Positions 1 through 64,000 of a DNA stretch of 64,000 nucleotides are shown piece by piece (the first letter of the stretch is position 1; the number at the start of each line of letters is the position of its first letter). The notes below the pieces were generated by a model. It did not search any database. It saw nothing but the letters and a program-made list of their open reading frames with translations, and had not been told where the DNA came from. The translations under genes and the position numbers were made by a program. Source of the stretch: Sanyastnella coralliicola (GTDB lineage: Bacteria > Bacteroidota > Bacteroidia > Flavobacteriales_D > Sanyastnellaceae); assembly GCF_030845195.1 (NCBI RefSeq), contig NZ_CP132543.1, forward strand, positions 124,001 to 188,000, read 5' to 3'.

Positions 1-46
1 TCACCAAGAAAAGTGCGGTCAGGAAGCCAAGTGCGATCTCTTTCAC
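1..46 (-). CDS. 5' end of an exported protein (partial, runs off the window)
   Basis: Reading leftwards from a GTG at 46, the open frame gives about 15 residues, beginning VKEIALGFLTALFLV. This looks like the start of a signal peptide or membrane anchor and continues beyond base 1. An exact Bacteroidota -7 box (TAATTTTG) lies just upstream at 63-70, which supports a gene start here. Too little is visible to name a product, and GTG is the only plausible start I see in this frame. Confidence 0.35.
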   Translation of the reverse strand, partial: MKEIALGFLTALFLV

Positions 47-62
47 GATTGTACGCTTTGTT

Positions 63-70
63 CAAAATTA
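63..70 (-). promoter_or_regulatory. Bacteroidota -7 promoter box for the partial gene at the left edge
   Basis: The minus strand reads TAATTTTG, an exact match to the Bacteroidota -7 consensus TAnnTTTG. A transcript start would fall near 56, about ten bases before the GTG at 46. No good -33 TTTG is seen at the usual distance. Confidence 0.35.
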
Positions 71-136
71 GGCAAACCCCAATGGAATGCCGTGTAAGTA
101 TTTCCCACTATTCCATGTAAGCTATGTCGTAAGTGC

Positions 137-1690
137 TTAAATGTCATAGTATCTATTAAAGAGAGCTAGGCGGAATTGCATGTAGTAGTATGAGCTATTC
201 AGAGCACCTGTCTCTGTCTCTCTACTTCGCCAACTCCACCCGAGTATCATATTCAAATTGGTTGTTGGGTTCATCAGGTATCCAAAGCGTAAATCGCTCA
301 AGAGGGTCGTCCCTGGTTCGTGCAATGATGAAAGCACGATGTCAGGAGTCACCGCAATGTTCCCTCGGTTTCCACCGTCGTGAATCTGATACACACCCTT
401 CCATTCTGACCACAAACGCTTCACACCGTGACGCAGAATCACCACGTATTCCTTGAAGTTCGTGCCGAGTGGGTGTGCCAACCCTTGATTCATATGAGAG
501 TACGATTGCAACGGATTGCGGTGAGTAAAGATGCCTTGGCCGCCTTCGTTGTACTCAAACTGCAAGCTCATATTGCGGAAAGGAAACTCTCTCCAATGAA
601 AGCCAGCTTGGAAGCCAGTAAATCGCAGCTCTTCTTGATCGGCAACTCCTTGACCGTACACATACAGGTTGTCTGTAATCTTCGCTTTCAGGTTCACCCC
701 AACCACTGAATTCTGTAGACTGTCGAGACCATAGATTCCGGTAGCGGCAAATGGTACGGGAATAAAGAACGGCGCTGGATAGGCCTTTGTACCCGTGGAG
801 TCCCAACGCTGCCAAATCACCCCTTCATACAAGCCGATCTCAAAACGAGGGTGTGGGATAATGTTCAAATAGCGGAAAGTGAACCCCTTTTTCTTGAAGA
901 GTGATTCCGGAACTTCCCCCAAGGGCAATCGCTCGAGGTTGTTCAACTCCGCATTGACCGAGGTGAATTGAATTCTGTTTTTCCAAAAAGTTCCCTGCAG
1001 ACGTAAGAACGGATAGTTAAATGCAACATCCGAGAGAAGCATTGAACGATAACCATTCCCGATGAAGTGCTTGCCTTGTCCGAAATGTACTTGAAGCCAG
1101 TCAGTAGCTTTCACACTCACTACTCCCGTTGCAGAGTTGTAGTCTCTAGCATTCGACTCCAATTCTTTAAATCGACCTTGCCCAGGGATAACCGCAAGGG
1201 AATCAGTCAAATTGAACATCCAGTTTCTGAACTGGGTCTGGTTTTCAAAAACGGTGGCATGTATGCCCACACGATCTCCAATTTGACCGTAGAAGGCGAG
1301 GCCTCGGGTGTTATTGAAGATTTGAACCGTGTCTTGCCAAGATGAGGTGTCGCCGAAATCGCGACCGAGGTCGAGATCAAGAACGATATCCATGTAGAAC
1401 TGAAAGTCGTCTTCTTCAATTTGGATGAGGTGGTCGCGGTGGAATTTAACCTCTGCATTATTGAAGTAACGACGATCACAAACGTCGAAGCGCGGTACAC
1501 TGTCCCAGGTGAATTGGTCGTAGTGAAACGGCTTCATTGAAGTGTGTAGCGTAGTGTCTGTACCAGAAATTGACCACTCAATAGCCGTGGTCATGTGTCG
1601 CTCCAATGGGGTTTGAAAGATCTGGGCTGAAACAGAAGTTCCAACCAAAAGGGTGCATAGGGTGAGTGCGTACGTCAAGCTCCGAATCAC
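137..1690 (-). CDS. Outer-membrane beta-barrel protein, Wzi/RemB-like
   Basis: A 517-residue exported protein with a clear signal peptide (residues 1-22, ending VSAQ). The rest is rich in aromatic and alternating polar/hydrophobic residues, as in an outer-membrane beta barrel. The central part ([16 protein letters not shown] followed by NYPFLRLQ) resembles the Bacteroidota proteins annotated as capsule assembly Wzi-like or gliding protein RemB; I recall this family rather than having aligned it. The start is a GTG inside GTGA, overlapping the fcl stop by four bases, so translation is probably coupled to fcl. It is the last gene of the surface-polysaccharide block, which fits a role in attaching or exporting polysaccharide at the outer membrane. 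An unrelated barrel porin cannot be excluded. Confidence 0.6.
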
Positions 1691-2619
1691 GCGAAGTCGA
1701 GTTGCTTAAAGTCTTCGTACACCATAGCAATACCTTCCTTCAGATCAATTTCGTGCTTCCAGCCCATGCCGTTAATCAATCCAACGTTCATGAGTTTACG
1801 CGGTGTTCCGTCAGGCTTGGTTGCATCCCATGCAATTTCGCCTTCAAAACCAACGGTTTCCTTAATGGTTTCTGCGAGTTCTTTGATGGTTACATCAACA
1901 CCGGTTCCGATGTTGACGAAAAGTTTTTCGTTGTAATTCTTCATCAAGAACATGCACGCCTTTGCCAGGTCGTTCACATGTAAGAATTCACGTTTTGGTG
2001 ATCCTGAACCCCAAACCGGCACGCTTGGATGTCCTTCTTCTTTCGCTGTATGGAACTTGCGAATCAACGCCGGTAGAACGTGAGAGGTCTGTAGGTCGTA
2101 ATTGTCATTGGGGCCATACAAGTTGGTAGGCATGGCTGAAATGAAATTGCAACCATATTGATCTCGGTACGCTTCGCAAAGCTTGATGCCCGCGATTTTA
2201 GCAATGGCGTACGGTTCGTTCGTTGGTTCTAGTGAACCAGTAAGCAGAGCATTTTCAGTCAAGGGCTGCTCGGCGAATTTCGGGTAGATACAAGAGCTTC
2301 CAAGGAAAAGGAGCTTTGACACTTTGTGCACGTAACTCGCATGAATGATGTTCGATTCAATCATCAAGTTGTTGTACAGGAATTCCGCACGGTAAATGTT
2401 GTTGGCGTGAATGCCGCCTACTTTGGCCGCTGCCAAGAATACGTAATCAGGTTTCTCCGTTTCGAAGAACTCGTTCACCTTGGCTTGATCCATCAAGTCA
2501 AGTTCTGAAGACGTACGGTAAACAATGTTGTTGAACCCTTCGGATTCTAACTGACGAACGATTGCCGAGCCCACCATTCCTCGGTGGCCTGCAACGTAAA
2601 TCTTGCTCGATTTTTCCAC
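1687..2619 (-). CDS. fcl: GDP-L-fucose synthase
   Basis: A 310-residue short-chain dehydrogenase/epimerase that converts GDP-4-keto-6-deoxymannose to GDP-L-fucose with NADPH, in the cytoplasm. The NADP-binding motif [11 protein letters not shown] is at residues 11-21. The catalytic Ser-Tyr-Lys set is visible as GSSCIYP near 107-113 and YAIAK at 137-141. Length is normal for the family. The partner gmd is not in the window, so GDP-mannose 4,6-dehydratase must be encoded elsewhere. It is followed, overlapping, by the Wzi-like gene and preceded by its own -7 box, so these two genes may form a unit separate from wzx-wzz-wzy upstream. Confidence 0.93.
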
Positions 2620-2642
2620 TTAGCTAAGTTCCAATTTCAAAG

Positions 2643-2650
2643 CAAAATTA
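2643..2650 (-). promoter_or_regulatory. -7 promoter box for fcl
   Basis: The minus strand reads TAATTTTG, an exact TAnnTTTG match, 24 bases before the fcl start. The position where a -33 element would lie (around 2670) is occupied by a copy of the dispersed TTCCGCGCTAGCG word (2666-2678), so no canonical -33 is seen. Confidence 0.4.
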
Positions 2651-2665
2651 CGTCTAATCGTACGA

Positions 2666-2678
2666 TTCCGCGCTAGCG
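2666..2678. repeat. Dispersed 13-base word TTCCGCGNTAGCG (intergenic copy)
   Basis: This is the only intergenic one of 13 exact copies in the window. Copies reading TTCCGCGNTAGCG on the plus strand are at 2666-2678, 20083-20095, 20773-20785, 55062-55074 and 56663-56675. Copies in the complementary orientation (CGCTANCGCGGAA) are at 16148-16160, 24479-24491, 24830-24842, 40868-40880, 42794-42806, 47215-47227, 50156-50168 and 57545-57557. Near matches occur at 31431 (TTCCGCGAAAGCG) and 38342 (TTCCGTGCTAGCG). Its function is unknown. Confidence 0.8.
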
Positions 2679-2715
2679 TAAAAAGAAGCATTGAACGAAT
2701 TGATGTTCAAAGCCT

Positions 2716-4173
2716 TTAGAGGGAGATTTTCCCAGCCTGTTCTTCTTCAGGCTTCTCTTTGCCATTGTGGAAGATGTCTACCGCGACCAATACCGCAATG
2801 AAGCCCCAGAAAGGAGCGCTGGCTTTGTCGGTGTCGAGGTAGTTATTCAAAACTCCGTGAACGAAGTAGGTGATCAAGCCCAAGAAAGAGCTGAAGATGA
2901 TCAGTTTGAGTTCGTACGAAGTATTGGTGTACGCGAGTCTGAAGGCTAACGCCGAAATCAAAAAGACCAAAAAGACCATGTTGGCCATACCCAAAACACC
3001 TTGTTCACTGAGTGGACCAAGATATTCTGAGTGGGCATTCCCACCATCGGCGTTGTTGGTGCTAATGATGGTCAAATCTTGACTGCGCTGGAAAGGAGCG
3101 TAGACGAATTGGTACACCCCAGGACCCCATCCGAATACAGGGCGCTGCTCAAACATTGCCAAGGCGCAATTCCACCGGTTCAGGCGTTCGAGGTTGGAGG
3201 CATCACTTGATACATTCGAGATGGATTCAACGTGTTCTGCCAAATCATCTGAAGAATCTTGTTTGTTTCGCTCAAGCGAGATGAGGAGTTGGTCTTGTGC
3301 TACCCAAACGAAACTGACCAAGGCGGCAAACACCACCACCAGGGTGCGCAGTTTGATGCGTAGTAACATAAAAACCATCAAAACGCCAGCAGCGGCAATG
3401 CTCACCCACGCTGCACGTGTGTATGATAGGATGATACCGATACAGAGTACGCCAAAAAAGATCAGAAGAATGGCACGAAGCAGTGGGTTCATCTTCCGGC
3501 TCAACAGCATAGCAACAGCCACGGGGAAGAACATCGCCAGCACAGCTCCATAAGAGGTGTGGTCTTTAAAGAATGGCTCCATTACCCAGTGGCCCGGGTC
3601 TTTTTCAAAACCATAGCCGGCATGTCGGATCACGGTGTATGAAATCACCCCAATAAGCGGGATGAGGTAGGTCAAGTAGAACTTCCTGATGTTCCCGAAA
3701 TTCTGGAAGATGTGCACCATTAAAAAGTAGAACCCGGCAATAAACCACATCTTCACCACAAGAAACTTGAGGGAGACGACGGGCATTTCGCTAGTTAAAC
3801 TAGTTATGGCCATCCACGCTAAATAGAAGTACAGGAACAAGCTGACGGGATGAAGAAAGATCCTTCGGTCAATGCTTTTACCACTTAGAAGCTTGAAGAT
3901 GAATATGATCAGAACACCTGCCAATAACGGTTCCGTGGGGAGATAGAAGCCTATTCCACCAAGGTCCATTTGTTCCAAGTTTAAACTGAATGGAACACAG
4001 GCTACGATGAAGAACATGAGCCAGTCTAGGCGCATAAATGCAGCCCAAACAATAGCAAGTACAAGCGGCAGCAAGGCGAATAAATAGAACTCCAGGGCAA
4101 CACACACTGCATTAATTGCAATGAATGCACCGGCGGTGATCCAGTTCCATAAATGTTGCTGACGAGTGATCAT
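2716..4173 (-). CDS. O-antigen polymerase/ligase family membrane protein
   Basis: A 485-residue protein with about 10-12 predicted membrane segments and one large extracytoplasmic loop roughly between residues 290 and 385. The loop and following segment contain WGPGVYQF and GNAHSEYLG, typical of the Wzy_C/O-antigen ligase superfamily (Wzy, WaaL), which joins undecaprenyl-linked glycans in the periplasm. Sequence alone does not separate a polymerase from a ligase; its place next to wzz- and wzx-like genes favours polymerase. The stop-to-start gap from the wzz-like gene is one base, so the two are almost certainly co-transcribed. Residues 460-485 form a charged cytoplasmic tail. Confidence 0.8.
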   Translation of the reverse strand: MITRQQHLWNWITAGAFIAINAVCVALEFYLFALLPLVLAIVWAAFMRLDWLMFFIVACVPFSLNLEQMDLGGIGFYLPTEPLLAGVLIIFIFKLLSGKSIDRRIFLHPVSLFLYFYLAWMAITSLTSEMPVVSLKFLVVKMWFIAGFYFLMVHIFQNFGNIRKFYLTYLIPLIGVISYTVIRHAGYGFEKDPGHWVMEPFFKDHTSYGAVLAMFFPVAVAMLLSRKMNPLLRAILLIFFGVLCIGIILSYTRAAWVSIAAAGVLMVFMLLRIKLRTLVVVFAALVSFVWVAQDQLLISLERNKQDSSDDLAEHVESISNVSSDASNLERLNRWNCALAMFEQRPVFGWGPGVYQFVYAPFQRSQDLTIISTNNADGGNAHSEYLGPLSEQGVLGMANMVFLVFLISALAFRLAYTNTSYELKLIIFSSFLGLITYFVHGVLNNYLDTDKASAPFWGFIAVLVAVDIFHNGKEKPEEEQAGKISL

Positions 4174-4174
4174 C

Positions 4175-5206
4175 TTAGATACGCCCTTCGCTCTTCAACT
4201 TGCGGTAGTTCTCGAAAGTCAGGATAGCGATCACCGAGAAGACAAATGCTGAAAGCACGCTCATCGCTACAATCAACCAACGCACCGGGTAGGCCTTCTT
4301 ATCTGCAGCTGCAGCCCGGTCTACGATAAATGTTGACGGGAGCTTTGAAGTCGCATCAATCTGCATCAAATCGTAACGCTTCTTCAGAATGGCTTCACGA
4401 TCGTAAGCTGCTTCCAAAAGGTTGGTCAGCTTGTTGAAGGCATTCGCATGTCCGGAAATGATGGCCATTTTCTCGCGAATGTTTTCTGCACGTGCAGGTT
4501 GTCCTTCAGCAAGGGCCGTGGCGTATTGGTCGTTCAAACCTTCAATCTGCGTGATGTAGTCGTAGATCCCGAGGTCGTAAAGAACCCCCATGGAATCTTC
4601 CATGACGCGAATCTCTTCTTGCACTTGATGGTACGAACTCTTCGCGTACTGGAAAGCGTCATTCGCTCGAGCATTGCGCATATCGTTCGCTACTGAATCT
4701 GTCAAGTAAGCAATGTCGTTAGCGATGTCACGAGCCAGCGTATTCAGCTTGTCTAACACCTCGATCTCGATCGATCCGAATTTCGTGAGACGGGTTGATA
4801 CGTTTCCGTCGTATTCCTTCTGCATCAAGGTGTTCGCTCCTGGGGCATCGCGCTCAATTTCGTAGTGGTCCCAGAGATTGTGCTTTTCAATGATTCGAAT
4901 TCGAACTCGGTCAGAATTCATGATCTGAAGCAGACGCTCAGCATCTTCCTTTTCACCGTATTCAAGAAGGTCATTCTTCTTTGTTTCCTCGTAGAACTGC
5001 TCACCGATCGAGTGCTGAGGAGTGGCGAACATGACCACCGCAGATCGGAATTTCTCTTCGATGATGAATGAGGCGATAGCCGAAGCTACAGCCGCAATGA
5101 AACAAATACCGACTAAATAGAATCGCCATTTGAATAGGAAAACAAGCAGGTTGGTGGAGTCCAGGGAAGTCCCTGAGTTGTTGGTTTTCTCAGACTGCAT
5201 GGTCAA
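4175..5206 (-). CDS. Wzz-like polysaccharide chain-length regulator
   Basis: A 343-residue inner-membrane protein with the Wzz architecture: a cytoplasmic N-terminus, membrane segment 1 at about 26-48, a long helical periplasmic region (about 50-305) and membrane segment 2 at about 308-332, preceded by the typical proline (KAYPVRW). The C-terminal tyrosine kinase domain of Wzc-type proteins is absent, so it is a regulator-only form. It sits between the flippase (29 bases upstream) and the polymerase (one base downstream), as expected for a Wzx/Wzy export pathway. The start could be the first Met or Met3. Confidence 0.8.
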   Translation of the reverse strand: MTMQSEKTNNSGTSLDSTNLLVFLFKWRFYLVGICFIAAVASAIASFIIEEKFRSAVVMFATPQHSIGEQFYEETKKNDLLEYGEKEDAERLLQIMNSDRVRIRIIEKHNLWDHYEIERDAPGANTLMQKEYDGNVSTRLTKFGSIEIEVLDKLNTLARDIANDIAYLTDSVANDMRNARANDAFQYAKSSYHQVQEEIRVMEDSMGVLYDLGIYDYITQIEGLNDQYATALAEGQPARAENIREKMAIISGHANAFNKLTNLLEAAYDREAILKKRYDLMQIDATSKLPSTFIVDRAAAADKKAYPVRWLIVAMSVLSAFVFSVIAILTFENYRKLKSEGRI

Positions 5207-5235
5207 GGGTCAAAAGTTTTGGCAAAAGTAAGGGT

Positions 5236-6678
5236 TCACATGCGATCTGCTAACAAAGAGCGCACATATACCAATCTTAGGAGTCCGGTTAGGAAGGAAC
5301 TTACAACTGCTACCCCCAGGAATCCTGCCAATTCTAACTCCCATGCTAGGTCAATTATTGTGGTGACCCATGCAGAAGTTGCTAAGATGCCCAAGAATAG
5401 GAGGGCGCGTAAGAATACGCCGTTCTGCAGCTTTACCTTTACCAGCCTGTAACACAGAGTAATTTGCACTACGGCTACTAATATTTGGGTGGCTAAACTG
5501 GCTAGCGCCGAACCGGTGGCTGTATGTTCTGGAATGAGGATGAAGTTCAATACAATGTTCAAGATTACCGCGCTTCCGGCAATTCTATTCATCGCCTTCA
5601 TGTCTCCGTTTGCTGTCAATAAGGTTCCCCATAGATAAGTCATCATCATGAAGAAGAAAGCGATCATAAGCAATACGAATGGACCACTTGCGGCTTCAAT
5701 CTCGGCGTCGTAGACCAGACTTAGAATTTCGGTTGGCCAAATGGCACAAGTGAATGACATGACGCTCCCACCTACCAAGATCAAGCGAAAGGCATTGCTT
5801 ACCAGGGGAGAGGTGTCTTCTTTTTGCTTCAGCTGTTTCGAAAGAAGTGGCAGTAACAAGGTAGCGAAAAGGAAACCAACCATATTCGAAGCTTCGAACA
5901 AACGATATCCCATGGCATAAACCCCTGAGTGATAATCTCCATCTGGGAGCATTCGCTCGAGCATAACTGAATCGGTTTTGTAATAAACCATCATCAGCAA
6001 GACCAACAATGCATAGGGAAGACTCTCTTTTAGAATAACACGGTTCACACGTGGTTTCCAGCGCAGTTGAATCTTTCCGGCTTTCTGAACAACCATGATC
6101 AGGGCAACCACCAATCCAACCGCATAGGCGATTGTTTGGCCGTAAACTAGCCAGTAGATATTGAAGCCCTCTTCGGCCGGTGAGGCGAAAAGAACAGCAC
6201 CTAAACCTATCAGGAGAATCGCTCGGTCAAGTACCGATACCACGGCATCACGAGAGAAAAGCATCATGCCACTCAGGTTAGAACGCAGGTATAAAATGCT
6301 GGCTGATAAGAGTTGATTGAGTCCAAGCCAAGCCAAAAGCTTTAGGTCTCCGCCTTCGTATTGCAGAATGAGTGCTGCACCTAGGAGTAGCACGAAGTAC
6401 AAAGCAACAAGCGAAAGTCTTAACAACGCAACGCTATTGAAATAGCTCGCTACCATATGTTGCTGTCTCGCAACACTACGACTCGTAAAGGTGTTGATGC
6501 CAAGATCTAAGAAAATGTTCAGGAGAAAAGAGAGGTTGAGTAGAGCGGCATAGTTTCCGAAAACTTCTGCTCCAACTCGGTTCTGCACCTCCGTTTCAAC
6601 GAATAGCAAGTATGCCGGCTTGATCATCAAGTTCAGCAAAAGAAGCAGCGATAAGTTAGAAAGGAAGGTTCGTTGCAT
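5236..6678 (-). CDS. Polysaccharide flippase (Wzx/MATE-like)
   Basis: A 480-residue protein with about 12-14 membrane segments spread over its length, a basic start (MQRTFLSNLSLLLLLNLM) and the polysaccharide-biosynthesis flippase pattern (FGNYAALLNLSFLLNIFLDLGINT near residues 40-62). Proteins of this family move undecaprenyl-linked repeat units across the inner membrane. It is the first gene of the minus-strand cluster wzx-wzz-wzy. It faces a divergent glycosyltransferase 75 bases away, so that spacer must hold both promoters. Exact substrate cannot be told. Confidence 0.85.
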   Translation of the reverse strand: MQRTFLSNLSLLLLLNLMIKPAYLLFVETEVQNRVGAEVFGNYAALLNLSFLLNIFLDLGINTFTSRSVARQQHMVASYFNSVALLRLSLVALYFVLLLGAALILQYEGGDLKLLAWLGLNQLLSASILYLRSNLSGMMLFSRDAVVSVLDRAILLIGLGAVLFASPAEEGFNIYWLVYGQTIAYAVGLVVALIMVVQKAGKIQLRWKPRVNRVILKESLPYALLVLLMMVYYKTDSVMLERMLPDGDYHSGVYAMGYRLFEASNMVGFLFATLLLPLLSKQLKQKEDTSPLVSNAFRLILVGGSVMSFTCAIWPTEILSLVYDAEIEAASGPFVLLMIAFFFMMMTYLWGTLLTANGDMKAMNRIAGSAVILNIVLNFILIPEHTATGSALASLATQILVAVVQITLCYRLVKVKLQNGVFLRALLFLGILATSAWVTTIIDLAWELELAGFLGVAVVSSFLTGLLRLVYVRSLLADRM

Positions 6679-6753
6679 GCGTCACGGTCAGCGGTCGAAA
6701 GTTAGTGATAAGCGCCAAGTCACCACGTGTACAATTCCAGTATATTCGCCGAG

Positions 6754-7878
6754 ATGCTCAAGATAGCGGTGAATACACGTTTGTTGCGTCCCGGAAGACT
6801 CGAAGGGATTGGTTGGTTTACTTGGGAATCCTTCCGAAGAATAACCTTGGCACATCCAGAAGTGGAGTTCCATTTTTTCTTTGATGAAAACCCTCCTTCC
6901 GAATTCATTCCTAGTGAAAACGTGATTGGCCATCGTGTATTACCTCCGGCACGAAGGAGGTTCCTCTACCGCTGGTGGTTCGATTACTCCATTCCACGAA
7001 AGTTGAAGTCTCTGGAGGTTGATCTATTTGTGTCTCCTGATGGCTTCGCTTCGCTCCGAACTGATGTTCCACAATTGGTGGTGATGCACGATTTGAATTT
7101 CGAACACCTTCCGCATTTGCTGCCGCCAAAGGTGTCTGAGTTTTATCAGAAGATGTTTCCTCAATATGCGGCGAAAGCAGAGCGAATCGCCACCGTCTCT
7201 GAATACTCGAAGAAAGACATTGTTAGTCATTATGCCGTGCCCTCGCATCGTATTGATGTAGTTGGGAATGGGGTGAATGAACAGTACCGTCCGTTGAGTC
7301 AAGAGGAGCGTATTGAAGTTAGAGCCAATTTCTCGGACGAGAAGCCCTACTTCGTCTACGTCGGTTCCTTGAATCCACGGAAGAACATACCACGTTTGTT
7401 ACGGGCATTTGAAGTGTTTAAGAATGATACAGGCTCCGATTACAAGTTACTCATCGTTGGCCAACCCATGTGGAAGGGATCGGAAATCGAAGAAGTAGTA
7501 AAGGCCATGTCTCACCGTGAAGATGTGTCCTTCCTAGGTAGAAGAACTCCCGATGAATTAGCGCTTATTGTGGGCGCTGCGCGAGCAATGGTTTTTGTCC
7601 CGCTCTTTGAAGGATTTGGAATACCAGCCATCGAGGCTTTTGCAGCTGGGGTGCCTTTGGTGACAAGTAACGTCACTTCTCTTCCTGAAGTAGCTGGAGA
7701 TGCGGCAATCTTGGTGGATCCTAAAAGTGTCAGTGAGATTGCTGGAGCGATGAAGCGAATCAAAAGTGATAGCGACTTGCGTGATGATCTCATCGAACGT
7801 GGCTACGCAAGAACTGAGCAATACACGTGGGATAAAACCGCAGAGCTTCTGTGGAAAAGTATCGAAGCCGCGCTATAA
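6754..7878 (+). CDS. Glycosyltransferase, GT4 family (GT-B fold)
   Basis: A 374-residue glycosyltransferase. The C-terminal GT-B nucleotide-sugar site is clear: YVGSLNPRKNIPRLL, the GRRTPDEL region, then PLFEGFGIPAIEAFAAGVP, which carries the family E-x7-E pair, followed by SNVTSLPEVAGDAA. It probably adds a sugar to the lipid-linked repeat unit made by the neighbouring cluster; donor and acceptor are unknown. An upstream GTG at 6727 would add nine residues, but the ATG at 6754 starts directly at the beta-strand MLKIAVNTR and is preferred. A weak -7-like TATATTCG lies just in front of it. Confidence 0.85.
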   Translation: MLKIAVNTRLLRPGRLEGIGWFTWESFRRITLAHPEVEFHFFFDENPPSEFIPSENVIGHRVLPPARRRFLYRWWFDYSIPRKLKSLEVDLFVSPDGFASLRTDVPQLVVMHDLNFEHLPHLLPPKVSEFYQKMFPQYAAKAERIATVSEYSKKDIVSHYAVPSHRIDVVGNGVNEQYRPLSQEERIEVRANFSDEKPYFVYVGSLNPRKNIPRLLRAFEVFKNDTGSDYKLLIVGQPMWKGSEIEEVVKAMSHREDVSFLGRRTPDELALIVGAARAMVFVPLFEGFGIPAIEAFAAGVPLVTSNVTSLPEVAGDAAILVDPKSVSEIAGAMKRIKSDSDLRDDLIERGYARTEQYTWDKTAELLWKSIEAAL

Positions 7879-7911
7879 GCCGCACGTCCTGAATCTTCTA
7901 CCTTCGAATTC

Positions 7912-8511
7912 ATGGGGTTGAAGAATTACATGCACAAAGAGTTGATCGAAGCCGGTTGCGATGAAGCTGGTAGAGGCTGTTTGGCTGGGCCAGTGGTGGC
8001 AGCGGCTGTTATTCTCGACCCTTCCAATCCGATTAAAGGCCTGGATGATTCTAAGAAGCTTTCGGAAAAGAAACGAGATATTCTTCGCTTAGAGATTGAA
8101 GGAAAAGCTCTGGCCTGGGCTGTCGGATTCATGACCCCAAAAGAAATCGATGAGGTGAATATCCTCAAAGCAAGCTTTTATTCGATGCACCGAGCGCTCG
8201 AACAGCTGAAGGTATCTCCTGAGCATATTCTGGTTGATGGCAATCGATTCATCGCATATCACGAGGTGCCACATACTACCGTGATCAAAGGAGATGGGAA
8301 GTATAAATCGATTGCTGCGGCGAGTATTTTGGCGAAGACACATCGCGATGAGATGATGAAACGCTTTCATGAAGACTTTCCACATTATTCTTGGGACTCG
8401 AATAAGGGGTACCCGAGTCCAAGTCATCGAGCTGCTATTCAGGAGCATGGTCCTTGCGAGCATCACCGCATGAGTTTCCAGTTACTTCCCTCACAACTAG
8501 AGCTTTTCTGA
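7912..8511 (+). CDS. rnhB: Ribonuclease HII
   Basis: A 199-residue cytoplasmic enzyme that cuts the RNA strand of RNA-DNA hybrids and removes single ribonucleotides from DNA. The family signature CDEAGRGCLAGPV lies at residues 16-28 and holds the metal ligands Asp17 and Glu18; a further acidic site is Asp109 in LVDGN. KGDGKYKSIAAASILAKTHRD and the terminal HRMSFQ are also typical. An alternative start is the ATG at 7930; a weak -7-like TACCTTCG at 7899-7906 would put transcription start near 7913 and so slightly favour it. The gene follows the glycosyltransferase by 33 bases. Confidence 0.95.
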   Translation: MGLKNYMHKELIEAGCDEAGRGCLAGPVVAAAVILDPSNPIKGLDDSKKLSEKKRDILRLEIEGKALAWAVGFMTPKEIDEVNILKASFYSMHRALEQLKVSPEHILVDGNRFIAYHEVPHTTVIKGDGKYKSIAAASILAKTHRDEMMKRFHEDFPHYSWDSNKGYPSPSHRAAIQEHGPCEHHRMSFQLLPSQLELF

Positions 8512-8530
8512 GTTTTTCAATGTAAAGGAA

Positions 8531-8557
8531 ATGTTAAGCTCACGTTAACAATGTTAA
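8531..8557. promoter_or_regulatory. Pho-box-like repeated ATGTTAA elements
   Basis: ATGTTAA (8531-8537), ACGTTAA (8542-8548, an 11-base period) and ATGTTAA (8551-8557) lie in the 214-base spacer between rnhB and the large secreted protein. The spacing of the first two (7 + 4 + 7) matches PhoB/PhoP-type operators. The same word family lies in front of the Na/Pi cotransporter. The assignment as an operator is inference. Confidence 0.3.
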
Positions 8558-8640
8558 GAGCTTGCGTACTGGAAGCGGCGCTAACTCACTCACCGGGGAT
8601 TATTTGAGGTTTATCATTGAGTTAAGGCTACTCGTCGAGC

Positions 8641-8671
8641 TTTCAGATGCATTTAGGGTCATGTAGTTTTG
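8641..8671 (+). promoter_or_regulatory. Bacteroidota promoter for the large modular secreted protein
   Basis: TTTC (8641-8644), a 19-base spacer and TAGTTTTG (8664-8671) match the Bacteroidota -33/-7 arrangement (TTTG, about 19 bases, TAnnTTTG) with one mismatch in the -33 box. The transcript would start near 8678 and give a leader of about 48 bases before the ATG at 8726. Confidence 0.5.
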
Positions 8672-8725
8672 CCTTCCTTATCCGAGGAAAAACCAAAGTA
8701 GAATAACCTAAATTCATTTTGTACG

Positions 8726-11700
8726 ATGAAAAGACTATTAACCTTCATTGCTCTACTAGCAGGTGTTTTCGCACTTTCTACAGCGCAAGCACAGGTCAAT
8801 ATCATTGACGAACAACTTCGCGACGGTGCAGCACCAGCGGGTTGGGGTGTAACTGATGTGGCCTTCACAACTTCAGCAGGTGGTTACGCCAATTTTACTG
8901 GTACTACCGGAGTACTTGAAACAACAGTTGTTGATCTTACTCCTTACACTACCGTTGACCTAACCTTTACGGTGGCAAAATTCGGTTCTGGTGATGATGG
9001 ACCAATCACTGTGGAAGTATCTGATGATGGTGGTGCGACTTTTACGGCGCAGACATTCGACTCTCCAACGCCAACATCTTCGACTTACCTTACTTCTGGC
9101 CCAACTACAATCACTGCCACAGGAAACAACGTTGTGATTCGCTTTAGCGCCGCGAACAGTGCTTCAAACAAGCGAGTACGTGACGTAGTTCTTGTAGGTT
9201 TTGCAGGTGGCACACCAGGATGTACTGATGTAACGGCATGTAACTATGACGCTTCAGCAACTATCGATGACGGTTCTTGTGAATTCGTAAGCTGTGCAGG
9301 ATGTACAGACCCTACAGCATGTAACTACGATATGTCAGCGACGATTGATGATGCTTCTTGTTTTTTCGTAGGTGATGCTTGTGACGACGGTGATGCGGCA
9401 ACAATCAACGACTTGGTGCAAGCTGACTGTGGTTGTGCTGGTACTGTAGCTTCTACAGTTGATTTGATCATTACAGAGATTCACTACAACGGAAACGACG
9501 GTGCAGGATTCCCTGACGGAAATTACGAGTTCGTTGAGATCTACAACAACGAAGCCGTTGCGGTAGACTTAACTGATTTCTTCATGGGTGGTGTGACTTT
9601 CACTTTCCCGGCAGGAGCTTCTATTGCAGCTGGTGAGTACATCATCGTTGCTATCGATCCTCCATTCTACACTGGAAATGGATACCAAGTATTTGGACCG
9701 TTTACAGGAGGTCTAGGAAACTCTGGTGAGACGGTATCGATTTTCGATAACGCTGGCGTTCTCGCAGATGAAGTTCCTTATGACGACGGTAACGGTTGGC
9801 CAACTTCTCCTGATGGAGCGGGTCCTTCATTGGAGCTTGCAGATCTAGCGGCTGACAACAGCGATGCGGCAAATTGGCAAGCATCATGTGATGATAACGG
9901 AACTCCTGGTGCGGCGAATAGCACGCTTCCTTGTAACCCTTCAGTACCAGGAACAATCGTTGAGATTCAAACAGGAGTTATCGCAACGGGAACAACAGTT
10001 GAAACGAACGGTATCGTGACAGGTGTTTACGCTTCTCTTTACACAGTCCAAGATGGAACTGGGGCAAACTCTGGAATCTGGGTTGAAGGTACAGGTGTTG
10101 CTCTTGGAGATGACGTAACTGTAGTTGGTGACGTTGCTGAATCATTCGACCTAACAATCATTCAGAACGCACTAGTGACTATCAATACTTCAGGAAACGC
10201 TCTTCCTGCGGCTGAGCTTCTTAGCACACTTGCTATCAACGATGAGCAGTGGGAAGGAGTACTCGTTGAAACTACAGGATTGGTTGACAACGGTGATCTA
10301 GGATTCGGTGAGTGGAGCATTGATGATGCTTCAGGACCAGTTCGTATCGACGACGTGAACGGCGTAGCTGTTACTCCAACAGTTGTTGGTGACCAGTACA
10401 CAGTGATCGGACCATTGTACTACTCATTTGGCGCATACAAGATTGCTCCACGTGATAACGCAACTGATATCTTGAAGTGGGGATGTACTGATGTGGCTTT
10501 CCCTAACTACGACCCAGCAGCGGTGATCGATGATGGTTCTTGTGGTGTTGTTCCTGGATGTACAGATCCAACGGCTGACAACTACGATCCATCAGCAACA
10601 ATTGACGATGGTTCTTGTATCATCAGCGGATGTACAGACCCAACAGCGTTGAACTACAATGCCAATGCGAACAACGATGACGGTTCTTGTTACTTCACAC
10701 TACCAAACTTGGTGATCAACGAGATCCACTACAACCCTTGTACTGATCAAGGTGATGATACGATCTACGAATTCGTAGAGATCTACAATGCAGATGCAGT
10801 TTCTGTAGATCTAGAAGGAATCACATTCTCTGCAGGTATCGATTTCACTTTCGGTGCTGGTGCAACGATCGCAGCTGGTGAGTACATCATCGTAGCTGTA
10901 ACGGCTGCTACTTACGCAGGAAACGGTTACCAAGTATTTGAAGCGAACTCTGGTGGCTTCTCTAATGGAGGTGAGGTAGTGACAATCTCTGACGCATTCG
11001 GAAACGTAATTGACACTGTTACCTATGATGATGGAAACGGATGGCCAACTTCGCCTGATGGAGGATGTCCTTCATTGGAGTTGATCGATCCCGCATTGGA
11101 TAACACTGACCCTGCAAACTGGCAAGGTTCATACGTAGACAACGGGACTCCAGGAGCGGTGAATTCTATGCCTCCTCCATCTACGAACTACACCATCTTC
11201 GAAATCCAATCAGATGTAGACGTTGACGGTGGTTCTAACAAGTCAGGTGAATACGTAACTACTTCAGGTGTAGTAACAGGCGTTTACTCAAACGGTCAGT
11301 TCGCTATGCAAGATGGTACAGGTGCATACTCAGGTATCTGGGTTGAAGGTACAGGTGTTGCTGTAGGTGACGAAGTCGATGTTACAGGTACTGTAACTGA
11401 GTTCTTCGGATTGACTTTGATCTCGAACACTGCATTCATCACCGTATTGACTAGCGGAAACGCACTTCCGGCTCCTCAGCTATTGGTGACAAACGGGATC
11501 AACGACGAGCAGTGGGAAGGTGTTCTTGTTTCTGTAACAGGACCAGTTTCTAACGGTGACGTTGGTTTCGGAGAATGGGCAGTGAACGACGGGTCTGGTG
11601 ACGGACTAGTGGATGACCTAGGAATTCTTCTAGCGCCCGTTGACGCAGGAGTTACTTACACTGTGACTGGACCAAACTACTACAGCTTCGGAGCATTTAA

Positions 11701-12682
11701 GATGCAGCCACGTGATTTGAACGATACACAGCGTTGGGGATGTACAGATAACTCATTCCCGAACTTTGATCCTCTAGCGGTGATCGATGACGGTTCTTGT
11801 GGAAACATCCCAGGATGTACTGATCCAGCAGCTGATAACTACGATCCTACGGCAACGGTAGATGATGGTTCTTGTGTATTCTCAGGATGTACAGACCCAA
11901 CTGCATTGAACTACAACGCTGCAGCTACTATCGATGACGGATCTTGTTACTTCACACTACCAAACTTGGTAATCAACGAAATCCACTACAACCCATGTGC
12001 ACCGCAAGGAGAAGATTTCGATTACGAGTTCGTTGAGATCTACAACGCAGAAGCGACAACAGTTGACTTGGAGGGATTCACTTTCGCAGCTGGTTTCGAC
12101 TTTACATTCCCTGCAGGAGCACAGATGGCAGCTGGTGAGTACATCATCGTAGCTGTGACTGCGGCTACATACGCTGGAAATGGTTACCAGGTATTCGAAG
12201 TAGAATTCGGAAACTTGAGCAACACCGGAGAGACCATCCAGTTGACGGATGCCTTTGGTAACGTGATTGATGAAGTGACTTACGCTGATTCAGCACCATG
12301 GCCAACGGATCCTGATGGAGCGTGTACAACGCTTGAGTTGATCGACGAAGCATTAGACAATGCTGATGCTGCAAACTGGCAAAGCTCTTACGTTCTTTAC
12401 GGAACACCTGGAGCTCAGAACTCAGCTCTTGTTGATGGATGTACTGATCCTACAGCATGTAACTACGACGCTGCAGCCAATGTAGACGACGGTTCTTGTG
12501 ACTTCACTAGCTGCTTCGGTTGTACTTACCCAACGGCAGACAACTACGATGCGACAGCAACAGTAGACGACGGATCATGTGTGTTCACTAACTCTTGTCC
12601 TGAAGACTTGAACCAGGATGGTATTGTGAACGCAGCTGACCTTCTTCAATTCCTAGGGGCTTTCGGGTCTGCTTGTGAATAA
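8726..12682 (+). CDS. Modular secreted protein: lamin-tail domains, OB-like domains, GCTD repeats, dockerin-like end
   Basis: A 1318-residue exported protein with a signal peptide (1-23, ending AQAQ). Order: a beta-sandwich domain (about 25-160); Cys-rich repeats of the form GCTDPTACNYD...DDGSC; lamin-tail domain 1 (about 245-395); an OB-like domain (about 409-580, GTIVEIQTG); more GCTD repeats; lamin-tail 2 (about 661-805); OB-like 2 (about 822-995); GCTD repeats; lamin-tail 3 (about 1081-1235); final GCTD repeats; and a tail (1291-1318) with DLNQDGIVNAADLLQFL, a dockerin-like calcium loop. I count ten GCTD units. The lamin-tail modules are nearly identical even at DNA level. No type A or B T9SS sorting domain is present, so how it reaches or stays on the surface is unclear. 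It is highly acidic, as calcium-binding surface proteins are. Enzymatic activity is not evident. Confidence 0.85.
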   Translation: MKRLLTFIALLAGVFALSTAQAQVNIIDEQLRDGAAPAGWGVTDVAFTTSAGGYANFTGTTGVLETTVVDLTPYTTVDLTFTVAKFGSGDDGPITVEVSDDGGATFTAQTFDSPTPTSSTYLTSGPTTITATGNNVVIRFSAANSASNKRVRDVVLVGFAGGTPGCTDVTACNYDASATIDDGSCEFVSCAGCTDPTACNYDMSATIDDASCFFVGDACDDGDAATINDLVQADCGCAGTVASTVDLIITEIHYNGNDGAGFPDGNYEFVEIYNNEAVAVDLTDFFMGGVTFTFPAGASIAAGEYIIVAIDPPFYTGNGYQVFGPFTGGLGNSGETVSIFDNAGVLADEVPYDDGNGWPTSPDGAGPSLELADLAADNSDAANWQASCDDNGTPGAANSTLPCNPSVPGTIVEIQTGVIATGTTVETNGIVTGVYASLYTVQDGTGANSGIWVEGTGVALGDDVTVVGDVAESFDLTIIQNALVTINTSGNALPAAELLSTLAINDEQWEGVLVETTGLVDNGDLGFGEWSIDDASGPVRIDDVNGVAVTPTVVGDQYTVIGPLYYSFGAYKIAPRDNATDILKWGCTDVAFPNYDPAAVIDDGSCGVVPGCTDPTADNYDPSATIDDGSCIISGCTDPTALNYNANANNDDGSCYFTLPNLVINEIHYNPCTDQGDDTIYEFVEIYNADAVSVDLEGITFSAGIDFTFGAGATIAAGEYIIVAVTAATYAGNGYQVFEANSGGFSNGGEVVTISDAFGNVIDTVTYDDGNGWPTSPDGGCPSLELIDPALDNTDPANWQGSYVDNGTPGAVNSMPPPSTNYTIFEIQSDVDVDGGSNKSGEYVTTSGVVTGVYSNGQFAMQDGTGAYSGIWVEGTGVAVGDEVDVTGTVTEFFGLTLISNTAFITVLTSGNALPAPQLLVTNGINDEQWEGVLVSVTGPVSNGDVGFGEWAVNDGSGDGLVDDLGILLAPVDAGVTYTVTGPNYYSFGAFKMQPRDLNDTQRWGCTDNSFPNFDPLAVIDDGSCGNIPGCTDPAADNYDPTATVDDGSCVFSGCTDPTALNYNAAATIDDGSCYFTLPNLVINEIHYNPCAPQGEDFDYEFVEIYNAEATTVDLEGFTFAAGFDFTFPAGAQMAAGEYIIVAVTAATYAGNGYQVFEVEFGNLSNTGETIQLTDAFGNVIDEVTYADSAPWPTDPDGACTTLELIDEALDNADAANWQSSYVLYGTPGAQNSALVDGCTDPTACNYDAAANVDDGSCDFTSCFGCTYPTADNYDATATVDDGSCVFTNSCPEDLNQDGIVNAADLLQFLGAFGSACE

Positions 12683-12706
12683 GTAGAAGGAAACATACGG
12701 AATACA

Positions 12707-12731
12707 AAAAGGGGGCGTTTAGCCCCCTTTT
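12707..12731. terminator. Bidirectional intrinsic terminator
   Basis: A perfect stem (AAAAGGGGGC / GCCCCCTTTT) with a five-base loop lies between the convergent ends of the modular secreted protein (stop at 12682) and the MORN-like gene (stop at 12731). T-tracts on both strands let it serve both genes. Confidence 0.85.
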
Positions 12732-13153
12732 CATTCTTCCATTCTAGCAACGAGCAATTTGTCGTTGGCGAAATAAAGCCGGTACGACGTCTCGGAGTAG
12801 TATCCTTGAATTAACCATTCGCCAATCTTCTGGCCCTGGTCAAATTCAGCTCTACCGGTGACCTTTCCATCGAGGTCCCAAGTGAGCCAAATCCCATCCC
12901 GTTTATTCTTGTAATAAGACCCTGACATGGTCAGCTTCCCATTCTCATTGTAGAATAGGGCTAGCTGATGCAGGTATCCGTTTTCAAAGTTCAACACACG
13001 ACTTACTTCACCGTTGGGGTGAAAGATCTCAAGTTGTCCTTGGAGAGGGAGGCTGTCGGATGAACAGTATTGATCATCGACCATAATGAACTCTTGAGCA
13101 TGCGTTGAAGCACTAAATAGGATGGCAATAAGTATGAATTTCAGTCTCGCCAT
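12731..13153 (-). CDS. Exported MORN-repeat-like protein (YwqK-like)
   Basis: A 140-residue protein with a signal peptide (1-19, ending THAQ). Repeated strands of the type GQLEIFHPNGEVSRVLNFENG, YNENGKLTMSGSYYKNKRDG and WDLDGKVTGRAEFDQGQKIG have the spacing of MORN/YwqK repeats. Function is unknown; such repeats usually form elongated beta sheets. It is divergent from the Na/Pi cotransporter, and the shared 205-base spacer holds Pho-box-like repeats, so phosphate control is possible. Confidence 0.65.
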   Translation of the reverse strand: MARLKFILIAILFSASTHAQEFIMVDDQYCSSDSLPLQGQLEIFHPNGEVSRVLNFENGYLHQLALFYNENGKLTMSGSYYKNKRDGIWLTWDLDGKVTGRAEFDQGQKIGEWLIQGYYSETSYRLYFANDKLLVARMEE

Positions 13154-13174
13154 AATGCTAAGTTAATAAAAAGT

Positions 13175-13192
13175 TAACATAAAAGAAACATT
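13175..13192. promoter_or_regulatory. Pho-box-like direct repeat
   Basis: TAACATA, four bases (AAAG), AAACATT: two 7-base half sites with an 11-base period, the geometry of PhoB/PhoP operators. It lies 22 bases before the MORN-like start and within the spacer shared with the Na/Pi cotransporter. Assignment rests on pattern and context only. Confidence 0.35.
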
Positions 13193-13272
13193 GACGCTCG
13201 CTTAACTGACTGAAAATTAGTTTTATAGGACAAGTCCTACAGGCTAAACCCTATGATGTTAAGCTAGATACG

Positions 13273-13290
13273 TAACATTAAGATAACATT
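13273..13290. promoter_or_regulatory. Pho-box-like direct repeat upstream of the Na/Pi cotransporter
   Basis: TAACATT, four bases (AAGA), TAACATT: a perfect 7-base direct repeat with an 11-base period, followed again by AAG. An inverted half site (ATGTTAA, 13256-13262) precedes it. The location upstream of a phosphate transporter gene makes a PhoB-type operator the simplest reading. Confidence 0.5.
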
Positions 13291-13358
13291 AAGCGTGCGC
13301 ACTTTTAACACGCTCTTTGTCACTTTGGCCTCTTAATTCATCCTATTTTGGGCTGCTG

Positions 13359-15044
13359 ATGAACTTTCTTCTCGATATACTTTCGATTACTGGAGCGCTT
13401 GGTCTTTTCATCTTTGGGATGAAGGTCATGAGCGACGGTGTGCAAAAAGCCGCCGGCTCTTCAATGCGTCGAGTATTGGAAGCGATGACTAAAAGTCAAG
13501 GAAGAGCCATCGCCAGTGGTTTTTTAACCACTGCCGTTCTTCAGTCGTCATCAGCAACGACAGTAATGGTGGTGAGCTTCGTGAATGGGGGCTTGCTAAG
13601 ACTTCGTGAAGCCGTGGGGGTGATCATGGGAGCCAATATTGGTACCACGGTAACTGCTTGGGTTGTGGCCTTGGCGCTAGGAAGTCTCTCAATAGGTCAG
13701 TTTACGCTCCCAATTATTGCGCTCGCACTTCCATTTCTTTTTCTCAAGAAAGAACGCCTGCGTAATTCAGGAGAGGCCATCATTGGATTCGCCATTCTCT
13801 TTGTTGGTTTGCAGTTCCTCCAAGAGGCGGTTCCCAACCTGAAGAACCAACCGGATGGCATCGGTTTCCTTGTGCCATACATGGATATGGGCTTCTTGTC
13901 CAATATCATCTTTGTCTTGGTAGGAACCATGGTGACTCTCATCGTTCAATCTTCGAGCGCAGCGATCGCCCTGACCTTGACCTTGCTTTCAACCGGAATC
14001 ATCCCGTTAGAACTTGCAGCGGCCATGGTGCTGGGTGAGAATATTGGAACGACCATCACTGCGAACATTGCTGCAGTCATTGCCAATCGCTCTGGAAAGC
14101 TTGCGGCACGAGCTCACTCCATCTTCAACGTGATTGGGGTGATTTGGATGCTGCCCCTGATGCCGTTGTTCTTGAAAGGGCTTCAGTCCACCTTTGTCGA
14201 TATGTTCGACGCCATGGAAGTATTCACTGGAAGAAACCATGATAAGGTGCTCATTGCGTTGTTCCACACCACCTTCAACTTATTGAATACCCTGGTCTTG
14301 GTTGGTTTTACTCCGCTGATTATTCGTCTGAGCGAGCGTATGGTCCGCAAACCACAAGGCAAAGAAAACTTCAAGCTCGAGTTTATTGGGGCTGGGGTGG
14401 TAGGTACTCCAGAACTCGCCATCCTGGAAGCACAACGTGAAGTAGAAAGATTCGCACGCGTAACGGCTAACATCAACGGAAGCCTTCAACGTCTGTTAGC
14501 CACCACAGATCAAAGCAAACGAAACGCCATTATCGATGAAATCCGCCTAGGTGAAGAGGTGACGGATAAGTTCGAAGTGGAGGTATCAAATTACCTTACT
14601 GAACTGAGCAGGGAAGAGCTATCTGATTCTGCTAGTATTCGTATTCGAGGTCTGATGGGCGCTAGCGCAGATTTGGAACGCATAGGAGATTTATACTTCC
14701 GTGTGGCGATGAATCTCGAGAGCAAACAGATGAAGAAGGTATACTTCGTTCCGAAGCAACGCCAGAATCTGAAGAACATGACTGACTTGCTCGAACAAGC
14801 GTTCGATATCATGTTGAGTAACCTCGAAGAGGGGACCACAGCGGTGAATACGCAACTAGCTCAGGAAAAAGAAGACGAAGTCAACGCCTTGCGTGATCAG
14901 CTTCGTCGCAAGCACCTCAAAGATGTAGCTAAAGGACGTTACTCTATCGAAAGTGGTGTATTCTACATGGATACCTTCACAACCTTAGAAGAGATTGCGG
15001 ATCACATTGTTAGCGTGACCGAAGGACTTACCAACGCATACTAA
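13359..15044 (+). CDS. Na/Pi cotransporter family protein with C-terminal PhoU-like domain
   Basis: A 561-residue protein. The N-terminal part is the Na/Pi-cotransport membrane domain with its two inverted repeats, marked by the repeated QSSSA motif: TTAVLQSSSATTVMVVSF near residue 54 and TLIVQSSSAAIALTL near residue 195. GANIGTTVTAW and GENIGTTITAN follow each copy. Residues from about 345 onward form a helical PhoU-like regulatory domain. It likely imports phosphate with sodium across the inner membrane. An upstream in-frame ATG at 13317 would add 14 residues, but MNFLLDILS at 13359 is the natural start. Pho-box-like repeats upstream fit phosphate control. Confidence 0.9.
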   Translation: MNFLLDILSITGALGLFIFGMKVMSDGVQKAAGSSMRRVLEAMTKSQGRAIASGFLTTAVLQSSSATTVMVVSFVNGGLLRLREAVGVIMGANIGTTVTAWVVALALGSLSIGQFTLPIIALALPFLFLKKERLRNSGEAIIGFAILFVGLQFLQEAVPNLKNQPDGIGFLVPYMDMGFLSNIIFVLVGTMVTLIVQSSSAAIALTLTLLSTGIIPLELAAAMVLGENIGTTITANIAAVIANRSGKLAARAHSIFNVIGVIWMLPLMPLFLKGLQSTFVDMFDAMEVFTGRNHDKVLIALFHTTFNLLNTLVLVGFTPLIIRLSERMVRKPQGKENFKLEFIGAGVVGTPELAILEAQREVERFARVTANINGSLQRLLATTDQSKRNAIIDEIRLGEEVTDKFEVEVSNYLTELSREELSDSASIRIRGLMGASADLERIGDLYFRVAMNLESKQMKKVYFVPKQRQNLKNMTDLLEQAFDIMLSNLEEGTTAVNTQLAQEKEDEVNALRDQLRRKHLKDVAKGRYSIESGVFYMDTFTTLEEIADHIVSVTEGLTNAY

Positions 15045-15550
15045 GGCTTCAAGAAAGCCGGTGTAGTAATCGTGTTCGAGATATTCAACGCGCGGTCGAC
15101 GAGCTTCACTTCAAATCGAGCGGTGTCAAATTCACTGATCAGCGAGTATACCGGCATGTCTACCTTGATTTCACCATTCAGTGCCTTGTTTTGCCCTGAA
15201 GGTGTCACCCGTGGAACACGGTAGTAAAATGGAATTTGCCCCTGATCCGGGTCAAGAGGGATATGCACCCATTCGCCGTTCTGAAGCTCATAATATTCTA
15301 GGAAGAGATTGTAGTAAAATTCACAGCCAACCGGGCAGAATACGTCCAAGGTGTCTTCTTGATCAAGTCCTACGTCTCCGTCACCATCTGTGAAGGCGAT
15401 GATGAGATCTGCGGCGTCTCCTGTTTTAGGTGTAAGTGATTCAAAAGCGATCACGGGCTCCGGCGGAAACTCCGCTGGTTCTAAGCAAGACCAGAGCGTT
15501 CCGATGAAGAACAAACTAAAAAGCAGATAAATAGATCGATTGAATTTCAT
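15041..15550 (-). CDS. Putative lipoprotein of unknown function
   Basis: A 169-residue protein with a lipoprotein signal: a hydrophobic segment ending GTLWSC with Cys22 as the likely lipid-bearing residue. The acidic stretch DGDGDVGLDQEDTLDVF resembles a calcium-binding loop, and the remainder looks like a beta domain. No family is recognised. It converges on the Na/Pi cotransporter with a four-base overlap of stops and is divergent from the LuxE-like gene, whose start is only 22 bases away. The longer frame, starting at 15580, would overlap that gene; the ATG at 15550 gives the proper signal peptide. Confidence 0.7.
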   Translation of the reverse strand: MKFNRSIYLLFSLFFIGTLWSCLEPAEFPPEPVIAFESLTPKTGDAADLIIAFTDGDGDVGLDQEDTLDVFCPVGCEFYYNLFLEYYELQNGEWVHIPLDPDQGQIPFYYRVPRVTPSGQNKALNGEIKVDMPVYSLISEFDTARFEVKLVDRALNISNTITTPAFLKP

Positions 15551-15572
15551 GTCATCCCTACATTTGCTGCGC

Positions 15573-16577
15573 ATGTTCACCGATACACAAAGCTACATTC
15601 AGCAACTTGGATCGATTAGCTCGATGCAAGACTTTAACGAATTAGCCCTGGCGTTATTTCGCTATCAAGCGAAGTATTGCTCGGTGTACAACCAATTCAT
15701 TCAAGAATTGGGCATCCATCCAACTAAGATACAAGCGATCGAGGAAATTCCCTTCTTACCGATTGAAGTATTCAAATCGCACGAGGTACAAACGGATCAT
15801 TTCGAGGCGCAGGCCATTTTTACAAGCAGCGGAACCACCGGGATGAGCACAAGCCAGCATTTCGTGCGTGATCTATCTCTGTATGAATGGAGCTTCTTTC
15901 AGGCATTCGAGCAAGCGTATCATAAGAACAGTACCTGGGATGATTGGTGCATCCTCGCTCTTTTGCCGTCGTACATGGAGCGTTCTGGCTCTAGTTTGAT
16001 CTACATGGCAGAGAAGATGGTTGACCGCACCCAGCACAATGGTTCGGGTTTTTATCTCAATGCGGATGAGGCGCTTTTTGCCGCCATCAATCAGGCAAAA
16101 TCTCAAGGCAAAAAGGTCTTGCTTTTGGGTGTTACTTTCGCCTTACTCGCTATCGCGGAACGTCAACAAGTTGACTTCGATGGTGTGGTGGTCATGGAAA
16201 CAGGAGGGATGAAAGGCATGCGCAAAGAGATGGTACGCGAAGAGCTGCACGGATTCCTTCAGTCTCGAATGACAGTACCGGCTATCCACAGCGAATATGG
16301 AATGACGGAATTGCTCAGTCAGGCGTACAGCAAAGGACAAGGAGTTTTCGAGGCCCCGCCATGGATGAGAGTAATGATTAGGCAAGTCGACGATCCCTTT
16401 GGTTGGGAAACGCACGGCAAGACGGGAGGCGTAAATATCATCGACCTAGCTAACCGTGATAGCTGTGCTTTTATTGCTACTTCTGACCTTGGAAGAGTGT
16501 CTTTAGATGGCTCTTTCGAAATCCTCGGTCGCTTTGATCATGCAGATGTACGAGGTTGCAATCTCCTTTTGGCTTGA
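15573..16577 (+). CDS. LuxE-like acyl-protein synthetase/acyltransferase
   Basis: A 334-residue cytoplasmic protein of the ANL-related LuxE family. The family's phosphate-binding motif is seen as IFTSSGTTGMSTSQH (near residue 85), and later parts include EYGMTELLSQAYS and the terminal GRFDHADVRGC. Members activate acyl groups with ATP, as the acyl-protein synthetase of bacterial luciferase systems does, but no luxAB or luxCD lies nearby, so light emission is not implied. Bacteroidota genomes often hold a solitary copy of unknown role. The ATG at 15573 is preferred to one at 15540, which would run into the divergent lipoprotein gene. Confidence 0.75.
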   Translation: MFTDTQSYIQQLGSISSMQDFNELALALFRYQAKYCSVYNQFIQELGIHPTKIQAIEEIPFLPIEVFKSHEVQTDHFEAQAIFTSSGTTGMSTSQHFVRDLSLYEWSFFQAFEQAYHKNSTWDDWCILALLPSYMERSGSSLIYMAEKMVDRTQHNGSGFYLNADEALFAAINQAKSQGKKVLLLGVTFALLAIAERQQVDFDGVVVMETGGMKGMRKEMVREELHGFLQSRMTVPAIHSEYGMTELLSQAYSKGQGVFEAPPWMRVMIRQVDDPFGWETHGKTGGVNIIDLANRDSCAFIATSDLGRVSLDGSFEILGRFDHADVRGCNLLLA

Positions 16578-16604
16578 TGGAATAATTATTGCTGTACATG
16601 CGGT

Positions 16605-17117
16605 ATGAAAAAGACCGTACTTCTTTTTTTTCTGCTCGGTGCAACCATTCCAATACTATTGTCGTCTTGCTCTAGCAGAGTGTTGGTCAACAACGCGATG
16701 CGAAGTGAGCTTCATCTCACTAGGAATCAACTCATAGGGCTCCCTGTTGAGAATTCTGGAAAGATCACCTTGTACGCTGCAGAACCGTCAGCAAGTCTGT
16801 ATTCCAGCGGCGCAATACCTCAAGAGATCACCATTCCCAAAGGAACCCCAGGTGTAGTTGTTTTCGCTTTTGCCAATAAGCTCGTAGTACGTTTTGAATA
16901 CGGTGAAGGAAAGACCTTGGTCTTTGGAGCAAACGATGAATACACAGAGTATAAGCTGATGGCAGAAGACTGGGAAGACGGTCACGGATCTCTTTCATAC
17001 GGAGGAGCAACCTATTTTGCTGAGCCAGGCAGCAGCGACGTGTCGCTGGTTGTCGATTTGAAAGACGTTGGAGTAACGAGAAATAAGCACCACAAGGTGC
17101 GCGGAATAAAATATTAA
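16605..17117 (+). CDS. Putative lipoprotein of unknown function
   Basis: A 170-residue protein with a lipoprotein signal peptide (MKKTVLLFFLLGATIPILLS before Ser-Cys22). The remainder is a predicted beta-rich domain without recognised motifs. It follows the LuxE-like gene by 27 bases and could be co-transcribed with it. A terminator downstream (17166-17200) closes the unit. Confidence 0.65.
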   Translation: MKKTVLLFFLLGATIPILLSSCSSRVLVNNAMRSELHLTRNQLIGLPVENSGKITLYAAEPSASLYSSGAIPQEITIPKGTPGVVVFAFANKLVVRFEYGEGKTLVFGANDEYTEYKLMAEDWEDGHGSLSYGGATYFAEPGSSDVSLVVDLKDVGVTRNKHHKVRGIKY

Positions 17118-17165
17118 GATGCTGTAGGTCATCTTCTTTGATGGCCTAACACATGATTTCCTAGG

Positions 17166-17200
17166 AATGCGGAGTGGTAACGACCTTCTCCGCATTTTTT
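17166..17200 (+). terminator. Intrinsic terminator after the lipoprotein gene
   Basis: Stem AATGCGGAG / CTCCGCATT with a 13-base loop, followed by an uninterrupted T run. It lies 48 bases after the lipoprotein stop and before the PiT-like gene. Confidence 0.7.
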
Positions 17201-17285
17201 ATGTGAAAAGATTGTTAACGATGAATATTTGCAATAGTCGATTCACGGAGGTAGTTTGCGCACCGAAAACGCTGGTAGGGAATCG

Positions 17286-18335
17286 ATGAATGAATTGATC
17301 ATGATGCTCGGCTTCGCACTCGCTGCTTACTCAGTAGTTGGGAACGATAGCATCCAAACTCTAGGTACTTTCCTGGTCTCAAATGAGCGCAGGAAATGGT
17401 GGCAACTCTGGTTGTTTGCCGGTGGACTTATGGCCATTGTCGTGACCATGGGGTACCTCGGTTACGGAGAACTCTTAGGAGGAAAAGGAGCAGACCTCAC
17501 CTTTGGTAAATTTGACGGTGTTTTCAAAGACGGAACAGAGTTCCCGGAGATGTCTTTCTGGTATCTCTTACCCCCACTAGCACTCTTATTTATTACGCGA
17601 TTCGGTGTACCAGTAAGTACAACCTTCCTTGTGCTAACATTCTTTGCCCCGAAAGCCCTTCCTTCCATGCTCACAAAGTCGTTGGGTGGATATGGTGTTG
17701 CCTTCATTTTTGCGATCATCATGTTCATGCTTCTGAGTCGCGTGACTGAAAGGCTCTTCCTCAAACATCCGTTCGATGGAGAAGACAAAGGATTGTGGAC
17801 TAATCGCAAGTTCTGGATCGCGCTTCAGTGGGCTTCCACTGGTTTCCTTTGGAGCCAATGGTTGACCCAAGACTTGGTGAACATCATGGTCTACCTTGGT
17901 GACCCTGATGACGTATCGATAGGTACCTTCATCTATGCCTTGGGTATCCTTCTGGTAATGCTGGCTTACATCTTCTACCGCAGAGGAGGAAAGATTCAAG
18001 AAATCGTTCGTGCGAAAACGAATACCCAAGACATTCGCTCAGCAACCTTCATTGATTTCTTCTACGGACTCGTACTCCTACTCTTCAAGTTCGATACGCT
18101 CGGTATCGGTGCTCAGATTCCAATGAGTACGACATGGGTTTTCCTAGGAATGCTCGCCGGACGTGAAGTAGCTATGCGTATTCGCTTGGAAGAAGTAGCT
18201 AAAGACGGAAAGAAAGTATGGGGTATGGTATTCGCTGATCTCGGAAAAGCGACTATCGGACTCGTAGTATCTGTGCTACTTGTAGTCTTCCTGTACGTTG
18301 TAGAAGGACGTGATCTAGCTCCATTGCTAGACTAG
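17286..18335 (+). CDS. PiT-like inorganic phosphate transporter
   Basis: A 349-residue protein with about 9-10 membrane segments. The PiT-type repeat signatures are present in a divergent form: AAYSVVGNDSIQTLGT near the start (compare the usual GANDVANA), GVPVSTTFLVLTFF in the first half and IPMSTTWVFLGMLAGREVAM in the second. These support a phosphate permease of the PiT superfamily, although it is shorter and more divergent than classical Pit proteins and the substrate is not proven. The ATG at 17286 is chosen over an upstream in-frame start at 17256. It is the second phosphate-type transporter within 4 kb. Confidence 0.7.
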   Translation: MNELIMMLGFALAAYSVVGNDSIQTLGTFLVSNERRKWWQLWLFAGGLMAIVVTMGYLGYGELLGGKGADLTFGKFDGVFKDGTEFPEMSFWYLLPPLALLFITRFGVPVSTTFLVLTFFAPKALPSMLTKSLGGYGVAFIFAIIMFMLLSRVTERLFLKHPFDGEDKGLWTNRKFWIALQWASTGFLWSQWLTQDLVNIMVYLGDPDDVSIGTFIYALGILLVMLAYIFYRRGGKIQEIVRAKTNTQDIRSATFIDFFYGLVLLLFKFDTLGIGAQIPMSTTWVFLGMLAGREVAMRIRLEEVAKDGKKVWGMVFADLGKATIGLVVSVLLVVFLYVVEGRDLAPLLD

Positions 18336-18374
18336 AAAGATTCCGCCCGATAGGGCTTTAAAATCGCTTTAAGC

Positions 18375-19652
18375 TTACTCAGCAACACTCAACAAGAAGA
18401 ACTTCTTCTTACCACGCTGTAGAACGACGAATTTGTCGTTGATCAGGTCTGTTGATGAGATCATCTTACCCATCTCCACCTTTTCGGTGTTCACCTTTAC
18501 GCTATTCTCTTTGAGTGCACGACGAGCTTCTCCATTGCTGTCTAGGAAGTTTGTCTTCGCACCTAAAGCCTCAATGATGTCTAAACCATCGTTGACCTCA
18601 GAACGCGATACCTCAGCATGTGGAATCCCGCTGAATACCTGAAGAATTTCGTTGTTTGACAATCCTTCGAGTTGTTCTTTGGTTCCTTTTCCGAATAGAA
18701 GAGAAGTGGCAGCCAAAGCATTCTGAAGACCATTCTCACCGTGGATTCTACGTGTAACATCTTCGGCCAGGGCTTTCTGTAGGACACGCGCACCAGGGTT
18801 CGGTGCATGTTCTGCTTCGATGGCCTCAATTTCTTCCTTACTCATCAAAGTGAATATGCGAATGTACTTCGACGCGTCTTCATCACTTGCTGAGATCCAG
18901 TATTGGTAGAACTTGTATGGTGATGTCTTTTCAGCATCAAGCCAGACGTTGCCGCCTTCTGATTTACCAAATTTACTTCCGTCTGCTTTCGTTATCAGTG
19001 GTGCGGTTAGAGCAAACGCCTCTCCAGCACCTTTCTTACGGATCATTTCAGTTCCAGTAACGATGTTACCCCACTGGTCAGAACCACCCATTTGAATCTT
19101 CACCCCCTGGTGCTTCCATAGGTAGTAGAAGTCGTATCCCTGAACTAGCTGGTACGTGAACTCAGTGAAGCTCATGCCGCTTTCAAGACGCTTTTTCACT
19201 GAGTCTTTCGCCATCATGTAGTTCACCGTGATGTGTTTACCCACATCGCGAATGAAGTCAAGGAAAGTGAAGTCTTTGAACCAATCGTAGTTGTTCACTA
19301 CCTCGGCGCTATTCTCACCGCAATCGAAGTCTAGGAAATGCTCCAACTGCTTGCGCTGACAGGCGAGGTTGTGGTTGATTGATTCCACATCAAGAAGCTG
19401 ACGTTCCGCTGTCTTTCCACTTGGGTCACCTACCATTCCAGTGGCACCTCCAACCAAGGCGATTGGCTTGTGTCCTGCGCGTTGTAAGTGCACCAACAAC
19501 ATGATCGGAACCAAGTTTCCAATGTGCAATGAATCAGCGGTGGGGTCAAATCCAACATAGCCTGCAGTCAACTCTTTTTCAAGTTGCTCTTCGATTCCTG
19601 GCATCATGTCGTGGAGTAATCCTCTCCACTTGAGTTCGTCGATCAAGTTCAT
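18375..19652 (-). CDS. tyrS: Tyrosyl-tRNA synthetase
   Basis: A 425-residue class I aminoacyl-tRNA synthetase that charges tRNA-Tyr. The HIGH-type motif is HIGN at residues 43-46 and the KMSKS-type motif is KFGKS at 227-231; GSDQWGN at 190-196 is typical of TyrS. The C-terminal S4-like RNA-binding domain is present (about 360-425). The frame extends to 19739, but the ATG at 19652 starts at the normal N-terminus MNLIDELKWRG and avoids overlap with murF. It lies 34 bases downstream of murF on the same strand and is probably co-transcribed with it. No T-box leader is seen. Confidence 0.97.
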   Translation of the reverse strand: MNLIDELKWRGLLHDMMPGIEEQLEKELTAGYVGFDPTADSLHIGNLVPIMLLVHLQRAGHKPIALVGGATGMVGDPSGKTAERQLLDVESINHNLACQRKQLEHFLDFDCGENSAEVVNNYDWFKDFTFLDFIRDVGKHITVNYMMAKDSVKKRLESGMSFTEFTYQLVQGYDFYYLWKHQGVKIQMGGSDQWGNIVTGTEMIRKKGAGEAFALTAPLITKADGSKFGKSEGGNVWLDAEKTSPYKFYQYWISASDEDASKYIRIFTLMSKEEIEAIEAEHAPNPGARVLQKALAEDVTRRIHGENGLQNALAATSLLFGKGTKEQLEGLSNNEILQVFSGIPHAEVSRSEVNDGLDIIEALGAKTNFLDSNGEARRALKENSVKVNTEKVEMGKMISSTDLINDKFVVLQRGKKKFFLLSVAE

Positions 19653-19686
19653 TTCAAGTGTATTTCGAGCTGCAAAGATAGCACAC

Positions 19687-20967
19687 TCAAAGGAGCTCTG
19701 CGGCACGTTCGAGACGCATTCCTCGTGAGCCTTTGACAAGTATGCTTCGTTGCTGAGGAAGATTCGCCTTCAATCGTTCAATCAACTCATCAGTGGTTTC
19801 AATAAATGCATCTCCATTTCCAACCTTTGCGAAGTGTGATCCAACGAAGATGGCTTCGAGGTTGAGTTTCTCGGTTAAGGCGACCACTTTGCGGTGTTCT
19901 TCATCTGCCACATCTCCCAATTCAAACATATCACCCAGGATGCACAGTTTGTTCTCATCTTGTCCTTTTGCAAACGACTCCAAGGCATTAAACATGGAGG
20001 TAGGATTCGCATTGTAGGCGTCCATAATCAAGGTGTTGTGCTTTCCCTGTTTACGTTCTGATCGGTTGTTGTCGGGTTTGTATTCCGCGATAGCGTGATT
20101 AATAGCCTCTGGCTTAACGCCGAAGTAAATACCCATGGCAATGGCGGCGGCAATGTTATTCAGGTTGTATTCACCGGTCAATTGCGTTTGAACCTTTGGA
20201 CTGGTATATGCATCGTGAGTCCAGGCGATGCTCAGGAGTGGATCTGTGTCAAGTAAATAGACCTCTGGGGTATCTACACTCGTTCCGTATAAAATGCGCT
20301 CCATGCCTTCTGAAATGGCTAGGAGGGTGGGGTCAGTGCAATTGATAAAGACCGGGCGGTTCTTTTCTTTCAAGTGATCGAAGAGCTCCTTCTTTCCCTT
20401 ACGAACCCCTTCGAGTCCACCGAATCCTTCGAGATGAGCTTTGCCAATATTTGTGATGTAACCGAAATCTGGATCTGAAAGGGTGCTGAGGAACTGGATT
20501 TCCTTCTGGGCATTGGCGCCCATTTCGATCACAGCAAATTCATGATTGTCGGTCATTTCAAGAAGGCTCAACGGAACGCCAATATGGTTGTTGAGGTTGC
20601 CTTTGGTGGCGTAGGTTGGATAGGTTGAAGCTAGCACTTCACGAATGAGCTCTTTCGAAGTCGTTTTCCCATTACTGCCAGTAAGCCCAATGATTTTTCC
20701 TTTGAACTGCTGACGATGGTACTTCGCCAATTCTTGAAGCGCGGTTAAAACATCCTCTACAAGAAAAGTCTGTTCCGCGTTAGCGAATTCAGCTTCATCA
20801 ATAACGGCCAAGGCACAGCCTGCATCAAGCGCTTGCTGCGCGTATTGGTTACCATTGAAACGCTCACCTTTGAGGGCGAAGAAGATCTTGCCATCTGTTG
20901 CCTGGCGAGTATCAGTGGTGACTCCGGTAGAGCGGAGGTAGTGTTCGTAGAGTTCTTCAGTACGCAT
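19687..20967 (-). CDS. murF: UDP-N-acetylmuramoyl-tripeptide--D-alanyl-D-alanine ligase
   Basis: A 426-residue cytoplasmic Mur ligase that adds D-Ala-D-Ala to the muramoyl tripeptide in peptidoglycan synthesis. The ATP-binding motif TGSNGKTT is at residues 96-103. MGANAQKEI, DAYNANPTSM and the C-terminal LVKGSRGMRLE also match MurF. The ATG at 20967 (MRTEELYEHYL) is chosen over 20997, which lies in the terminator after gldJ. The gene carries two copies of the dispersed 13-base word (20083 and 20773), encoding AIAE and ANAE. The gldJ-murF neighbourhood is, from memory, common in Flavobacteriia. Confidence 0.96.
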   Translation of the reverse strand: MRTEELYEHYLRSTGVTTDTRQATDGKIFFALKGERFNGNQYAQQALDAGCALAVIDEAEFANAEQTFLVEDVLTALQELAKYHRQQFKGKIIGLTGSNGKTTSKELIREVLASTYPTYATKGNLNNHIGVPLSLLEMTDNHEFAVIEMGANAQKEIQFLSTLSDPDFGYITNIGKAHLEGFGGLEGVRKGKKELFDHLKEKNRPVFINCTDPTLLAISEGMERILYGTSVDTPEVYLLDTDPLLSIAWTHDAYTSPKVQTQLTGEYNLNNIAAAIAMGIYFGVKPEAINHAIAEYKPDNNRSERKQGKHNTLIMDAYNANPTSMFNALESFAKGQDENKLCILGDMFELGDVADEEHRKVVALTEKLNLEAIFVGSHFAKVGNGDAFIETTDELIERLKANLPQQRSILVKGSRGMRLERAAELL

Positions 20968-20971
20968 GTAC

Positions 20972-21013
20972 CAAAAATAAAAAGCCCCGTCATTCACATG
21001 ACAGGGCTTCTTT
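20972..21013 (-). terminator. Intrinsic terminator after gldJ
   Basis: On the minus strand a stem AAGCCCTGTCAT / ATGACGGGGCTT, with a G-U pair, is followed by TTTTTATTTTT. It lies between gldJ (stop at 21028) and murF (start at 20967), so murF-tyrS either has its own promoter or depends on readthrough. Confidence 0.75.
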
Positions 21014-21027
21014 ATAATTTCATCAGC

Positions 21028-22788
21028 TTATTCCTGTGAGAAACCTACTGGTGATCCCACGCGGGTCATTGCACATCGGAAACCGATGGTAGATGACGCC
21101 TGGCGCTCGTCAAGGAAACGACGTGTTCCAGGGATCGTGTAGTAAGCACGGTCTCTCCAAGAACCACCTTTGTACACACGTGTGCGGTTAGTGATCAATG
21201 AAGAAGGACCCCAAGGAGTACCGTTCTGTGCATCGTACATGCGGAAGTCGTTGTTCAATGCATCTTCGTTACCGTAGTAGATTGAGCTTTCGAAATCACC
21301 ATCACGGTAATCGATGTTGTCAGCCTTACGGTAGTTACGACGGTCAATGTTTTCTGCAACGGTCACGTCACGTGTACGAATGTCACCAGGAGTGTGCTCG
21401 ATGTACTGTGAGATTCCATCGCGAAGGTCTGGAGCAGACTTCGCATCGCTAGAAGAGATCAAGTCCATTCCATCCTGAATTCGCTGGTTTGCTTCATCAG
21501 TCTTACGGTCTTTGATGTCTTGCTTCGCTTGCTCAACGTAAGTAACAAGATTGTCGATCAAGTTCTGATCTTCATCCGTTAGACGTCCAGCTGCTTTCTT
21601 TTGGTATTCCTGGAGGAAGTACTCTACTCCTGGGATATCGTAAACTACGAAGTCATACTTGTCTTCGATGTCACCTTCCGAGTTCAATACTTTCGTCTGG
21701 TAAACATTACCACGGAAAGGACGGAATTCACTCTTATCTTGAGGAGATAGAGGACGGTAAACATCCATTACCCACTCAGACACGTTGCCGGCCATGTTGT
21801 ATAGGCCGTAATCGTTTGGAGCGTACTGGTAAACTGGAGCGGTGATTTCTGCGTTGTCATTCAAGGCACCAGCAACTCCCATGAAGTCACCTCGTCCACG
21901 AACGAAGTTCGCGTTCATCTGTCCGTAGAATTTACCACCGTTGTCGTCATTACGCACGTAGTGACCGTTCCAAGGGTAAGTGCGGCGATCAGAGATCAAC
22001 TCCTGGTAAGAGTTTCCAATCAGACCAAGGGCAGCGTATTCCCACTCAGCTTCAGTTGGTAGTCGGTAACGCGGTAGAAGGATACCATCCTCCATGCGCA
22101 CGTTACGGTAACCGCTTGAGTTTGGACGAAGATCTTCGATTCCGTCAGCTGCTTTTTCTCCTTCGTATTGGCCAGCGTAGTACGCGTCAGTTGTGAAGTG
22201 ATCTTCATCAACCTGCGCTTCTGGATTGTGTACCAAAAGACCTTCACGAATGAGGATAACCTCATTTACACGATCCGATCTCCAAGCACAGTAATCATTC
22301 GCTTGCAACCAGTTTACACCAACTACAGGGTAGTCACGGTACGCAGGGTGACGAAGGTAGTACTCAACGAAAGGCTCGTTGTACTCCATTTTCTCACGCC
22401 ATACGAGGGTGTCTGGAAGGGCTTTGTTTACGATTTCAGGGTAAGAATCACCGTAGATGCGTTCTAGCCAGAACAGGTATTCCAACCACATAAAGTTGGT
22501 TACCTCTGTTTCATCCATGTAGAATGAAGATACAGTTACACGGCGTGGGATGTTATCCCAGTTGTACCCGAGGTCGTCTTCGACACGTCCCATAGTGAAG
22601 GTTCCCCCTTCAACTAGGACGAGACCTGGTCCTGTTTCTTGCTCTACGAACGGTGGACGTTCAAATCCTCCATTACTTGGGTCGTTGTAGCTCCAGCCTG
22701 TAGCGCCTGAGCGCTCTTTAGCACATGAAGCTAGCAACAACACTCCCATAAGAGCAGCAAAAACAGAAAGTGAATTGCTCAATTTCAT
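21028..22788 (-). CDS. gldJ: Gliding motility lipoprotein GldJ
   Basis: A 586-residue lipoprotein with a lipobox (LLLASC, Cys22). The body is a formylglycine-generating-enzyme-like domain (MVLVEGG-type start seen as LVLVEGGTFTMG, later GNVSEWVMDVYRP and the ending YKGGSWRDRAYY plus TIGFRCAM), interrupted by a long insertion with helical content around residues 380-470, as in GldJ. GldJ is required for gliding and for stability of the T9SS component GldK in Flavobacterium johnsoniae. The ATG at 22788 gives the best signal peptide. It lies downstream of the porP/sprF homologue, with 53 bases between them, and is likely co-transcribed with it. Confidence 0.9.
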   Translation of the reverse strand: MKLSNSLSVFAALMGVLLLASCAKERSGATGWSYNDPSNGGFERPPFVEQETGPGLVLVEGGTFTMGRVEDDLGYNWDNIPRRVTVSSFYMDETEVTNFMWLEYLFWLERIYGDSYPEIVNKALPDTLVWREKMEYNEPFVEYYLRHPAYRDYPVVGVNWLQANDYCAWRSDRVNEVILIREGLLVHNPEAQVDEDHFTTDAYYAGQYEGEKAADGIEDLRPNSSGYRNVRMEDGILLPRYRLPTEAEWEYAALGLIGNSYQELISDRRTYPWNGHYVRNDDNGGKFYGQMNANFVRGRGDFMGVAGALNDNAEITAPVYQYAPNDYGLYNMAGNVSEWVMDVYRPLSPQDKSEFRPFRGNVYQTKVLNSEGDIEDKYDFVVYDIPGVEYFLQEYQKKAAGRLTDEDQNLIDNLVTYVEQAKQDIKDRKTDEANQRIQDGMDLISSSDAKSAPDLRDGISQYIEHTPGDIRTRDVTVAENIDRRNYRKADNIDYRDGDFESSIYYGNEDALNNDFRMYDAQNGTPWGPSSLITNRTRVYKGGSWRDRAYYTIPGTRRFLDERQASSTIGFRCAMTRVGSPVGFSQE

Positions 22789-22841
22789 CATGATTTCCTG
22801 GTTCAATACGTTTTCCTTGCGAATTGAATTCCTAAACTAAA

Positions 22842-23825
22842 CTAGAAAGAAGGGCAGGATATTGTTCTGAACTTCCTTCTCTTCGGACGACAGTCAAACT
22901 GGATAGTCATACTGATCTCATGTGAACCGCCAGTAGCAGGCGTAAGTTCAGACACAGTTACGTCGTAGCTGTATCCGAAGCGGATCACATCAGTCTGGAT
23001 ACCTACCAGCACGATGAATGCGTCACGATAATCGCTGAAGAAAAGCGCGCGATACCACACACCCCCAACGATTGGTCCTTTGTTTACGTACAATCCGAGA
23101 TTTAGTTGCTGAAATTCTCCTTGTCTTCTGTAAAGAATGTTTGGAGAGATGTTCGACTCGCTGTATCTGCTACGGCGATCGATCGGAATAACCGCACCGG
23201 CATGACCGGTCCATTTCATTGGAAGACGGCTAGTTCCAACCACCAGGGATTCGTTAGGTTCATTAAGGTGGTGAACTGCGACCCCTGCGTAGAAACGCTC
23301 GCTGAAACCGAGAAGTCCCGCAGAGAAATCGACGTTATTGATTGATCCTCCACGTGGAATATCCTGAGTTTCGTAGATGAAACCTTTACGTGGGTCAATC
23401 TGATCCCCAAACTGGAGTTGGCTCCAATCAACAGACTTCTGGAAGTATGTCGCCTGGAATCCAGCCTTCAGGGAAAATGTTCTTGAAATAGGTTGTTGGT
23501 ACGAGTAAATACCACTTACAGTAGTTGTATTCAACGTACGTCCTGCACGGTCGTTTGTAACCAACAGCCCGAGTCCACCAGAAATGGTCTCTACGTGTTG
23601 ATCATAACTTGCACTTGTAGTCACGAACGTACCACTAAGTGCAGGCCACTGGTTACGGTAATTCATAACCAATCGTGGACAACGTGCTGTACCAGCAAAG
23701 GCAGGGTTGAGGTACAATGGGTTGGCATAAAACTGTGTGAACTCAGGATCCTGGGCTTTCGCCTCTGGAATCATGGTTACAATCATGCCGAGCAGCACTC
23801 CGATAACTAATATCTGTCGCTTCAT
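22842..23825 (-). CDS. PorP/SprF family type IX secretion outer-membrane protein
   Basis: A 327-residue outer-membrane protein with a signal peptide ending near EAKAQDPEF and the hallmark start of this family (FTQFYANPLYLNPAFAGT, residues about 30-47), plus RNQWPALSG. PorP/SprF proteins are paired with specific surface proteins (SprB-type adhesins with type B sorting domains) or with PorE/PorK-M rings. Here no SprB-like partner is adjacent; instead the gene is linked to gldJ and faces porU. The start may be three codons upstream, at 23834. Confidence 0.9.
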   Translation of the reverse strand: MKRQILVIGVLLGMIVTMIPEAKAQDPEFTQFYANPLYLNPAFAGTARCPRLVMNYRNQWPALSGTFVTTSASYDQHVETISGGLGLLVTNDRAGRTLNTTTVSGIYSYQQPISRTFSLKAGFQATYFQKSVDWSQLQFGDQIDPRKGFIYETQDIPRGGSINNVDFSAGLLGFSERFYAGVAVHHLNEPNESLVVGTSRLPMKWTGHAGAVIPIDRRSRYSESNISPNILYRRQGEFQQLNLGLYVNKGPIVGGVWYRALFFSDYRDAFIVLVGIQTDVIRFGYSYDVTVSELTPATGGSHEISMTIQFDCRPKRRKFRTISCPSF

Positions 23826-23966
23826 CTCCTTCAATTTGAGTCAGCTTCTCCGCTAAATGAGCAATAATACGAAAAAAATTCACAGAGGAATTCGCAGTCA
23901 TTCTGCAATAAGGAGACTAAGTGTTCGTTTAATTTGTTGCTTGAACCAAGGCAATTGACCTAAGTA

Positions 23967-26900
23967 ATGAAGTATTTACTCCTAGTTTTTACGGCCATTT
24001 TGGCCTCTTTTTCAGGACTCTCTCAACGTTCGATTGATGTTCAGTATTCTATTGAATGGACTGACGATCAGGGAGAAACGCCTGTTCCTGTCGGGAAAGT
24101 TGGTTTCGAAACGGCCCTTTGGGAAGACGAACTTCCGACGGCTCTTTTCACAAAAGAAATTCAGGGAAATGCTTCACGGGTTCAATTGATTCTTGAGAAC
24201 CTAGAGTCTGAAATAATCAATGAAAATGAATTGACAGCTCGTCAAATTCAACTTCTTCCGACTCAAGTTGTCCTCGAACCAACCGTAAAACAAGGTCGAA
24301 CTGACTACTATGTTCAGATTCGAATCATCCCAATTTGGCGTGATCCCCAGACGGGCGTTATTCGTCGTTTGCTTTCGTTCGATGGTCTTTTGGAATTCAC
24401 TCCAGGACGTTCTGTTACCGGTCGTGCACTAAGCTGGGCTCCGAACAGTGTGCTTGCTGAGGGTACTTTCTATAAACTCGCTATCGCGGAAGACGGAATC
24501 TACCGTATTGACCGTGCTTTCCTACAATCAATGGGGATTGACATCAATGCACTCGATCCAAATCAGATCAATATCTACGGTAATGGAGGGGCACTGCTTC
24601 CATTTGACAACGATGTTGACCGACCAACAGGACTAAGAAAGAATGCCATATATGTTGAAGGTGCCGATGATGGCAGTTTCGATTCCAATGATTTCATTCT
24701 TTTTTACGGAAGAGGAGCTGATTCATGGGCCTATGACGAGGGCGACGAGATTTATCGTCATACCCGTCACCACTATTCAGATTCAGCGTATTATTTCATG
24801 CGTATTGATGATGTTGATCCTTTGCGTATCGCTAGCGCGGAAGATCCGGGAGCTGCTAACCAGACGTCGAATGCCTTTACTGATCACCAGTTCCTAGAGA
24901 ATGAAAATGTAAACTTGGCCAAGTCAGGTCGAGAGTTCTACGGAGACAACTTCACAAATGGTCAGCCCGTACCGTTTGCCTTTGCCGCTCCTAATTTGTT
25001 GAGTGAGCAAGGCTACTTTGAATCACGCGTGGCCATTCGTTCAATGGATGTCTCAAGTACTTTCGATATGACCATTTTCGGTGAGCAAGTTGGATTAACA
25101 CCTTCAGCCACGAGTGATGGAGCCACCTCGAACTTTGCGAACATTGCTTTAGCGAATACGAACTTCATCCCTTCAGGTGATCAAGTGAGCGTGACAGTGC
25201 AGCTCGATCAGGCAACTCCTGATGCTGAAGGCTGGATAGACTACCTAATGTGGAATGCCCGTCGTGAACTGTCAATGGCAGGAAGCCAGATGGAATTTCG
25301 CGATCCAACCGTAACAGGAGCTGGAAATGTAACGGAGTTTACCATGGAGAATGCCTTCACGGTAAGTCAGATCTGGGATATTACAGACTTTGTTGTTCCT
25401 CAACTGGTTCCTTTTACACCTGATCAGAACGATCCTTCTACGATCAGTTTTACCGCTGCTACAGAAGAAAACAAAGAATTTATCGCATTCGGGAATTTCA
25501 ACTTCCTAGAACCTGTAAGCCATGGTCAAATCGAAAACCAAAATCTTCACGCACTGACAGACATCGACCTTGTTGTGTTGACCAATGAGCGATTCCTGCC
25601 GGTGGCAGAAGAATATATTGCCATTCACGAAGAAGATGGTTTGACGATCGCTTTGGTTGACTTGTACCAAGTATATAACGAGTTCTCTAGTGGTAATCCA
25701 GATGTGACTGGAGTGAAGATGCTGATGAAAATGCTCTTCGATCGTGCAAATGGAGATGTGTCTCTGATGCCAAAGTACCTTCAAATTGTCGGTGATGGAT
25801 CCTTCCAGAACCGCCACGTGAAGAACGATGCGGCAACCATTATTACTTACCAGAGCTTGACGTCGAATAGTCCGGTATTCTCGTACGTGAGTGATGACTA
25901 TTTCGGATTCTTGTCTGATGATGCTGGTGAGGCGCTAGGTGATCTTATGGACATTGGGGTAGGACGAATTCCTTGTCAAAATGTGGCTGAAGGATTGGGC
26001 TACCTTAATAAAGTACGCAGCTACCGTTCAGGGAATACAAGCACTGATGGTGATGCCTACTGTATTGGTGATGATGCTCTTTCTCCTTTTGGAGCTTGGC
26101 GAAACGTGATCACCTTCGTAGCAGATGACTACGATGGAAATGGGGCGCCAATTGAGATCAACCACATGAGTAACAGTGAAGAGCACAATGACACCATCAT
26201 TTCTCGTCACAACGATTACGACATTGTAAAAATATACATGGACGCTTACCAGCAGAATTCAACTCCTGGTGGTGAACGTTACCCGGATGCAGAAGATGCC
26301 ATTCGTCGCCGTGTGCAAAATGGATCACTCATCGTCAATTACATCGGCCATGGGGGTGAGCGCGGTTGGGCACACGAACGCGTGTTGAATACGACAACAA
26401 TTCAGGAATGGACGAACTTCAACAGTCTTCCAGTCTTCGTTACAGCGACATGTGAGTTGGCTCGTTTCGATGACCCTGAGTTCAAATCAGCAGGAGAGTT
26501 GCTCATTATGAATCCGAATGGAGGAGCGGTGGCCATGTTGACCACCACCCGAATCGTATTCTCAGGAAGTAATCAGCAATTGAACCGCGCCTTTTTCAAG
26601 GTCGCTCTTGAAGATGAAGACATCGAAGAGTTGACCCTTGGTTTCATTTGTATGGAAACCAAAAACGACGATGGCGTGACGGATTCGTCGAACAAGCGAA
26701 ACTTCAGTTTGTTAGGAGACGTGGCCTTGAAGATGGTATATCCAAAAGTTGACGTTTACACCACTGAGATTAACGGAGTGGCCATTGACCCGCTGCAACC
26801 TGATACGGTACGCTCGCTCCAAGAGGTAACCATAAAAGGATATGTAGGAGCTACTGACGGAACGAAGTTGACGGATTTCAATGGTTTTGTTTACCCAACG

Positions 26901-27830
26901 GTTTACGACAAGAAGTCAGAAGTGACGACACTTAACAACGATGGAGGCTCATCAGGCTTCGATTACGAAGTGTGGAAGAATATCCTATATAAAGGTAAAG
27001 CGAGTGTGACGAATGGCGACTTTGAATTCTCATTCATCATTCCACGTGATATCGCCTATGACTTTGGAACGGGACGTGTTTCCTTCTATGCAGTGGCTGG
27101 TGATATTGATGGGCACGGCCACAGTGAAGATTTCATCATTGGGGGTGCCTTGGAAGGTGCTGAATTGAATGATCAAGGACCAGAAGTGAATCTCTTCTTG
27201 AACGACTCAACCTTCGTTTTTGGCGGAATTACAGACGAAGACCCTATTCTTTTCGCGAAAGTGTTTGATGAGAATGGAGTGAATACCGTTGGAAGTGGAA
27301 TTGGTCACGACATCAAGGCCATCTTGGATGCGAATACCAGTGACCCGATTATCCTAAATGACTTTTATGAATCAGATCTTGATACCTACCAAAGTGGAGA
27401 GATCAGATATCAGTTGAACTCCCTCAGTGAAGGCACACACAACTTGAGCCTGAAAGTGTGGGACGTTCATAACAACTCAAGTGAGGCATATACTGAATTT
27501 GTTGTAGCCGATTCGGAAGAGCTTGTACTTGAACATGTGTTGAACTACCCAAATCCATTTACTACCCATACCGAGTTCATGTTTGAACACAACCAACCAT
27601 GTGACTTCTTGGATGTACAAATTCAAGTTTTCACGGTAGGTGGTAAAATGGTGAAAAGTATCAATAGAACCGTACGTTCCGAAGGTTTCCGAGGAGAACC
27701 AATCTCTTGGGATGGCCTAGACGATTTCGGGGATACGATAGGTAGAGGTGTATATGTATACCGTGTGAAGGTCACGACACCGGAAGGACAAAGCACCGAA
27801 CAATTCGAAAAACTTGTGATCCTAAGATAA
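23967..27830 (+). CDS. porU: Type IX secretion system sortase PorU
   Basis: A 1287-residue protein with a signal peptide (1-19). PorU is the surface sortase that removes C-terminal domains from T9SS substrates and attaches them to A-LPS. The gingipain-like C25 peptidase domain occupies the centre; its catalytic pair is seen as His795 in NYIGHGGERGWAH and Cys829 in TATCELARF. The C-terminal part ends in a FlgD-like/CTD-like beta domain (LNYPNPFTTHTEF ... GRGVYVYRV). Length fits the family. It is followed closely by porV, as in other Flavobacteriia. It holds two copies of the dispersed 13-base word, at 24479 and 24830. Confidence 0.95.
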   Translation: MKYLLLVFTAILASFSGLSQRSIDVQYSIEWTDDQGETPVPVGKVGFETALWEDELPTALFTKEIQGNASRVQLILENLESEIINENELTARQIQLLPTQVVLEPTVKQGRTDYYVQIRIIPIWRDPQTGVIRRLLSFDGLLEFTPGRSVTGRALSWAPNSVLAEGTFYKLAIAEDGIYRIDRAFLQSMGIDINALDPNQINIYGNGGALLPFDNDVDRPTGLRKNAIYVEGADDGSFDSNDFILFYGRGADSWAYDEGDEIYRHTRHHYSDSAYYFMRIDDVDPLRIASAEDPGAANQTSNAFTDHQFLENENVNLAKSGREFYGDNFTNGQPVPFAFAAPNLLSEQGYFESRVAIRSMDVSSTFDMTIFGEQVGLTPSATSDGATSNFANIALANTNFIPSGDQVSVTVQLDQATPDAEGWIDYLMWNARRELSMAGSQMEFRDPTVTGAGNVTEFTMENAFTVSQIWDITDFVVPQLVPFTPDQNDPSTISFTAATEENKEFIAFGNFNFLEPVSHGQIENQNLHALTDIDLVVLTNERFLPVAEEYIAIHEEDGLTIALVDLYQVYNEFSSGNPDVTGVKMLMKMLFDRANGDVSLMPKYLQIVGDGSFQNRHVKNDAATIITYQSLTSNSPVFSYVSDDYFGFLSDDAGEALGDLMDIGVGRIPCQNVAEGLGYLNKVRSYRSGNTSTDGDAYCIGDDALSPFGAWRNVITFVADDYDGNGAPIEINHMSNSEEHNDTIISRHNDYDIVKIYMDAYQQNSTPGGERYPDAEDAIRRRVQNGSLIVNYIGHGGERGWAHERVLNTTTIQEWTNFNSLPVFVTATCELARFDDPEFKSAGELLIMNPNGGAVAMLTTTRIVFSGSNQQLNRAFFKVALEDEDIEELTLGFICMETKNDDGVTDSSNKRNFSLLGDVALKMVYPKVDVYTTEINGVAIDPLQPDTVRSLQEVTIKGYVGATDGTKLTDFNGFVYPTVYDKKSEVTTLNNDGGSSGFDYEVWKNILYKGKASVTNGDFEFSFIIPRDIAYDFGTGRVSFYAVAGDIDGHGHSEDFIIGGALEGAELNDQGPEVNLFLNDSTFVFGGITDEDPILFAKVFDENGVNTVGSGIGHDIKAILDANTSDPIILNDFYESDLDTYQSGEIRYQLNSLSEGTHNLSLKVWDVHNNSSEAYTEFVVADSEELVLEHVLNYPNPFTTHTEFMFEHNQPCDFLDVQIQVFTVGGKMVKSINRTVRSEGFRGEPISWDGLDDFGDTIGRGVYVYRVKVTTPEGQSTEQFEKLVILR

Positions 27831-27855
27831 CCTAACCTTTTGAAGTGATTATGCG

Positions 27856-27863
27856 TACATTTG
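27856..27863 (+). promoter_or_regulatory. Possible -7 box of porV
   Basis: TACATTTG matches TAnnTTTG exactly and lies 20 bases before the ATG at 27884, which argues for that start over the GTG at 27845. No -33 at the optimum distance is seen, so read-through from porU may dominate. Confidence 0.3.
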
Positions 27864-27883
27864 CAAACTGCAATTCAATTGAG

Positions 27884-29131
27884 ATGCGTAAAATAGCCCT
27901 ATGTGTGTTCGCTGGACTGTTTGGACTGTCAGCTAACGCGCAACTTACTTCGACCTCTGATGGTCGAGTTATTCAAGAAGAGATCAACACGATCACCACA
28001 GCGGTGCCGTTCTTGCTGATTTCACCGGATTCACGTTCAAGTGCAATCGGTGATGCCGGAGTGGCGTTGTCTCCTGACGCATCTAGTGTTCACTGGAACG
28101 CAGCGAAGATGGCCTTCTCTGACAAAGAGTTTGAGGTAGGGATGTCATACAGCCCATGGTTACGTCAATTGGTTGATGATATGAACCTTGCGTACCTCAG
28201 TGGATACCGCAAGTTGAACCCGAATCAAGCAGTAGGGGCGGCAATTCGATTCTTTAGCCTAGGTAACATCACATTCACAGACGAAACAGGTACAGCTATT
28301 CGTGATTTCCGTCCAGCGGAATTCAGTATCGATGCTGCCTTCTCTCAGCGACTTTCTGAGCGTTTCTCAGGAGGTATCGCGGCGCGCTTCGTGAACTCTA
28401 ACCTCACAGGTCAAACAACAATCCTTGGAGTAGATTCTAAGCCAGGACGTTCGGTTGCTGTTGACGTAAGTGTATTCTACTCGAACGACGACGTAGAGCT
28501 CGGTGGAAAAGACGCTATCTGGAATTGGGGTGTGAACGTATCGAACATCGGTGCGAAAATGAGCTACACCGAAACTGCAGAACAAGACTTTATCCCAGCA
28601 AACCTTCGCTTGGGAACGGCATTGACAACAATGCTAGATGAATACAACGCATTGACTTTCACTGTAGACTTCAACAAGTTGTTGGTACCTACACCTCCGG
28701 TATACTCTGAAACGAATCGTGATTCGATTGTTTCTGGGTTTGATCCAAACGTCGGTGTGGCTACGGCGATTGTACAATCTTTCTACGATGCACCAGGAAT
28801 CGTTCTTGAAGACGAAAATGGAAACTTCATTGTAGAGAACGGATCTCGTTTCCGTGAGGAGCTTCGTGAGATCAACATCGGTGGTGGTTTGGAGTACTGG
28901 TACGATCAGCAATTCGCTTTCCGTGCAGGATACTTCTACGAGCACTTTACAAAAGGAAATCGTCAGTTCTTGACGCTTGGAGCAGGATTGAAGTACACGG
29001 TCTTCGCGATCGATCTATCGTACTTGATTTCTACGACACAGCAAAACCCATTGGCGAATACACTTCGTTTCACGCTACGTCTTGAGTTCGATAAGCTCGA
29101 CGGTGGAAGTTCTACACGAAGCGAAGGATAA
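27884..29131 (+). CDS. porV: Type IX secretion outer-membrane protein PorV (LptO)
   Basis: A 415-residue outer-membrane barrel of the FadL-like PorV family. After a signal peptide (MRKIALCVFAGLFGLSANAQ) comes the family's typical start: TTAVPFLLISPDSRSSAIGD, then GVALSPDASSVHWNAAKMAF. PorV binds the C-terminal signals of substrates leaving the SprA translocon and shuttles them to PorU. The gene begins 53 bases after porU. The frame is open upstream to a GTG at 27845, but the ATG at 27884 begins the signal peptide and follows a -7 box. Confidence 0.94.
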   Translation: MRKIALCVFAGLFGLSANAQLTSTSDGRVIQEEINTITTAVPFLLISPDSRSSAIGDAGVALSPDASSVHWNAAKMAFSDKEFEVGMSYSPWLRQLVDDMNLAYLSGYRKLNPNQAVGAAIRFFSLGNITFTDETGTAIRDFRPAEFSIDAAFSQRLSERFSGGIAARFVNSNLTGQTTILGVDSKPGRSVAVDVSVFYSNDDVELGGKDAIWNWGVNVSNIGAKMSYTETAEQDFIPANLRLGTALTTMLDEYNALTFTVDFNKLLVPTPPVYSETNRDSIVSGFDPNVGVATAIVQSFYDAPGIVLEDENGNFIVENGSRFREELREINIGGGLEYWYDQQFAFRAGYFYEHFTKGNRQFLTLGAGLKYTVFAIDLSYLISTTQQNPLANTLRFTLRLEFDKLDGGSSTRSEG

Positions 29132-29137
29132 TCTGAT

Positions 29138-29620
29138 ATGAACATTCGAGTTGGCTTCGGCTACGACGTTCACCAACTAGCAGAAGGCGAAGAGCTTTGG
29201 TTGGGTGGAATTCTAGTGCCTCATGAAAAAGGAGCAGTGGGTCATTCAGATGCAGACGTTGTACTCCACGTGATTTGCGATGCGCTTCTTGGAGCAGCGA
29301 ATATGCGTGATATCGGTTACCACTTTCCAGATACTGACCCGAAGTACAAAGGGGTGGATTCTAAGCTCCTTCTAAAAGACACCATTAAGCTCGTTCGTGA
29401 GGCCGGTTACCGTTTCGGTAATGCAGATGTCACACTAGCGCTTCAGCGTCCGAAGGTGCTGCCTTATATCGAGGAGATGAAGGAGTGTATTGCGAAAGTA
29501 ATGGAAGTGGAACTCGACCAGATTTCAGTCAAAGCAACAACCACCGAGAAACTCGGCTTTGTAGGGACGGAAGCGGGGGTGAGTGCTTACGCAGTGGTCT
29601 TGATAGAAAAGGTGGCTTAA
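29138..29620 (+). CDS. ispF: 2-C-methyl-D-erythritol 2,4-cyclodiphosphate synthase
   Basis: A 160-residue enzyme of the non-mevalonate isoprenoid pathway; it closes the cyclic diphosphate of CDP-ME 2-phosphate. Metal-binding residues are visible in GYDVHQL (residues 8-14) and in HSDADVVLHVICDALLGAAN; GYHFPDTDPKYKG and TTTEKLGFVG complete the signature. It starts six bases after porV stops and must be co-transcribed with it, although the functions are unrelated. Confidence 0.97.
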   Translation: MNIRVGFGYDVHQLAEGEELWLGGILVPHEKGAVGHSDADVVLHVICDALLGAANMRDIGYHFPDTDPKYKGVDSKLLLKDTIKLVREAGYRFGNADVTLALQRPKVLPYIEEMKECIAKVMEVELDQISVKATTTEKLGFVGTEAGVSAYAVVLIEKVA

Positions 29621-29627
29621 GTCTGAA

Positions 29628-30341
29628 TTAAGACTCTTCGTAGTGCCCCTCTTGAGCATCTTCGTAGAAGTAGATCTTCAGCAGAGCTGTATCGCGTAAG
29701 AAATCGATGCGACCAATCTCAACACGGTTGATTTTGATACCGGTTCTTTCTTCTAAGTCGGCTTTAAGGGCCTCTCTGTTTCCAGCTTTTACCAATTCAA
29801 TACGTTCGTAGAGTACGATCTTATGTGATTCGTGACGCACCAACCAAACCTTTTCAAGTCCGTAAGTGATAGCCAAAACAAAAGCATTTGCTATGCCGAT
29901 CTCCACCAACGGAATTCCTGTCACCAGAGCATTCATTACGGCGAGCGCAATCACAATGAAGAGGTAAGTCATCTCTTTAATTGGAATGGCGTCAGTACGG
30001 TAACGAATGATACCAAAGATGGCGAATAGACCGAGTGCAAAGGCTAAGTCAAGTGCTACATTAGAGAGTAGGTAACACAAGAAGAAGATGGAAAGCGAGA
30101 TCAGTATGTAGGTGAACAAAAAGTCTTTACGCTTGGCTACTGGGTAGTAAATCAAACGTACCAAAACTACAGATACCGTGAGGTTGATTGCAAGTCGTCC
30201 GAGGAAAGAGAAGTGCTGAGTTAGGTCGTCATTAATGAAGACCACTTCATCATTCTGGGCAAAGCCCGTGAATCCGAAAAGACAGAATAGTAGGGTGCAA
30301 ACAAGGTACACCATTCCAGAGAATGATTGATTTTGGTTCAT
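29628..30341 (-). CDS. DUF4956 membrane protein
   Basis: A 237-residue protein with an N-terminal hydrophobic segment, about four membrane helices (roughly 45-155, including the FGIIRYRTDAIPIKEMTYLF stretch that marks DUF4956) and a cytoplasmic alpha/beta C-terminal domain. Function is unknown. It lies 15 bases downstream of a VTC-domain polyphosphate-polymerase-like gene, a pairing seen in many bacteria. The membrane protein may anchor the polymerase or export its product (inference). Confidence 0.8.
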   Translation of the reverse strand: MNQNQSFSGMVYLVCTLLFCLFGFTGFAQNDEVVFINDDLTQHFSFLGRLAINLTVSVVLVRLIYYPVAKRKDFLFTYILISLSIFFLCYLLSNVALDLAFALGLFAIFGIIRYRTDAIPIKEMTYLFIVIALAVMNALVTGIPLVEIGIANAFVLAITYGLEKVWLVRHESHKIVLYERIELVKAGNREALKADLEERTGIKINRVEIGRIDFLRDTALLKIYFYEDAQEGHYEES

Positions 30342-30356
30342 TGCAGGTATTTGGTT

Positions 30357-31121
30357 CTAAACAACCAGTGTCTCCGATAGCTTAGAAATTCTTCTCAGCT
30401 TTTCTTTGATCCGGTTCTTCTTTGCATCATCAATTAGCAACGCTACTCCAAGGCAGTATTTACTAACTCTTTCTGGGCGAATATGCAGTTGTTTTGCCAG
30501 TTGTGCAAACCGAGACTCGCGATCAAAGCGTTCTTGCTTCATTTCAGCGATCACCAAGTCGTCTAATACGCGGTGCTCTTCCTTTCTATTCTCGAAATCA
30601 AGATCAACATCAAAGGTGAGTCGTTCTTGTTTCTTTTTGTGCACCAAGGTGATCCGGTGAAAGTCGTTCATGATACTCGCCTTGAGCGGTTCTTCAAGTC
30701 GGTAACTCTCATCGATGAAGTCCAGGTCATCTTTCGAGAGCGTGTCATGAATGCCTTCGATCTCCTTTCTGAATTTCACTGTGCGGTTTTTGTTGTTCTT
30801 CAGCTTGATCTCCAGAAAGGTCAAACTTGAGTCAACGTATTGACGCATGCGAATCTTCACACGGTTTTTCTTCCCTCGTTGATGAAGGTTGTAGAAAAGC
30901 AGGTCTTGACTGTCAAAATAGAGCGTGCGATAGTGCGATCGACGTTTCCCAACCACTTCAAGCGCATAGTACTCTTCTTGCAACGCTTCAAGAATTCGAG
31001 CGAAATCATTGCGTTTCAAAAGGTACTTTGTGTCTTGACGGTCTAGAAGCGCGACCTCATCCATTTGCGACAACGAAATGGGGTCAAATCCTTGCAGTAT
31101 CTTCAACTCCTTATCTAACAC
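30357..31121 (-). CDS. VTC-domain protein, polyphosphate polymerase-like
   Basis: A 254-residue cytoplasmic protein of the triphosphate-tunnel metalloenzyme superfamily (VTC type). Basic and acidic residues of the tunnel are visible: DRQDTKYLLKR (about 27-37), YRTLYFDS, RVKIRMRQY, FLEIKLKNNKNRTVKFRKEI and a distal LVIAEMKQERFD. In the yeast Vtc4 domain these groups bind polyphosphate and Mn2+. The start is GTG at 31121. It is divergent from cdd and co-oriented with the DUF4956 gene. Whether it makes polyphosphate here is untested. Confidence 0.82.
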   Translation of the reverse strand: MLDKELKILQGFDPISLSQMDEVALLDRQDTKYLLKRNDFARILEALQEEYYALEVVGKRRSHYRTLYFDSQDLLFYNLHQRGKKNRVKIRMRQYVDSSLTFLEIKLKNNKNRTVKFRKEIEGIHDTLSKDDLDFIDESYRLEEPLKASIMNDFHRITLVHKKKQERLTFDVDLDFENRKEEHRVLDDLVIAEMKQERFDRESRFAQLAKQLHIRPERVSKYCLGVALLIDDAKKNRIKEKLRRISKLSETLVV

Positions 31122-31181
31122 ACATATTTAGGTGAGTCCGATAGTTTTTCGAACTTCACGCTATCCCAGAAAGGTAAAGAT

Positions 31182-31664
31182 ATGAAACATCGGGTGATAA
31201 CGCTTGACTATTCGACCACGGAAGACTGGAAAGAATTGGATAGCCGACATGTAGAAATGATTGAGTTGGCAGCGGAGAGCATGAATTCAGCCTATGCACC
31301 CTACAGCGAATTCAAAGTAGGAGCTGTTGTTGAGTTCGAAGATGGAACAGTAGAGGTTGGAAACAACCAAGAAAATGCAGCCTATCCTTCAGGAATGTGT
31401 GCTGAACGGGTTGCGCTTTTTTCCGCGAAAGCGAAATTCCCAGAGAAATCTATCAAAACCATCTACATCATTACCCACTCAACCGATGGAATCCCTGCCG
31501 CTCCATGTGGATCATGTAGGCAGGTTATCAAAGAAGTTTCAGATCGTCAACCCTCAGATATTCAGTTGTATATCGCGAATTCTGGAGGCGGATTGGCCTT
31601 CTTTGAAGACGCTACTTCACTTTTGCCTCTTGGCTTTGGTCCTGAAGCGCTCAAAAAAGGGTAA
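31182..31664 (+). CDS. cdd: Cytidine deaminase
   Basis: A 160-residue zinc enzyme that deaminates cytidine and deoxycytidine in pyrimidine salvage. The catalytic signature is complete: YPSGMCAERVALF with the proton-shuttling Glu, and APCGSCRQV with the two remaining zinc-binding cysteines. YAPYSEFKVGAVV is typical of the N-terminal part. It precedes pdhA, an order I recall from Flavobacteriia near porU/porV. Confidence 0.95.
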   Translation: MKHRVITLDYSTTEDWKELDSRHVEMIELAAESMNSAYAPYSEFKVGAVVEFEDGTVEVGNNQENAAYPSGMCAERVALFSAKAKFPEKSIKTIYIITHSTDGIPAAPCGSCRQVIKEVSDRQPSDIQLYIANSGGGLAFFEDATSLLPLGFGPEALKKG

Positions 31665-31694
31665 CAAGTACACTTTTGTCTAAGCTCTAGTGGT

Positions 31695-31702
31695 TATATT
31701 TG
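31695..31702 (+). promoter_or_regulatory. -7 promoter box of pdhA
   Basis: TATATTTG, an exact TAnnTTTG match, lies 25 bases before the pdhA ATG. A TTTTG ends 16 bases upstream of it, somewhat closer than the usual 19, and could serve as the -33 element. Confidence 0.5.
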
Positions 31703-31727
31703 TCGGTTCAAACGAAAGTACTGCATT

Positions 31728-32783
31728 ATGGCTACTTCAACAGCAAGCAAGAAACCCACACGTAAAGCGCCAACGCGTAAGGCGAAGGCCGCTGCTCCGA
31801 AGTTCGGAAAAGAGACTTATGTACGCTGGTACCGCGACATGCTCTTGATGAGAAAATTCGAAGAGAAGTGTGGTCAACTATACATTCAACAGAAATTTGG
31901 TGGATTCTGTCACCTATACATCGGTCAGGAAGCAATCTTGGCTGGTATGACAGAAGCGATTCGCAAAGATGACCGTGTCATTACAGCGTACCGTGACCAC
32001 GCTCACCCCATTGCACTTGGAATGCATCCAAAGTATGTCATGGCTGAGCTTTACGGAAAAGCAACCGGTTGTTCTAAAGGAAAAGGTGGATCAATGCACA
32101 TGTTCGACAAAGAGCGCAACCTCTTTGGTGGACACGGTATCGTAGGAGGTCAAATTCCACTTGGTGCTGGAATTGCCTTTGCAGATAAGTACCGTAAGCA
32201 AGACAACGTCACTGTTTGTTTCTTCGGAGATGGTGCTGCTCGTCAGGGAGCACTTCACGAAAGCTTTAACATGGCGATGACATGGAAGCTTCCGGTGATT
32301 TACGTGATCGAGAACAACAATTACGCGATGGGTACTTCTGTTGAACGTACTTCAAACGTAACTGACCTTTCTAAGTTGGGTCTCTCTTACGAAATGCCAT
32401 CTGAATCTGTAGACGGAATGAGTCCTGAAGCAGTAACAGAAGCATTCGCTCGTGCAGCAGAGCGTGCACGTAAAGGAGAAGGGCCAACACTTCTTGATAT
32501 CCGCACTTACCGCTACAAAGGACACTCAATGTCTGATCCTCAGAAGTACCGCACGAAAGAGGAAGTAGCTGAGTACAAAGAACAAGATCCAATCGACCAT
32601 GTTCTAGAAGTGATCAAGAAGAAAAAATACATGACTGCAGCAGGTATCAAGAAGGTACAGCAGGAAGTAAAAGACTTGGTTGAAGAAAGTGTAAAATTCG
32701 CTGAAGAATCTCCATACCCGGAGGCAGCAGAACTTTATAAGGATGTCTACACTCAGGAAGACTATCCTTTTGTAAACGACTAA
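31728..32783 (+). CDS. pdhA: Pyruvate dehydrogenase E1 component, alpha subunit
   Basis: A 351-residue thiamine-diphosphate enzyme subunit that decarboxylates pyruvate. The ThDP-binding motif GDGAARQGALHESFNMA ... ENNNYAMGTS is at about 166-205; GGSMHMFD and the phosphorylation-loop-like YRYKGHSMSDP are typical of E1-alpha. The first about 25 residues are a basic Ala/Lys/Thr-rich extension (TRKAPTRKAKAAAPKF), commonly seen in flavobacterial PdhA. The beta subunit is not adjacent, so pdhB must lie elsewhere. It is followed by pdhC after 15 bases. Confidence 0.95.
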   Translation: MATSTASKKPTRKAPTRKAKAAAPKFGKETYVRWYRDMLLMRKFEEKCGQLYIQQKFGGFCHLYIGQEAILAGMTEAIRKDDRVITAYRDHAHPIALGMHPKYVMAELYGKATGCSKGKGGSMHMFDKERNLFGGHGIVGGQIPLGAGIAFADKYRKQDNVTVCFFGDGAARQGALHESFNMAMTWKLPVIYVIENNNYAMGTSVERTSNVTDLSKLGLSYEMPSESVDGMSPEAVTEAFARAAERARKGEGPTLLDIRTYRYKGHSMSDPQKYRTKEEVAEYKEQDPIDHVLEVIKKKKYMTAAGIKKVQQEVKDLVEESVKFAEESPYPEAAELYKDVYTQEDYPFVND

Positions 32784-32798
32784 TCGTCCAGACGAAAG

Positions 32799-34064
32799 AT
32801 GGCTGAAATTGTACGCATGCCGAAACTCAGTGATACAATGACCGAAGGGGTCGTTGCTGAGTGGCACAAGAAGGTTGGTGATTCCGTAGAATCAGGTGAA
32901 CTGCTCGCTGAAATCGAGACTGATAAAGCGACTATGGAATTCGAATCATTCCAGGATGGTGTGCTTCTGCACATCGGAGTGGAAGTAGGGCAAAGTGCTC
33001 CTGTTGATTCAATCCTATGTATCCTTGGTGAAAAAGGTGAAGACGTTAGTGCACTTCTTGCTTCAGATGATGCTGCTCCAGCAGCCGAAGAGAAGAAGGA
33101 AGAAGCTCCAGCGCCTGCTCCAGCAGCACCTTCTCCGGCTCCTGCACCCGCGCCAGCACCGGTTGCTCCTGCAGCAACTGCTCCTGTTGCAGCAATGCCT
33201 GCACCTTCAAGCAACGGACGAATTAAAGCTTCGCCGCTTGCGAAGAGATTGGCTTCTGAGAAAGGAATCGATCTTTCAATGGTAGCAGGTACAGGTGATG
33301 GTGGACGCATCGTGAAACGCGATATCGAAACATTCACGCCTTCTGCTCGTCCAGCAGCAGCTTCTGCTCCTGCCTTCGGACAAGAGAGCTACACAGATGT
33401 TGCCGTATCTCAAATGCGTAAGACGATTGCACGTCGTCTTGCTGAGAGTAAATTCACTGCCCCTCACTTCTACTTGACCGTATCCATTGATATGGATGAA
33501 GCCATTGCTGCTCGTAAAGCGATCAATGCTCAAGATGATGTGAAGGTGTCATTCAATGACCTGGTGATTAAGGCGGCAGCTGTCGCGCTGCGCAAGCACC
33601 CAGCAGTAAACGCTGCATGGATGGAAGATCGCATTCGATACAATGACCACGTACACGTTGGTGTAGCAGTTGCTGTCGAAGATGGTCTTTTGGTACCAGT
33701 TGTTCGTTTTGCTGACGGAAAAGCACTGACGACAATCAACGCTGAAGTGAAGGAATTCGCTGGAAAGGCACGCGATAAGAAACTACAACCTTCAGATTGG
33801 GAAGGAAATACATTCACGATCTCTAACCTAGGTATGTTCGGTATCGAAGAGTTTACTGCAATTATTAACCCACCTGATAGCTGTATCCTCGCCGTTGGCG
33901 GAATCAGCCAGGTTCCTGTAGTGAAAGACGGACAGATCGTACCAGGAAACGTGATGAAGGTAACCCTAAGCTGTGACCATCGCGTAGTGGATGGAGCTTC
34001 AGGAGCAGCCTTCCTACAGACGTTCAAGAACCTATTGGAGAATCCAGTACGCATGCTGACATAA
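32799..34064 (+). CDS. pdhC: Dihydrolipoamide acetyltransferase, pyruvate dehydrogenase E2
   Basis: A 421-residue E2 protein that transfers the acetyl group from lipoamide to CoA and forms the core of the complex. One lipoyl domain (residues 1-80) has the lipoylation site Lys43 in ETDKATMEF. An Ala/Pro-rich linker (about 95-140) follows, then the E1/E3-binding domain (ASPLAKRLASEKGIDLSMV, about 145-185) and the catalytic domain with His394 and Asp398 in CDHRVVDGASG. Many related E2 proteins have two lipoyl domains; this one has one. The linker also gives an open frame in another phase, which is not a gene. Confidence 0.95.
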   Translation: MAEIVRMPKLSDTMTEGVVAEWHKKVGDSVESGELLAEIETDKATMEFESFQDGVLLHIGVEVGQSAPVDSILCILGEKGEDVSALLASDDAAPAAEEKKEEAPAPAPAAPSPAPAPAPAPVAPAATAPVAAMPAPSSNGRIKASPLAKRLASEKGIDLSMVAGTGDGGRIVKRDIETFTPSARPAAASAPAFGQESYTDVAVSQMRKTIARRLAESKFTAPHFYLTVSIDMDEAIAARKAINAQDDVKVSFNDLVIKAAAVALRKHPAVNAAWMEDRIRYNDHVHVGVAVAVEDGLLVPVVRFADGKALTTINAEVKEFAGKARDKKLQPSDWEGNTFTISNLGMFGIEEFTAIINPPDSCILAVGGISQVPVVKDGQIVPGNVMKVTLSCDHRVVDGASGAAFLQTFKNLLENPVRMLT

Positions 34065-34096
34065 GCACGCACACAAGCTTTTATCCAACACTTATA

Positions 34097-34135
34097 AATA
34101 GAGCGGAAGAATCTAAATTCTCCGCTCTATTTTTG
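34097..34135 (+). terminator. Intrinsic terminator after pdhC, abutting the recG start
   Basis: A 15-base stem with one bulged A (AATAGAGCGGAAGAAT / ATTCTCCGCTCTATT) ends in TTTTTG only four bases before the recG ATG. The T-tract also reads TATTTTTG (34128-34135), an exact -7-box word. Confidence 0.75.
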
Positions 34136-34139
34136 TTTT

Positions 34140-36245
34140 ATGTCGGAGAATATCCTCGATACACCCATAGAGTTTCTAAAGGGGGTAGGTCCTGTTCGTG
34201 CAGACCTACTCACCAAGGAATTGGGTATCCGGAATTTCCGACGACTGCTCTTCCATTTGCCATTCAGGTATGTGGATCGTTCTCAGTTCCATCAAGTGAG
34301 TGATATCGTTTCAGATGCTGGTTTTGTTCAGCTCAAAGGCGAGTTCACCAAAGTGCAAGAGATTGGAGTGGGGAGAAAGATGCGTCTATCTGCTGTATTC
34401 GAAGATGAATCAGGACGTATCGAGTGTGTCTGGTTTAAGGGGGCAAAATGGATCAAACCAAAGATCCACTACGGGAAGACTTACATTCTTTATGGTAAAC
34501 CGTCTCTCTACAAGAACACTTGGAACATCACGCACCCTGATTTCGAATCGATGGATGCGCGAAGAGGTAGGCCTGAACAACCTTTGCAGCCTGTGTACTC
34601 CAGCACAGAGAAGCTTTCTGGGAAAGGACTTCATACCAATGGTTTGATGAAGCTGATTCAGAATTTGCTTCCTCAAGTTAATGGTGGTGTTCCTGAAACG
34701 TTGCCGCAGTGGTTGATTGACAAAATGAAATTCCCCGCTAGGGAAAAGGCCATCTTAGGTTTACACGCACCTACTGATTTGAAAAGCATTGAAGCCTTTC
34801 GAACCCGCTTGAAGTTTGAAGAGCTATTTTTCTTGCAGCTAGTCTTATTGTTGAAGAAGAACCAACAGACCATCGAACTACCTGGGGTGCGTTTTGAACG
34901 CGTAGGAGAGAAGTTCAATCAGTTCTATGCAGAGAAGCTCCCTTTCGAACTGACCAACGCTCAGAAACGCGTTATCAAAGAAATTCGAGGTGACGTCAAC
35001 ACCGGACGACATATGAGTCGCCTCCTTCAGGGAGATGTAGGTTCTGGGAAGACCATTGTTGCATTAATCTGCGCCCTTATAGCCATTGACAATGGTTTCC
35101 AGGTGGCACTGATGGCACCTACAGAGATTCTAGCCACTCAGCACATGGAATCGTTCACCAAAATGCTGGAAGGCATGGATGTGAATGTGGCGCTGTTAAC
35201 CGGTTCGGTGAAGACCGCAGCTAGAAAGGAAATTCATTCCGCCCTCGAAGATGGGTCGCTCGATATCTTAATTGGAACCCATGCGTTGATCGAGCCCAAG
35301 GTCAAATTCCAAAACCTTGGATTAGCTATCGTTGATGAACAGCACCGTTTTGGGGTGGCTCAACGTGCTAAATTGTGGAAGAAGGCCGCACTCGCTCCAC
35401 ACGTCTTAGTGATGACGGCGACTCCAATTCCACGCACCTTGGCGATGACTGTGTATGGAGATTTGGATGTCTCTGTGATTGACGAGCTTCCTCCAGGGCG
35501 TAAAGAAATTCGAACGGTACATCGCTTTGATAAGTCTCGGCTCAAGGTTTTCCAATTCATCCGCGATGAGATAGCGAAGGGTCGACAGATTTACGTCGTT
35601 TACCCGCTCATAGAAGAAAGCCAAGCCATGGACTATAAAGACCTCATGGACGGCTATGAGTCGGTAACTCGAGCATTCCCAGCTCCTGACTACAGAGTAA
35701 GTATTGTTCACGGTAAAATGAAGCCCGAAGACAAAGACTTCGAAATGCGCCAGTTCGCAGAAGGTAAATCGCAGATTCTGGTGGCTACCACAGTAATTGA
35801 GGTAGGAGTGAACGTGCCCAACGCCAGCGTTATGGTGATTGAAAGTTCAGAGCGCTTTGGTTTGTCGCAGCTGCACCAGCTTAGAGGACGCGTAGGTCGA
35901 GGCGCAGAACAGAGTTACTGTATCCTCATGACAGGTGAGAAGCTGAGCAATGATGCCCGCACTCGCCTCGAGACCATGTGTCGAACCAATGATGGTTTCG
36001 AGATCGCAGAAGTAGATCTCGATCTCCGTGGACCAGGAGACCTCATGGGTACACAGCAAAGTGGAGACCTACCGTTAGACTTAGCTGATCTGGTAAAAGA
36101 CAAACAGCTCCTCGTCACGGCACGTCACATCGCCGAACAAGTCTTAGAGGAAGATCCTCATCTAGACGCTGATCAAAACCGCTTGCTAAAAGAAGGGGTC
36201 AAGCGAATCAGAAGGGGTAAACAGGATTGGAGTAGAATTAGTTAA
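34140..36245 (+). CDS. recG: ATP-dependent DNA helicase RecG
   Basis: A 701-residue helicase that remodels stalled forks and branch-migrates Holliday junctions. The N-terminal wedge/OB domain (about 1-230) is followed by the helicase core: Walker A GDVGSGKT at 298-305, DEQH at 399-402, TATPIPRTLAMT after it, and motif VI as QLRGRVGRG near 580. The ATG directly follows the T-tract of the terminator, leaving no room for a leader; the next in-frame ATG is about 80 residues downstream, after conserved sequence (LDTPIEFLKGVGP), so this start is retained. Confidence 0.96.
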   Translation: MSENILDTPIEFLKGVGPVRADLLTKELGIRNFRRLLFHLPFRYVDRSQFHQVSDIVSDAGFVQLKGEFTKVQEIGVGRKMRLSAVFEDESGRIECVWFKGAKWIKPKIHYGKTYILYGKPSLYKNTWNITHPDFESMDARRGRPEQPLQPVYSSTEKLSGKGLHTNGLMKLIQNLLPQVNGGVPETLPQWLIDKMKFPAREKAILGLHAPTDLKSIEAFRTRLKFEELFFLQLVLLLKKNQQTIELPGVRFERVGEKFNQFYAEKLPFELTNAQKRVIKEIRGDVNTGRHMSRLLQGDVGSGKTIVALICALIAIDNGFQVALMAPTEILATQHMESFTKMLEGMDVNVALLTGSVKTAARKEIHSALEDGSLDILIGTHALIEPKVKFQNLGLAIVDEQHRFGVAQRAKLWKKAALAPHVLVMTATPIPRTLAMTVYGDLDVSVIDELPPGRKEIRTVHRFDKSRLKVFQFIRDEIAKGRQIYVVYPLIEESQAMDYKDLMDGYESVTRAFPAPDYRVSIVHGKMKPEDKDFEMRQFAEGKSQILVATTVIEVGVNVPNASVMVIESSERFGLSQLHQLRGRVGRGAEQSYCILMTGEKLSNDARTRLETMCRTNDGFEIAEVDLDLRGPGDLMGTQQSGDLPLDLADLVKDKQLLVTARHIAEQVLEEDPHLDADQNRLLKEGVKRIRRGKQDWSRIS

Positions 36246-36248
36246 CCT

Positions 36249-36290
36249 TTAAGGCCTAAGGCTTAAGGCTTAAGGCGTAGGGCTTAAGGT
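36249..36290. repeat. Heptanucleotide tandem repeat, TTAAGGC family
   Basis: Six contiguous 7-base units: TTAAGGC, CTAAGGC, TTAAGGC, TTAAGGC, GTAGGGC, TTAAGGT. They lie just after the recG stop, in the convergent spacer with the NTF2-like gene. The unit length matches the larger arrays near 60 kb, although the sequence differs. Confidence 0.85.
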
Positions 36291-36351
36291 GTTGGAGAAT
36301 GCCTGCTGTAGTCCGAACTTGATTCACTATTTATTATTCATTCTTTACTAC

Positions 36352-36828
36352 TCAATTCAACTCTTTCTCCACCCACTTATCAAGAAGATTATTAGTGTGG
36401 GCTTGAAGTTTCTTTTTGATTCCAGGTGTCCAGCCGAGGAGCCAGCCGAGAGGGCCCATGGCCTGGCGAGACCATTTCCAGAAGCTGAATTCGTCTTTGT
36501 GGGAGATGATTTTACCATCCTTGAATTCGAAAGTGGCGGTGATCTTGTTGACTACGTCGCGTTTCTTGGGGCCGAATTTATAGTGTGCTTCCCATGATGT
36601 TTGGTAACGGCCATCTTCAAGTTGAATAACTTCTCCGTGCATGATTTGCGCACCGTGGTCTAGGCGTGCCACGAGCATACGCCACATGGCTTTGGCGCGC
36701 TCTCCATACAACTTGCCGAAGGCCGGGTCTTCGAACAACACTTCGTCGTGGTAAAGAGCTACCATCTTCATGCTATCACGTGAAGCGAAAGAGGTGTAGA
36801 AGCGTTCGATGATTTCTTTTTCGCTCAT
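36352..36828 (-). CDS. NTF2/SnoaL-like family protein
   Basis: A 158-residue protein starting IIERFYTSFASRDSMKMVALYHDEVLFEDPAFG, the standard opening helix and first strand of the SnoaL/NTF2-like fold, with a later FKDGKIISHKDEFSFWKW strand pair. The fold serves many small enzymes and binding proteins; the specific role is unknown. The C-terminal 35 residues extend beyond the usual domain. It begins three bases after the large beta-propeller gene ends, so the two are one operon. Confidence 0.75.
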   Translation of the reverse strand: MSEKEIIERFYTSFASRDSMKMVALYHDEVLFEDPAFGKLYGERAKAMWRMLVARLDHGAQIMHGEVIQLEDGRYQTSWEAHYKFGPKKRDVVNKITATFEFKDGKIISHKDEFSFWKWSRQAMGPLGWLLGWTPGIKKKLQAHTNNLLDKWVEKELN

Positions 36829-36831
36829 AGC

Positions 36832-39318
36832 TTACAATTGATAGCAAACTAACAACCCTTCTCCATCTGTTGAAATCAATTCGAGGGAACCATCGGCATC
36901 CAAATCTCTGATGACGAATGGACCAGCTCCATACAAAGGATAGCCGGCAGCAGTGGAGCCGTCGATTTCGAGAAGGTGAATCTCTGCGCTTTCAGGAAGA
37001 ATAGCACCTACTTTCTTTCCATCGGAGAAGCTGTACAAACGCAATTCAGGCAAGACCGCCTCGTCAAAGGTGCGAGAGAAGATCTTCTGCTTCCCACTGG
37101 TGAATGCTTCCACCGTATTTCCTGATACGATCAATAGGTCTTGAAGTCGATCACCGTCGAGATCTGTCAGGTCAAAGGCGTCTGCCGTGTTGATCAAAGC
37201 GGTTTCAGGTGCACTCCCGTTTCCGAAGCTAGCTTCTAGGATAGAACCTTGCTTGTCTTTGATTAGGACGGTACTAGTCTTTATCGATGAGGTCATGCGG
37301 AATGCCGGAACACCATCGAAAGCAGGTAGCTTCAAGCGTGTATCATAGCGTGAACGACCATTACGTTTCAGTAATTCTACTTTACCACCTTCATGCGTGA
37401 CGAAGATGTAGTCTTTGTTGCCCGCTTTAATGTGCTGGGCATACACAACTGCACCTTGCGACTTTTTGTGCTTCCAGCCATTGGTCTCTTTTCCTTCCTC
37501 TTTATAGTTGAGTAGACGCCCATCAGCCATCCCTAATAAGAATCGGTAGTTCTTGTTGTTGTCGTAATCTGCAATGTGCAAAGGAGCCGAAATCGTACCA
37601 TTTGGTCGAACCGGGAATCCATCTACCGTGCGGCCTCTACGGTCAAGGCAATGCAGTCCTTTAGAGGTAGCAAACATGACCTGAACACGTCCGTTCTTAT
37701 AGAGGTCGATCGTATGGAAGTCGCCAATGATTGGTGCTTGACAATCGTACGTCCACATCGTTTTTCCGCGGGCGTCGATGGCGTGAACGCGGTTGTTCTC
37801 ATCTTGCGCCACCATGTAGTATTGGTTGTTCTGATGGTTGCGCACACTGTGAATGGTCAGCGGACGAATTCCTGCAATCTGTGCTTCCCATTCCAACTCA
37901 ATGTCTGAAATCGGTTTTGCTGCGGCGCTAACTTCAATGCGCGTGACGAGGCGATCATCAAGTGAAGGGGCACCACTGTGCAAGTAGTGAGTGGGGTCTT
38001 TCTTCGTATTCGGAAATACAGGAATGATGGTACCTGAAAGCAAATCAGTGGCGGCCTCTTCAATTTGAGCGTAGCGAATAAATCGTTCGTTACGAGAAAG
38101 CGCTTTGGCCACAAGGTGTTCGTCGTCAATGGTTTGGCCGGTGCGAACTTTTGAAGCCAGTTTGAGCAAGGCAGAAGCATCCTCCGCCAAGACCACTTGC
38201 TGATCGGTGACCCAAATCGCACCAAACTGCTGATTGAGATAACCTTGGAAGAGGTGATCAATCAACTCGGTGTTTTCGAGGGTGATCATGGTGCCTCCAG
38301 CCAGTTCTGAACGCTCGGCTCCAGGAAGACCTGAAAGGGCGTTCCGTGCTAGCGAAGCATCAACACAACCCAACAATAAGAAACTGCGATTGCTGCTTTT
38401 GAAGCGTGCAAGACCTCCGCTCCACCAATCTTCAAAACGCTGTTCGGCGCTAGCCCCAGAAGCATTTTCAAGTTCTGCCAGCAAGCTATTGTATGCAGCC
38501 AATTCATCACGCTCTTCAAGATCTTTTCGGTACTCATTGATGAGGTCAAAACCGATGTCGGCGCCCACTGCTTCAAAGGAGGTCAAGTCAACCGGGAGCA
38601 CCTTTTTCCAATCAGCCGGTAGAGGACCGAACTTCAACGAGGCCACCGCATCTTCTACAATTTCTTCGCACAGTAAGAACTGATTGCTGAGTTGGTAGTC
38701 ACGGATGACATAACTTGAACGTTGCGTGCCAAGCAAAGGGATGGCCGTACCTGATAAATGCCTGATTTCGCTTAGGTCACAAGTACCGGAGCGCAAGAAT
38801 TGTTGACGGTAGAATTGATCTTCTTTCGCCTGTGGCGGAACCGCATTCGCCTGATCTGTGATGTAGAAGAAGTCGTTGGCTACGGTTCCAAAGCGCTGAG
38901 AAGGCAAGCTGAAACGTCCTTTTCCTGTGGGATTGCAGCCGAGGTTCTTGACCAACCAACCTTCTTGTTCCTTGCTGTTCCAAGCGCTCGGAAGCGAGAT
39001 GACCATCCAAGTGGTATCTGCGAGCTCCATGATCATTGCTTCACTGGAAGCAAACCAAGAGCTATCATTGGCCACATTGAATTCAGTCAACCAGGATAAA
39101 GCTGGGTGAAGATCCAAATAGGCGGATTGTGCGTTTACCTGCTGCTGGAATGCACCTAGATTGGACACCCTCAGCGCGGCATTCGCACGATCAGGAACGA
39201 CTTCAGTTACGTCTTGAATGCCAAGGCTTTTCGGGCCTGATTCCATGTAGAACCATACCGAAGCAGCTGCTGCAGCAAGCGCAACGAGGGTAAGAATACT
39301 TCGCTTGAAGATCATCAC
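36832..39318 (-). CDS. Large membrane-anchored protein with C-terminal beta-propeller-like region
   Basis: An 828-residue protein of unknown function. An N-terminal hydrophobic anchor (about 6-27) is followed by a region of about 450 residues (starting EVVPDRANAALRVSN) with alternating strands and helices, reminiscent of DUF3352-type periplasmic domains, though I do not claim membership. From about residue 490 there are PQQ/FG-GAP-like blades: NRVHAIDARGKTMWTYD, KGLHCLDRRGRTVDGFPV, DGRLLNYKEEGKETNGW and a final DLDADGSLELISTDGEG. It probably sits in the periplasm, anchored to the inner membrane. It is co-transcribed with the NTF2-like gene downstream. Confidence 0.6.
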   Translation of the reverse strand: MMIFKRSILTLVALAAAAASVWFYMESGPKSLGIQDVTEVVPDRANAALRVSNLGAFQQQVNAQSAYLDLHPALSWLTEFNVANDSSWFASSEAMIMELADTTWMVISLPSAWNSKEQEGWLVKNLGCNPTGKGRFSLPSQRFGTVANDFFYITDQANAVPPQAKEDQFYRQQFLRSGTCDLSEIRHLSGTAIPLLGTQRSSYVIRDYQLSNQFLLCEEIVEDAVASLKFGPLPADWKKVLPVDLTSFEAVGADIGFDLINEYRKDLEERDELAAYNSLLAELENASGASAEQRFEDWWSGGLARFKSSNRSFLLLGCVDASLARNALSGLPGAERSELAGGTMITLENTELIDHLFQGYLNQQFGAIWVTDQQVVLAEDASALLKLASKVRTGQTIDDEHLVAKALSRNERFIRYAQIEEAATDLLSGTIIPVFPNTKKDPTHYLHSGAPSLDDRLVTRIEVSAAAKPISDIELEWEAQIAGIRPLTIHSVRNHQNNQYYMVAQDENNRVHAIDARGKTMWTYDCQAPIIGDFHTIDLYKNGRVQVMFATSKGLHCLDRRGRTVDGFPVRPNGTISAPLHIADYDNNKNYRFLLGMADGRLLNYKEEGKETNGWKHKKSQGAVVYAQHIKAGNKDYIFVTHEGGKVELLKRNGRSRYDTRLKLPAFDGVPAFRMTSSIKTSTVLIKDKQGSILEASFGNGSAPETALINTADAFDLTDLDGDRLQDLLIVSGNTVEAFTSGKQKIFSRTFDEAVLPELRLYSFSDGKKVGAILPESAEIHLLEIDGSTAAGYPLYGAGPFVIRDLDADGSLELISTDGEGLLVCYQL

Positions 39319-39390
39319 AACAAAGAAAGCCTAAGCAGGCGTGCCTTTATCGCAATGTCAAGAGTGAATTGAACAGAGACCTGTGGAAGA

Positions 39391-40533
39391 TCAGTCGCGG
39401 AGCAGATTACGTGAGATCACGATCTTCTGAACCTCGCTCGTACCTTCATAGATCTGAGTGATCTTCGCGTCACGCATCAAGCGCTCAACGTGGTACTCTT
39501 TCACGAATCCATATCCACCGTGGATCTGAACAGCCTCTACCGTTTGCTTCATAGCTACCTCAGAAGCGTACAACTTCGCCATTGAACTTGCTTGGTCGTA
39601 GTTCATCTTGTTGTCTTTCAGCCATGCTGACTTCAGACAAAGAAGACGAGCAGCTTCAATTTGCGTAGCCATGTCTGCCAATTTGAAGGCAATGGCCTGG
39701 TGCTTTGAAATCTCTTTACCGAATGCCTTGCGCTCTTTCGAGTAAGCCAATGCGAGTTCGTAAGCTCCAGAAGCAATTCCGAGTGCCTGAGAAGCGATAC
39801 CGATACGTCCGCCAGAAAGTGTCTTCATCGCGAACTTGAATCCAAAACCATCTTCTCCGATGCGGTTTTCCTTAGGAACCTTCACGTCTTGGAACATCAA
39901 TGTATGCGTGTCAGAACCACGGATTCCGAGTTTGTCTTCCTTCGCACCAACGATGAATCCTTCCATGTCGCGTTCTACGATCAAGGCATTGATTCCCTTG
40001 TGGCCCTTATCAGTATCTGTCTGAGCGATCACGAGGTAAGTAGAAGCTGTACCACCGTTTGTGATCCAGTTCTTTGTACCGTTCAAAAGGTAGTGATCAC
40101 CCATGTCGATAGCCGTTGTACGTTGGCTTGTCGCATCAGATCCTGCTTCCGGCTCAGAAAGACAGAAGGCACCAATCTTTTCTCCTTTCGCAAGAGGCAC
40201 CAAGTACTTTTGCTTCTGCTCTTCAGTTCCGAAAGTTTCAAGTCCCCAACACACCAAGGAGTTGTTTACTGACATACAAACTGAAGTAGAAGCATCTACT
40301 TTAGAAATCTCTTCCATGGCGAGCACGTAAGAGATGGTGTCCATACCTGATCCACCGTATTTAGGGTCAACCATCATACCCATGAAGCCAAGTTCACCTA
40401 GCTGCTTGATGTATTCGGTTGGGAAAGTTTGGGTATTGTCGCGTTCGATTACGCCTGGTTTCAATACATTTTGCGCAAAATCGCGGGCTGCGTCGCGAAC
40501 CGCAATATGCTCTTCGGTCATTTCGAAATTCAT
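39391..40533 (-). CDS. Acyl-CoA dehydrogenase
   Basis: A 380-residue FAD enzyme of fatty-acid or branched-chain acyl-CoA oxidation. Signatures: AFCLSEPEAGSD (about 133-144, FAD/substrate loop), NGTKNWITNGG, RKAFGKEISKHQAIAFKLADM, and the C-terminal QIHGGYGFVKEYHVERLMRDAK, with YEGTSEVQKIVISRNLL. The catalytic Glu expected in the IYEGTSE motif is present, as in short-chain/butyryl-type enzymes. Substrate chain length is a guess; the sequence looks most like short-chain (butyryl-CoA) dehydrogenases. Confidence 0.93.
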   Translation of the reverse strand: MNFEMTEEHIAVRDAARDFAQNVLKPGVIERDNTQTFPTEYIKQLGELGFMGMMVDPKYGGSGMDTISYVLAMEEISKVDASTSVCMSVNNSLVCWGLETFGTEEQKQKYLVPLAKGEKIGAFCLSEPEAGSDATSQRTTAIDMGDHYLLNGTKNWITNGGTASTYLVIAQTDTDKGHKGINALIVERDMEGFIVGAKEDKLGIRGSDTHTLMFQDVKVPKENRIGEDGFGFKFAMKTLSGGRIGIASQALGIASGAYELALAYSKERKAFGKEISKHQAIAFKLADMATQIEAARLLCLKSAWLKDNKMNYDQASSMAKLYASEVAMKQTVEAVQIHGGYGFVKEYHVERLMRDAKITQIYEGTSEVQKIVISRNLLRD

Positions 40534-40580
40534 ACTGATGGATTCTCAGGTTTAGATCTCCTGCTATCTTGCAGGGTGTG

Positions 40581-40611
40581 CAAATTTAATTCTTTCAATG
40601 CCAATTGCCAA
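40581..40611 (-). promoter_or_regulatory. Bacteroidota promoter for the acyl-CoA dehydrogenase
   Basis: On the minus strand TTG (40609-40611), 20 bases and TAAATTTG (40581-40588) match the Bacteroidota consensus. A transcript start near 40574 gives a leader of about 41 bases. The -33 element touches the anmK start codon at 40611, so the divergent genes share almost no free spacer. Confidence 0.55.
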
Positions 40612-41684
40612 TGCAGAAGGAACAAGCCAATAAATATCTGGCTTTAGGTGTCATGTCAGGTACGTCCCTTGACGGATTAGACCTTGCTTTATGCTCATTT
40701 GAACAAAATGAGAAATGGACATTTCAGATCGAAAAAGCGGTAACCATTCCGTATGAATATGAGATGGCTCAGCGTTTACAGAACCCGCACGAGCTTGACG
40801 GACATGGCTTAACGCGACTTCACATAGATCATGGTCGTTTGACGGGTATGGCTATTCGTGATTTTCTCGCTAGCGCGGAATCGGAACCGGACTTCATCGC
40901 GATGCACGGTCATACCATCTTCCATGATCCAGCTCACGGACTCACTTTACAGATTAGTGCGGTGCCCGAAGTAGCTGCTGAAACAGGAATAACCACCATT
41001 GGTGATTTCCGGAGTATGGATTTGGCCCTTGGTGGGCAAGGGGCTCCCTTGGTTCCCATTGGAGATCGCATGCTGTTTGGTGCCTATGACGCATGTCTGA
41101 ATCTCGGAGGTTTTGCGAATGTGAGCCTTGAACGTGATGGAAACCGCATGGCTTGGGATGTTTGTCCGGTCAACTTCTTATTGAACCGACTTGCCAACGA
41201 ACGAGACATGGATTTCGATACCGATGGGAATATCGCTCGATCGGGATCCTTGAACGAAGGCTTGATGACGAATCTTGAACAGATCGTCTATTACCAACTG
41301 CATGCTCCTAAGAGCTTAGGGAGAGAGTGGTTTGAACAAGAAGTGTGGCCGTTATTCCATGAAGGCATTCCCTTGGAGGACAGACTGCATACGGCGGTCC
41401 AACACATGGTGAAACGACTGTCTTCTGATTTGGCAGGTAATGCGGCCGACGTATTGGTTACAGGAGGAGGCGCCTTCAACAAATACTTGATCGAAGAATT
41501 CAGAAAGAAGAGCGGGATCACCGTGGATGTGCCTAGTGATGAAATCGTGGCCTACAAAGAGGCACTGATCTTTGCATTCTTAGGTGTGTTAAGACTTCGA
41601 GGAGAGGTCAATGTACTGTCGAGTGTGACGGGAGCATCCGCAGATCACAGTGCGGGCAGCTTAGTCTTGGGACTACGGCGATGA
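40611..41684 (+). CDS. anmK: Anhydro-N-acetylmuramic acid kinase
   Basis: A 357-residue sugar kinase that hydrolyses and phosphorylates 1,6-anhydroMurNAc during peptidoglycan recycling. The N-terminal phosphate loop MSGTSLDGLDLAL is at about 16-28. MHGHTIFHDP, GDFRSMDLALGGQGAPLVP, NLGGFAN and VTGGGAFNKYL are family motifs. A TTG at 40605 is an alternative start two codons upstream; the ATG is preferred. It contains one copy of the dispersed 13-base word (40868), encoding LASAE. Confidence 0.93.
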   Translation: MQKEQANKYLALGVMSGTSLDGLDLALCSFEQNEKWTFQIEKAVTIPYEYEMAQRLQNPHELDGHGLTRLHIDHGRLTGMAIRDFLASAESEPDFIAMHGHTIFHDPAHGLTLQISAVPEVAAETGITTIGDFRSMDLALGGQGAPLVPIGDRMLFGAYDACLNLGGFANVSLERDGNRMAWDVCPVNFLLNRLANERDMDFDTDGNIARSGSLNEGLMTNLEQIVYYQLHAPKSLGREWFEQEVWPLFHEGIPLEDRLHTAVQHMVKRLSSDLAGNAADVLVTGGGAFNKYLIEEFRKKSGITVDVPSDEIVAYKEALIFAFLGVLRLRGEVNVLSSVTGASADHSAGSLVLGLRR

Positions 41685-41781
41685 GGTACAAATCAACCGT
41701 TCAGAAGTACAGTTGAACTGCTCATTTTTACAAGTTGTCAATATCTCTTGGGTTTCGCGCTGAGCGACTAACCTAAAATCC

Positions 41782-41789
41782 TAAATTTG
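41782..41789 (+). promoter_or_regulatory. -7 promoter box of the glutamate dehydrogenase-like gene
   Basis: TAAATTTG, an exact TAnnTTTG match, lies 18 bases before the ATG at 41808. It overlaps a TTG (41787) that opens the longer frame, which therefore is unlikely to be translated. No clear -33 TTTG is present. Confidence 0.4.
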
Positions 41790-41807
41790 ACGCGATTTCT
41801 GAAGCCC

Positions 41808-43040
41808 ATGAAAGACCTGCTTAAAGCTTACGAAGAGAAACAACCTGAGGTAGTATTCGAATGGAAAGACCCATTTACGGATGCGCAAGGTTGGGTAGTC
41901 ATCAACTCATTAAGAGGCGGTGCTGCCGGAGGCGGAACACGTATGCGTGTTGGACTCGATAAACGCGAAGTTGAATCCTTGGCAAAGACCATGGAGATCA
42001 AGTTTACGGTATCAGGACCTCAAATCGGAGGAGCAAAATCGGGGATCAACTTCGATCCACGTGACCCACGTAAGAAAGATGTTTTGGAGCGCTGGTACCA
42101 AGCGGTGACTCCATTGTTGAAGCACTACTACGGAACAGGTGGAGACCTCAATGTTGACGAGATCCACGAGGTGATTCCAATTACTGAAGATTGCGGTGTT
42201 TGGCACCCACAGGAAGGGGTGTTCAATGGGCACTTCCAACCAAATGAAGCACAGAAAGTGCGTCGCATTGGTCAACTCCGTCAAGGTGTGATCAAGGTGT
42301 TGGAAGATGAGCAGTATTCTCCCGATATTAATAAGAAATACTGTGTTGCTGACATGATCACTGGTTACGGAGTAGCCGAAGCAGTGAATCATTACTACAA
42401 CATCTACGGAGGTGAGGTGGCAGGAAAGCGCGTGGTAGTTCAAGGATGGGGTAACGTGGGTTCAGCCGCGGCATACTACCTAGCTCACCAAGGAGCGAAA
42501 ATCGTTGGAATCATTGACCGTGTTGGCGGAATCATCAATCAAGAAGGGTTGAGTACTGAAGAAGTGACTCAATTGTTCCTGAACAAAGATGGTAACGCAT
42601 TGCGCGCTGACAACATGCTTTCATTCGAAGAAGTGAATGAGAAGGTATGGGACCTCGATGCAGAAGTGTTCTTGCCATGTGCAGCTTCTCGTTTGATCAC
42701 GAAAGACCAGATCGAACGTATGATCAACAGCAAGCTAGAAGTAGTTTCTAGTGGGGCAAATGTTCCGTTTGCTGATCCTGAGATTTTCTACGGCGCTATC
42801 GCGGAATACGCTGACCAGCATGTGGCAGTGATTCCTGATTTCATCGCGAATTGCGGTATGGCACGCGTATTTGCCTACCTCATGTCAACAGACGATGTGA
42901 ACATGAGCGACGAATCGATATTTAATGATACATCAGATACGATCAAGAAAGCGTTGGAAGCTACCTACGCGAAGCGTTCAGATCGTACGCATATTACCGA
43001 GACCGCATTTGAGATCTCGTTGAATAAACTCATGAAATAA
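41808..43040 (+). CDS. Glu/Leu/Phe/Val family amino-acid dehydrogenase
   Basis: A 410-residue NAD(P)-dependent dehydrogenase. The dimerisation/catalytic domain shows GGGTRMRVG and GGAKSGINFDPRDP, the latter with the catalytic lysine; the Rossmann motif is VVQGWGNVGSAAAYYLAHQGAKIVGIID (about 210-238), with ISSGAN-like VSSGANVPF later. It deaminates glutamate or a hydrophobic amino acid reversibly; substrate is not settled by these motifs, though Glu dehydrogenase is the usual annotation. It contains the 13-base word at 42794 (AIAE). nhaD follows after eight bases. Confidence 0.88.
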   Translation: MKDLLKAYEEKQPEVVFEWKDPFTDAQGWVVINSLRGGAAGGGTRMRVGLDKREVESLAKTMEIKFTVSGPQIGGAKSGINFDPRDPRKKDVLERWYQAVTPLLKHYYGTGGDLNVDEIHEVIPITEDCGVWHPQEGVFNGHFQPNEAQKVRRIGQLRQGVIKVLEDEQYSPDINKKYCVADMITGYGVAEAVNHYYNIYGGEVAGKRVVVQGWGNVGSAAAYYLAHQGAKIVGIIDRVGGIINQEGLSTEEVTQLFLNKDGNALRADNMLSFEEVNEKVWDLDAEVFLPCAASRLITKDQIERMINSKLEVVSSGANVPFADPEIFYGAIAEYADQHVAVIPDFIANCGMARVFAYLMSTDDVNMSDESIFNDTSDTIKKALEATYAKRSDRTHITETAFEISLNKLMK

Positions 43041-43048
43041 GACAGGAC

Positions 43049-44536
43049 ATGGAAATTTTGATCCTCGTAATTTTCGTTCTTGGGTACTTAGGGATTGCCC
43101 TAGAACACCCACTTAAAGTTGATAAATCGGCTTTTGCACTGCTCACAGGTACTATCTGTTGGGCAGTTTTTGTTGTTGGTGGACATGGTCACGTACCGGA
43201 TCACCTATCACACGAATACGAAGCCATTGTCACTCCTTCTGAAGAAATCGCAGGGGAAGGTGTCATCCAATTTGAAGGTCACGATGAATCAGTGACAAAA
43301 GAAGAATTGGTAGATGCTTTGAAAGAACCAGCAGGTTTCAAAGAAGGTGTGCAGTACACCACGAGCTCATTCTACGAGTTCCGTTTGTTGCACCACCTTG
43401 AAGAAATTGCGAGTATCCTATTCTTCCTTTTGGGAGCCATGACCATTGTTGAATTGGTAGATGCCCATGAAGGATTTGCCGTCATCACAGATCGAATAAA
43501 GACGACGAACAAGGTCAAACTGTTATGGATTATCGCCCTTCTAACCTTCTTCTTCTCTGCAGCGCTAGATAACTTGACAACCAGTATTGTCATGATATCC
43601 TTGCTGCGGAAGCTGATTGCAGATAAGCCAACGCGTTGGTTCTTTGCTGGTATGGTGATTATCGCCGCGAACGCTGGTGGAGCGTGGTCTCCAATCGGTG
43701 ACGTTACAACCACTATGCTTTGGATTGGAGGTCAGTTGACAACTCCAGTGATCATCTCCAACTTGATCATCCCAAGTTTGGTTTGTTTGATCGTACCGCT
43801 TGTGATCACAAGCTTCACATTAAAAGGTGAAGTGGAACGTCCGATGAAGGCTTCAGGAGCTGAGCACTACGTGAATCCAACATCTGATGGTGAGCGTAAG
43901 TTGGTGTTCTTCCTTGGAGTTGCTGGACTACTCTTTGTGCCAATCTTCAAGACCGTAACGCATCTTCCTCCGTTTATGGGGATGATGCTATCGCTTGGTT
44001 TCCTTTGGTTGGTTACTGAGATTCTGCACCGTAACAAGAACATTGAAGAAAAGAATCACCTTTCGGTAATTGCTGTATTGCGCAAGATTGATGCTTCTTC
44101 AGTGTTATTCTTCCTTGGGATTCTTTTGGCTGTTGCTGCGCTTCAAGAAGTAGGTCACCTCTTGGTCATGGCAGATTGGCTGCGCGTAACACTGGCTGAT
44201 GTCTTCTTCATTGACTTGGCTATCGGTCTTCTTTCGTCGATCGTTGACAACGTGCCTTTGGTGGCGGCGTCAATGGGTATGTACGATGTGATTCCGGCGG
44301 CACAAGCAGCAGGAGATTGGGATCCGAACTTTGTTCAGGACGGTATCTTCTGGCAGTTCCTAGCTTACTGTGCTGGAACCGGAGGTAGTGCCTTGATCAT
44401 TGGTTCAGCTGCAGGTGTAGCGGTAATGGGACTAGAGAAGATTGACTTCATCTGGTACCTCAAGAAGATGTCTCTTCTTGCTGTCGCTGGTTACCTCGCT
44501 GGAGCTGGTGTGTACTACCTCATGTTCATGCTCTAA
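43049..44536 (+). CDS. nhaD: NhaD-type Na+/H+ antiporter
   Basis: A 495-residue ion-transporter-superfamily protein with about 11-13 membrane segments. Characteristic parts are FFSAALDNLTTSIVMISLLRKLI, GGAWSPIGDVTTTMLWIGGQL and SSIVDNVPLVAASMGMY, which match NhaD. An acidic, His-containing loop of about 60 residues (about 47-108, between membrane segments 2 and 3) is longer than I would expect. It likely exports sodium in exchange for protons, which fits a marine bacterium. It begins eight bases after the dehydrogenase gene. Confidence 0.9.
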   Translation: MEILILVIFVLGYLGIALEHPLKVDKSAFALLTGTICWAVFVVGGHGHVPDHLSHEYEAIVTPSEEIAGEGVIQFEGHDESVTKEELVDALKEPAGFKEGVQYTTSSFYEFRLLHHLEEIASILFFLLGAMTIVELVDAHEGFAVITDRIKTTNKVKLLWIIALLTFFFSAALDNLTTSIVMISLLRKLIADKPTRWFFAGMVIIAANAGGAWSPIGDVTTTMLWIGGQLTTPVIISNLIIPSLVCLIVPLVITSFTLKGEVERPMKASGAEHYVNPTSDGERKLVFFLGVAGLLFVPIFKTVTHLPPFMGMMLSLGFLWLVTEILHRNKNIEEKNHLSVIAVLRKIDASSVLFFLGILLAVAALQEVGHLLVMADWLRVTLADVFFIDLAIGLLSSIVDNVPLVAASMGMYDVIPAAQAAGDWDPNFVQDGIFWQFLAYCAGTGGSALIIGSAAGVAVMGLEKIDFIWYLKKMSLLAVAGYLAGAGVYYLMFML

Positions 44537-44676
44537 ATCCAGGTTTCTTTCCTGACTGGTTTCTTCGCTGAGAAGGGTTATCCACGCTGCATTTGTCATT
44601 AAGTGCTGTGCGTTCGCGAATGCTCGCGTCAATAATTCGATAATTTCAGCGTTTATAATTCTAAAGAAACCAACGA

Positions 44677-45387
44677 ATGAACCTGCTTGTGTTGCTTCAA
44701 AATTTGAATGTAGGAGACCAGGCGGCAGACGCCATGGGCGATGCGGCTCCTGAATCTACAGAGATCGAAGTATCTGTATTGGAACTGTTAATGGACGGTG
44801 GATGGTACATCATGATACCATTGGCACTCTTGTCTTTGGCAGCGATCTACATCTTTATTGAGCGTACCCTCGCTATCAATAAGTCTTTGCGTGAAGAGAA
44901 AGACTTCATGAATAAAATCAAAGACTACATCAACGACGGTAAATTGGATAGTGCACGTAACCTATGTGCTACAAGTAATACACCGATTGCTCGTATGTTG
45001 GAGAAAGGTATTGCCCGTATCGGAAAGCCACTTCAGGATATCCGTGTTGCGATTGAAAACGTTGGTAAGCTTGAGATTTACCAATTGGAAAAGAACCTCG
45101 GTACCCTTGCTACCATCGCCGGTGCGGCCCCAATGATTGGGATGCTTGGTACGGTAATTGGGATGGTAAGAGTATTCCTCGATATGGAGATCGCGGGTTC
45201 TGTAGGTATTGAAGACCTTTCTGCCGGTACCAAACAAGCGATGATTACAACCATTGTTGGTTTGATCGTGGGTATCATTGGTTACATGGCCTACAACTAC
45301 CTCGTGAGTAAAGTATCGAAAGTAGTACACAAGATGGAGTCATCGAGCATCGAGTTCATGGACGTTCTTGAGGAACCAGGAAAATAA
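44677..45387 (+). CDS. exbB: MotA/TolQ/ExbB proton channel protein
   Basis: A 236-residue inner-membrane protein with three membrane segments (about 45-66, 145-172 and 186-210) and the family core LGTLATIAGAAPMIGMLGTVIGMV ... TTIVGLIVGIIGYMAYN. Together with ExbD and TonB it turns proton flow into energy for TonB-dependent receptors. It is the first gene of exbB-exbD-tonB-folC, an order conserved in Flavobacteriia. Confidence 0.93.
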   Translation: MNLLVLLQNLNVGDQAADAMGDAAPESTEIEVSVLELLMDGGWYIMIPLALLSLAAIYIFIERTLAINKSLREEKDFMNKIKDYINDGKLDSARNLCATSNTPIARMLEKGIARIGKPLQDIRVAIENVGKLEIYQLEKNLGTLATIAGAAPMIGMLGTVIGMVRVFLDMEIAGSVGIEDLSAGTKQAMITTIVGLIVGIIGYMAYNYLVSKVSKVVHKMESSSIEFMDVLEEPGK

Positions 45388-45392
45388 GCACT

Positions 45393-45788
45393 ATGGATTT
45401 AGGACAAAGAAATAAAGTCTCCCCATCAGCAGGGATGTCGTCAATGACTGACCTCGTCTTCCTGCTACTTATCTTCTTCGTGATCCTCTCAACCTTGGTG
45501 AGTAGCGGAGTGAATGTAGACCTTCCACAGAGCAAAGGAGGTACAGATTCGCATGCGAAAGTGACCCTGTCGATTAAGCCTGACATGTCTTACTACATCA
45601 AAGGAGGACAAGTCAAAAAGGAAGACGTGGAGACCTTGTTGAAGATTGAGATGGAAGGGATGTCAGATAAGGTACTCTACCTGAATGTAGACAAAGAAGT
45701 TCCTACGGGAGCTACCGTTGAAATGATCGGTATGGCCAAAGCCAACGACTGGAAGGTCATGCTCGGTTCTAAACCAAAGAAAGAGTAA
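45393..45788 (+). CDS. exbD: ExbD/TolR family biopolymer transport protein
   Basis: A 131-residue protein with one membrane segment near the N-terminus (about 14-34), containing the key aspartate in SSMTDLVFLLLIFFVIL, and a small periplasmic domain. It starts five bases after exbB, and its stop overlaps the tonB start (TAATG), showing tight coupling. Confidence 0.93.
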   Translation: MDLGQRNKVSPSAGMSSMTDLVFLLLIFFVILSTLVSSGVNVDLPQSKGGTDSHAKVTLSIKPDMSYYIKGGQVKKEDVETLLKIEMEGMSDKVLYLNVDKEVPTGATVEMIGMAKANDWKVMLGSKPKKE

Positions 45789-46573
45789 TGAGTACACGAG
45801 AACAAGAAGAAAAGAAAGACCGCAAGATCGCGGCGACGCTCTCTGGAATCTTTTTCGCGGGGATCATCGTCCTATGCTTCTTTCTTGTCGCATTCACTAT
45901 TCCTGACCCACCCCCAGGAGAAGAGTACATCGCAGTAGGAATGGCTGACTTCGGTCAAGACATTAAAGCTGGTGGTGACAATGAAACAGAGGTGCCTTCA
46001 GAAACTCCAGAAAATGTAGTGGAAGAGGAATCAGCTCAGGCTGAAGAAACACAAGTGACCGCCGCTGAAGAAGTGGTGACACAGGATGCTTCTGACGTCA
46101 GTGTTCCAACGAACACGAACCCTGAACCAGATCCAGACCCTGAACCTGTGGAGGAAGAACAACAAGTGAGCTCAGGTTTGAGCCAAGCGTTTGAACACAT
46201 GAACACCAGCGGTGGTGGCGGTTCCGACGGTTCTACTGAAGGAACAGGCAACGAAGGTGATCCACAAGGCGACATCGACGGTCTTGGCGTAGTTCAAGGC
46301 GATGGTATTGGATTCTCTTTGGGAGGACGTGGAATGGTTGGAAAACCAAAGAACGTTACACCATCGGAAGAAGGAATTGTAGTTCTCAAAATCTACGTTG
46401 ATCGTCAAGGTAACGTACTTCGTACTGATCGCGATTATGTGAAAAGTACAACCTCTAGTAACTCACTGTTCAAGCTTGCTGAAGAGGCGGCTTTGACAGC
46501 GCGATTCGAAGTGAAGAGTGATGCTCCGGCAGAGCAGAAAGGGGAGATGACCTTCCGTTTCAAATTGCAATAA
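45788..46573 (+). CDS. tonB: TonB-like energy transducer
   Basis: A 261-residue protein: a cytoplasmic start, one membrane anchor (about 17-38), a long acidic Glu/Pro/Gln linker (about 60-135, including NTNPEPDPDPEPVEEEQQ) and a Gly-rich stretch, then a TonB-C-like domain (about 190-261; EGIVVLKIYVDRQGNVLRTD and the final GEMTFRFKLQ). The linker is acidic rather than the Pro/Lys-rich type of E. coli TonB, as is common in Bacteroidota. It overlaps exbD by one base. Confidence 0.88.
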   Translation: MSTREQEEKKDRKIAATLSGIFFAGIIVLCFFLVAFTIPDPPPGEEYIAVGMADFGQDIKAGGDNETEVPSETPENVVEEESAQAEETQVTAAEEVVTQDASDVSVPTNTNPEPDPDPEPVEEEQQVSSGLSQAFEHMNTSGGGGSDGSTEGTGNEGDPQGDIDGLGVVQGDGIGFSLGGRGMVGKPKNVTPSEEGIVVLKIYVDRQGNVLRTDRDYVKSTTSSNSLFKLAEEAALTARFEVKSDAPAEQKGEMTFRFKLQ

Positions 46574-46588
46574 GAAAATATAGGGGGC

Positions 46589-47803
46589 ATGACATATAAA
46601 GAAACCCTCGATTACCTATTTCAGCAGCTGCCCATGTTTCAACGCATGGGCGCTGCTGCTTATAAGGCTGACCTCAGCAACACCATCTCGCTTTGTCAAG
46701 CGGTGGGGAATCCCCACGAAAAACTGCGGTTTGTCCATGTGGCGGGAACCAATGGTAAAGGTTCCGTTTCGCACATGACGGCCTCTGTTCTTCAAGAGGC
46801 TGGATTCAAGGTTGGTTTGTACACCTCGCCTCACCTCCGCGATTTCAGGGAGCGTATTAAGATCAACGGCGAGATGATCTCTGAAGATGCGGTCGTGTCT
46901 TTTGTTGATCGTTTCAAAGGCAGCTGGTCTTCCATTGAGCCTTCGTTTTTCGAGATTACTGTGGCCATGGCCTTCTGGTATTTCTTGGAAGAAGAAGTGG
47001 ATGTCGTGGTGCTTGAAACGGGCATGGGTGGTCGCCTCGATTCTACCAATGTTGTTCGTCCGGAAGTGAGTGTAATCACTTCCATCGGTTTTGATCATAT
47101 GCAGTTTTTGGGTGATACCATTCCTCAGATTGCCAAGGAGAAGGCCGGTATCATTAAGCCCACGGTTCCGGTGATTGTGGGTCAGCTTCAAGATGAAGCA
47201 ATGCAAGTGATGCTCGCTAGCGCGGAATCAGTTAAAGCTCCATTGTACAAGGCAGAACAAACGACGAAAATCCCTCCAAGTGATTTGGATGGGCCCTTTG
47301 TTCAAGAGAATATTCGAACGGCTTATACGTCTTTAAAAGTACTTCGCGACCGCGGTTGGGAAATCAGTTCAGATGCTGTGGTCAAGGGTTTTGCACGGGT
47401 AGTTCAGAACACCGGGTTTTTGGGACGATGGCAAGTATTGAATGAAAGTCCGTTGACTATTGCTGACTGTGCACACAACGCAGAAGGCTTGACTGGAGCA
47501 ATGAAGAAGCTTTCGCAGTATGAGTATCATAACCTGCACATCATCATAGGGGTTTCCTCCGATAAAGACTTGAGTACAGTTCTACCCTTATTTCCACAAG
47601 AGGCAAATTACTACTTCGCTGCAGCCAATATTCCACGAGCTATGCCAGCGGATGAGCTGCAAGAAAAAGCGCTAGCGTTCCGCCTGAAAGGCGAGAAATT
47701 TAGTAGCGTCAATAAAGCCTACGAAGCAGCAAGATTGTATGCCACAGACCGGGACCTGATTTATATTGGGGGAAGTGTGTTTGTGGTGGCTGAGGTGGTT
47801 TAG
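46589..47803 (+). CDS. folC: Bifunctional folylpolyglutamate synthase/dihydrofolate synthase
   Basis: A 404-residue Mur-ligase-like enzyme of folate metabolism. GTNGKGSVSHMTASVL (about 52-67) is the ATP-binding loop, LETGMGGRLDSTNVV follows, then the ITSIGFDHMQFLGDTI stretch and the C-terminal DCAHNAEGL motif. It starts 15 bases after tonB and is the last gene of the exbB operon. It contains the 13-base word at 47215 (LASAE). Confidence 0.94.
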   Translation: MTYKETLDYLFQQLPMFQRMGAAAYKADLSNTISLCQAVGNPHEKLRFVHVAGTNGKGSVSHMTASVLQEAGFKVGLYTSPHLRDFRERIKINGEMISEDAVVSFVDRFKGSWSSIEPSFFEITVAMAFWYFLEEEVDVVVLETGMGGRLDSTNVVRPEVSVITSIGFDHMQFLGDTIPQIAKEKAGIIKPTVPVIVGQLQDEAMQVMLASAESVKAPLYKAEQTTKIPPSDLDGPFVQENIRTAYTSLKVLRDRGWEISSDAVVKGFARVVQNTGFLGRWQVLNESPLTIADCAHNAEGLTGAMKKLSQYEYHNLHIIIGVSSDKDLSTVLPLFPQEANYYFAAANIPRAMPADELQEKALAFRLKGEKFSSVNKAYEAARLYATDRDLIYIGGSVFVVAEVV

Positions 47804-48102
47804 TTCAAAGATATTCTTCCAAGACTCCATATGTTGCTTTTTCGAAAGACTACAAAGAGTTGCCTATTTAATTCGACGAGGTGCGCATCGTTGATCGTTA
47901 TGTAAGGATGATGACTCACTATTCAATCAAGTAGACATTGAATATGAGCTTGTCATAACCGTGAGAATGACAAAACTGAGCCCAACAAGGAGTAGCAGCC
48001 TTGAAGCAGATAGAAAGAAAGTCATATTGAGTTCAGACATTCTTTTGGCCTTCTATTTACTCCTTGATTCAAGCAAAGTGAGCTCGTTAGGTTTGAGCAG
48101 TA
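47804..48102. other. Spacer without a supported gene
   Basis: The 299 bases between the convergent folC and the exported-protein gene hold no gene I can support. A 65-codon plus-strand frame (47961-48158) has no signal peptide, no recognisable motif and runs into the neighbouring gene. No terminator-like hairpin is evident. Confidence 0.5.
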
Positions 48103-49749
48103 TTACTCAACTACAATTTCCGTCATTCGGTATGACGATCCCACGTATGAAATGGTAAGAAGATTATTGTCAATTTTAGATAAGTAAAGATTATTCAGAG
48201 TAGGGAGTCCTTCTGAAGAATCTATGCTTATTTCCTTCGTTTGACTGTCGCCAGTGTTGAGGTCTACTTTTGTGACCACTAGGACCGCATTCTTCAATTT
48301 CAAAAGCGCATCCTGAGAGAGATAGTTGAATCTCCCTTGCTTCTTGGCGCCATTGCTTTTGTAATGAAAGACATAAAGGTCATTATCGATGATTTCACTG
48401 TTGGTGCCAAAGAAAGGCTGGATTTGGTAGGCCAGGTTGTTCTTTTTTGCTCCGCTTGGCATGGACCAACCGTTCACTGCAGTGGAATTCGTGGCTGTTT
48501 CAGTCACTTGAAGATCAAAGTATTGTTCTTTGGCAATTTCCGTAGTCCATTCAATGTCAAAATCAGAATTGAATTTGACGACATAAGAATTGCCAAAGAA
48601 AAAGTGGTTAGGAGTCGGACGACCGAAGCGAACCATCCCTTTATTCCCAAATTCCTGGCATGAAATAACTGCAAGAAATCCATCATCAGAAGTGAATTCG
48701 GCTTTTTCTACTGCGAATTCTTGAAAAAGCCCTAAAAAGTCTTCAGGCTTAATGAAACCTTCGTTCATTTCGAGTTGAGACTTTTGCGATATGTCAACGG
48801 CTTGATTTAAAAGAACAGTTCCACTGTTAATGTCAGTAATTTCGATTCCACATGCCTTCAACGTTCTGTTTTGCTCGTTTGTAAATTCGCCTACTCCTGG
48901 TTTAACAGTTAGATAAAGTCCGTCATCACTCAGGGAGCTTCCGTATGGACGTTCGAAGAGGTATCCGTCTTTGAGTCCTTCGACATTAGGGAATTTGCTC
49001 GTTTCAATTCGAAACTCATTCGATGCATTAGCAATTTTCATTTCCTTCCCACTTAATTGAGAAATCTGGTACCAAAAGAGATTACCTTCATTAGTGACGA
49101 ATTGTGGCCCCATAGGAAGTGAAACTCCTTTCAGTTGACTAATAAGGTTAAGGTTCTGGTCAAAATGTGCAACACTGTAATCTTTGGTTTTCGATGTCAT
49201 AAACATAGCCTCCTCCGGAGCTAGAGGGGCGTCTTCTGAGGCATTTCTGGCCTTGACAATTGTGTGCTGCCCATTCGGCGATGATACAGCGGTTACTTCA
49301 AGTCCAGAGAGTTTTTTCATTTTGAGGCCGGGCTGAATCAGTTGAATAGGCTCCCCAAGTGGTTCTCCTGTTGCCGGATTATGTTCTCGGGCAAGCGCAT
49401 ACGCTGCTTTTTCCGTTTTATGATATGCTTTATAAATAGTGAAGAGCTTTGAATCCGAGAAAAGGGCTGAAATAAGCTTCTGTTCCTTGTAGTCAGGGTG
49501 ATAAGCTGGCTCTGTTATGGTAGTTACTTCCGTATAACCATTCTTGCGGTCAAGAACTACAATTTGATGATCCGGATCGTCGCCTCCTTTTACCTGGTTG
49601 TAGAGGATGATATGATCTTCACTCTCTCCTAGAATTGTGCCTACGAAATCATGTTTACGGCTGATGGATTCACCAAAATTGACCGTTTGAGCTTGCAGCA
49701 TAACGGTTAAAAGACACATGATTAATGAAAGAGTCAGTTTTCGAGTCAT
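48103..49749 (-). CDS. Exported protein of unknown function
   Basis: A 548-residue protein with a signal peptide (MTRKLTLSLIMCLLTVMLQAQ). No family is recognised. The body has repeated strand-turn patterns such as DHIILYNQVKGGDDPDHQIVVLD, SKLFTIYKAYHKTEKAAYAL and NDLYVFHYKSNGAKKQ, suggesting a beta-propeller-like fold. No T9SS sorting domain is visible at its C-terminus, so it is probably periplasmic. The upstream frame to 49833 is open, but the ATG at 49749 starts the signal peptide. It stands alone, with gene-free spacers on both sides. Confidence 0.65.
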   Translation of the reverse strand: MTRKLTLSLIMCLLTVMLQAQTVNFGESISRKHDFVGTILGESEDHIILYNQVKGGDDPDHQIVVLDRKNGYTEVTTITEPAYHPDYKEQKLISALFSDSKLFTIYKAYHKTEKAAYALAREHNPATGEPLGEPIQLIQPGLKMKKLSGLEVTAVSSPNGQHTIVKARNASEDAPLAPEEAMFMTSKTKDYSVAHFDQNLNLISQLKGVSLPMGPQFVTNEGNLFWYQISQLSGKEMKIANASNEFRIETSKFPNVEGLKDGYLFERPYGSSLSDDGLYLTVKPGVGEFTNEQNRTLKACGIEITDINSGTVLLNQAVDISQKSQLEMNEGFIKPEDFLGLFQEFAVEKAEFTSDDGFLAVISCQEFGNKGMVRFGRPTPNHFFFGNSYVVKFNSDFDIEWTTEIAKEQYFDLQVTETATNSTAVNGWSMPSGAKKNNLAYQIQPFFGTNSEIIDNDLYVFHYKSNGAKKQGRFNYLSQDALLKLKNAVLVVTKVDLNTGDSQTKEISIDSSEGLPTLNNLYLSKIDNNLLTISYVGSSYRMTEIVVE

Positions 49750-50086
49750 GGTGATGAATTTAATTTGTAGTTCTTTTGAATTGAAAATAAGGCATCTCTT
49801 CAGAGAGTTCAACCGAGTGATTCGATAATTCAAGTATAAGTCACGATCTTGGAATTTCTGTTGACTCGCGTCATATTTCGCTACTCAAATTTTCAACTTT
49901 TGTTCGATACAGTTTACTGGGGCAATACAATGTTTTTTAGCTCAATTTCAGGTCCTTCGGAATTGAGGTCACTTTAGTAGAAAGTAATCAGGGCGAAATT
50001 TAGGTTCAATAAGGCGTGTCAAGCTCGGTTTACAATGTGAGTGCAATACCGTTTGGTATCCGAAATCAAGAAGCATGCACCAATCA

Positions 50087-53000
50087 TTATTTAATAATGA
50101 GCCTTCCAGATGTGTAGCTTTCTTGCGAAGTTACTTTCACAGAATAACTTCCTTTCGCTAGCGCGGAAAGGTCTAGTTGTATGATATCAGAAAGACTTAC
50201 TTGCGAGTGGACTAGTTGTCCGGTAGAGGAATAGATTTCAATAGAACGTTGGGATGCGTTTTCGAATTCTAGGACAATTTGACCTGAGCTTGGGTTTGGA
50301 TAAAGTTTGACAGTATCTGCTGAAAACTCCTCTACACCAACATACATGAAGAACTCCTCATCAGTGATGACTGAACATCCGAATTCGTTGGTGATTTCTA
50401 GCGCATAAAGTCCGTCTTCCTCTATGAATAAGACTTCACTATTTTCGCCTTCCATCGCTTCCCCGTTCAGGTACCATTGGTATGAATAACCTTCGATTTC
50501 GTCTGTGTAAAGCGTATTAAAGCCGTCAGCCGTTATTTCTAGCAATTCAGGGTTTTCGTGAACGTTGATTACTTCGTTTGTCATCGCCTGACATAGTGGA
50601 TTAGAAATTTCAAGTGAGACTTCGAATGTTGCTGGTTCATCGCTATTGATAGAGATGAATGCCTCGTTGCTTTCAACTTGACCGTCTACGGTCCAAATGT
50701 ATTCTTCTACATAAGGGTAATCATTCACCAAATCAATGACTTCACCCACACAGAAATCATTGTCTGTAGTGAAAGCTGCATGGTCATCAGAGCATTCATA
50801 GATGGTGTGCCACGTGGTATTGGTGATGATCGCAGGGTTATTGTCAAAGAAGATGTGCGCGGTGTTATTAATAATGTCTCCGGCCTGTGCATCTTCTCTT
50901 GGGGTAATGCGATACACCACGTACCCTTGACTTTCATCAAAGCAGCAAGTGCTATCTGGAAGTTGGATGTCTGCAAAGTTGAATTCTACAGCACCATCAG
51001 GCTTGACACATGTGGTAAAGTCATGTGAGCCGAAGATTGGCTGGAAGGTACTGAGGTCGAGGTGGGCAATGTCTAAGGTGTCGCGAATAATGACATTCTC
51101 TGCAGGGAAATTTCCAGTGTTTTGGAAACGAATACGGTACTCCATTTCGTCTTCTTTCAACACGAAATGATGTTGATCGATGTATCCTGGGAACTCAGTG
51201 TATTTGTCGTTCGGGTCGTAGGCACAAACAACCTCTGGATACAACGTCCAGGTATTTGTGTAGTACTCCACGTCATTTTCGTCTACCAACGTCAGCGTCA
51301 TTTCAATTGGTACGATTTGTCCGATGAGATCTACTCCTGGGCCTTCAATATGAAACTGATATAAGAGATCTTGTCCAGGTTGAGGCTCACCGTCAAGCAC
51401 CCATGAAACTACTCCCTCTTCGATGAGGTCAGGGGTTTCTGCTTCACCCCCTAATTCAGTAGCCACCAGATCGGGATTAAAGCTAATCGTGACTTCACCA
51501 TTCAATGGAATTCCTCCTGTGTTCTGCACCCAAATCCCCGGATTCATTCCATCATCGCAATGAAGGTTCGTATTCCAGATGTTGATAGGGCCTGAGACCC
51601 AGAAGTTCGCGTCTGAGTCCCATTCTACTGCTATGTTTTCTTCGATGTTTCCACATTCATCGATGACAACAGTGAAGCTTCCACCATTCGGTGCAACCCA
51701 CCCATCTTGAATCTGAACGAGGCTCACAGTGTATTCGCCAAAAGGAACGTCATTGAAGGTGAAATAGCCATCTCCATTGGTGAAGCCGACCCAATTCAAT
51801 TCTTCGATGGTGACTGACCAATTAGTTAAACCTGATTCGAGTTCGAAGAAACCTTGATTTTCGAAGAAGTTATCTCCGTCTAGGTCATGGAATACAAATC
51901 CGGAAATAGACCCTTCCCAAGCACAAGACCCATCATCACAACCGGCCTGGGGATTATAATTACATGCCGTATCATCAGTACAACCTGGATAAACACATGT
52001 TACCACACATTCTGCAGCCGGATCGTAATTACAAGATTCAGGGTCTAAACAGCCACAAGTGCCATAGCAACAGGATCCATCATCGTCAAGATAAAATGGT
52101 TCATAATTGCAGGCTGTTGGGTCTGTACATCCTTGACTGATGTTAGAAATGTAGGCCACCAGTCGTTGAGAGTTATCTGTATTCTCGCGTTGGACTAGAT
52201 CAATGTCGCCATCGAGATCAATATCAACGAAGGTTGGGTCACTTCCTAAAACCGTGTAGTCGTTGAGGAAGGTTTCTTCCTGATAAGTTCCATCGCCATT
52301 GTTTAGGAGAAGCCATGTTCCGATTTCACTGTCAGAATGAAGAATTAAATCGTCTAGACCGTCAAGGTTCCAGTCAAGAACAGTAATGTCTTCTACGCTT
52401 TCAATTTCGGTGTAAGCAATAGGGTTTTGGAAGCTGCCATCACCATTTGATATGCGAGCGAAGATTCCCGGGTCACTGTATACCGGTGTATATACGATGT
52501 CATCAAATCCATCGCCATTGATGTCGAAGAGCATGGCGAAATCATTGCCGAAATTGAAATCACTTACCACCAGCTCAAACTGGAAGTTCCCTAGGTTGCG
52601 CCAAACGTCGCATTGTCCTCCGAAATACTCTTTGTATGAGATGATGTCGTTAAGTCCGTCGTTGTCAATATCCCCGAAATTGAAGTCAAAGAAATCACCA
52701 TTGTCTGACATTAATTCATTCACGTTTGTGAAGGCCTCGTCTCCTAGGTTTTGACGGACGGTAGTCGTAGTCGTCCACTGTGTATTGTAAATCAGATCAG
52801 TGTGCTCATCACCATTAAGCTCAATAGGGTGAGGTGAATTACCGCTGATATTACCGATACTGGCATAGCCTCCTTCTTCGGTGCGGTATTTAATTCCGAT
52901 GTGTTCTGAGTCAATGTAGATGCCGTAAGGGTACACCATATCTAGGTCTCCATCGTCATCTAAGTCCAAGAAAATTGGAGTAAAGTTGTTATCTCCTGAA

Positions 53001-54250
53001 GCGCTGTGAATGCGTCGATTTTCCACTTCTAATGATTCGTCCAGGCTATACTCTTTTGGGCCAGACAGAGAGGACCGATTGAAGACGATATCCGAGGTGC
53101 CATCATTAGATAAATCTGCAACTTGATAGGTGTAGTACTCTTGTAAATCGAGATCGGTGTTTATGATTTTTCCATCAGTGAACGATTCGCCAGAATAATA
53201 CATTAGGAAGTCTGCACTGTTCATGCACGAAAACATCTCAAGCGCGGGGTCCCCATTAAAATTTCCAAAGGCGAAAATGCTTGAACCACCGTAAAGAACC
53301 GTTATGGATTCAGAAGGAGAGATATTGCCGTTTTCGTCAATGCTATGAAGGGAATATTGGCCATTACTTTTATAAAACAATTCCAAAGAGTCATCACCAT
53401 CTATATCAATCACCTGAGGAGCGCTGGCGCCGTTGTCATCTTCGAATTCTTCAGCGCTGAATGATCCATCACCATTATTGATAAACTTCCATGAAGCAGA
53501 GGGGTCAAGGGCAATGATGTCGTCTAAATCATCATTGTTTATATCTGCAATGGTGAATTCAGAACTATATAATTGAAATTCAGTGATGGAAATAGGAAAA
53601 GCGAACGATCCAATTGAATTGATTTGATGAAAAATCTCGCTGTTTGAGTTATATGACCAAATAAGATCCGGGAAGTCATCTCCATTTAAATTTCCGGAAG
53701 ACAAGTCGGTTATTGTATTTATGGCTTCTTCAAAGATCAGCTCTTGCTCGAAGAACTGTCCGTTCTGATCGTTCAATAAGGAGTAGAGCCCTGAAACGGC
53801 ACCGTTGGATATAGCAATGTCTGGGTAATCATCTTGATTGATGTCGAGCACTTCTATTGCATTAATCTCATCTAAACTCTCATTTGAAGGGATAGGCCCT
53901 AAGAAATTGGCAGACCCATCATTCGTATAAATGATCAATTGGTTTTCATAGTTGGTACCAATGATGTCGAGGTCACCATCAAGATCGAGGTCGGCCAATT
54001 CCATCAACTTGAGATTGCCTTCAATGGGAGGAAGTTTCTGGAAATTACCTGTTCCGTCTCCTAGAAATGCAACGCCCTGTGGAGCGGCAATAACGTCATT
54101 GAAGCTATCATTGTTCAAATCACCAATGACCGCATTAGAAGGTCGGAAAAGCTCGTCTAGCGACGATTCCATAAGGACTACAGAAGTGTTGAATTGAGCG
54201 AAAGAAAGCAGCGCACAACCACTCAAAAGTAATGTGAGGAAAGTTTTCAT
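50087..54250 (-). CDS. Giant FG-GAP/VCBS-repeat secreted protein with T9SS sorting domain
   Basis: A 1387-residue exported protein (signal peptide 1-18, ending LSFAQ). Residues about 20-700 are FG-GAP/VCBS repeats with calcium loops (DLDLDGDLDIIG, DINQDDYPDIAI, DLDDDGDLDMVYP and others), which should form beta-propellers. Three Cys-rich GCTD-type repeats follow (about 706-775), then an SdrD-like beta domain (SISGFVFHDLDGDNFFENQG). Next is a domain with YDPNDKYTEFPGYI and MEYRIRFQNTGNFPAENV (about 1009-1170), common in large Bacteroidota surface proteins, then an Ig/PKD-like region. The type A T9SS sorting domain (about 1313-1387) starts LYPNPSSGQIVLEF and ends GSYSVKV. It is a probable surface or adhesive protein. 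Confidence 0.88.
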   Translation of the reverse strand: MKTFLTLLLSGCALLSFAQFNTSVVLMESSLDELFRPSNAVIGDLNNDSFNDVIAAPQGVAFLGDGTGNFQKLPPIEGNLKLMELADLDLDGDLDIIGTNYENQLIIYTNDGSANFLGPIPSNESLDEINAIEVLDINQDDYPDIAISNGAVSGLYSLLNDQNGQFFEQELIFEEAINTITDLSSGNLNGDDFPDLIWSYNSNSEIFHQINSIGSFAFPISITEFQLYSSEFTIADINNDDLDDIIALDPSASWKFINNGDGSFSAEEFEDDNGASAPQVIDIDGDDSLELFYKSNGQYSLHSIDENGNISPSESITVLYGGSSIFAFGNFNGDPALEMFSCMNSADFLMYYSGESFTDGKIINTDLDLQEYYTYQVADLSNDGTSDIVFNRSSLSGPKEYSLDESLEVENRRIHSASGDNNFTPIFLDLDDDGDLDMVYPYGIYIDSEHIGIKYRTEEGGYASIGNISGNSPHPIELNGDEHTDLIYNTQWTTTTTVRQNLGDEAFTNVNELMSDNGDFFDFNFGDIDNDGLNDIISYKEYFGGQCDVWRNLGNFQFELVVSDFNFGNDFAMLFDINGDGFDDIVYTPVYSDPGIFARISNGDGSFQNPIAYTEIESVEDITVLDWNLDGLDDLILHSDSEIGTWLLLNNGDGTYQEETFLNDYTVLGSDPTFVDIDLDGDIDLVQRENTDNSQRLVAYISNISQGCTDPTACNYEPFYLDDDGSCCYGTCGCLDPESCNYDPAAECVVTCVYPGCTDDTACNYNPQAGCDDGSCAWEGSISGFVFHDLDGDNFFENQGFFELESGLTNWSVTIEELNWVGFTNGDGYFTFNDVPFGEYTVSLVQIQDGWVAPNGGSFTVVIDECGNIEENIAVEWDSDANFWVSGPINIWNTNLHCDDGMNPGIWVQNTGGIPLNGEVTISFNPDLVATELGGEAETPDLIEEGVVSWVLDGEPQPGQDLLYQFHIEGPGVDLIGQIVPIEMTLTLVDENDVEYYTNTWTLYPEVVCAYDPNDKYTEFPGYIDQHHFVLKEDEMEYRIRFQNTGNFPAENVIIRDTLDIAHLDLSTFQPIFGSHDFTTCVKPDGAVEFNFADIQLPDSTCCFDESQGYVVYRITPREDAQAGDIINNTAHIFFDNNPAIITNTTWHTIYECSDDHAAFTTDNDFCVGEVIDLVNDYPYVEEYIWTVDGQVESNEAFISINSDEPATFEVSLEISNPLCQAMTNEVINVHENPELLEITADGFNTLYTDEIEGYSYQWYLNGEAMEGENSEVLFIEEDGLYALEITNEFGCSVITDEEFFMYVGVEEFSADTVKLYPNPSSGQIVLEFENASQRSIEIYSSTGQLVHSQVSLSDIIQLDLSALAKGSYSVKVTSQESYTSGRLIIK

Positions 54251-54304
54251 AGTACAAGGTAGTACCGGGAAGGTACGAAATAATTGAAGGAGTCTCGGCC
54301 TGAA

Positions 54305-56758
54305 TTAACGAGAGATCAATGTCTCAGTGAAAGACATGTCTTTGGTGGTCACCCGAACCACATAACTCCCTGCAGGAATCGCGTTCATCTGAACTAGATT
54401 GGTGCCTAGATCCACACCTACTTTTGATTCGTAGATGATGGCTCCCCTGGAGTCGAAGAGTTGTACCTGCGCAAAACCTGATTCTTGCGCGTCGAAACTG
54501 ATGGTCACATCCCCATCAGATGGGTTTGGCCAAACGAAAAGTTGAGAGGCGTTGACGTCGGTGAATACAGCCGTCAATTCTGTGGTGCTAGCGTCAGTAT
54601 TGAAAACCGTTCGCTGACTTCCGGTGCTGGCAACTTCGCCATCTTTGGTCTCCCAGTGTGAGAATTGGTAGCCCGGTGCTGGGTGGGCAGTGATGTCAAT
54701 AGGAATACCGTTGAAGTAGCTGCCATTCCAATCATGGGGAAGGGAGTCAAGACTGTTAATGGATACCGTACCTGCAAAAGCGGGAGCGGTGTTTAGTTCC
54801 AATTCGTAATGACCATCCAGATCAAATCCGTCACGTACCTGATCGAAGGCAATCTCGGTGCGTTTATCTGCGAACTCATATGCTCTTGGATAGAGCCAGA
54901 ATGTTTCCCAGAACCATCGGCTGCTTCCCCAACGTCCGTGATGACGGTCTTTTTCATCCCAAATGAGGGCTACGTGGTTACGTAGTTCGGAGGTGATCGC
55001 TTCCCGACTGAAGGCACTGTTGCACAAATCAGCATAGCGATTCAAGAAGGTGATTCTGTATTCCGCGTTAGCGTATAAATTGTTGAACAAGCGATAGTGC
55101 TTATTGTCAGGGAACTCATCAAGGAAGCGCTGCAACCCGTTATTCTGCTCCGTCGCAAAACCAAAGCTACTGAGCGAAACATCCATGTCAAACAAGATGT
55201 AGCGCCACTTGCCGCCATCTACCATCGGACGCCAAGCTTTCACGTTGTTGGCTGGCCAATCAACATTGTTCCAGAAGGTCTCGGTGATGATGTAGTCAGT
55301 GAAATTAGAAACGTCAACCAAAGATTCCGCGTGCGCGAAATTCTCAGGGACGTTCATGTCGTTCAACTCAACAAATTCGAGCATAGTGTCGAAACTGCTG
55401 ATGTCACCTTTGATCACCAGTGAATCGTCTTCGAGAATTGAAATAGGTGTACCTTCTTCATATTCCGTCACCGACCACACGAACCAATCATCAATCACGC
55501 GTTGGATATCCATGAAGCCCCAGTAATAACCGTTGATATAGAAGACACAAGGCTCTGAACCTTTGGCTTCTAGATCAAGCCCGTATTTGGTCACTTGACG
55601 CTCGATAAAAGAGTCAGAAATGTGCACTCGGTGATAGTCTGATCCACCATTACGAACAACGAACTTCTTGTAGGTAGTCTGATGAGATTGACGTTGAAGT
55701 TGAGCATAAAAGCGCTCCACGCCTAAGCGGTCTTTAGCGATAAATCTGAACGGACGTTGCGGTTGATTCCTTGCTGATTGACCACCGTGCATGCGGGATT
55801 CAGCCAATTGAGCAATGACCTGTTCTTCTTCTTGATAGACTTCAATCCAAGATAGGATATGTTGATTGTTCCAGATGTTTCCACCAAAGTGTGGCCACTC
55901 GGGATCAGCATTCGGACCGAGCATATAAATGCCAGTTTCTTCATCGAAGAGTTCGAGACTATCTGCGATCAAGGCCACAACAGGCATGTTGTGCTCTTCA
56001 TTAATGAAATAGGTAGCACCTACGATGCGAGATGGAAGTTTGCCGTCTTCAAAGTTCACCGCAGTCACTGACATGGTACTGTCAATGCTGATGCTACTGC
56101 CGTTCAGATCGTGCTGAGGGTAGAGGTTGTTTGTTTGGAACAAGGTTTCACCAGCAGTCTCTTGAACTGTTAGTTGAAAAGGTGCATCATAGAATCCGCC
56201 AGGACGAGAAAACACAGGCGCAGGTGCATAACCGTTGTAAGATTCGCTTGGGTTTATCTCACCCGGAGTAGTGTTGAGGAAGTAAACGAATTCCCCTTCT
56301 GAATTTCTTCCGTAGGCGTTGTCACTATGCAGTTCGGGTACAATGACAAAATCAACTACAGCGCCGTATTCATCGGTGAGGCGAATGGTTTCGCCGTCGC
56401 TGTCTATTCCAAAGTTGGTATGAAGTTCGGGTGTAGTGAGGTCTTTTCCTGAGCAAGCGACTACAATGTATTCTCCAGGGCCAATTTCTAATTCTGGAAG
56501 TGGCCATTTGAATTCATTGCCACTGTCTGTGAGGTGAAGTCCTTCTGTAGATTCAGCTGTGCTGCCTGGGTTGTAGAGTTCGATGTAATCAGGGGTATCT
56601 CCCTCGAAATCAGTGAAAGATGATCCATTGGCGGAGCACACTTCATTAATCACGAGTTGACCTTCCGCGATAGCGGGAAAAAGGCAGCAAATAAGCCAGC
56701 CTAGAATTCGTATGTTTCGACAAACGTTCAGCACAGAGAATCTCAGCGAAGATACCAT
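54305..56758 (-). CDS. CotH-family protein with lamin-tail domain and T9SS sorting domain
   Basis: An 817-residue exported protein. After the signal region (ending AIAEGQ) comes a lamin-tail domain (about 28-135; VINEVCSANGSSFTDFEGD, PDYIELYNPGS), a chitobiase-like beta domain, then the CotH domain (about 245-600) with MHGGQSARNQPQRPFRF, FMDIQRVIDDWF and ILFDMDVSLSSFG. CotH proteins resemble protein kinases and phosphorylate spore coat proteins in Bacillus; substrates here are unknown. It ends with a type A T9SS sorting domain (VWPNPSDGDVTISF ... GSYVVRV). The ATG at 56758 is preferred, because earlier Mets overlap the divergent PhoD gene. Confidence 0.87.
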   Translation of the reverse strand: MVSSLRFSVLNVCRNIRILGWLICCLFPAIAEGQLVINEVCSANGSSFTDFEGDTPDYIELYNPGSTAESTEGLHLTDSGNEFKWPLPELEIGPGEYIVVACSGKDLTTPELHTNFGIDSDGETIRLTDEYGAVVDFVIVPELHSDNAYGRNSEGEFVYFLNTTPGEINPSESYNGYAPAPVFSRPGGFYDAPFQLTVQETAGETLFQTNNLYPQHDLNGSSISIDSTMSVTAVNFEDGKLPSRIVGATYFINEEHNMPVVALIADSLELFDEETGIYMLGPNADPEWPHFGGNIWNNQHILSWIEVYQEEEQVIAQLAESRMHGGQSARNQPQRPFRFIAKDRLGVERFYAQLQRQSHQTTYKKFVVRNGGSDYHRVHISDSFIERQVTKYGLDLEAKGSEPCVFYINGYYWGFMDIQRVIDDWFVWSVTEYEEGTPISILEDDSLVIKGDISSFDTMLEFVELNDMNVPENFAHAESLVDVSNFTDYIITETFWNNVDWPANNVKAWRPMVDGGKWRYILFDMDVSLSSFGFATEQNNGLQRFLDEFPDNKHYRLFNNLYANAEYRITFLNRYADLCNSAFSREAITSELRNHVALIWDEKDRHHGRWGSSRWFWETFWLYPRAYEFADKRTEIAFDQVRDGFDLDGHYELELNTAPAFAGTVSINSLDSLPHDWNGSYFNGIPIDITAHPAPGYQFSHWETKDGEVASTGSQRTVFNTDASTTELTAVFTDVNASQLFVWPNPSDGDVTISFDAQESGFAQVQLFDSRGAIIYESKVGVDLGTNLVQMNAIPAGSYVVRVTTKDMSFTETLISR

Positions 56759-56768
56759 AAGTACATTC

Positions 56769-58517
56769 ATGCGCAGCAATTACCTACTTCCGATCTACGT
56801 CTTATTGCTCGGTTTATTGCCATTCAGTCTCGAAGCGTCGTCATTTCCTTTTTCATTTGGAGTGGCCTCTGGAGATGCTGATGCGTCGTCTTTGGTTATT
56901 TGGACGCGTCTTGATGACTTGATTGCTATGCCGCATCAAGTGTCTTATGAAGTAGCATATGACGCTGATTTCAATTCAGTGGTGAAGAGTGAGTCGTTCA
57001 TCGTAGAAGATCAATTTATCAAGGTGTTGGTTGAAGGATTAAGCTCAGGATGTATTTATTACCGCTTCCGAGCGGCCGGCTTTGTTTCAGCCACGGGGCG
57101 GGCAGAGATTATTGAAGACGGACAAGCCGTCACCTTTGCAGCATTTTCATGTGCTGATCATCAACGCGGCTATTTCCATGTTTACGATCATGCGTTACAG
57201 GCCAATGAGGCGGACTACTTGTTGTTTTTGGGAGACTACTATTATGACAATGCGCCTTCGGAAGCAGCCGTTGATGTGGAGGGGAGAGAGCATGATCCTC
57301 CGTACTTGCCTCGAACGAGAGATGACTTTGAATTGCGTTGGAAGCAGTATCGCGGCAATGCCTTGCTTCAAGAATTACATCGCCAATATGCTTCCTATGT
57401 TATTTGGGATGACCACGAGTTTGCTGATGATTGTTGGCGCGACGCCGGCGAGAATATATCGGGTGATGAATGGGAAGAGTTGAAAAGAAATGCAGTTGAC
57501 GCTTGGTATGATTGGATGCCGGTTAGAGATCGTGAGGCTGATTTCGCTAGCGCGGAATTGGGCCCGGCAAAATTGATCCTAACTGAGACGCGCATTCGCG
57601 GACGAGATGAGGTACTGCCTGCAGGCGACCCTGGCACTCTAGAAGAGGGCAGGAGCCTATTGGGAATTGAACAAGAGGAATGGTTCGCAACCGAGCTAGA
57701 TCATGAAAAACCCTGGACAATATTGCTAAGCGGAGTGCCTGTGATGCCGCAGCTCTATAATGGGTTGACTGTTCGTCCGCACGCTTGGGATGGGTACCCT
57801 GCGGCTCGGGATCGTCTCCAAGAGGCCATCGAGGGAAGCAACGCAAAGTTGCTCGTATTGAGTGGCGACATGCATGCGGCGAGAGTAGCTGATTTAGCAA
57901 CAGACACCTATGATCCAACAAGCCAAACGGGAACGTGGGGAATAGAGCTGACAGCACCACCAGTGACCTCACTTGTCCGTCAGGTGCCAGATTCATCAAA
58001 CTTCGCTGACCAAAATGAGCACATCCGTTATTTCGAAGAGTCGCACCGTGGTTATTTGAAGTTAAGGGTGAGTGAAACCTCGGTCTTAGCCCAGTTCATT
58101 TGGGTGTCTAGTGTAACTGAGGATGATGCCATTGAATTTACTGTCGGACCAAAGTTTCTGTCTGCCGCAGATGTCGGAGGAATCGCTCCAACGGAAGACG
58201 GTCAGTTTGAAGAGAATGACTGTGCGTTGTTGAGTGCTCCAGTGGTCATGAAGGAACAGGGCATTGCAACTTTCCTTGTGTTCCCGAATCCAACCAATGA
58301 CGAAGCATTCTTAGCAGCTGATCTAAGTGTCGGGGAGTTTCAAGTCCAAGTGGTGGATGCTTCAGGTAAGCAGTTGCATGCATTCACCTTCATTGCGGAA
58401 TACGGTGGCAGTCATATCATTCAATTGAATAGTCGGCACTTAGCACAAGGTGTATATACCATTCAAATGGAAGGTGTTGACTACAACAACAGTGTTCGCA
58501 TGGTTATTGGAGAGTAG
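56769..58517 (+). CDS. phoD: PhoD-like alkaline phosphatase with T9SS sorting domain
   Basis: A 582-residue exported metallophosphoesterase. The signal peptide ends near SLEASS, followed by the PhoD N-terminal domain start FPFSFGVASGDADASSLVIWTRLD. Catalytic motifs include GDYYYDN, WDDHEFADD and LSGDMHAARV, which coordinate the Ca/Fe centre in PhoD. The last about 75 residues form a type A T9SS domain (LVFPNPTNDEAFLAADL ... GVYTIQMEG), so the enzyme should act at the cell surface, releasing phosphate from esters. The ATG at 56769 is only ten bases from the divergent cotH start. It contains the 13-base word at 57545 (FASAE). Confidence 0.88.
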   Translation: MRSNYLLPIYVLLLGLLPFSLEASSFPFSFGVASGDADASSLVIWTRLDDLIAMPHQVSYEVAYDADFNSVVKSESFIVEDQFIKVLVEGLSSGCIYYRFRAAGFVSATGRAEIIEDGQAVTFAAFSCADHQRGYFHVYDHALQANEADYLLFLGDYYYDNAPSEAAVDVEGREHDPPYLPRTRDDFELRWKQYRGNALLQELHRQYASYVIWDDHEFADDCWRDAGENISGDEWEELKRNAVDAWYDWMPVRDREADFASAELGPAKLILTETRIRGRDEVLPAGDPGTLEEGRSLLGIEQEEWFATELDHEKPWTILLSGVPVMPQLYNGLTVRPHAWDGYPAARDRLQEAIEGSNAKLLVLSGDMHAARVADLATDTYDPTSQTGTWGIELTAPPVTSLVRQVPDSSNFADQNEHIRYFEESHRGYLKLRVSETSVLAQFIWVSSVTEDDAIEFTVGPKFLSAADVGGIAPTEDGQFEENDCALLSAPVVMKEQGIATFLVFPNPTNDEAFLAADLSVGEFQVQVVDASGKQLHAFTFIAEYGGSHIIQLNSRHLAQGVYTIQMEGVDYNNSVRMVIGE

Positions 58518-58598
58518 CGTTGTTAATAAGCTGGTATTCATATCCTTCATTGAGCCTTTAGATTTCGTAAGTTGAGGTGTCCAAAACACTTACATCTT

Positions 58599-59099
58599 AT
58601 GGAATTCAATTATCTAATCGTTGCCGCCGCTGCTCTTGTTCCGATGGTAGTAGGCTTTATTTGGTACAACCCAAAAGTATTCGGTACGGCGTGGATGAAC
58701 GTCGCAGGTATGACAGAAGAAAAGATCAAAGGCGGAAATATGCCTGTGATTTTCTTGGTGAGCTATGTGCTTAGTTTTCTTCTTGCCATGGCTACCGCCG
58801 GAATGGTGATTCACCAAATGTCTGTTCAGTCATTATTCTTCGCTCAGGAGGGCTTTATGGAAGGATCAGGCGCTGCTTATGATCAATTCACTGCTTTGAT
58901 GGAGCAATTTGAAGGAGTTCACCGCACTTTCGGACACGGAGTCCTTCACGGTGTTATTGGTGGTTTCTTTGTGGCGTTACCTATTCTAGGAACCAACGCA
59001 ATGTTTGAGCGCAAAGGCTTCAAGTACATCGCTGTGAACTGCGGATATTGGATCGTTACCCTCGGTTTGATGGGGGGTGTACTTTGCCAGTGGGCATAA
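58599..59099 (+). CDS. DUF1761 membrane protein
   Basis: A 166-residue protein with four membrane segments. The start (MEFNYLIVAAAALVPMVVGFIWYNPKVFGTAWM) is the characteristic DUF1761 opening. Function is unknown. The upstream frame begins at 58572, but the ATG at 58599 fits the family. A terminator follows the stop. Confidence 0.85.
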   Translation: MEFNYLIVAAAALVPMVVGFIWYNPKVFGTAWMNVAGMTEEKIKGGNMPVIFLVSYVLSFLLAMATAGMVIHQMSVQSLFFAQEGFMEGSGAAYDQFTALMEQFEGVHRTFGHGVLHGVIGGFFVALPILGTNAMFERKGFKYIAVNCGYWIVTLGLMGGVLCQWA

Positions 59100-59118
59100 T
59101 CCAATCATGAAATGAAAG

Positions 59119-59143
59119 AAAGGTCGCTTTGCGGCCTTTTTTT
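59119..59143 (+). terminator. Intrinsic terminator after the DUF1761 gene
   Basis: Stem AAAGGTCGC / GCGGCCTTT with a three-base loop and a T run, 19 bases after the stop. Confidence 0.85.
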
Positions 59144-59238
59144 GTGCCCAATCGTGCGGCATTAGCTTCAAATCCACATGAAAATCCGGATTTCGCAGTA
59201 GGAAGTTCTTGGCGAACTTCTAACTAAACACTACAAAA

Positions 59239-59985
59239 ATGAAGCATATTCTACATGTCGCATTTGCGCTAATCCTCAGTTCATCGGCGTTTGCACAGCC
59301 TGATAGCGAGGTTTTTCCAGATTTCACATACAGCGATTTGAACGGCATTGATCAAAATCTGTACTCGTATTTGGATCAAAATAAGATCGTCATCATCGAC
59401 ATTTTCGCCACTTGGTGTCCGAATTGTGTCAATTCGATTCCCGGAGTAGAAGCAATTTGGGAGGAACACGGTCCTGATGGTGATGATTCTGTGATGATAC
59501 TTTCTATGGAGCGCGACGCCAACACAAATAATGAAGCTGCGTTTGTCAATACCCACGGCATAGAGAACCCAGTGATCACCGGCGCTGAAGATTTCATCGC
59601 GAACACACTGAATGTGCCTTATCAACCGTACTTCTTCGTTGTCTGCCCTGATCGTTCATACGAACTACGCATTGGGGGTATCGGAGGTGATAGCACTATT
59701 CTGACTGATTTCTTCGAAGATTGTTCTTCAATCGTATCAGTTGAAGAACAACAAGAAGTGGCCTTCTCACTGTTGAATACAGTTGTTGATGCGGATCTTT
59801 TCGTCTTCAGCAACGGAGCCAATTCTCAGTTCAAAATTGTGTCTACTTCAGGTCAATTGGTTCGTTCAGGAGCTTTGTCGTTCGGAGATAACAACATTGA
59901 TCTGTCGTCACTGGCTGCAGGCACCTACGTAGTTCAGTTGACAAATGAGAAAGGGCAGCTTTCGCAACAGATTGTTAAGAGGTAG
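59239..59985 (+). CDS. TlpA-like thioredoxin-fold protein with T9SS sorting domain
   Basis: A 248-residue exported protein (signal peptide 1-19, ending SAFAQ). A TlpA/ResA-type thioredoxin domain (about 22-160) has the redox pair Cys60-Cys63 in FATWCPNCVNSIP and the cis-proline loop near PYQPYFFV. The C-terminal 70 residues are a type A T9SS domain (ADLFVFSNGANSQFKIV ... GTYVVQL). Most TlpA proteins are periplasmic, so sorting to the cell surface is unusual; it may reduce or oxidise thiols of other secreted Cys-rich proteins (inference). Confidence 0.85.
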   Translation: MKHILHVAFALILSSSAFAQPDSEVFPDFTYSDLNGIDQNLYSYLDQNKIVIIDIFATWCPNCVNSIPGVEAIWEEHGPDGDDSVMILSMERDANTNNEAAFVNTHGIENPVITGAEDFIANTLNVPYQPYFFVVCPDRSYELRIGGIGGDSTILTDFFEDCSSIVSVEEQQEVAFSLLNTVVDADLFVFSNGANSQFKIVSTSGQLVRSGALSFGDNNIDLSSLAAGTYVVQLTNEKGQLSQQIVKR

Positions 59986-60075
59986 TGGAACGTGGGTTGC
60001 GGATCGCGGATCGCGGAATGCGGAATGCGGAATGCGGAATGCGGATCGCGGTAGACGGCAGACGGTAGACCGTAG
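59985..60075. repeat. Heptanucleotide tandem array, GCGGAAT family (13 units)
   Basis: Thirteen consecutive 7-base units start at 59985: GTGGAAC, GTGGGTT, GCGGATC x2, GCGGAAT x4, GCGGATC, GCGGTAG, ACGGCAG, ACGGTAG, ACCGTAG. Phase is kept throughout, and the array ends exactly where the hairpin at 60076-60093 begins. The first base overlaps the stop codon of the thioredoxin-like gene. Confidence 0.85.
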
Positions 60076-60147
60076 CGGCGCATTTATGCGCCGTTAAAGG
60101 AACGGTTTCCTCTTAAGGTGAAATGTAGGGACGCATGAAATGCGTCC
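60041..60147. repeat. Compound intergenic repeat, copy 1 (heptads plus two hairpins)
   Basis: It contains the last heptads, hairpin A (CGGCGCATTTATGCGCCG, 60076-60093), a linker with TTTCCTCTTAAGGTGAAATG and hairpin B (GGACGCATGAAATGCGTCC, 60129-60147). A second copy lies at 60213-60305. The minus-strand open frames here are products of the repeat and are not genes. Confidence 0.85.
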
Positions 60148-60177
60148 ATATCGTGCATTTGGTATTGGTGCGATGAG

Positions 60178-60233
60178 GAACGCTGAATGCGGGACGTGGT
60201 ACGTGGTGGAACGCGGATCGCGGTAGACGGTAG
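60178..60233. repeat. Heptanucleotide array, second copy (8 units)
   Basis: Eight 7-base units in phase: GAACGCT, GAATGCG, GGACGTG, GTACGTG, GTGGAAC, GCGGATC, GCGGTAG, ACGGTAG. They run directly into hairpin A of copy 2. They share unit types with the first array but are more degenerate at the left end. Confidence 0.7.
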
Positions 60234-60305
60234 CGGCGCATAAATGCGCCGACGAAGGACCGATTTCCTCTTAAGGTGAAATGTAGGGACGCATGAAATG
60301 CGTCC
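60213..60305. repeat. Compound intergenic repeat, copy 2
   Basis: This is the second copy of the unit at 60041-60147. Hairpin A is CGGCGCATAAATGCGCCG (60234-60251), with compensating loop changes relative to copy 1. Hairpin B is identical to copy 1 (60287-60305), and the linker TTTCCTCTTAAGGTGAAATG is also identical. Confidence 0.85.
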
Positions 60306-60307
60306 AA

Positions 60308-60340
60308 CAAAAAAGCTCCCTCATTTCTGAGAGAGCTTTT
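60308..60340 (-). terminator. Intrinsic terminator of the tRNA-Val transcript
   Basis: On the minus strand the stem AAAGCTCTCTC / GAGGGAGCTTT (one G-U pair) with an AGAAAT loop is followed by TTTTTTG. It lies nine bases beyond the tRNA 3' end. Confidence 0.8.
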
Positions 60341-60348
60341 ATTTTCTG

Positions 60349-60423
60349 TGGGCCCTGCTGGATTCGAACCAGCGACCCCCTGCTTGTAAGGCAGGTGCTC
60401 TGAACCAACTGAGCTAAGAGCCC
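60349..60423 (-). tRNA. tRNA-Val (anticodon TAC)
   Basis: A 75-base gene. The acceptor arms GGGCTCT / AGGGCCC pair with one G-U; the D arm is GCTCAGTTGGTTCAGAGC; the anticodon stem CCTGC / GCAGG encloses the loop CTTACAA with anticodon TAC; the T arm is GCTGG-TTCGAAT-CCAGC. The discriminator is A, and CCA is not encoded. It is transcribed from a good promoter at 60530-60559 through a tRNA-like remnant and ends at the terminator 60308-60340. Confidence 0.96.
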
Positions 60424-60446
60424 CAATGTGTTTGAGTCTTTGAGAA

Positions 60447-60489
60447 AGCGACCCTCCCGACGCGTCGGGATGCTCTGAACAAACTGAGC
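60447..60489 (-). pseudogene. Truncated tRNA-like sequence upstream of tRNA-Val
   Basis: The minus strand reads GCTCAGTTTGTTCAGAGC, which differs from the D arm of the real tRNA-Val by one base. A perfect 16-base palindrome TCCCGACGCGTCGGGA (60455-60470) sits where the anticodon arm would be, then GGGTCGCT, like the start of the variable/T-arm region. Acceptor stem, T loop and anticodon are missing. It lies in the leader of the tRNA-Val transcript, 23 bases before the mature 5' end. Confidence 0.6.
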
Positions 60490-60509
60490 GTAGTTACTTT
60501 TTCCAGTGC

Positions 60510-60525
60510 CCCATTCGCTAATGGG
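60510..60525 (-). other. Perfect hairpin at the tRNA-Val transcript start
   Basis: CCCATT-loop-AATGGG with a four-base loop lies directly at the predicted transcript start (about 60523) of the tRNA-Val unit. It may protect or mark the 5' end of the precursor, or be a remnant of another tRNA arm. Confidence 0.45.
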
Positions 60526-60529
60526 ACTG

Positions 60530-60559
60530 CAAATATAGGTCTTTTTATTATCGGACAAA
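60530..60559 (-). promoter_or_regulatory. Bacteroidota promoter of the tRNA-Val unit
   Basis: On the minus strand TTTG (60556-60559), an 18-base spacer and TATATTTG (60530-60537) match the Bacteroidota sigma consensus closely. The spacer also faces the divergent methyltransferase gene starting at 60611. Confidence 0.75.
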
Positions 60560-60610
60560 CCTTCTGGGCAATTTTTTGAGAATCTATTTCAGCTTGGGAT
60601 ATATTGCAGC

Positions 60611-61375
60611 GTGAGCAGGATTTGGGCATACATACGCTATGTGCTTGGAGCTAAGGGGATTCACGGTGCGCATTCGCCGTTTATCTACGATCTCTTCAAT
60701 CATGTTTTTAATGACGATAGGCATTATTACGCCTTTGAACGTATTGAGAGACGTCGAAACTTGCTTTTAAAGAAGGAGGATGAGATTGAAGTTGAAGACT
60801 TAGGAGCAGGATCGAGGAAGATGAAATCTTCGACGCGGAAGGTGTCTGATATCGCAAGAACTTCTTTGAAACGTCCGAAGTACGCGCGGATGTTGTTTCG
60901 ACTTTGTACTCACCTTGAGCGCAAAGAAATCCTTGAATTTGGAACTTCGTTGGGAATCACCACTGCGTACTTGGCTTCTACTGGAGCACAGGTAGAGACG
61001 GTGGAAGGGGCACAGAGTATTCATGCTGAGGCAACTGAAGTCATGAAGGGGCTGAAGCTGGAAGCTAAACTGATCAATAGTTCCTTCAACGAATACCTCA
61101 ATGAACTGGGCGCTGGACGAAAGTTTGATCTGATATTTATCGATGGGCACCATGAAGGAAAAGCCCTATTGCATTACGCAACAGAGCTTCTACCGCATTT
61201 ATCTTCTGATGGGGTCATGGTCATCGATGACATCAATTGGTCTAGTGACATGCAAGAAGCATGGGGACAATTGATCAATTGGGATGACTTTGACCTGAGC
61301 CTCGATCTTTTTGAACTGGGCTTGTTATTTCGTCGGGAAGGCATGGTGAAACAGCACCATGTCATTCGCTACTAG
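60611..61375 (+). CDS. Class I SAM-dependent methyltransferase (O-methyltransferase-like)
   Basis: A 254-residue protein. The SAM-binding motif I is seen as ILEFGTSLGITTAYLAS (about 108-124), the acidic loop as VETVEGAQSIHAEA, and the metal/catalytic-type motif as FDLIFIDGHHEGKALLHY with VMVIDDINWS after it, as in catechol/caffeoyl-CoA-type O-methyltransferases. Substrate is unknown. The start is GTG; the conserved RYVLGAKGIHGAHSPFIYD near the N-terminus is typical of a Bacteroidota subfamily. It is divergent from the tRNA-Val unit and converges with the 112-residue gene. Confidence 0.82.
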   Translation: MSRIWAYIRYVLGAKGIHGAHSPFIYDLFNHVFNDDRHYYAFERIERRRNLLLKKEDEIEVEDLGAGSRKMKSSTRKVSDIARTSLKRPKYARMLFRLCTHLERKEILEFGTSLGITTAYLASTGAQVETVEGAQSIHAEATEVMKGLKLEAKLINSSFNEYLNELGAGRKFDLIFIDGHHEGKALLHYATELLPHLSSDGVMVIDDINWSSDMQEAWGQLINWDDFDLSLDLFELGLLFRREGMVKQHHVIRY

Positions 61376-61710
61376 GCAGTTGCTAGGATGCGCTCCACGT
61401 CATCAATCAACTCCGTAGAGAAATTGCGCTTGAGAAGTGAGCCGCTATCCGCATTGCTTGCAGCGTGTTTAGGACTAAGGTGAATCACAGCGGTACCTGT
61501 GTTTAGCAGGCCACTGAATTGTTCCTCTTGATGTTTGTCTGGTGTGAAGTAGTCATCAACAATGACAGCTACCGGATCTTGCTTCATATTCGCTTGGCAC
61601 AATTCAACAGAACTGAACATACAAATACGATCTACGTCAAGGGATTCAAAATGCTTATCCCAAAATTCGCTTTTCAGGCCATTTCCTGATACAATGAAAA
61701 GGGTTCTCAT
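61372..61710 (-). CDS. Small receiver-like protein of unknown function
   Basis: A 112-residue protein. The pattern MRTLFIVSGNG, DPVAVIVDDYFTPDK and TAVIHLSPKHA alternates strands and helices as in a CheY/Rossmann-type fold, but the phospho-acceptor motif of receivers is not clear. The stop overlaps the methyltransferase stop by four bases. A real gene is likely because the frame has a normal start and even composition; the function is unknown. Confidence 0.55.
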   Translation of the reverse strand: MRTLFIVSGNGLKSEFWDKHFESLDVDRICMFSSVELCQANMKQDPVAVIVDDYFTPDKHQEEQFSGLLNTGTAVIHLSPKHAASNADSGSLLKRNFSTELIDDVERILATA

Positions 61711-61879
61711 AACTAGATAGATTAACAGTGCAATCTACCTGCATCCTTTTGCTGTTTTTGAAAGGGAGATACTTCAGATGATGTCAGAGAATTCCGAAGC
61801 GAATTGGATTAGACCCGAGCATTTAACTTTTCATTTAATGCCTATATCCAGCATTAACCGTATTTTAGAAGCCCAAATA

Positions 61880-62326
61880 ATGACTGATATGAAGAAACTG
61901 ATTATGATCCTGATGTTGGCTTTGCCTGTGGTAGCATTCGCTCAGAAACCAACGAAAGCAACGAAAACTGTCCGCTCTGAAGCAACAGAAGGAACAGTTC
62001 CGAACTTTTACGGTGAAATCTTGGTGATGAACCAGCAAGGGCGTCAGATCATCCGTGTGATCTTTGATAACAATACATCGCGTTTGATTCAAGACAAAGA
62101 ACTTCGAGTAGAGCTGGATAACCTCAAGAAAATGCAGTGGGAGAGTGTGCTCCACGCTATTAATACCCTTTCTGCGCTTGGATGGGAAATAGGAGATAGC
62201 TTCGAAACAGAGACTCGCACAGGAACTGAAATGCATATGCTTGTTTACAAAGGAGTGCCAAAATTGATGGCCCCGAGTATCGAACCTTCGAAAGAAGGGG
62301 CGAACAAGTCAGGAGCAAGAAAATAA
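61880..62326 (+). CDS. Small exported protein of unknown function
   Basis: A 148-residue protein with a signal peptide (MTDMKKLIMILMLALPVVAFAQ). The mature part has the pattern YGEILVMNQQGRQIIRVIF, a helix LRVELDNLKKMQWESVLHAINTL and SALGWEIGDSFETETRTGT, a small alpha/beta domain like DUF4177-type proteins (resemblance only). The frame is open upstream to 61778; either the ATG at 61880 or the one at 61889 begins the signal peptide. Confidence 0.65.
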   Translation: MTDMKKLIMILMLALPVVAFAQKPTKATKTVRSEATEGTVPNFYGEILVMNQQGRQIIRVIFDNNTSRLIQDKELRVELDNLKKMQWESVLHAINTLSALGWEIGDSFETETRTGTEMHMLVYKGVPKLMAPSIEPSKEGANKSGARK

Positions 62327-62344
62327 TTTCACTTTTGAGTGATG

Positions 62345-62370
62345 AAAGGCCGCAAATGCGGCCTTTTTTT
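62345..62370 (+). terminator. Intrinsic terminator after the small exported protein
   Basis: Stem AAAGGCCGCA / TGCGGCCTTT with a tight loop and a seven-base T run, 18 bases after the stop. It resembles the terminator at 59119-59143. Confidence 0.88.
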
Positions 62371-62457
62371 ATTCTCTAAACCTCGGATTCCAGTCTGGCG
62401 TCCATAGAAGCGGCGAATGGGAGTGTGAGAAAATCCATTTCTTCCTAACTTGTTGAC

Positions 62458-63987
62458 ATGAAGTCTGTTCTGCTAATCGTCGTAGCGCTTTTGAGCGTTT
62501 CACTGTGTCGTGCTCAAGAAGCTACTTGGGCCGAAGACATTGCCCCGTTGATCTATGATAATTGTTCGAAATGCCACCATGAAGGACAAGCAGCACATTT
62601 CTCTTTAATGAGTTATGATGACGTTGCAGAACACTCTCTTGGAATTTCATATGCCCTTGGTGAAGGAATTATGCCGCCATGGCCTGCAGATCCTGAATAC
62701 CGGCATTTCGTTGGAGAAACATACTTGTCACCCGCTGAGAAAGCGATGGTGATTGATTGGATCTCGGAGGGAATGCCCTTCGGTGATCCTGAGGTAGAAC
62801 CTGAGGCTCCTGAATTTGAAGACGGTGGCACGCTTTTAGAATCGGTTGACTTCGTTGCTGCCATCGAACCGTACGAGATTCAGTACAACTCTGAGGAGTA
62901 TCGTTGGTTCGTTATACCAACCAACTTCAGCGAGACGAAGTACATCCAAGCCGTAGAAGTCATGGCTGGTATTTCTGAAGCTGTTCACCATGCAGATATT
63001 CATGTAGACGTTACAGGTAATTCAGCCGCCTATGATGCGCTTGATCCTCTTCCAGGATTCAATACACAGATCGGATGGCCCACAACAACAACCTACATCA
63101 ATGCCTGGCAACCAGGCGCTGGTCCTGCGCGCTATCCAGATAACTGGGGAATAGCACTTCCACCTGGTGCTGATCTCGTTATTGAAATCCACTACGGTTT
63201 TGGCTTCGCTGGAGAGGTAGATAGCACCTACATGAATCTCGAGTTCGTGGATGACCCAGACAACGTACGTCCCATTTCAGTGGGCTGGTTGATGGGGTCA
63301 GGACAAATGACAGACGGTCCACTTGTCATCCCACCCAATCAGATCAGCACTTTCCATCAAGAAGCCACGCCATTCTGGAGCGACAAATCCTTGCTCGCAA
63401 TTTGTCCGCACATGCATCTCCTAGGAGAGTCCTATAAAGTCTGGATGGAGACGCCGCAAGGTGATTCAATACCATTGATAGATATTCCGGATTGGCAATT
63501 TAGGTGGCAGTTCTACTATAATTTTCAGTCTCCTCAGTACTTCCCGGCTGGCTCTGTATTGAAGAGCATTGGGCAATATGACAATACCGTCAACAACCCG
63601 GATAATCCGAACGATCCCCCAGAAACGGTCTATGACGGAGGTCTGACAACGGATGAAATGTTTCTCTGCTATTTCATCTATGCAGATTATCAGCCAGGTG
63701 ATGAGGAGTTGATCCTTGATCCAGATTTGATTACTTCAGTGGAAGATTTGACGACCACAGAAGAGTTGGCACCTTGGCCAAACCCAACCTCGTCTCAGCT
63801 CCAGTTGAATCTACCTTCAGACCAGTCTTCTGAACTGTCTATTTATTCATCTCATGGACAATTGGTCCAAAGCGATGTAGTCAACGGAAGATCGACCATC
63901 GATGTGAGTAGTTTAAGCACAGGATTCTATTCTATTGTCGTTCGAAACGACCTCTGGATTCGTAAGTCCTCATTTATAAAACGTTAG
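62458..63987 (+). CDS. Cytochrome c / copper monooxygenase-like protein with T9SS sorting domain
   Basis: A 509-residue exported protein (signal peptide 1-19). A heme c site Cys36-Ser-Lys-Cys39-His40 lies in DNCSKCHHEGQA, within a short planctomycete-type cytochrome domain (about 22-105; GIMPPWPADPEY). A domain like the Cu type II ascorbate-dependent monooxygenases (PHM/DBH) follows, with candidate copper ligands in SEAVHHADIHVD, LVIEIHYGF and CPHMHLLGESYKVWM. The last about 75 residues are a type A T9SS domain (APWPNPTSSQLQLNL ... GFYSIVV). Cytochrome-monooxygenase fusions of this kind are known in Bacteroidota, but the substrate is unknown. Confidence 0.82.
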   Translation: MKSVLLIVVALLSVSLCRAQEATWAEDIAPLIYDNCSKCHHEGQAAHFSLMSYDDVAEHSLGISYALGEGIMPPWPADPEYRHFVGETYLSPAEKAMVIDWISEGMPFGDPEVEPEAPEFEDGGTLLESVDFVAAIEPYEIQYNSEEYRWFVIPTNFSETKYIQAVEVMAGISEAVHHADIHVDVTGNSAAYDALDPLPGFNTQIGWPTTTTYINAWQPGAGPARYPDNWGIALPPGADLVIEIHYGFGFAGEVDSTYMNLEFVDDPDNVRPISVGWLMGSGQMTDGPLVIPPNQISTFHQEATPFWSDKSLLAICPHMHLLGESYKVWMETPQGDSIPLIDIPDWQFRWQFYYNFQSPQYFPAGSVLKSIGQYDNTVNNPDNPNDPPETVYDGGLTTDEMFLCYFIYADYQPGDEELILDPDLITSVEDLTTTEELAPWPNPTSSQLQLNLPSDQSSELSIYSSHGQLVQSDVVNGRSTIDVSSLSTGFYSIVVRNDLWIRKSSFIKR

Positions 63988-64000
63988 AGTGTAATTCTAA

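Follow-up and report, generated by a model that had tools for sequence, protein, structure and literature searches.

Period-7 repeat arrays, mostly with GG in each unit, in the intergenic spacers of a Flavobacteriales genus

The two heptamer arrays described here lie in a 64,000-nucleotide stretch, the window (bases 124001–188000 of G000, a 4,097,636-base single-contig genome), and probably belong to a population of heptad repeats, mostly with a GG in each unit, that is spread genome-wide through the spacers of a Flavobacteriales genus. The reading that we favour, and hold to be rather probable, is that slippage in steps of 7 bases acts on dispersed G-rich elements, several of which lie behind stop codons. 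Sister genomes have arrays that are longer or shorter mostly by whole 7-base units, in unrelated words, such that the sequence can drift while the phase is kept; the steps themselves would arise by slipped-strand copying. Several families have copies among different flanks, often as four units and, at stop codons, with the G-rich strand in sense. Such four-unit elements may be retained because four spaced GG boxes act in the 3′ end of the transcript or in the DNA behind the gene, possibly as a weak quadruplex or as a protein-binding array, as proposals for similar heptamers elsewhere have it. The arrays of the window would then be long, slippage-expanded cases directly past a stop codon. They connect to two copies of a pair of REP-like hairpins with GTAG tags, and a relative has a different gene upstream at this position.

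Table 1 Features of the array locus and of related positions in the window
Feature	Position	Strand	Remark
Heptamer array 1, 13 units, G-rich on +	59985..60075	+	First base is the last base of the upstream stop codon
GTAG tag and hairpin A, copy 1 (stem 8, loop 2)	60072..60093	+	GTAG is also the end of array 1
GTAG tag and hairpin B, copy 1 (stem 8, loop 3)	60125..60147	+	
Heptamer array 2, 8 units	60178..60233	+	GG phase shifts by 3 bases from unit 4 to unit 5
GTAG tag and hairpin A, copy 2	60230..60251	+	GTAG is also the end of array 2
GTAG tag and hairpin B, copy 2	60283..60305	+	L111 homology restarts at 60303, within the final three bases
Duplicated unit (array end, hairpin A, hairpin B), copy 1	60063..60148	+	Copy 2 is 60221-60306
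Another heptamer array, TAAGGCN family	36249..36289	+	Begins a few bases past a stop codon
Upstream gene: thioredoxin/redoxin-like protein with secretion sorting tail (Por_Secre_tail)	59239..59985	+	
tRNA gene downstream of the arrays	60349..60423	-	Opposite strand

The periodicity of both arrays is sharp. At lag 7 the match is 0.80 for array 1 and 0.65 for array 2, against at most 0.24 and 0.37, respectively, at the other lags from 4 to 11, and of 5,000 Markov shuffles none came up to either of these values, whichever lag in that range was taken. The value of the TAAGGCN array elsewhere in the window was equalled by one of 5,000 shuffles. These measurements bear out the 13 and 8 heptamers of the original prediction, which had also stated that the 7-base phase is never lost. 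That statement holds for array 1, where the GGs of units 1–12 share one phase, an extra GG comes from a GGG and unit 13 is without GG, but fails for array 2, whose GGs start at 13/14, 20 and 27 and then at 30, 37, 44 and 51. Both arrays do end at hairpin A, as had been claimed; they do so because the array end and the hairpins form one duplicated unit, made in a single event, so that the two endings are not independent. The copies of this unit are identical at 78 of 86 bases. At the gathering threshold of Rfam the arrays have no match, the sole match in the window being a tRNA. A flanking methyltransferase is 93% identical to one from the MAG Flavobacteriales bacterium ALOHA_ZT_13, and it is on the name of this MAG that a marine habitat of the organism might be proposed.

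The locus does not stand alone, since a search for further heptamer arrays found many in the genome. A lag scan of the window together with 20 evenly spaced 20-kb stretches of G000 (464 kb in all; counts at periods 14, 16, 21 and 24 were treated as multiples) gave 47 period-7 arrays, two of them in the window, along with 9 of period 8, 2 of period 6 and 0–2 at each of the other periods from 2 to 13. A separate 800 kb gave 67 period-7 arrays, 4 of period 8, 4 of period 6 and 0–3 at other short periods. Scaled up from the sample, the whole genome would hold roughly 370 period-7 arrays. By a simple ORF rule under which about 90% of the 464 kb is coding, 46 of the 47 arrays are intergenic, and in the second sample (87% coding) 60 of the 67 lie outside ORFs and 7 inside; in both samples ORFs more than 10% covered by arrays had been removed beforehand, which biases these counts toward the intergenic result.

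The words of the arrays are many (GGADYGC, GGCNTAD, GGCNDTA, GGTDCGT, NGTDGAC and CGGAYGC, as well as words free of GG). In 851 kb, 95 of 111 arrays have a GG in phase in 60% or more of their units. The units carry mostly GG and not GGG, as in GCGGATC and GGCTTAA, and a GGG tract in each unit is not what is found. The period also extends beyond the detected arrays: in the remaining spacer DNA of G000, 4-mers recur at 9.5–10.7 per thousand at lags 7, 14 and 21 and at 4.1–8.1 per thousand at the remaining lags between 4 and 30, lag 27 (9.6) apart, and in coding DNA the values are 4.0 at lag 7 and 3.9 at lag 14. We considered whether words that fold into hairpins promote slippage and rejected this, as 32 consensus words folded no better than shuffled words (mean z −0.16 and −0.18).

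Two arrangements of the arrays may be recorded here. Nearby arrays frequently stand in opposite orientation (G000 C1:2581873-2582051, 1855076-1855157 and 2246734-2246798), like the inverted pairs of Xanthomonas. Spacers at L093 (3940-5490 and 8700-10170) hold compound repeats whose parts recur in the same order: octamers, an A-rich stretch, a 25-base CGGAYGC element, a short common sequence, a hairpin and C-rich heptamers.

Comparison of sister genomes shows how array lengths change. Contig C23 of the sister genome G001 (335 kb) is colinear with 2.68–3.04 Mb of G000 and 86–95% identical in its main segments. Of the gaps of at least 5 bases between the two, 13 of 21 in or near arrays have a length divisible by 7, vs 6 of 31 elsewhere. 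In one orthologous pair of arrays a single word stands in 8 vs 14 units, and for several pairs the difference is one unit; gaps that are no multiple of 7 occur as well, in other pairs. The sister genomes thus differ mostly by whole 7-base units, which supports the slippage that had been suggested from the drift of the units. Within arrays, unit identity falls from 0.84 between neighbours to 0.56 at a distance of 8 units, and neighbouring units are more similar (0.835) than after the order of units is shuffled (0.737). The latter test covered 35 of 43 arrays of at least 42 bases, eight with fewer than three distinct units being excluded, and is biased in its own favour, the arrays having been chosen by their lag-7 similarity. 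Since local duplication in steps of 7 preserves phase automatically, sequence can drift while the phase is kept, and slipped-strand copying is the process from which we infer that the 7-base steps come.

In the same 335 kb region, alignment breaks between G001 and G000 affect 9 of the 20 spacers that hold arrays, vs 9 of the 118 that hold none; for spacers matched by length 2.0 breaks are expected, and none of 2,000 draws gave 9. These numbers would fit ectopic recombination between dispersed arrays, which, in place of slippage, would spread the words and move genes, as would contig C76 of G001, two segments of which, with an array-flanked stretch between them, correspond to positions 3.07 Mb and 0.94 Mb in G000. 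We consider this rather unlikely as the general explanation. A break here is the end of an alignment, and arrays align poorly; under a stricter listing 12 of 20 breaks are without an array, and about five of the 8 with one are large content changes. The comparison moreover covers one region, and G001 is a draft in which a misjoin is possible. At the locus of the window itself, where homology to the related locus L111 resumes at the end of the second hairpin pair, the preceding gene differs, its best local match having 21% identity and covering the tail. Contig C25 of G001 joins sequence near L093 4479 to sequence near 10150, with no match listed for the intervening genes. Farther along the window, about 976 bases (62377-63352), overlapping a large ORF (62458-63987), are absent at one point of L111.

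The pattern GCGGANNGCGGANNGCGG has 172 matches in G000 (20 for the reversed-pattern control), 26 in G001 (control 2), 2 each in G002 and G050 and none in the remaining 56 of 60 genomes. A four-box GGC pattern has 152 matches in G000 (control 11) and 35 in G001 (control 0), and is absent from 58 other genomes, three of which had control matches. By lag scan, G001 has 14 period-7 arrays in 140 kb, one of the seven stretches having been picked at a match. In the congener G002, 120 kb (one of six stretches picked at a match) hold 5 period-7 and 11 period-8 arrays, four of the five belonging to one tandem compound repeat and the 11 lying in about three places. The 2 arrays of G050 are in a stretch picked at a match, and six sampled stretches of other members of the family or order had no arrays. 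In spacer DNA beyond the arrays, lags 7, 14 and 21 stand out in both G000 and G001. In G002 (15 kb of spacer) lags 8 and 16 are highest, lags 14 and 25 nearly equalling them. Values of 7.9 at lag 7 and 9.1 at lag 9 come from 14 kb of spacer in seven pooled stretches of other relatives, which shows how noisy the smaller samples are. The G002 spacers L125 4965-5546, L125 9876-10493 and L121 187-796 hold period-8 arrays whose octamer word changes into another without loss of phase.

A bolder proposal can be framed from these data, one that we regard as a long shot: the genus may have an activity, frequently at work past stop codons, by which spacer DNA is duplicated and deleted in a step of constant, sequence-independent length (7 in G000 and G001; mainly 8 in G002, at few loci). 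The step would be a heritable property of the copying machinery of a lineage, and the arrays would serve as joints for the gain, loss and movement of genes. Many words locked to 7 in a complete genome, an alignable sister and a congener richer in period 8 (from a small sample) make the cause of the step testable apart from the sequence.

Several families show a preference for four units. In 851 kb, 18 of 29 GGCNTAD runs of at least two units have exactly four and one has three; in the 800 kb sample, 10 of 17 have four and 4 have three, and the peak in this second sample alone is not significant (p 0.09). When runs are grouped by distinct flanks, four vs three units stand at 16 vs 1 and 10 vs 4 in the two samples. 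Exactly four GGC boxes are present at 38 of 47 loci, among 59 matches listed of 77 on the forward strand genome-wide, in a tally whose pattern itself bars loci with fewer boxes. For NGTDGAC, four units occur in 14 runs and three in 6 in the 851 kb, but 7 of the 14 lie within L093 and are mostly copies of one compound repeat, so that the peak is barely present there after flank grouping (7 vs 6, first sample); the second sample has 13 vs 2, every one with distinct flanks. In CGGAYGC the peak is at four boxes, made up of three units and a further CGGA, with 15 and 9 flank-distinct groups in the two samples. GGCNDTA has 8 vs 1 and 6 vs 2 runs of four and three units, runs of two being commoner, and GGADYGC and GGTDCGT have no peak at four full units in either sample. 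Pooled over all GG boxes the four-unit peak is weak: runs of three and four number 68 and 70 in the first sample and 59 and 41 in the second at period 7, and 17–36 and 1–9 at other periods. The arrays of the window, at 13 and 8 units, are not of this length.

Positions within the unit also vary unequally. Of 29 windows of the TAAGGCN family with a single mismatch to TAAGGCNTAAGGCNTAAGGC, 23 have that mismatch in the third base of the unit, as T or G in every case; this base is one of six constrained positions, and overlapping windows were tallied separately. In a looser scan that mixes families, the supposed core positions vary too, up to 43–52%.

The position of the arrays relative to genes is polar. 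Within 20 bases of a stop codon (the tally covers arrays flanked on either side by a called gene, and unit patterns were slightly different between samples), five G-rich families have 23 arrays in sense and 1 in antisense among 92 in the first sample; of 68 arrays in the second sample, 23 are in sense and 2 in antisense. The expectation for either orientation is about 7%. GGCNTAD supplies most of this excess (11 of 23 and 9 of 16 in sense in the two samples). NGTDGAC is in sense at stop codons in 3 of 33 arrays in the first sample, near background, and in 6 of 20 in the second. CGGAYGC has the opposite polarity, with 7 of 26 and 2 of 10 in antisense and none in sense. There is no preference for start codons, within 20 bases of which 2 arrays in sense and 6 in antisense were found among 118 of six families, about 8% being expected for each.

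The peak at four units, the position-biased variation and the polarity at stop codons are unpredicted by slippage alone; therefore two processes are needed. One might go further and hold that the arrays are primarily functional, that a two-layer quadruplex, or an array for a repeat-reading protein, is built from four GG boxes in phase, and that selection, not slippage, holds the period at 7. Those same three features speak for this, as do the in-phase GGs of most arrays. GG boxes separated by 5-base loops form quadruplexes weakly, however, and 16 of the 111 arrays fall short of the 60% share of units with an in-phase GG. Other words also form long arrays, the period-7 signal continues outside arrays and CGGAYGC points the other way. 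Excerpts of PMC4692102 do report the same traits for GGGNATC repeats, and on balance selection by itself is possible but doubtful as the keeper of the period, and we retain slippage acting on dispersed elements as the preferred reading.

Tandem heptamers in several words are known from heterocystous cyanobacteria as short tandemly repeated repetitive (STRR) heptamers. The likeness to these that had been drawn from the window is fair as a kind, although the phylum is different. A search of the literature by name for heptamers of Bacteroidota gave general papers, the relevant work being PMC4692102 and PMC4679880; PMC4060949 yielded nothing on heptamers in a search of the paper by term. The excerpts of PMC4692102 describe the G-rich heptamers GGGNATC and GGGGA(C/T)T of Xanthomonas and Nostoc, which are mostly intergenic, prefer four units, have conserved and variable positions, lie at most 50 bp past stop codons on the coding strand and form inverted pairs, and whose regions in Xanthomonas are more conserved than controls. 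They also note an over-representation of heptamers in bacterial genomes, without a settled explanation, and cite the idea of a polymerase footprint and, in the introduction, three heptamers of Calothrix. The present arrays are likewise mostly intergenic, in sense at stop codons and unequally conserved by position; as to four units, some of their families peak there and others do not. Unlike those repeats, they carry GG and not GGG, comprise several word families in one genome and include GG-free arrays, and their spacers are enriched for synteny breaks (in the one 335 kb region); we therefore set them down as a variant, and not a member, of the PMC4692102 repeats. The four-unit peak and the polarity at stop codons, reported independently in Xanthomonas and Nostoc, suggest a common role or bias across phyla.

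Mixed heptamers in the spacers of Bacteroidetes are not new as such, because they are already reported in PMC4679880, as far as its excerpts go; this overturns the expectation, stated for the window, that such repeats would be foreign to Bacteroidota. The same excerpts describe direct repeats of TAACTGA in patchy lineages of Beggiatoaceae, Cyanobacteria and some Bacteroidetes, other heptamers in the Bacteroidetes spacers, heptamer ranges in Microcystis, and Cyanothece strains that differ by 7-base steps. On account of the heptamer ranges mentioned there for Microcystis and Bacteroidetes spacers, many heptamer words in one genome cannot be claimed as a novelty. The TAACTGA repeats resemble the present arrays as intergenic heptamers with 7-base length steps, and differ in that a single word was followed there and that, in the main genome of that report, it lies mostly just upstream of start codons, whereas stop codons are preferred here.

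Hairpins A and B are palindromes of 18–19 bases, 22–23 bases in total with GTAG, and resemble the GTAG-tagged REPs that excerpts of PMC3733652 define together with RAYTs, where the palindrome beside GTAG measures 20–40 bp: GTAG stands beside a short palindrome, other GTAG-tagged hairpins are dispersed and a Y1_Tnp gene is present. The resemblance ends with the arrays, which are not themselves REPs, and with the tandem hairpins adjoining the weak Y1_Tnp gene (260062-260367), which are of another palindrome and follow ATAG, so that a cognate RAYT flanked by the same REPs is not found. At this place (L154 ~900–1300, near 260000 of G000 C1), at least nine tandem hairpin repeats of about 45–50 bases each lie immediately upstream of the gene. 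Searches for a Y1 transposase gave one match each in G001 and G002.

Since both arrays of the window lead into GTAG and a hairpin, a RAYT or another HUH transposase might lengthen arrays at the GTAG foot of REP hairpins. The Y1_Tnp gene beside its tandem hairpins would suit this, and so would L003, where the 7 bases preceding a related hairpin are also tandemly repeated. We nevertheless judge it very unlikely. A perfect-stem hairpin of at least 7 bp lies within 80 nt of 5 of the 47 arrays in the 464 kb, that of the window included (about 2% per side are expected from hairpin density), and on this count the hairpin was rejected as the general terminus or partner of arrays. GTAG precedes 14 of 362 strong hairpins in 1.65 Mb, each strand counted, four of the 14 being those of the window, and an array was scored in the 60 bases before one of the 14, in the window, where array 2 is too degenerate for the score. 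Of seven related copies of hairpin A that we inspected, none has GTAG, and L003 is the only one with an array before it.

Templated extension, the other mechanism offered in the original prediction, finds no support. Its telomerase-like form, in which a reverse transcriptase adds heptamers from a template, could draw on the one RT gene of G000, whose best PADLOC match is the defence RT Drt8, and on the one RT of G002. It is most improbable: the array-bearing G001, a 99% complete draft, gave no RT match, the words are many and drift inside arrays, unlike copies of a single template, and the arrays gain and lose length in phase. The Drt8-like RT gene (G000 C1:3426689-3427087; L164 294-2637) lies directly after a Pycsar-like cyclase gene (PADLOC E 2e-134 and 6e-95).
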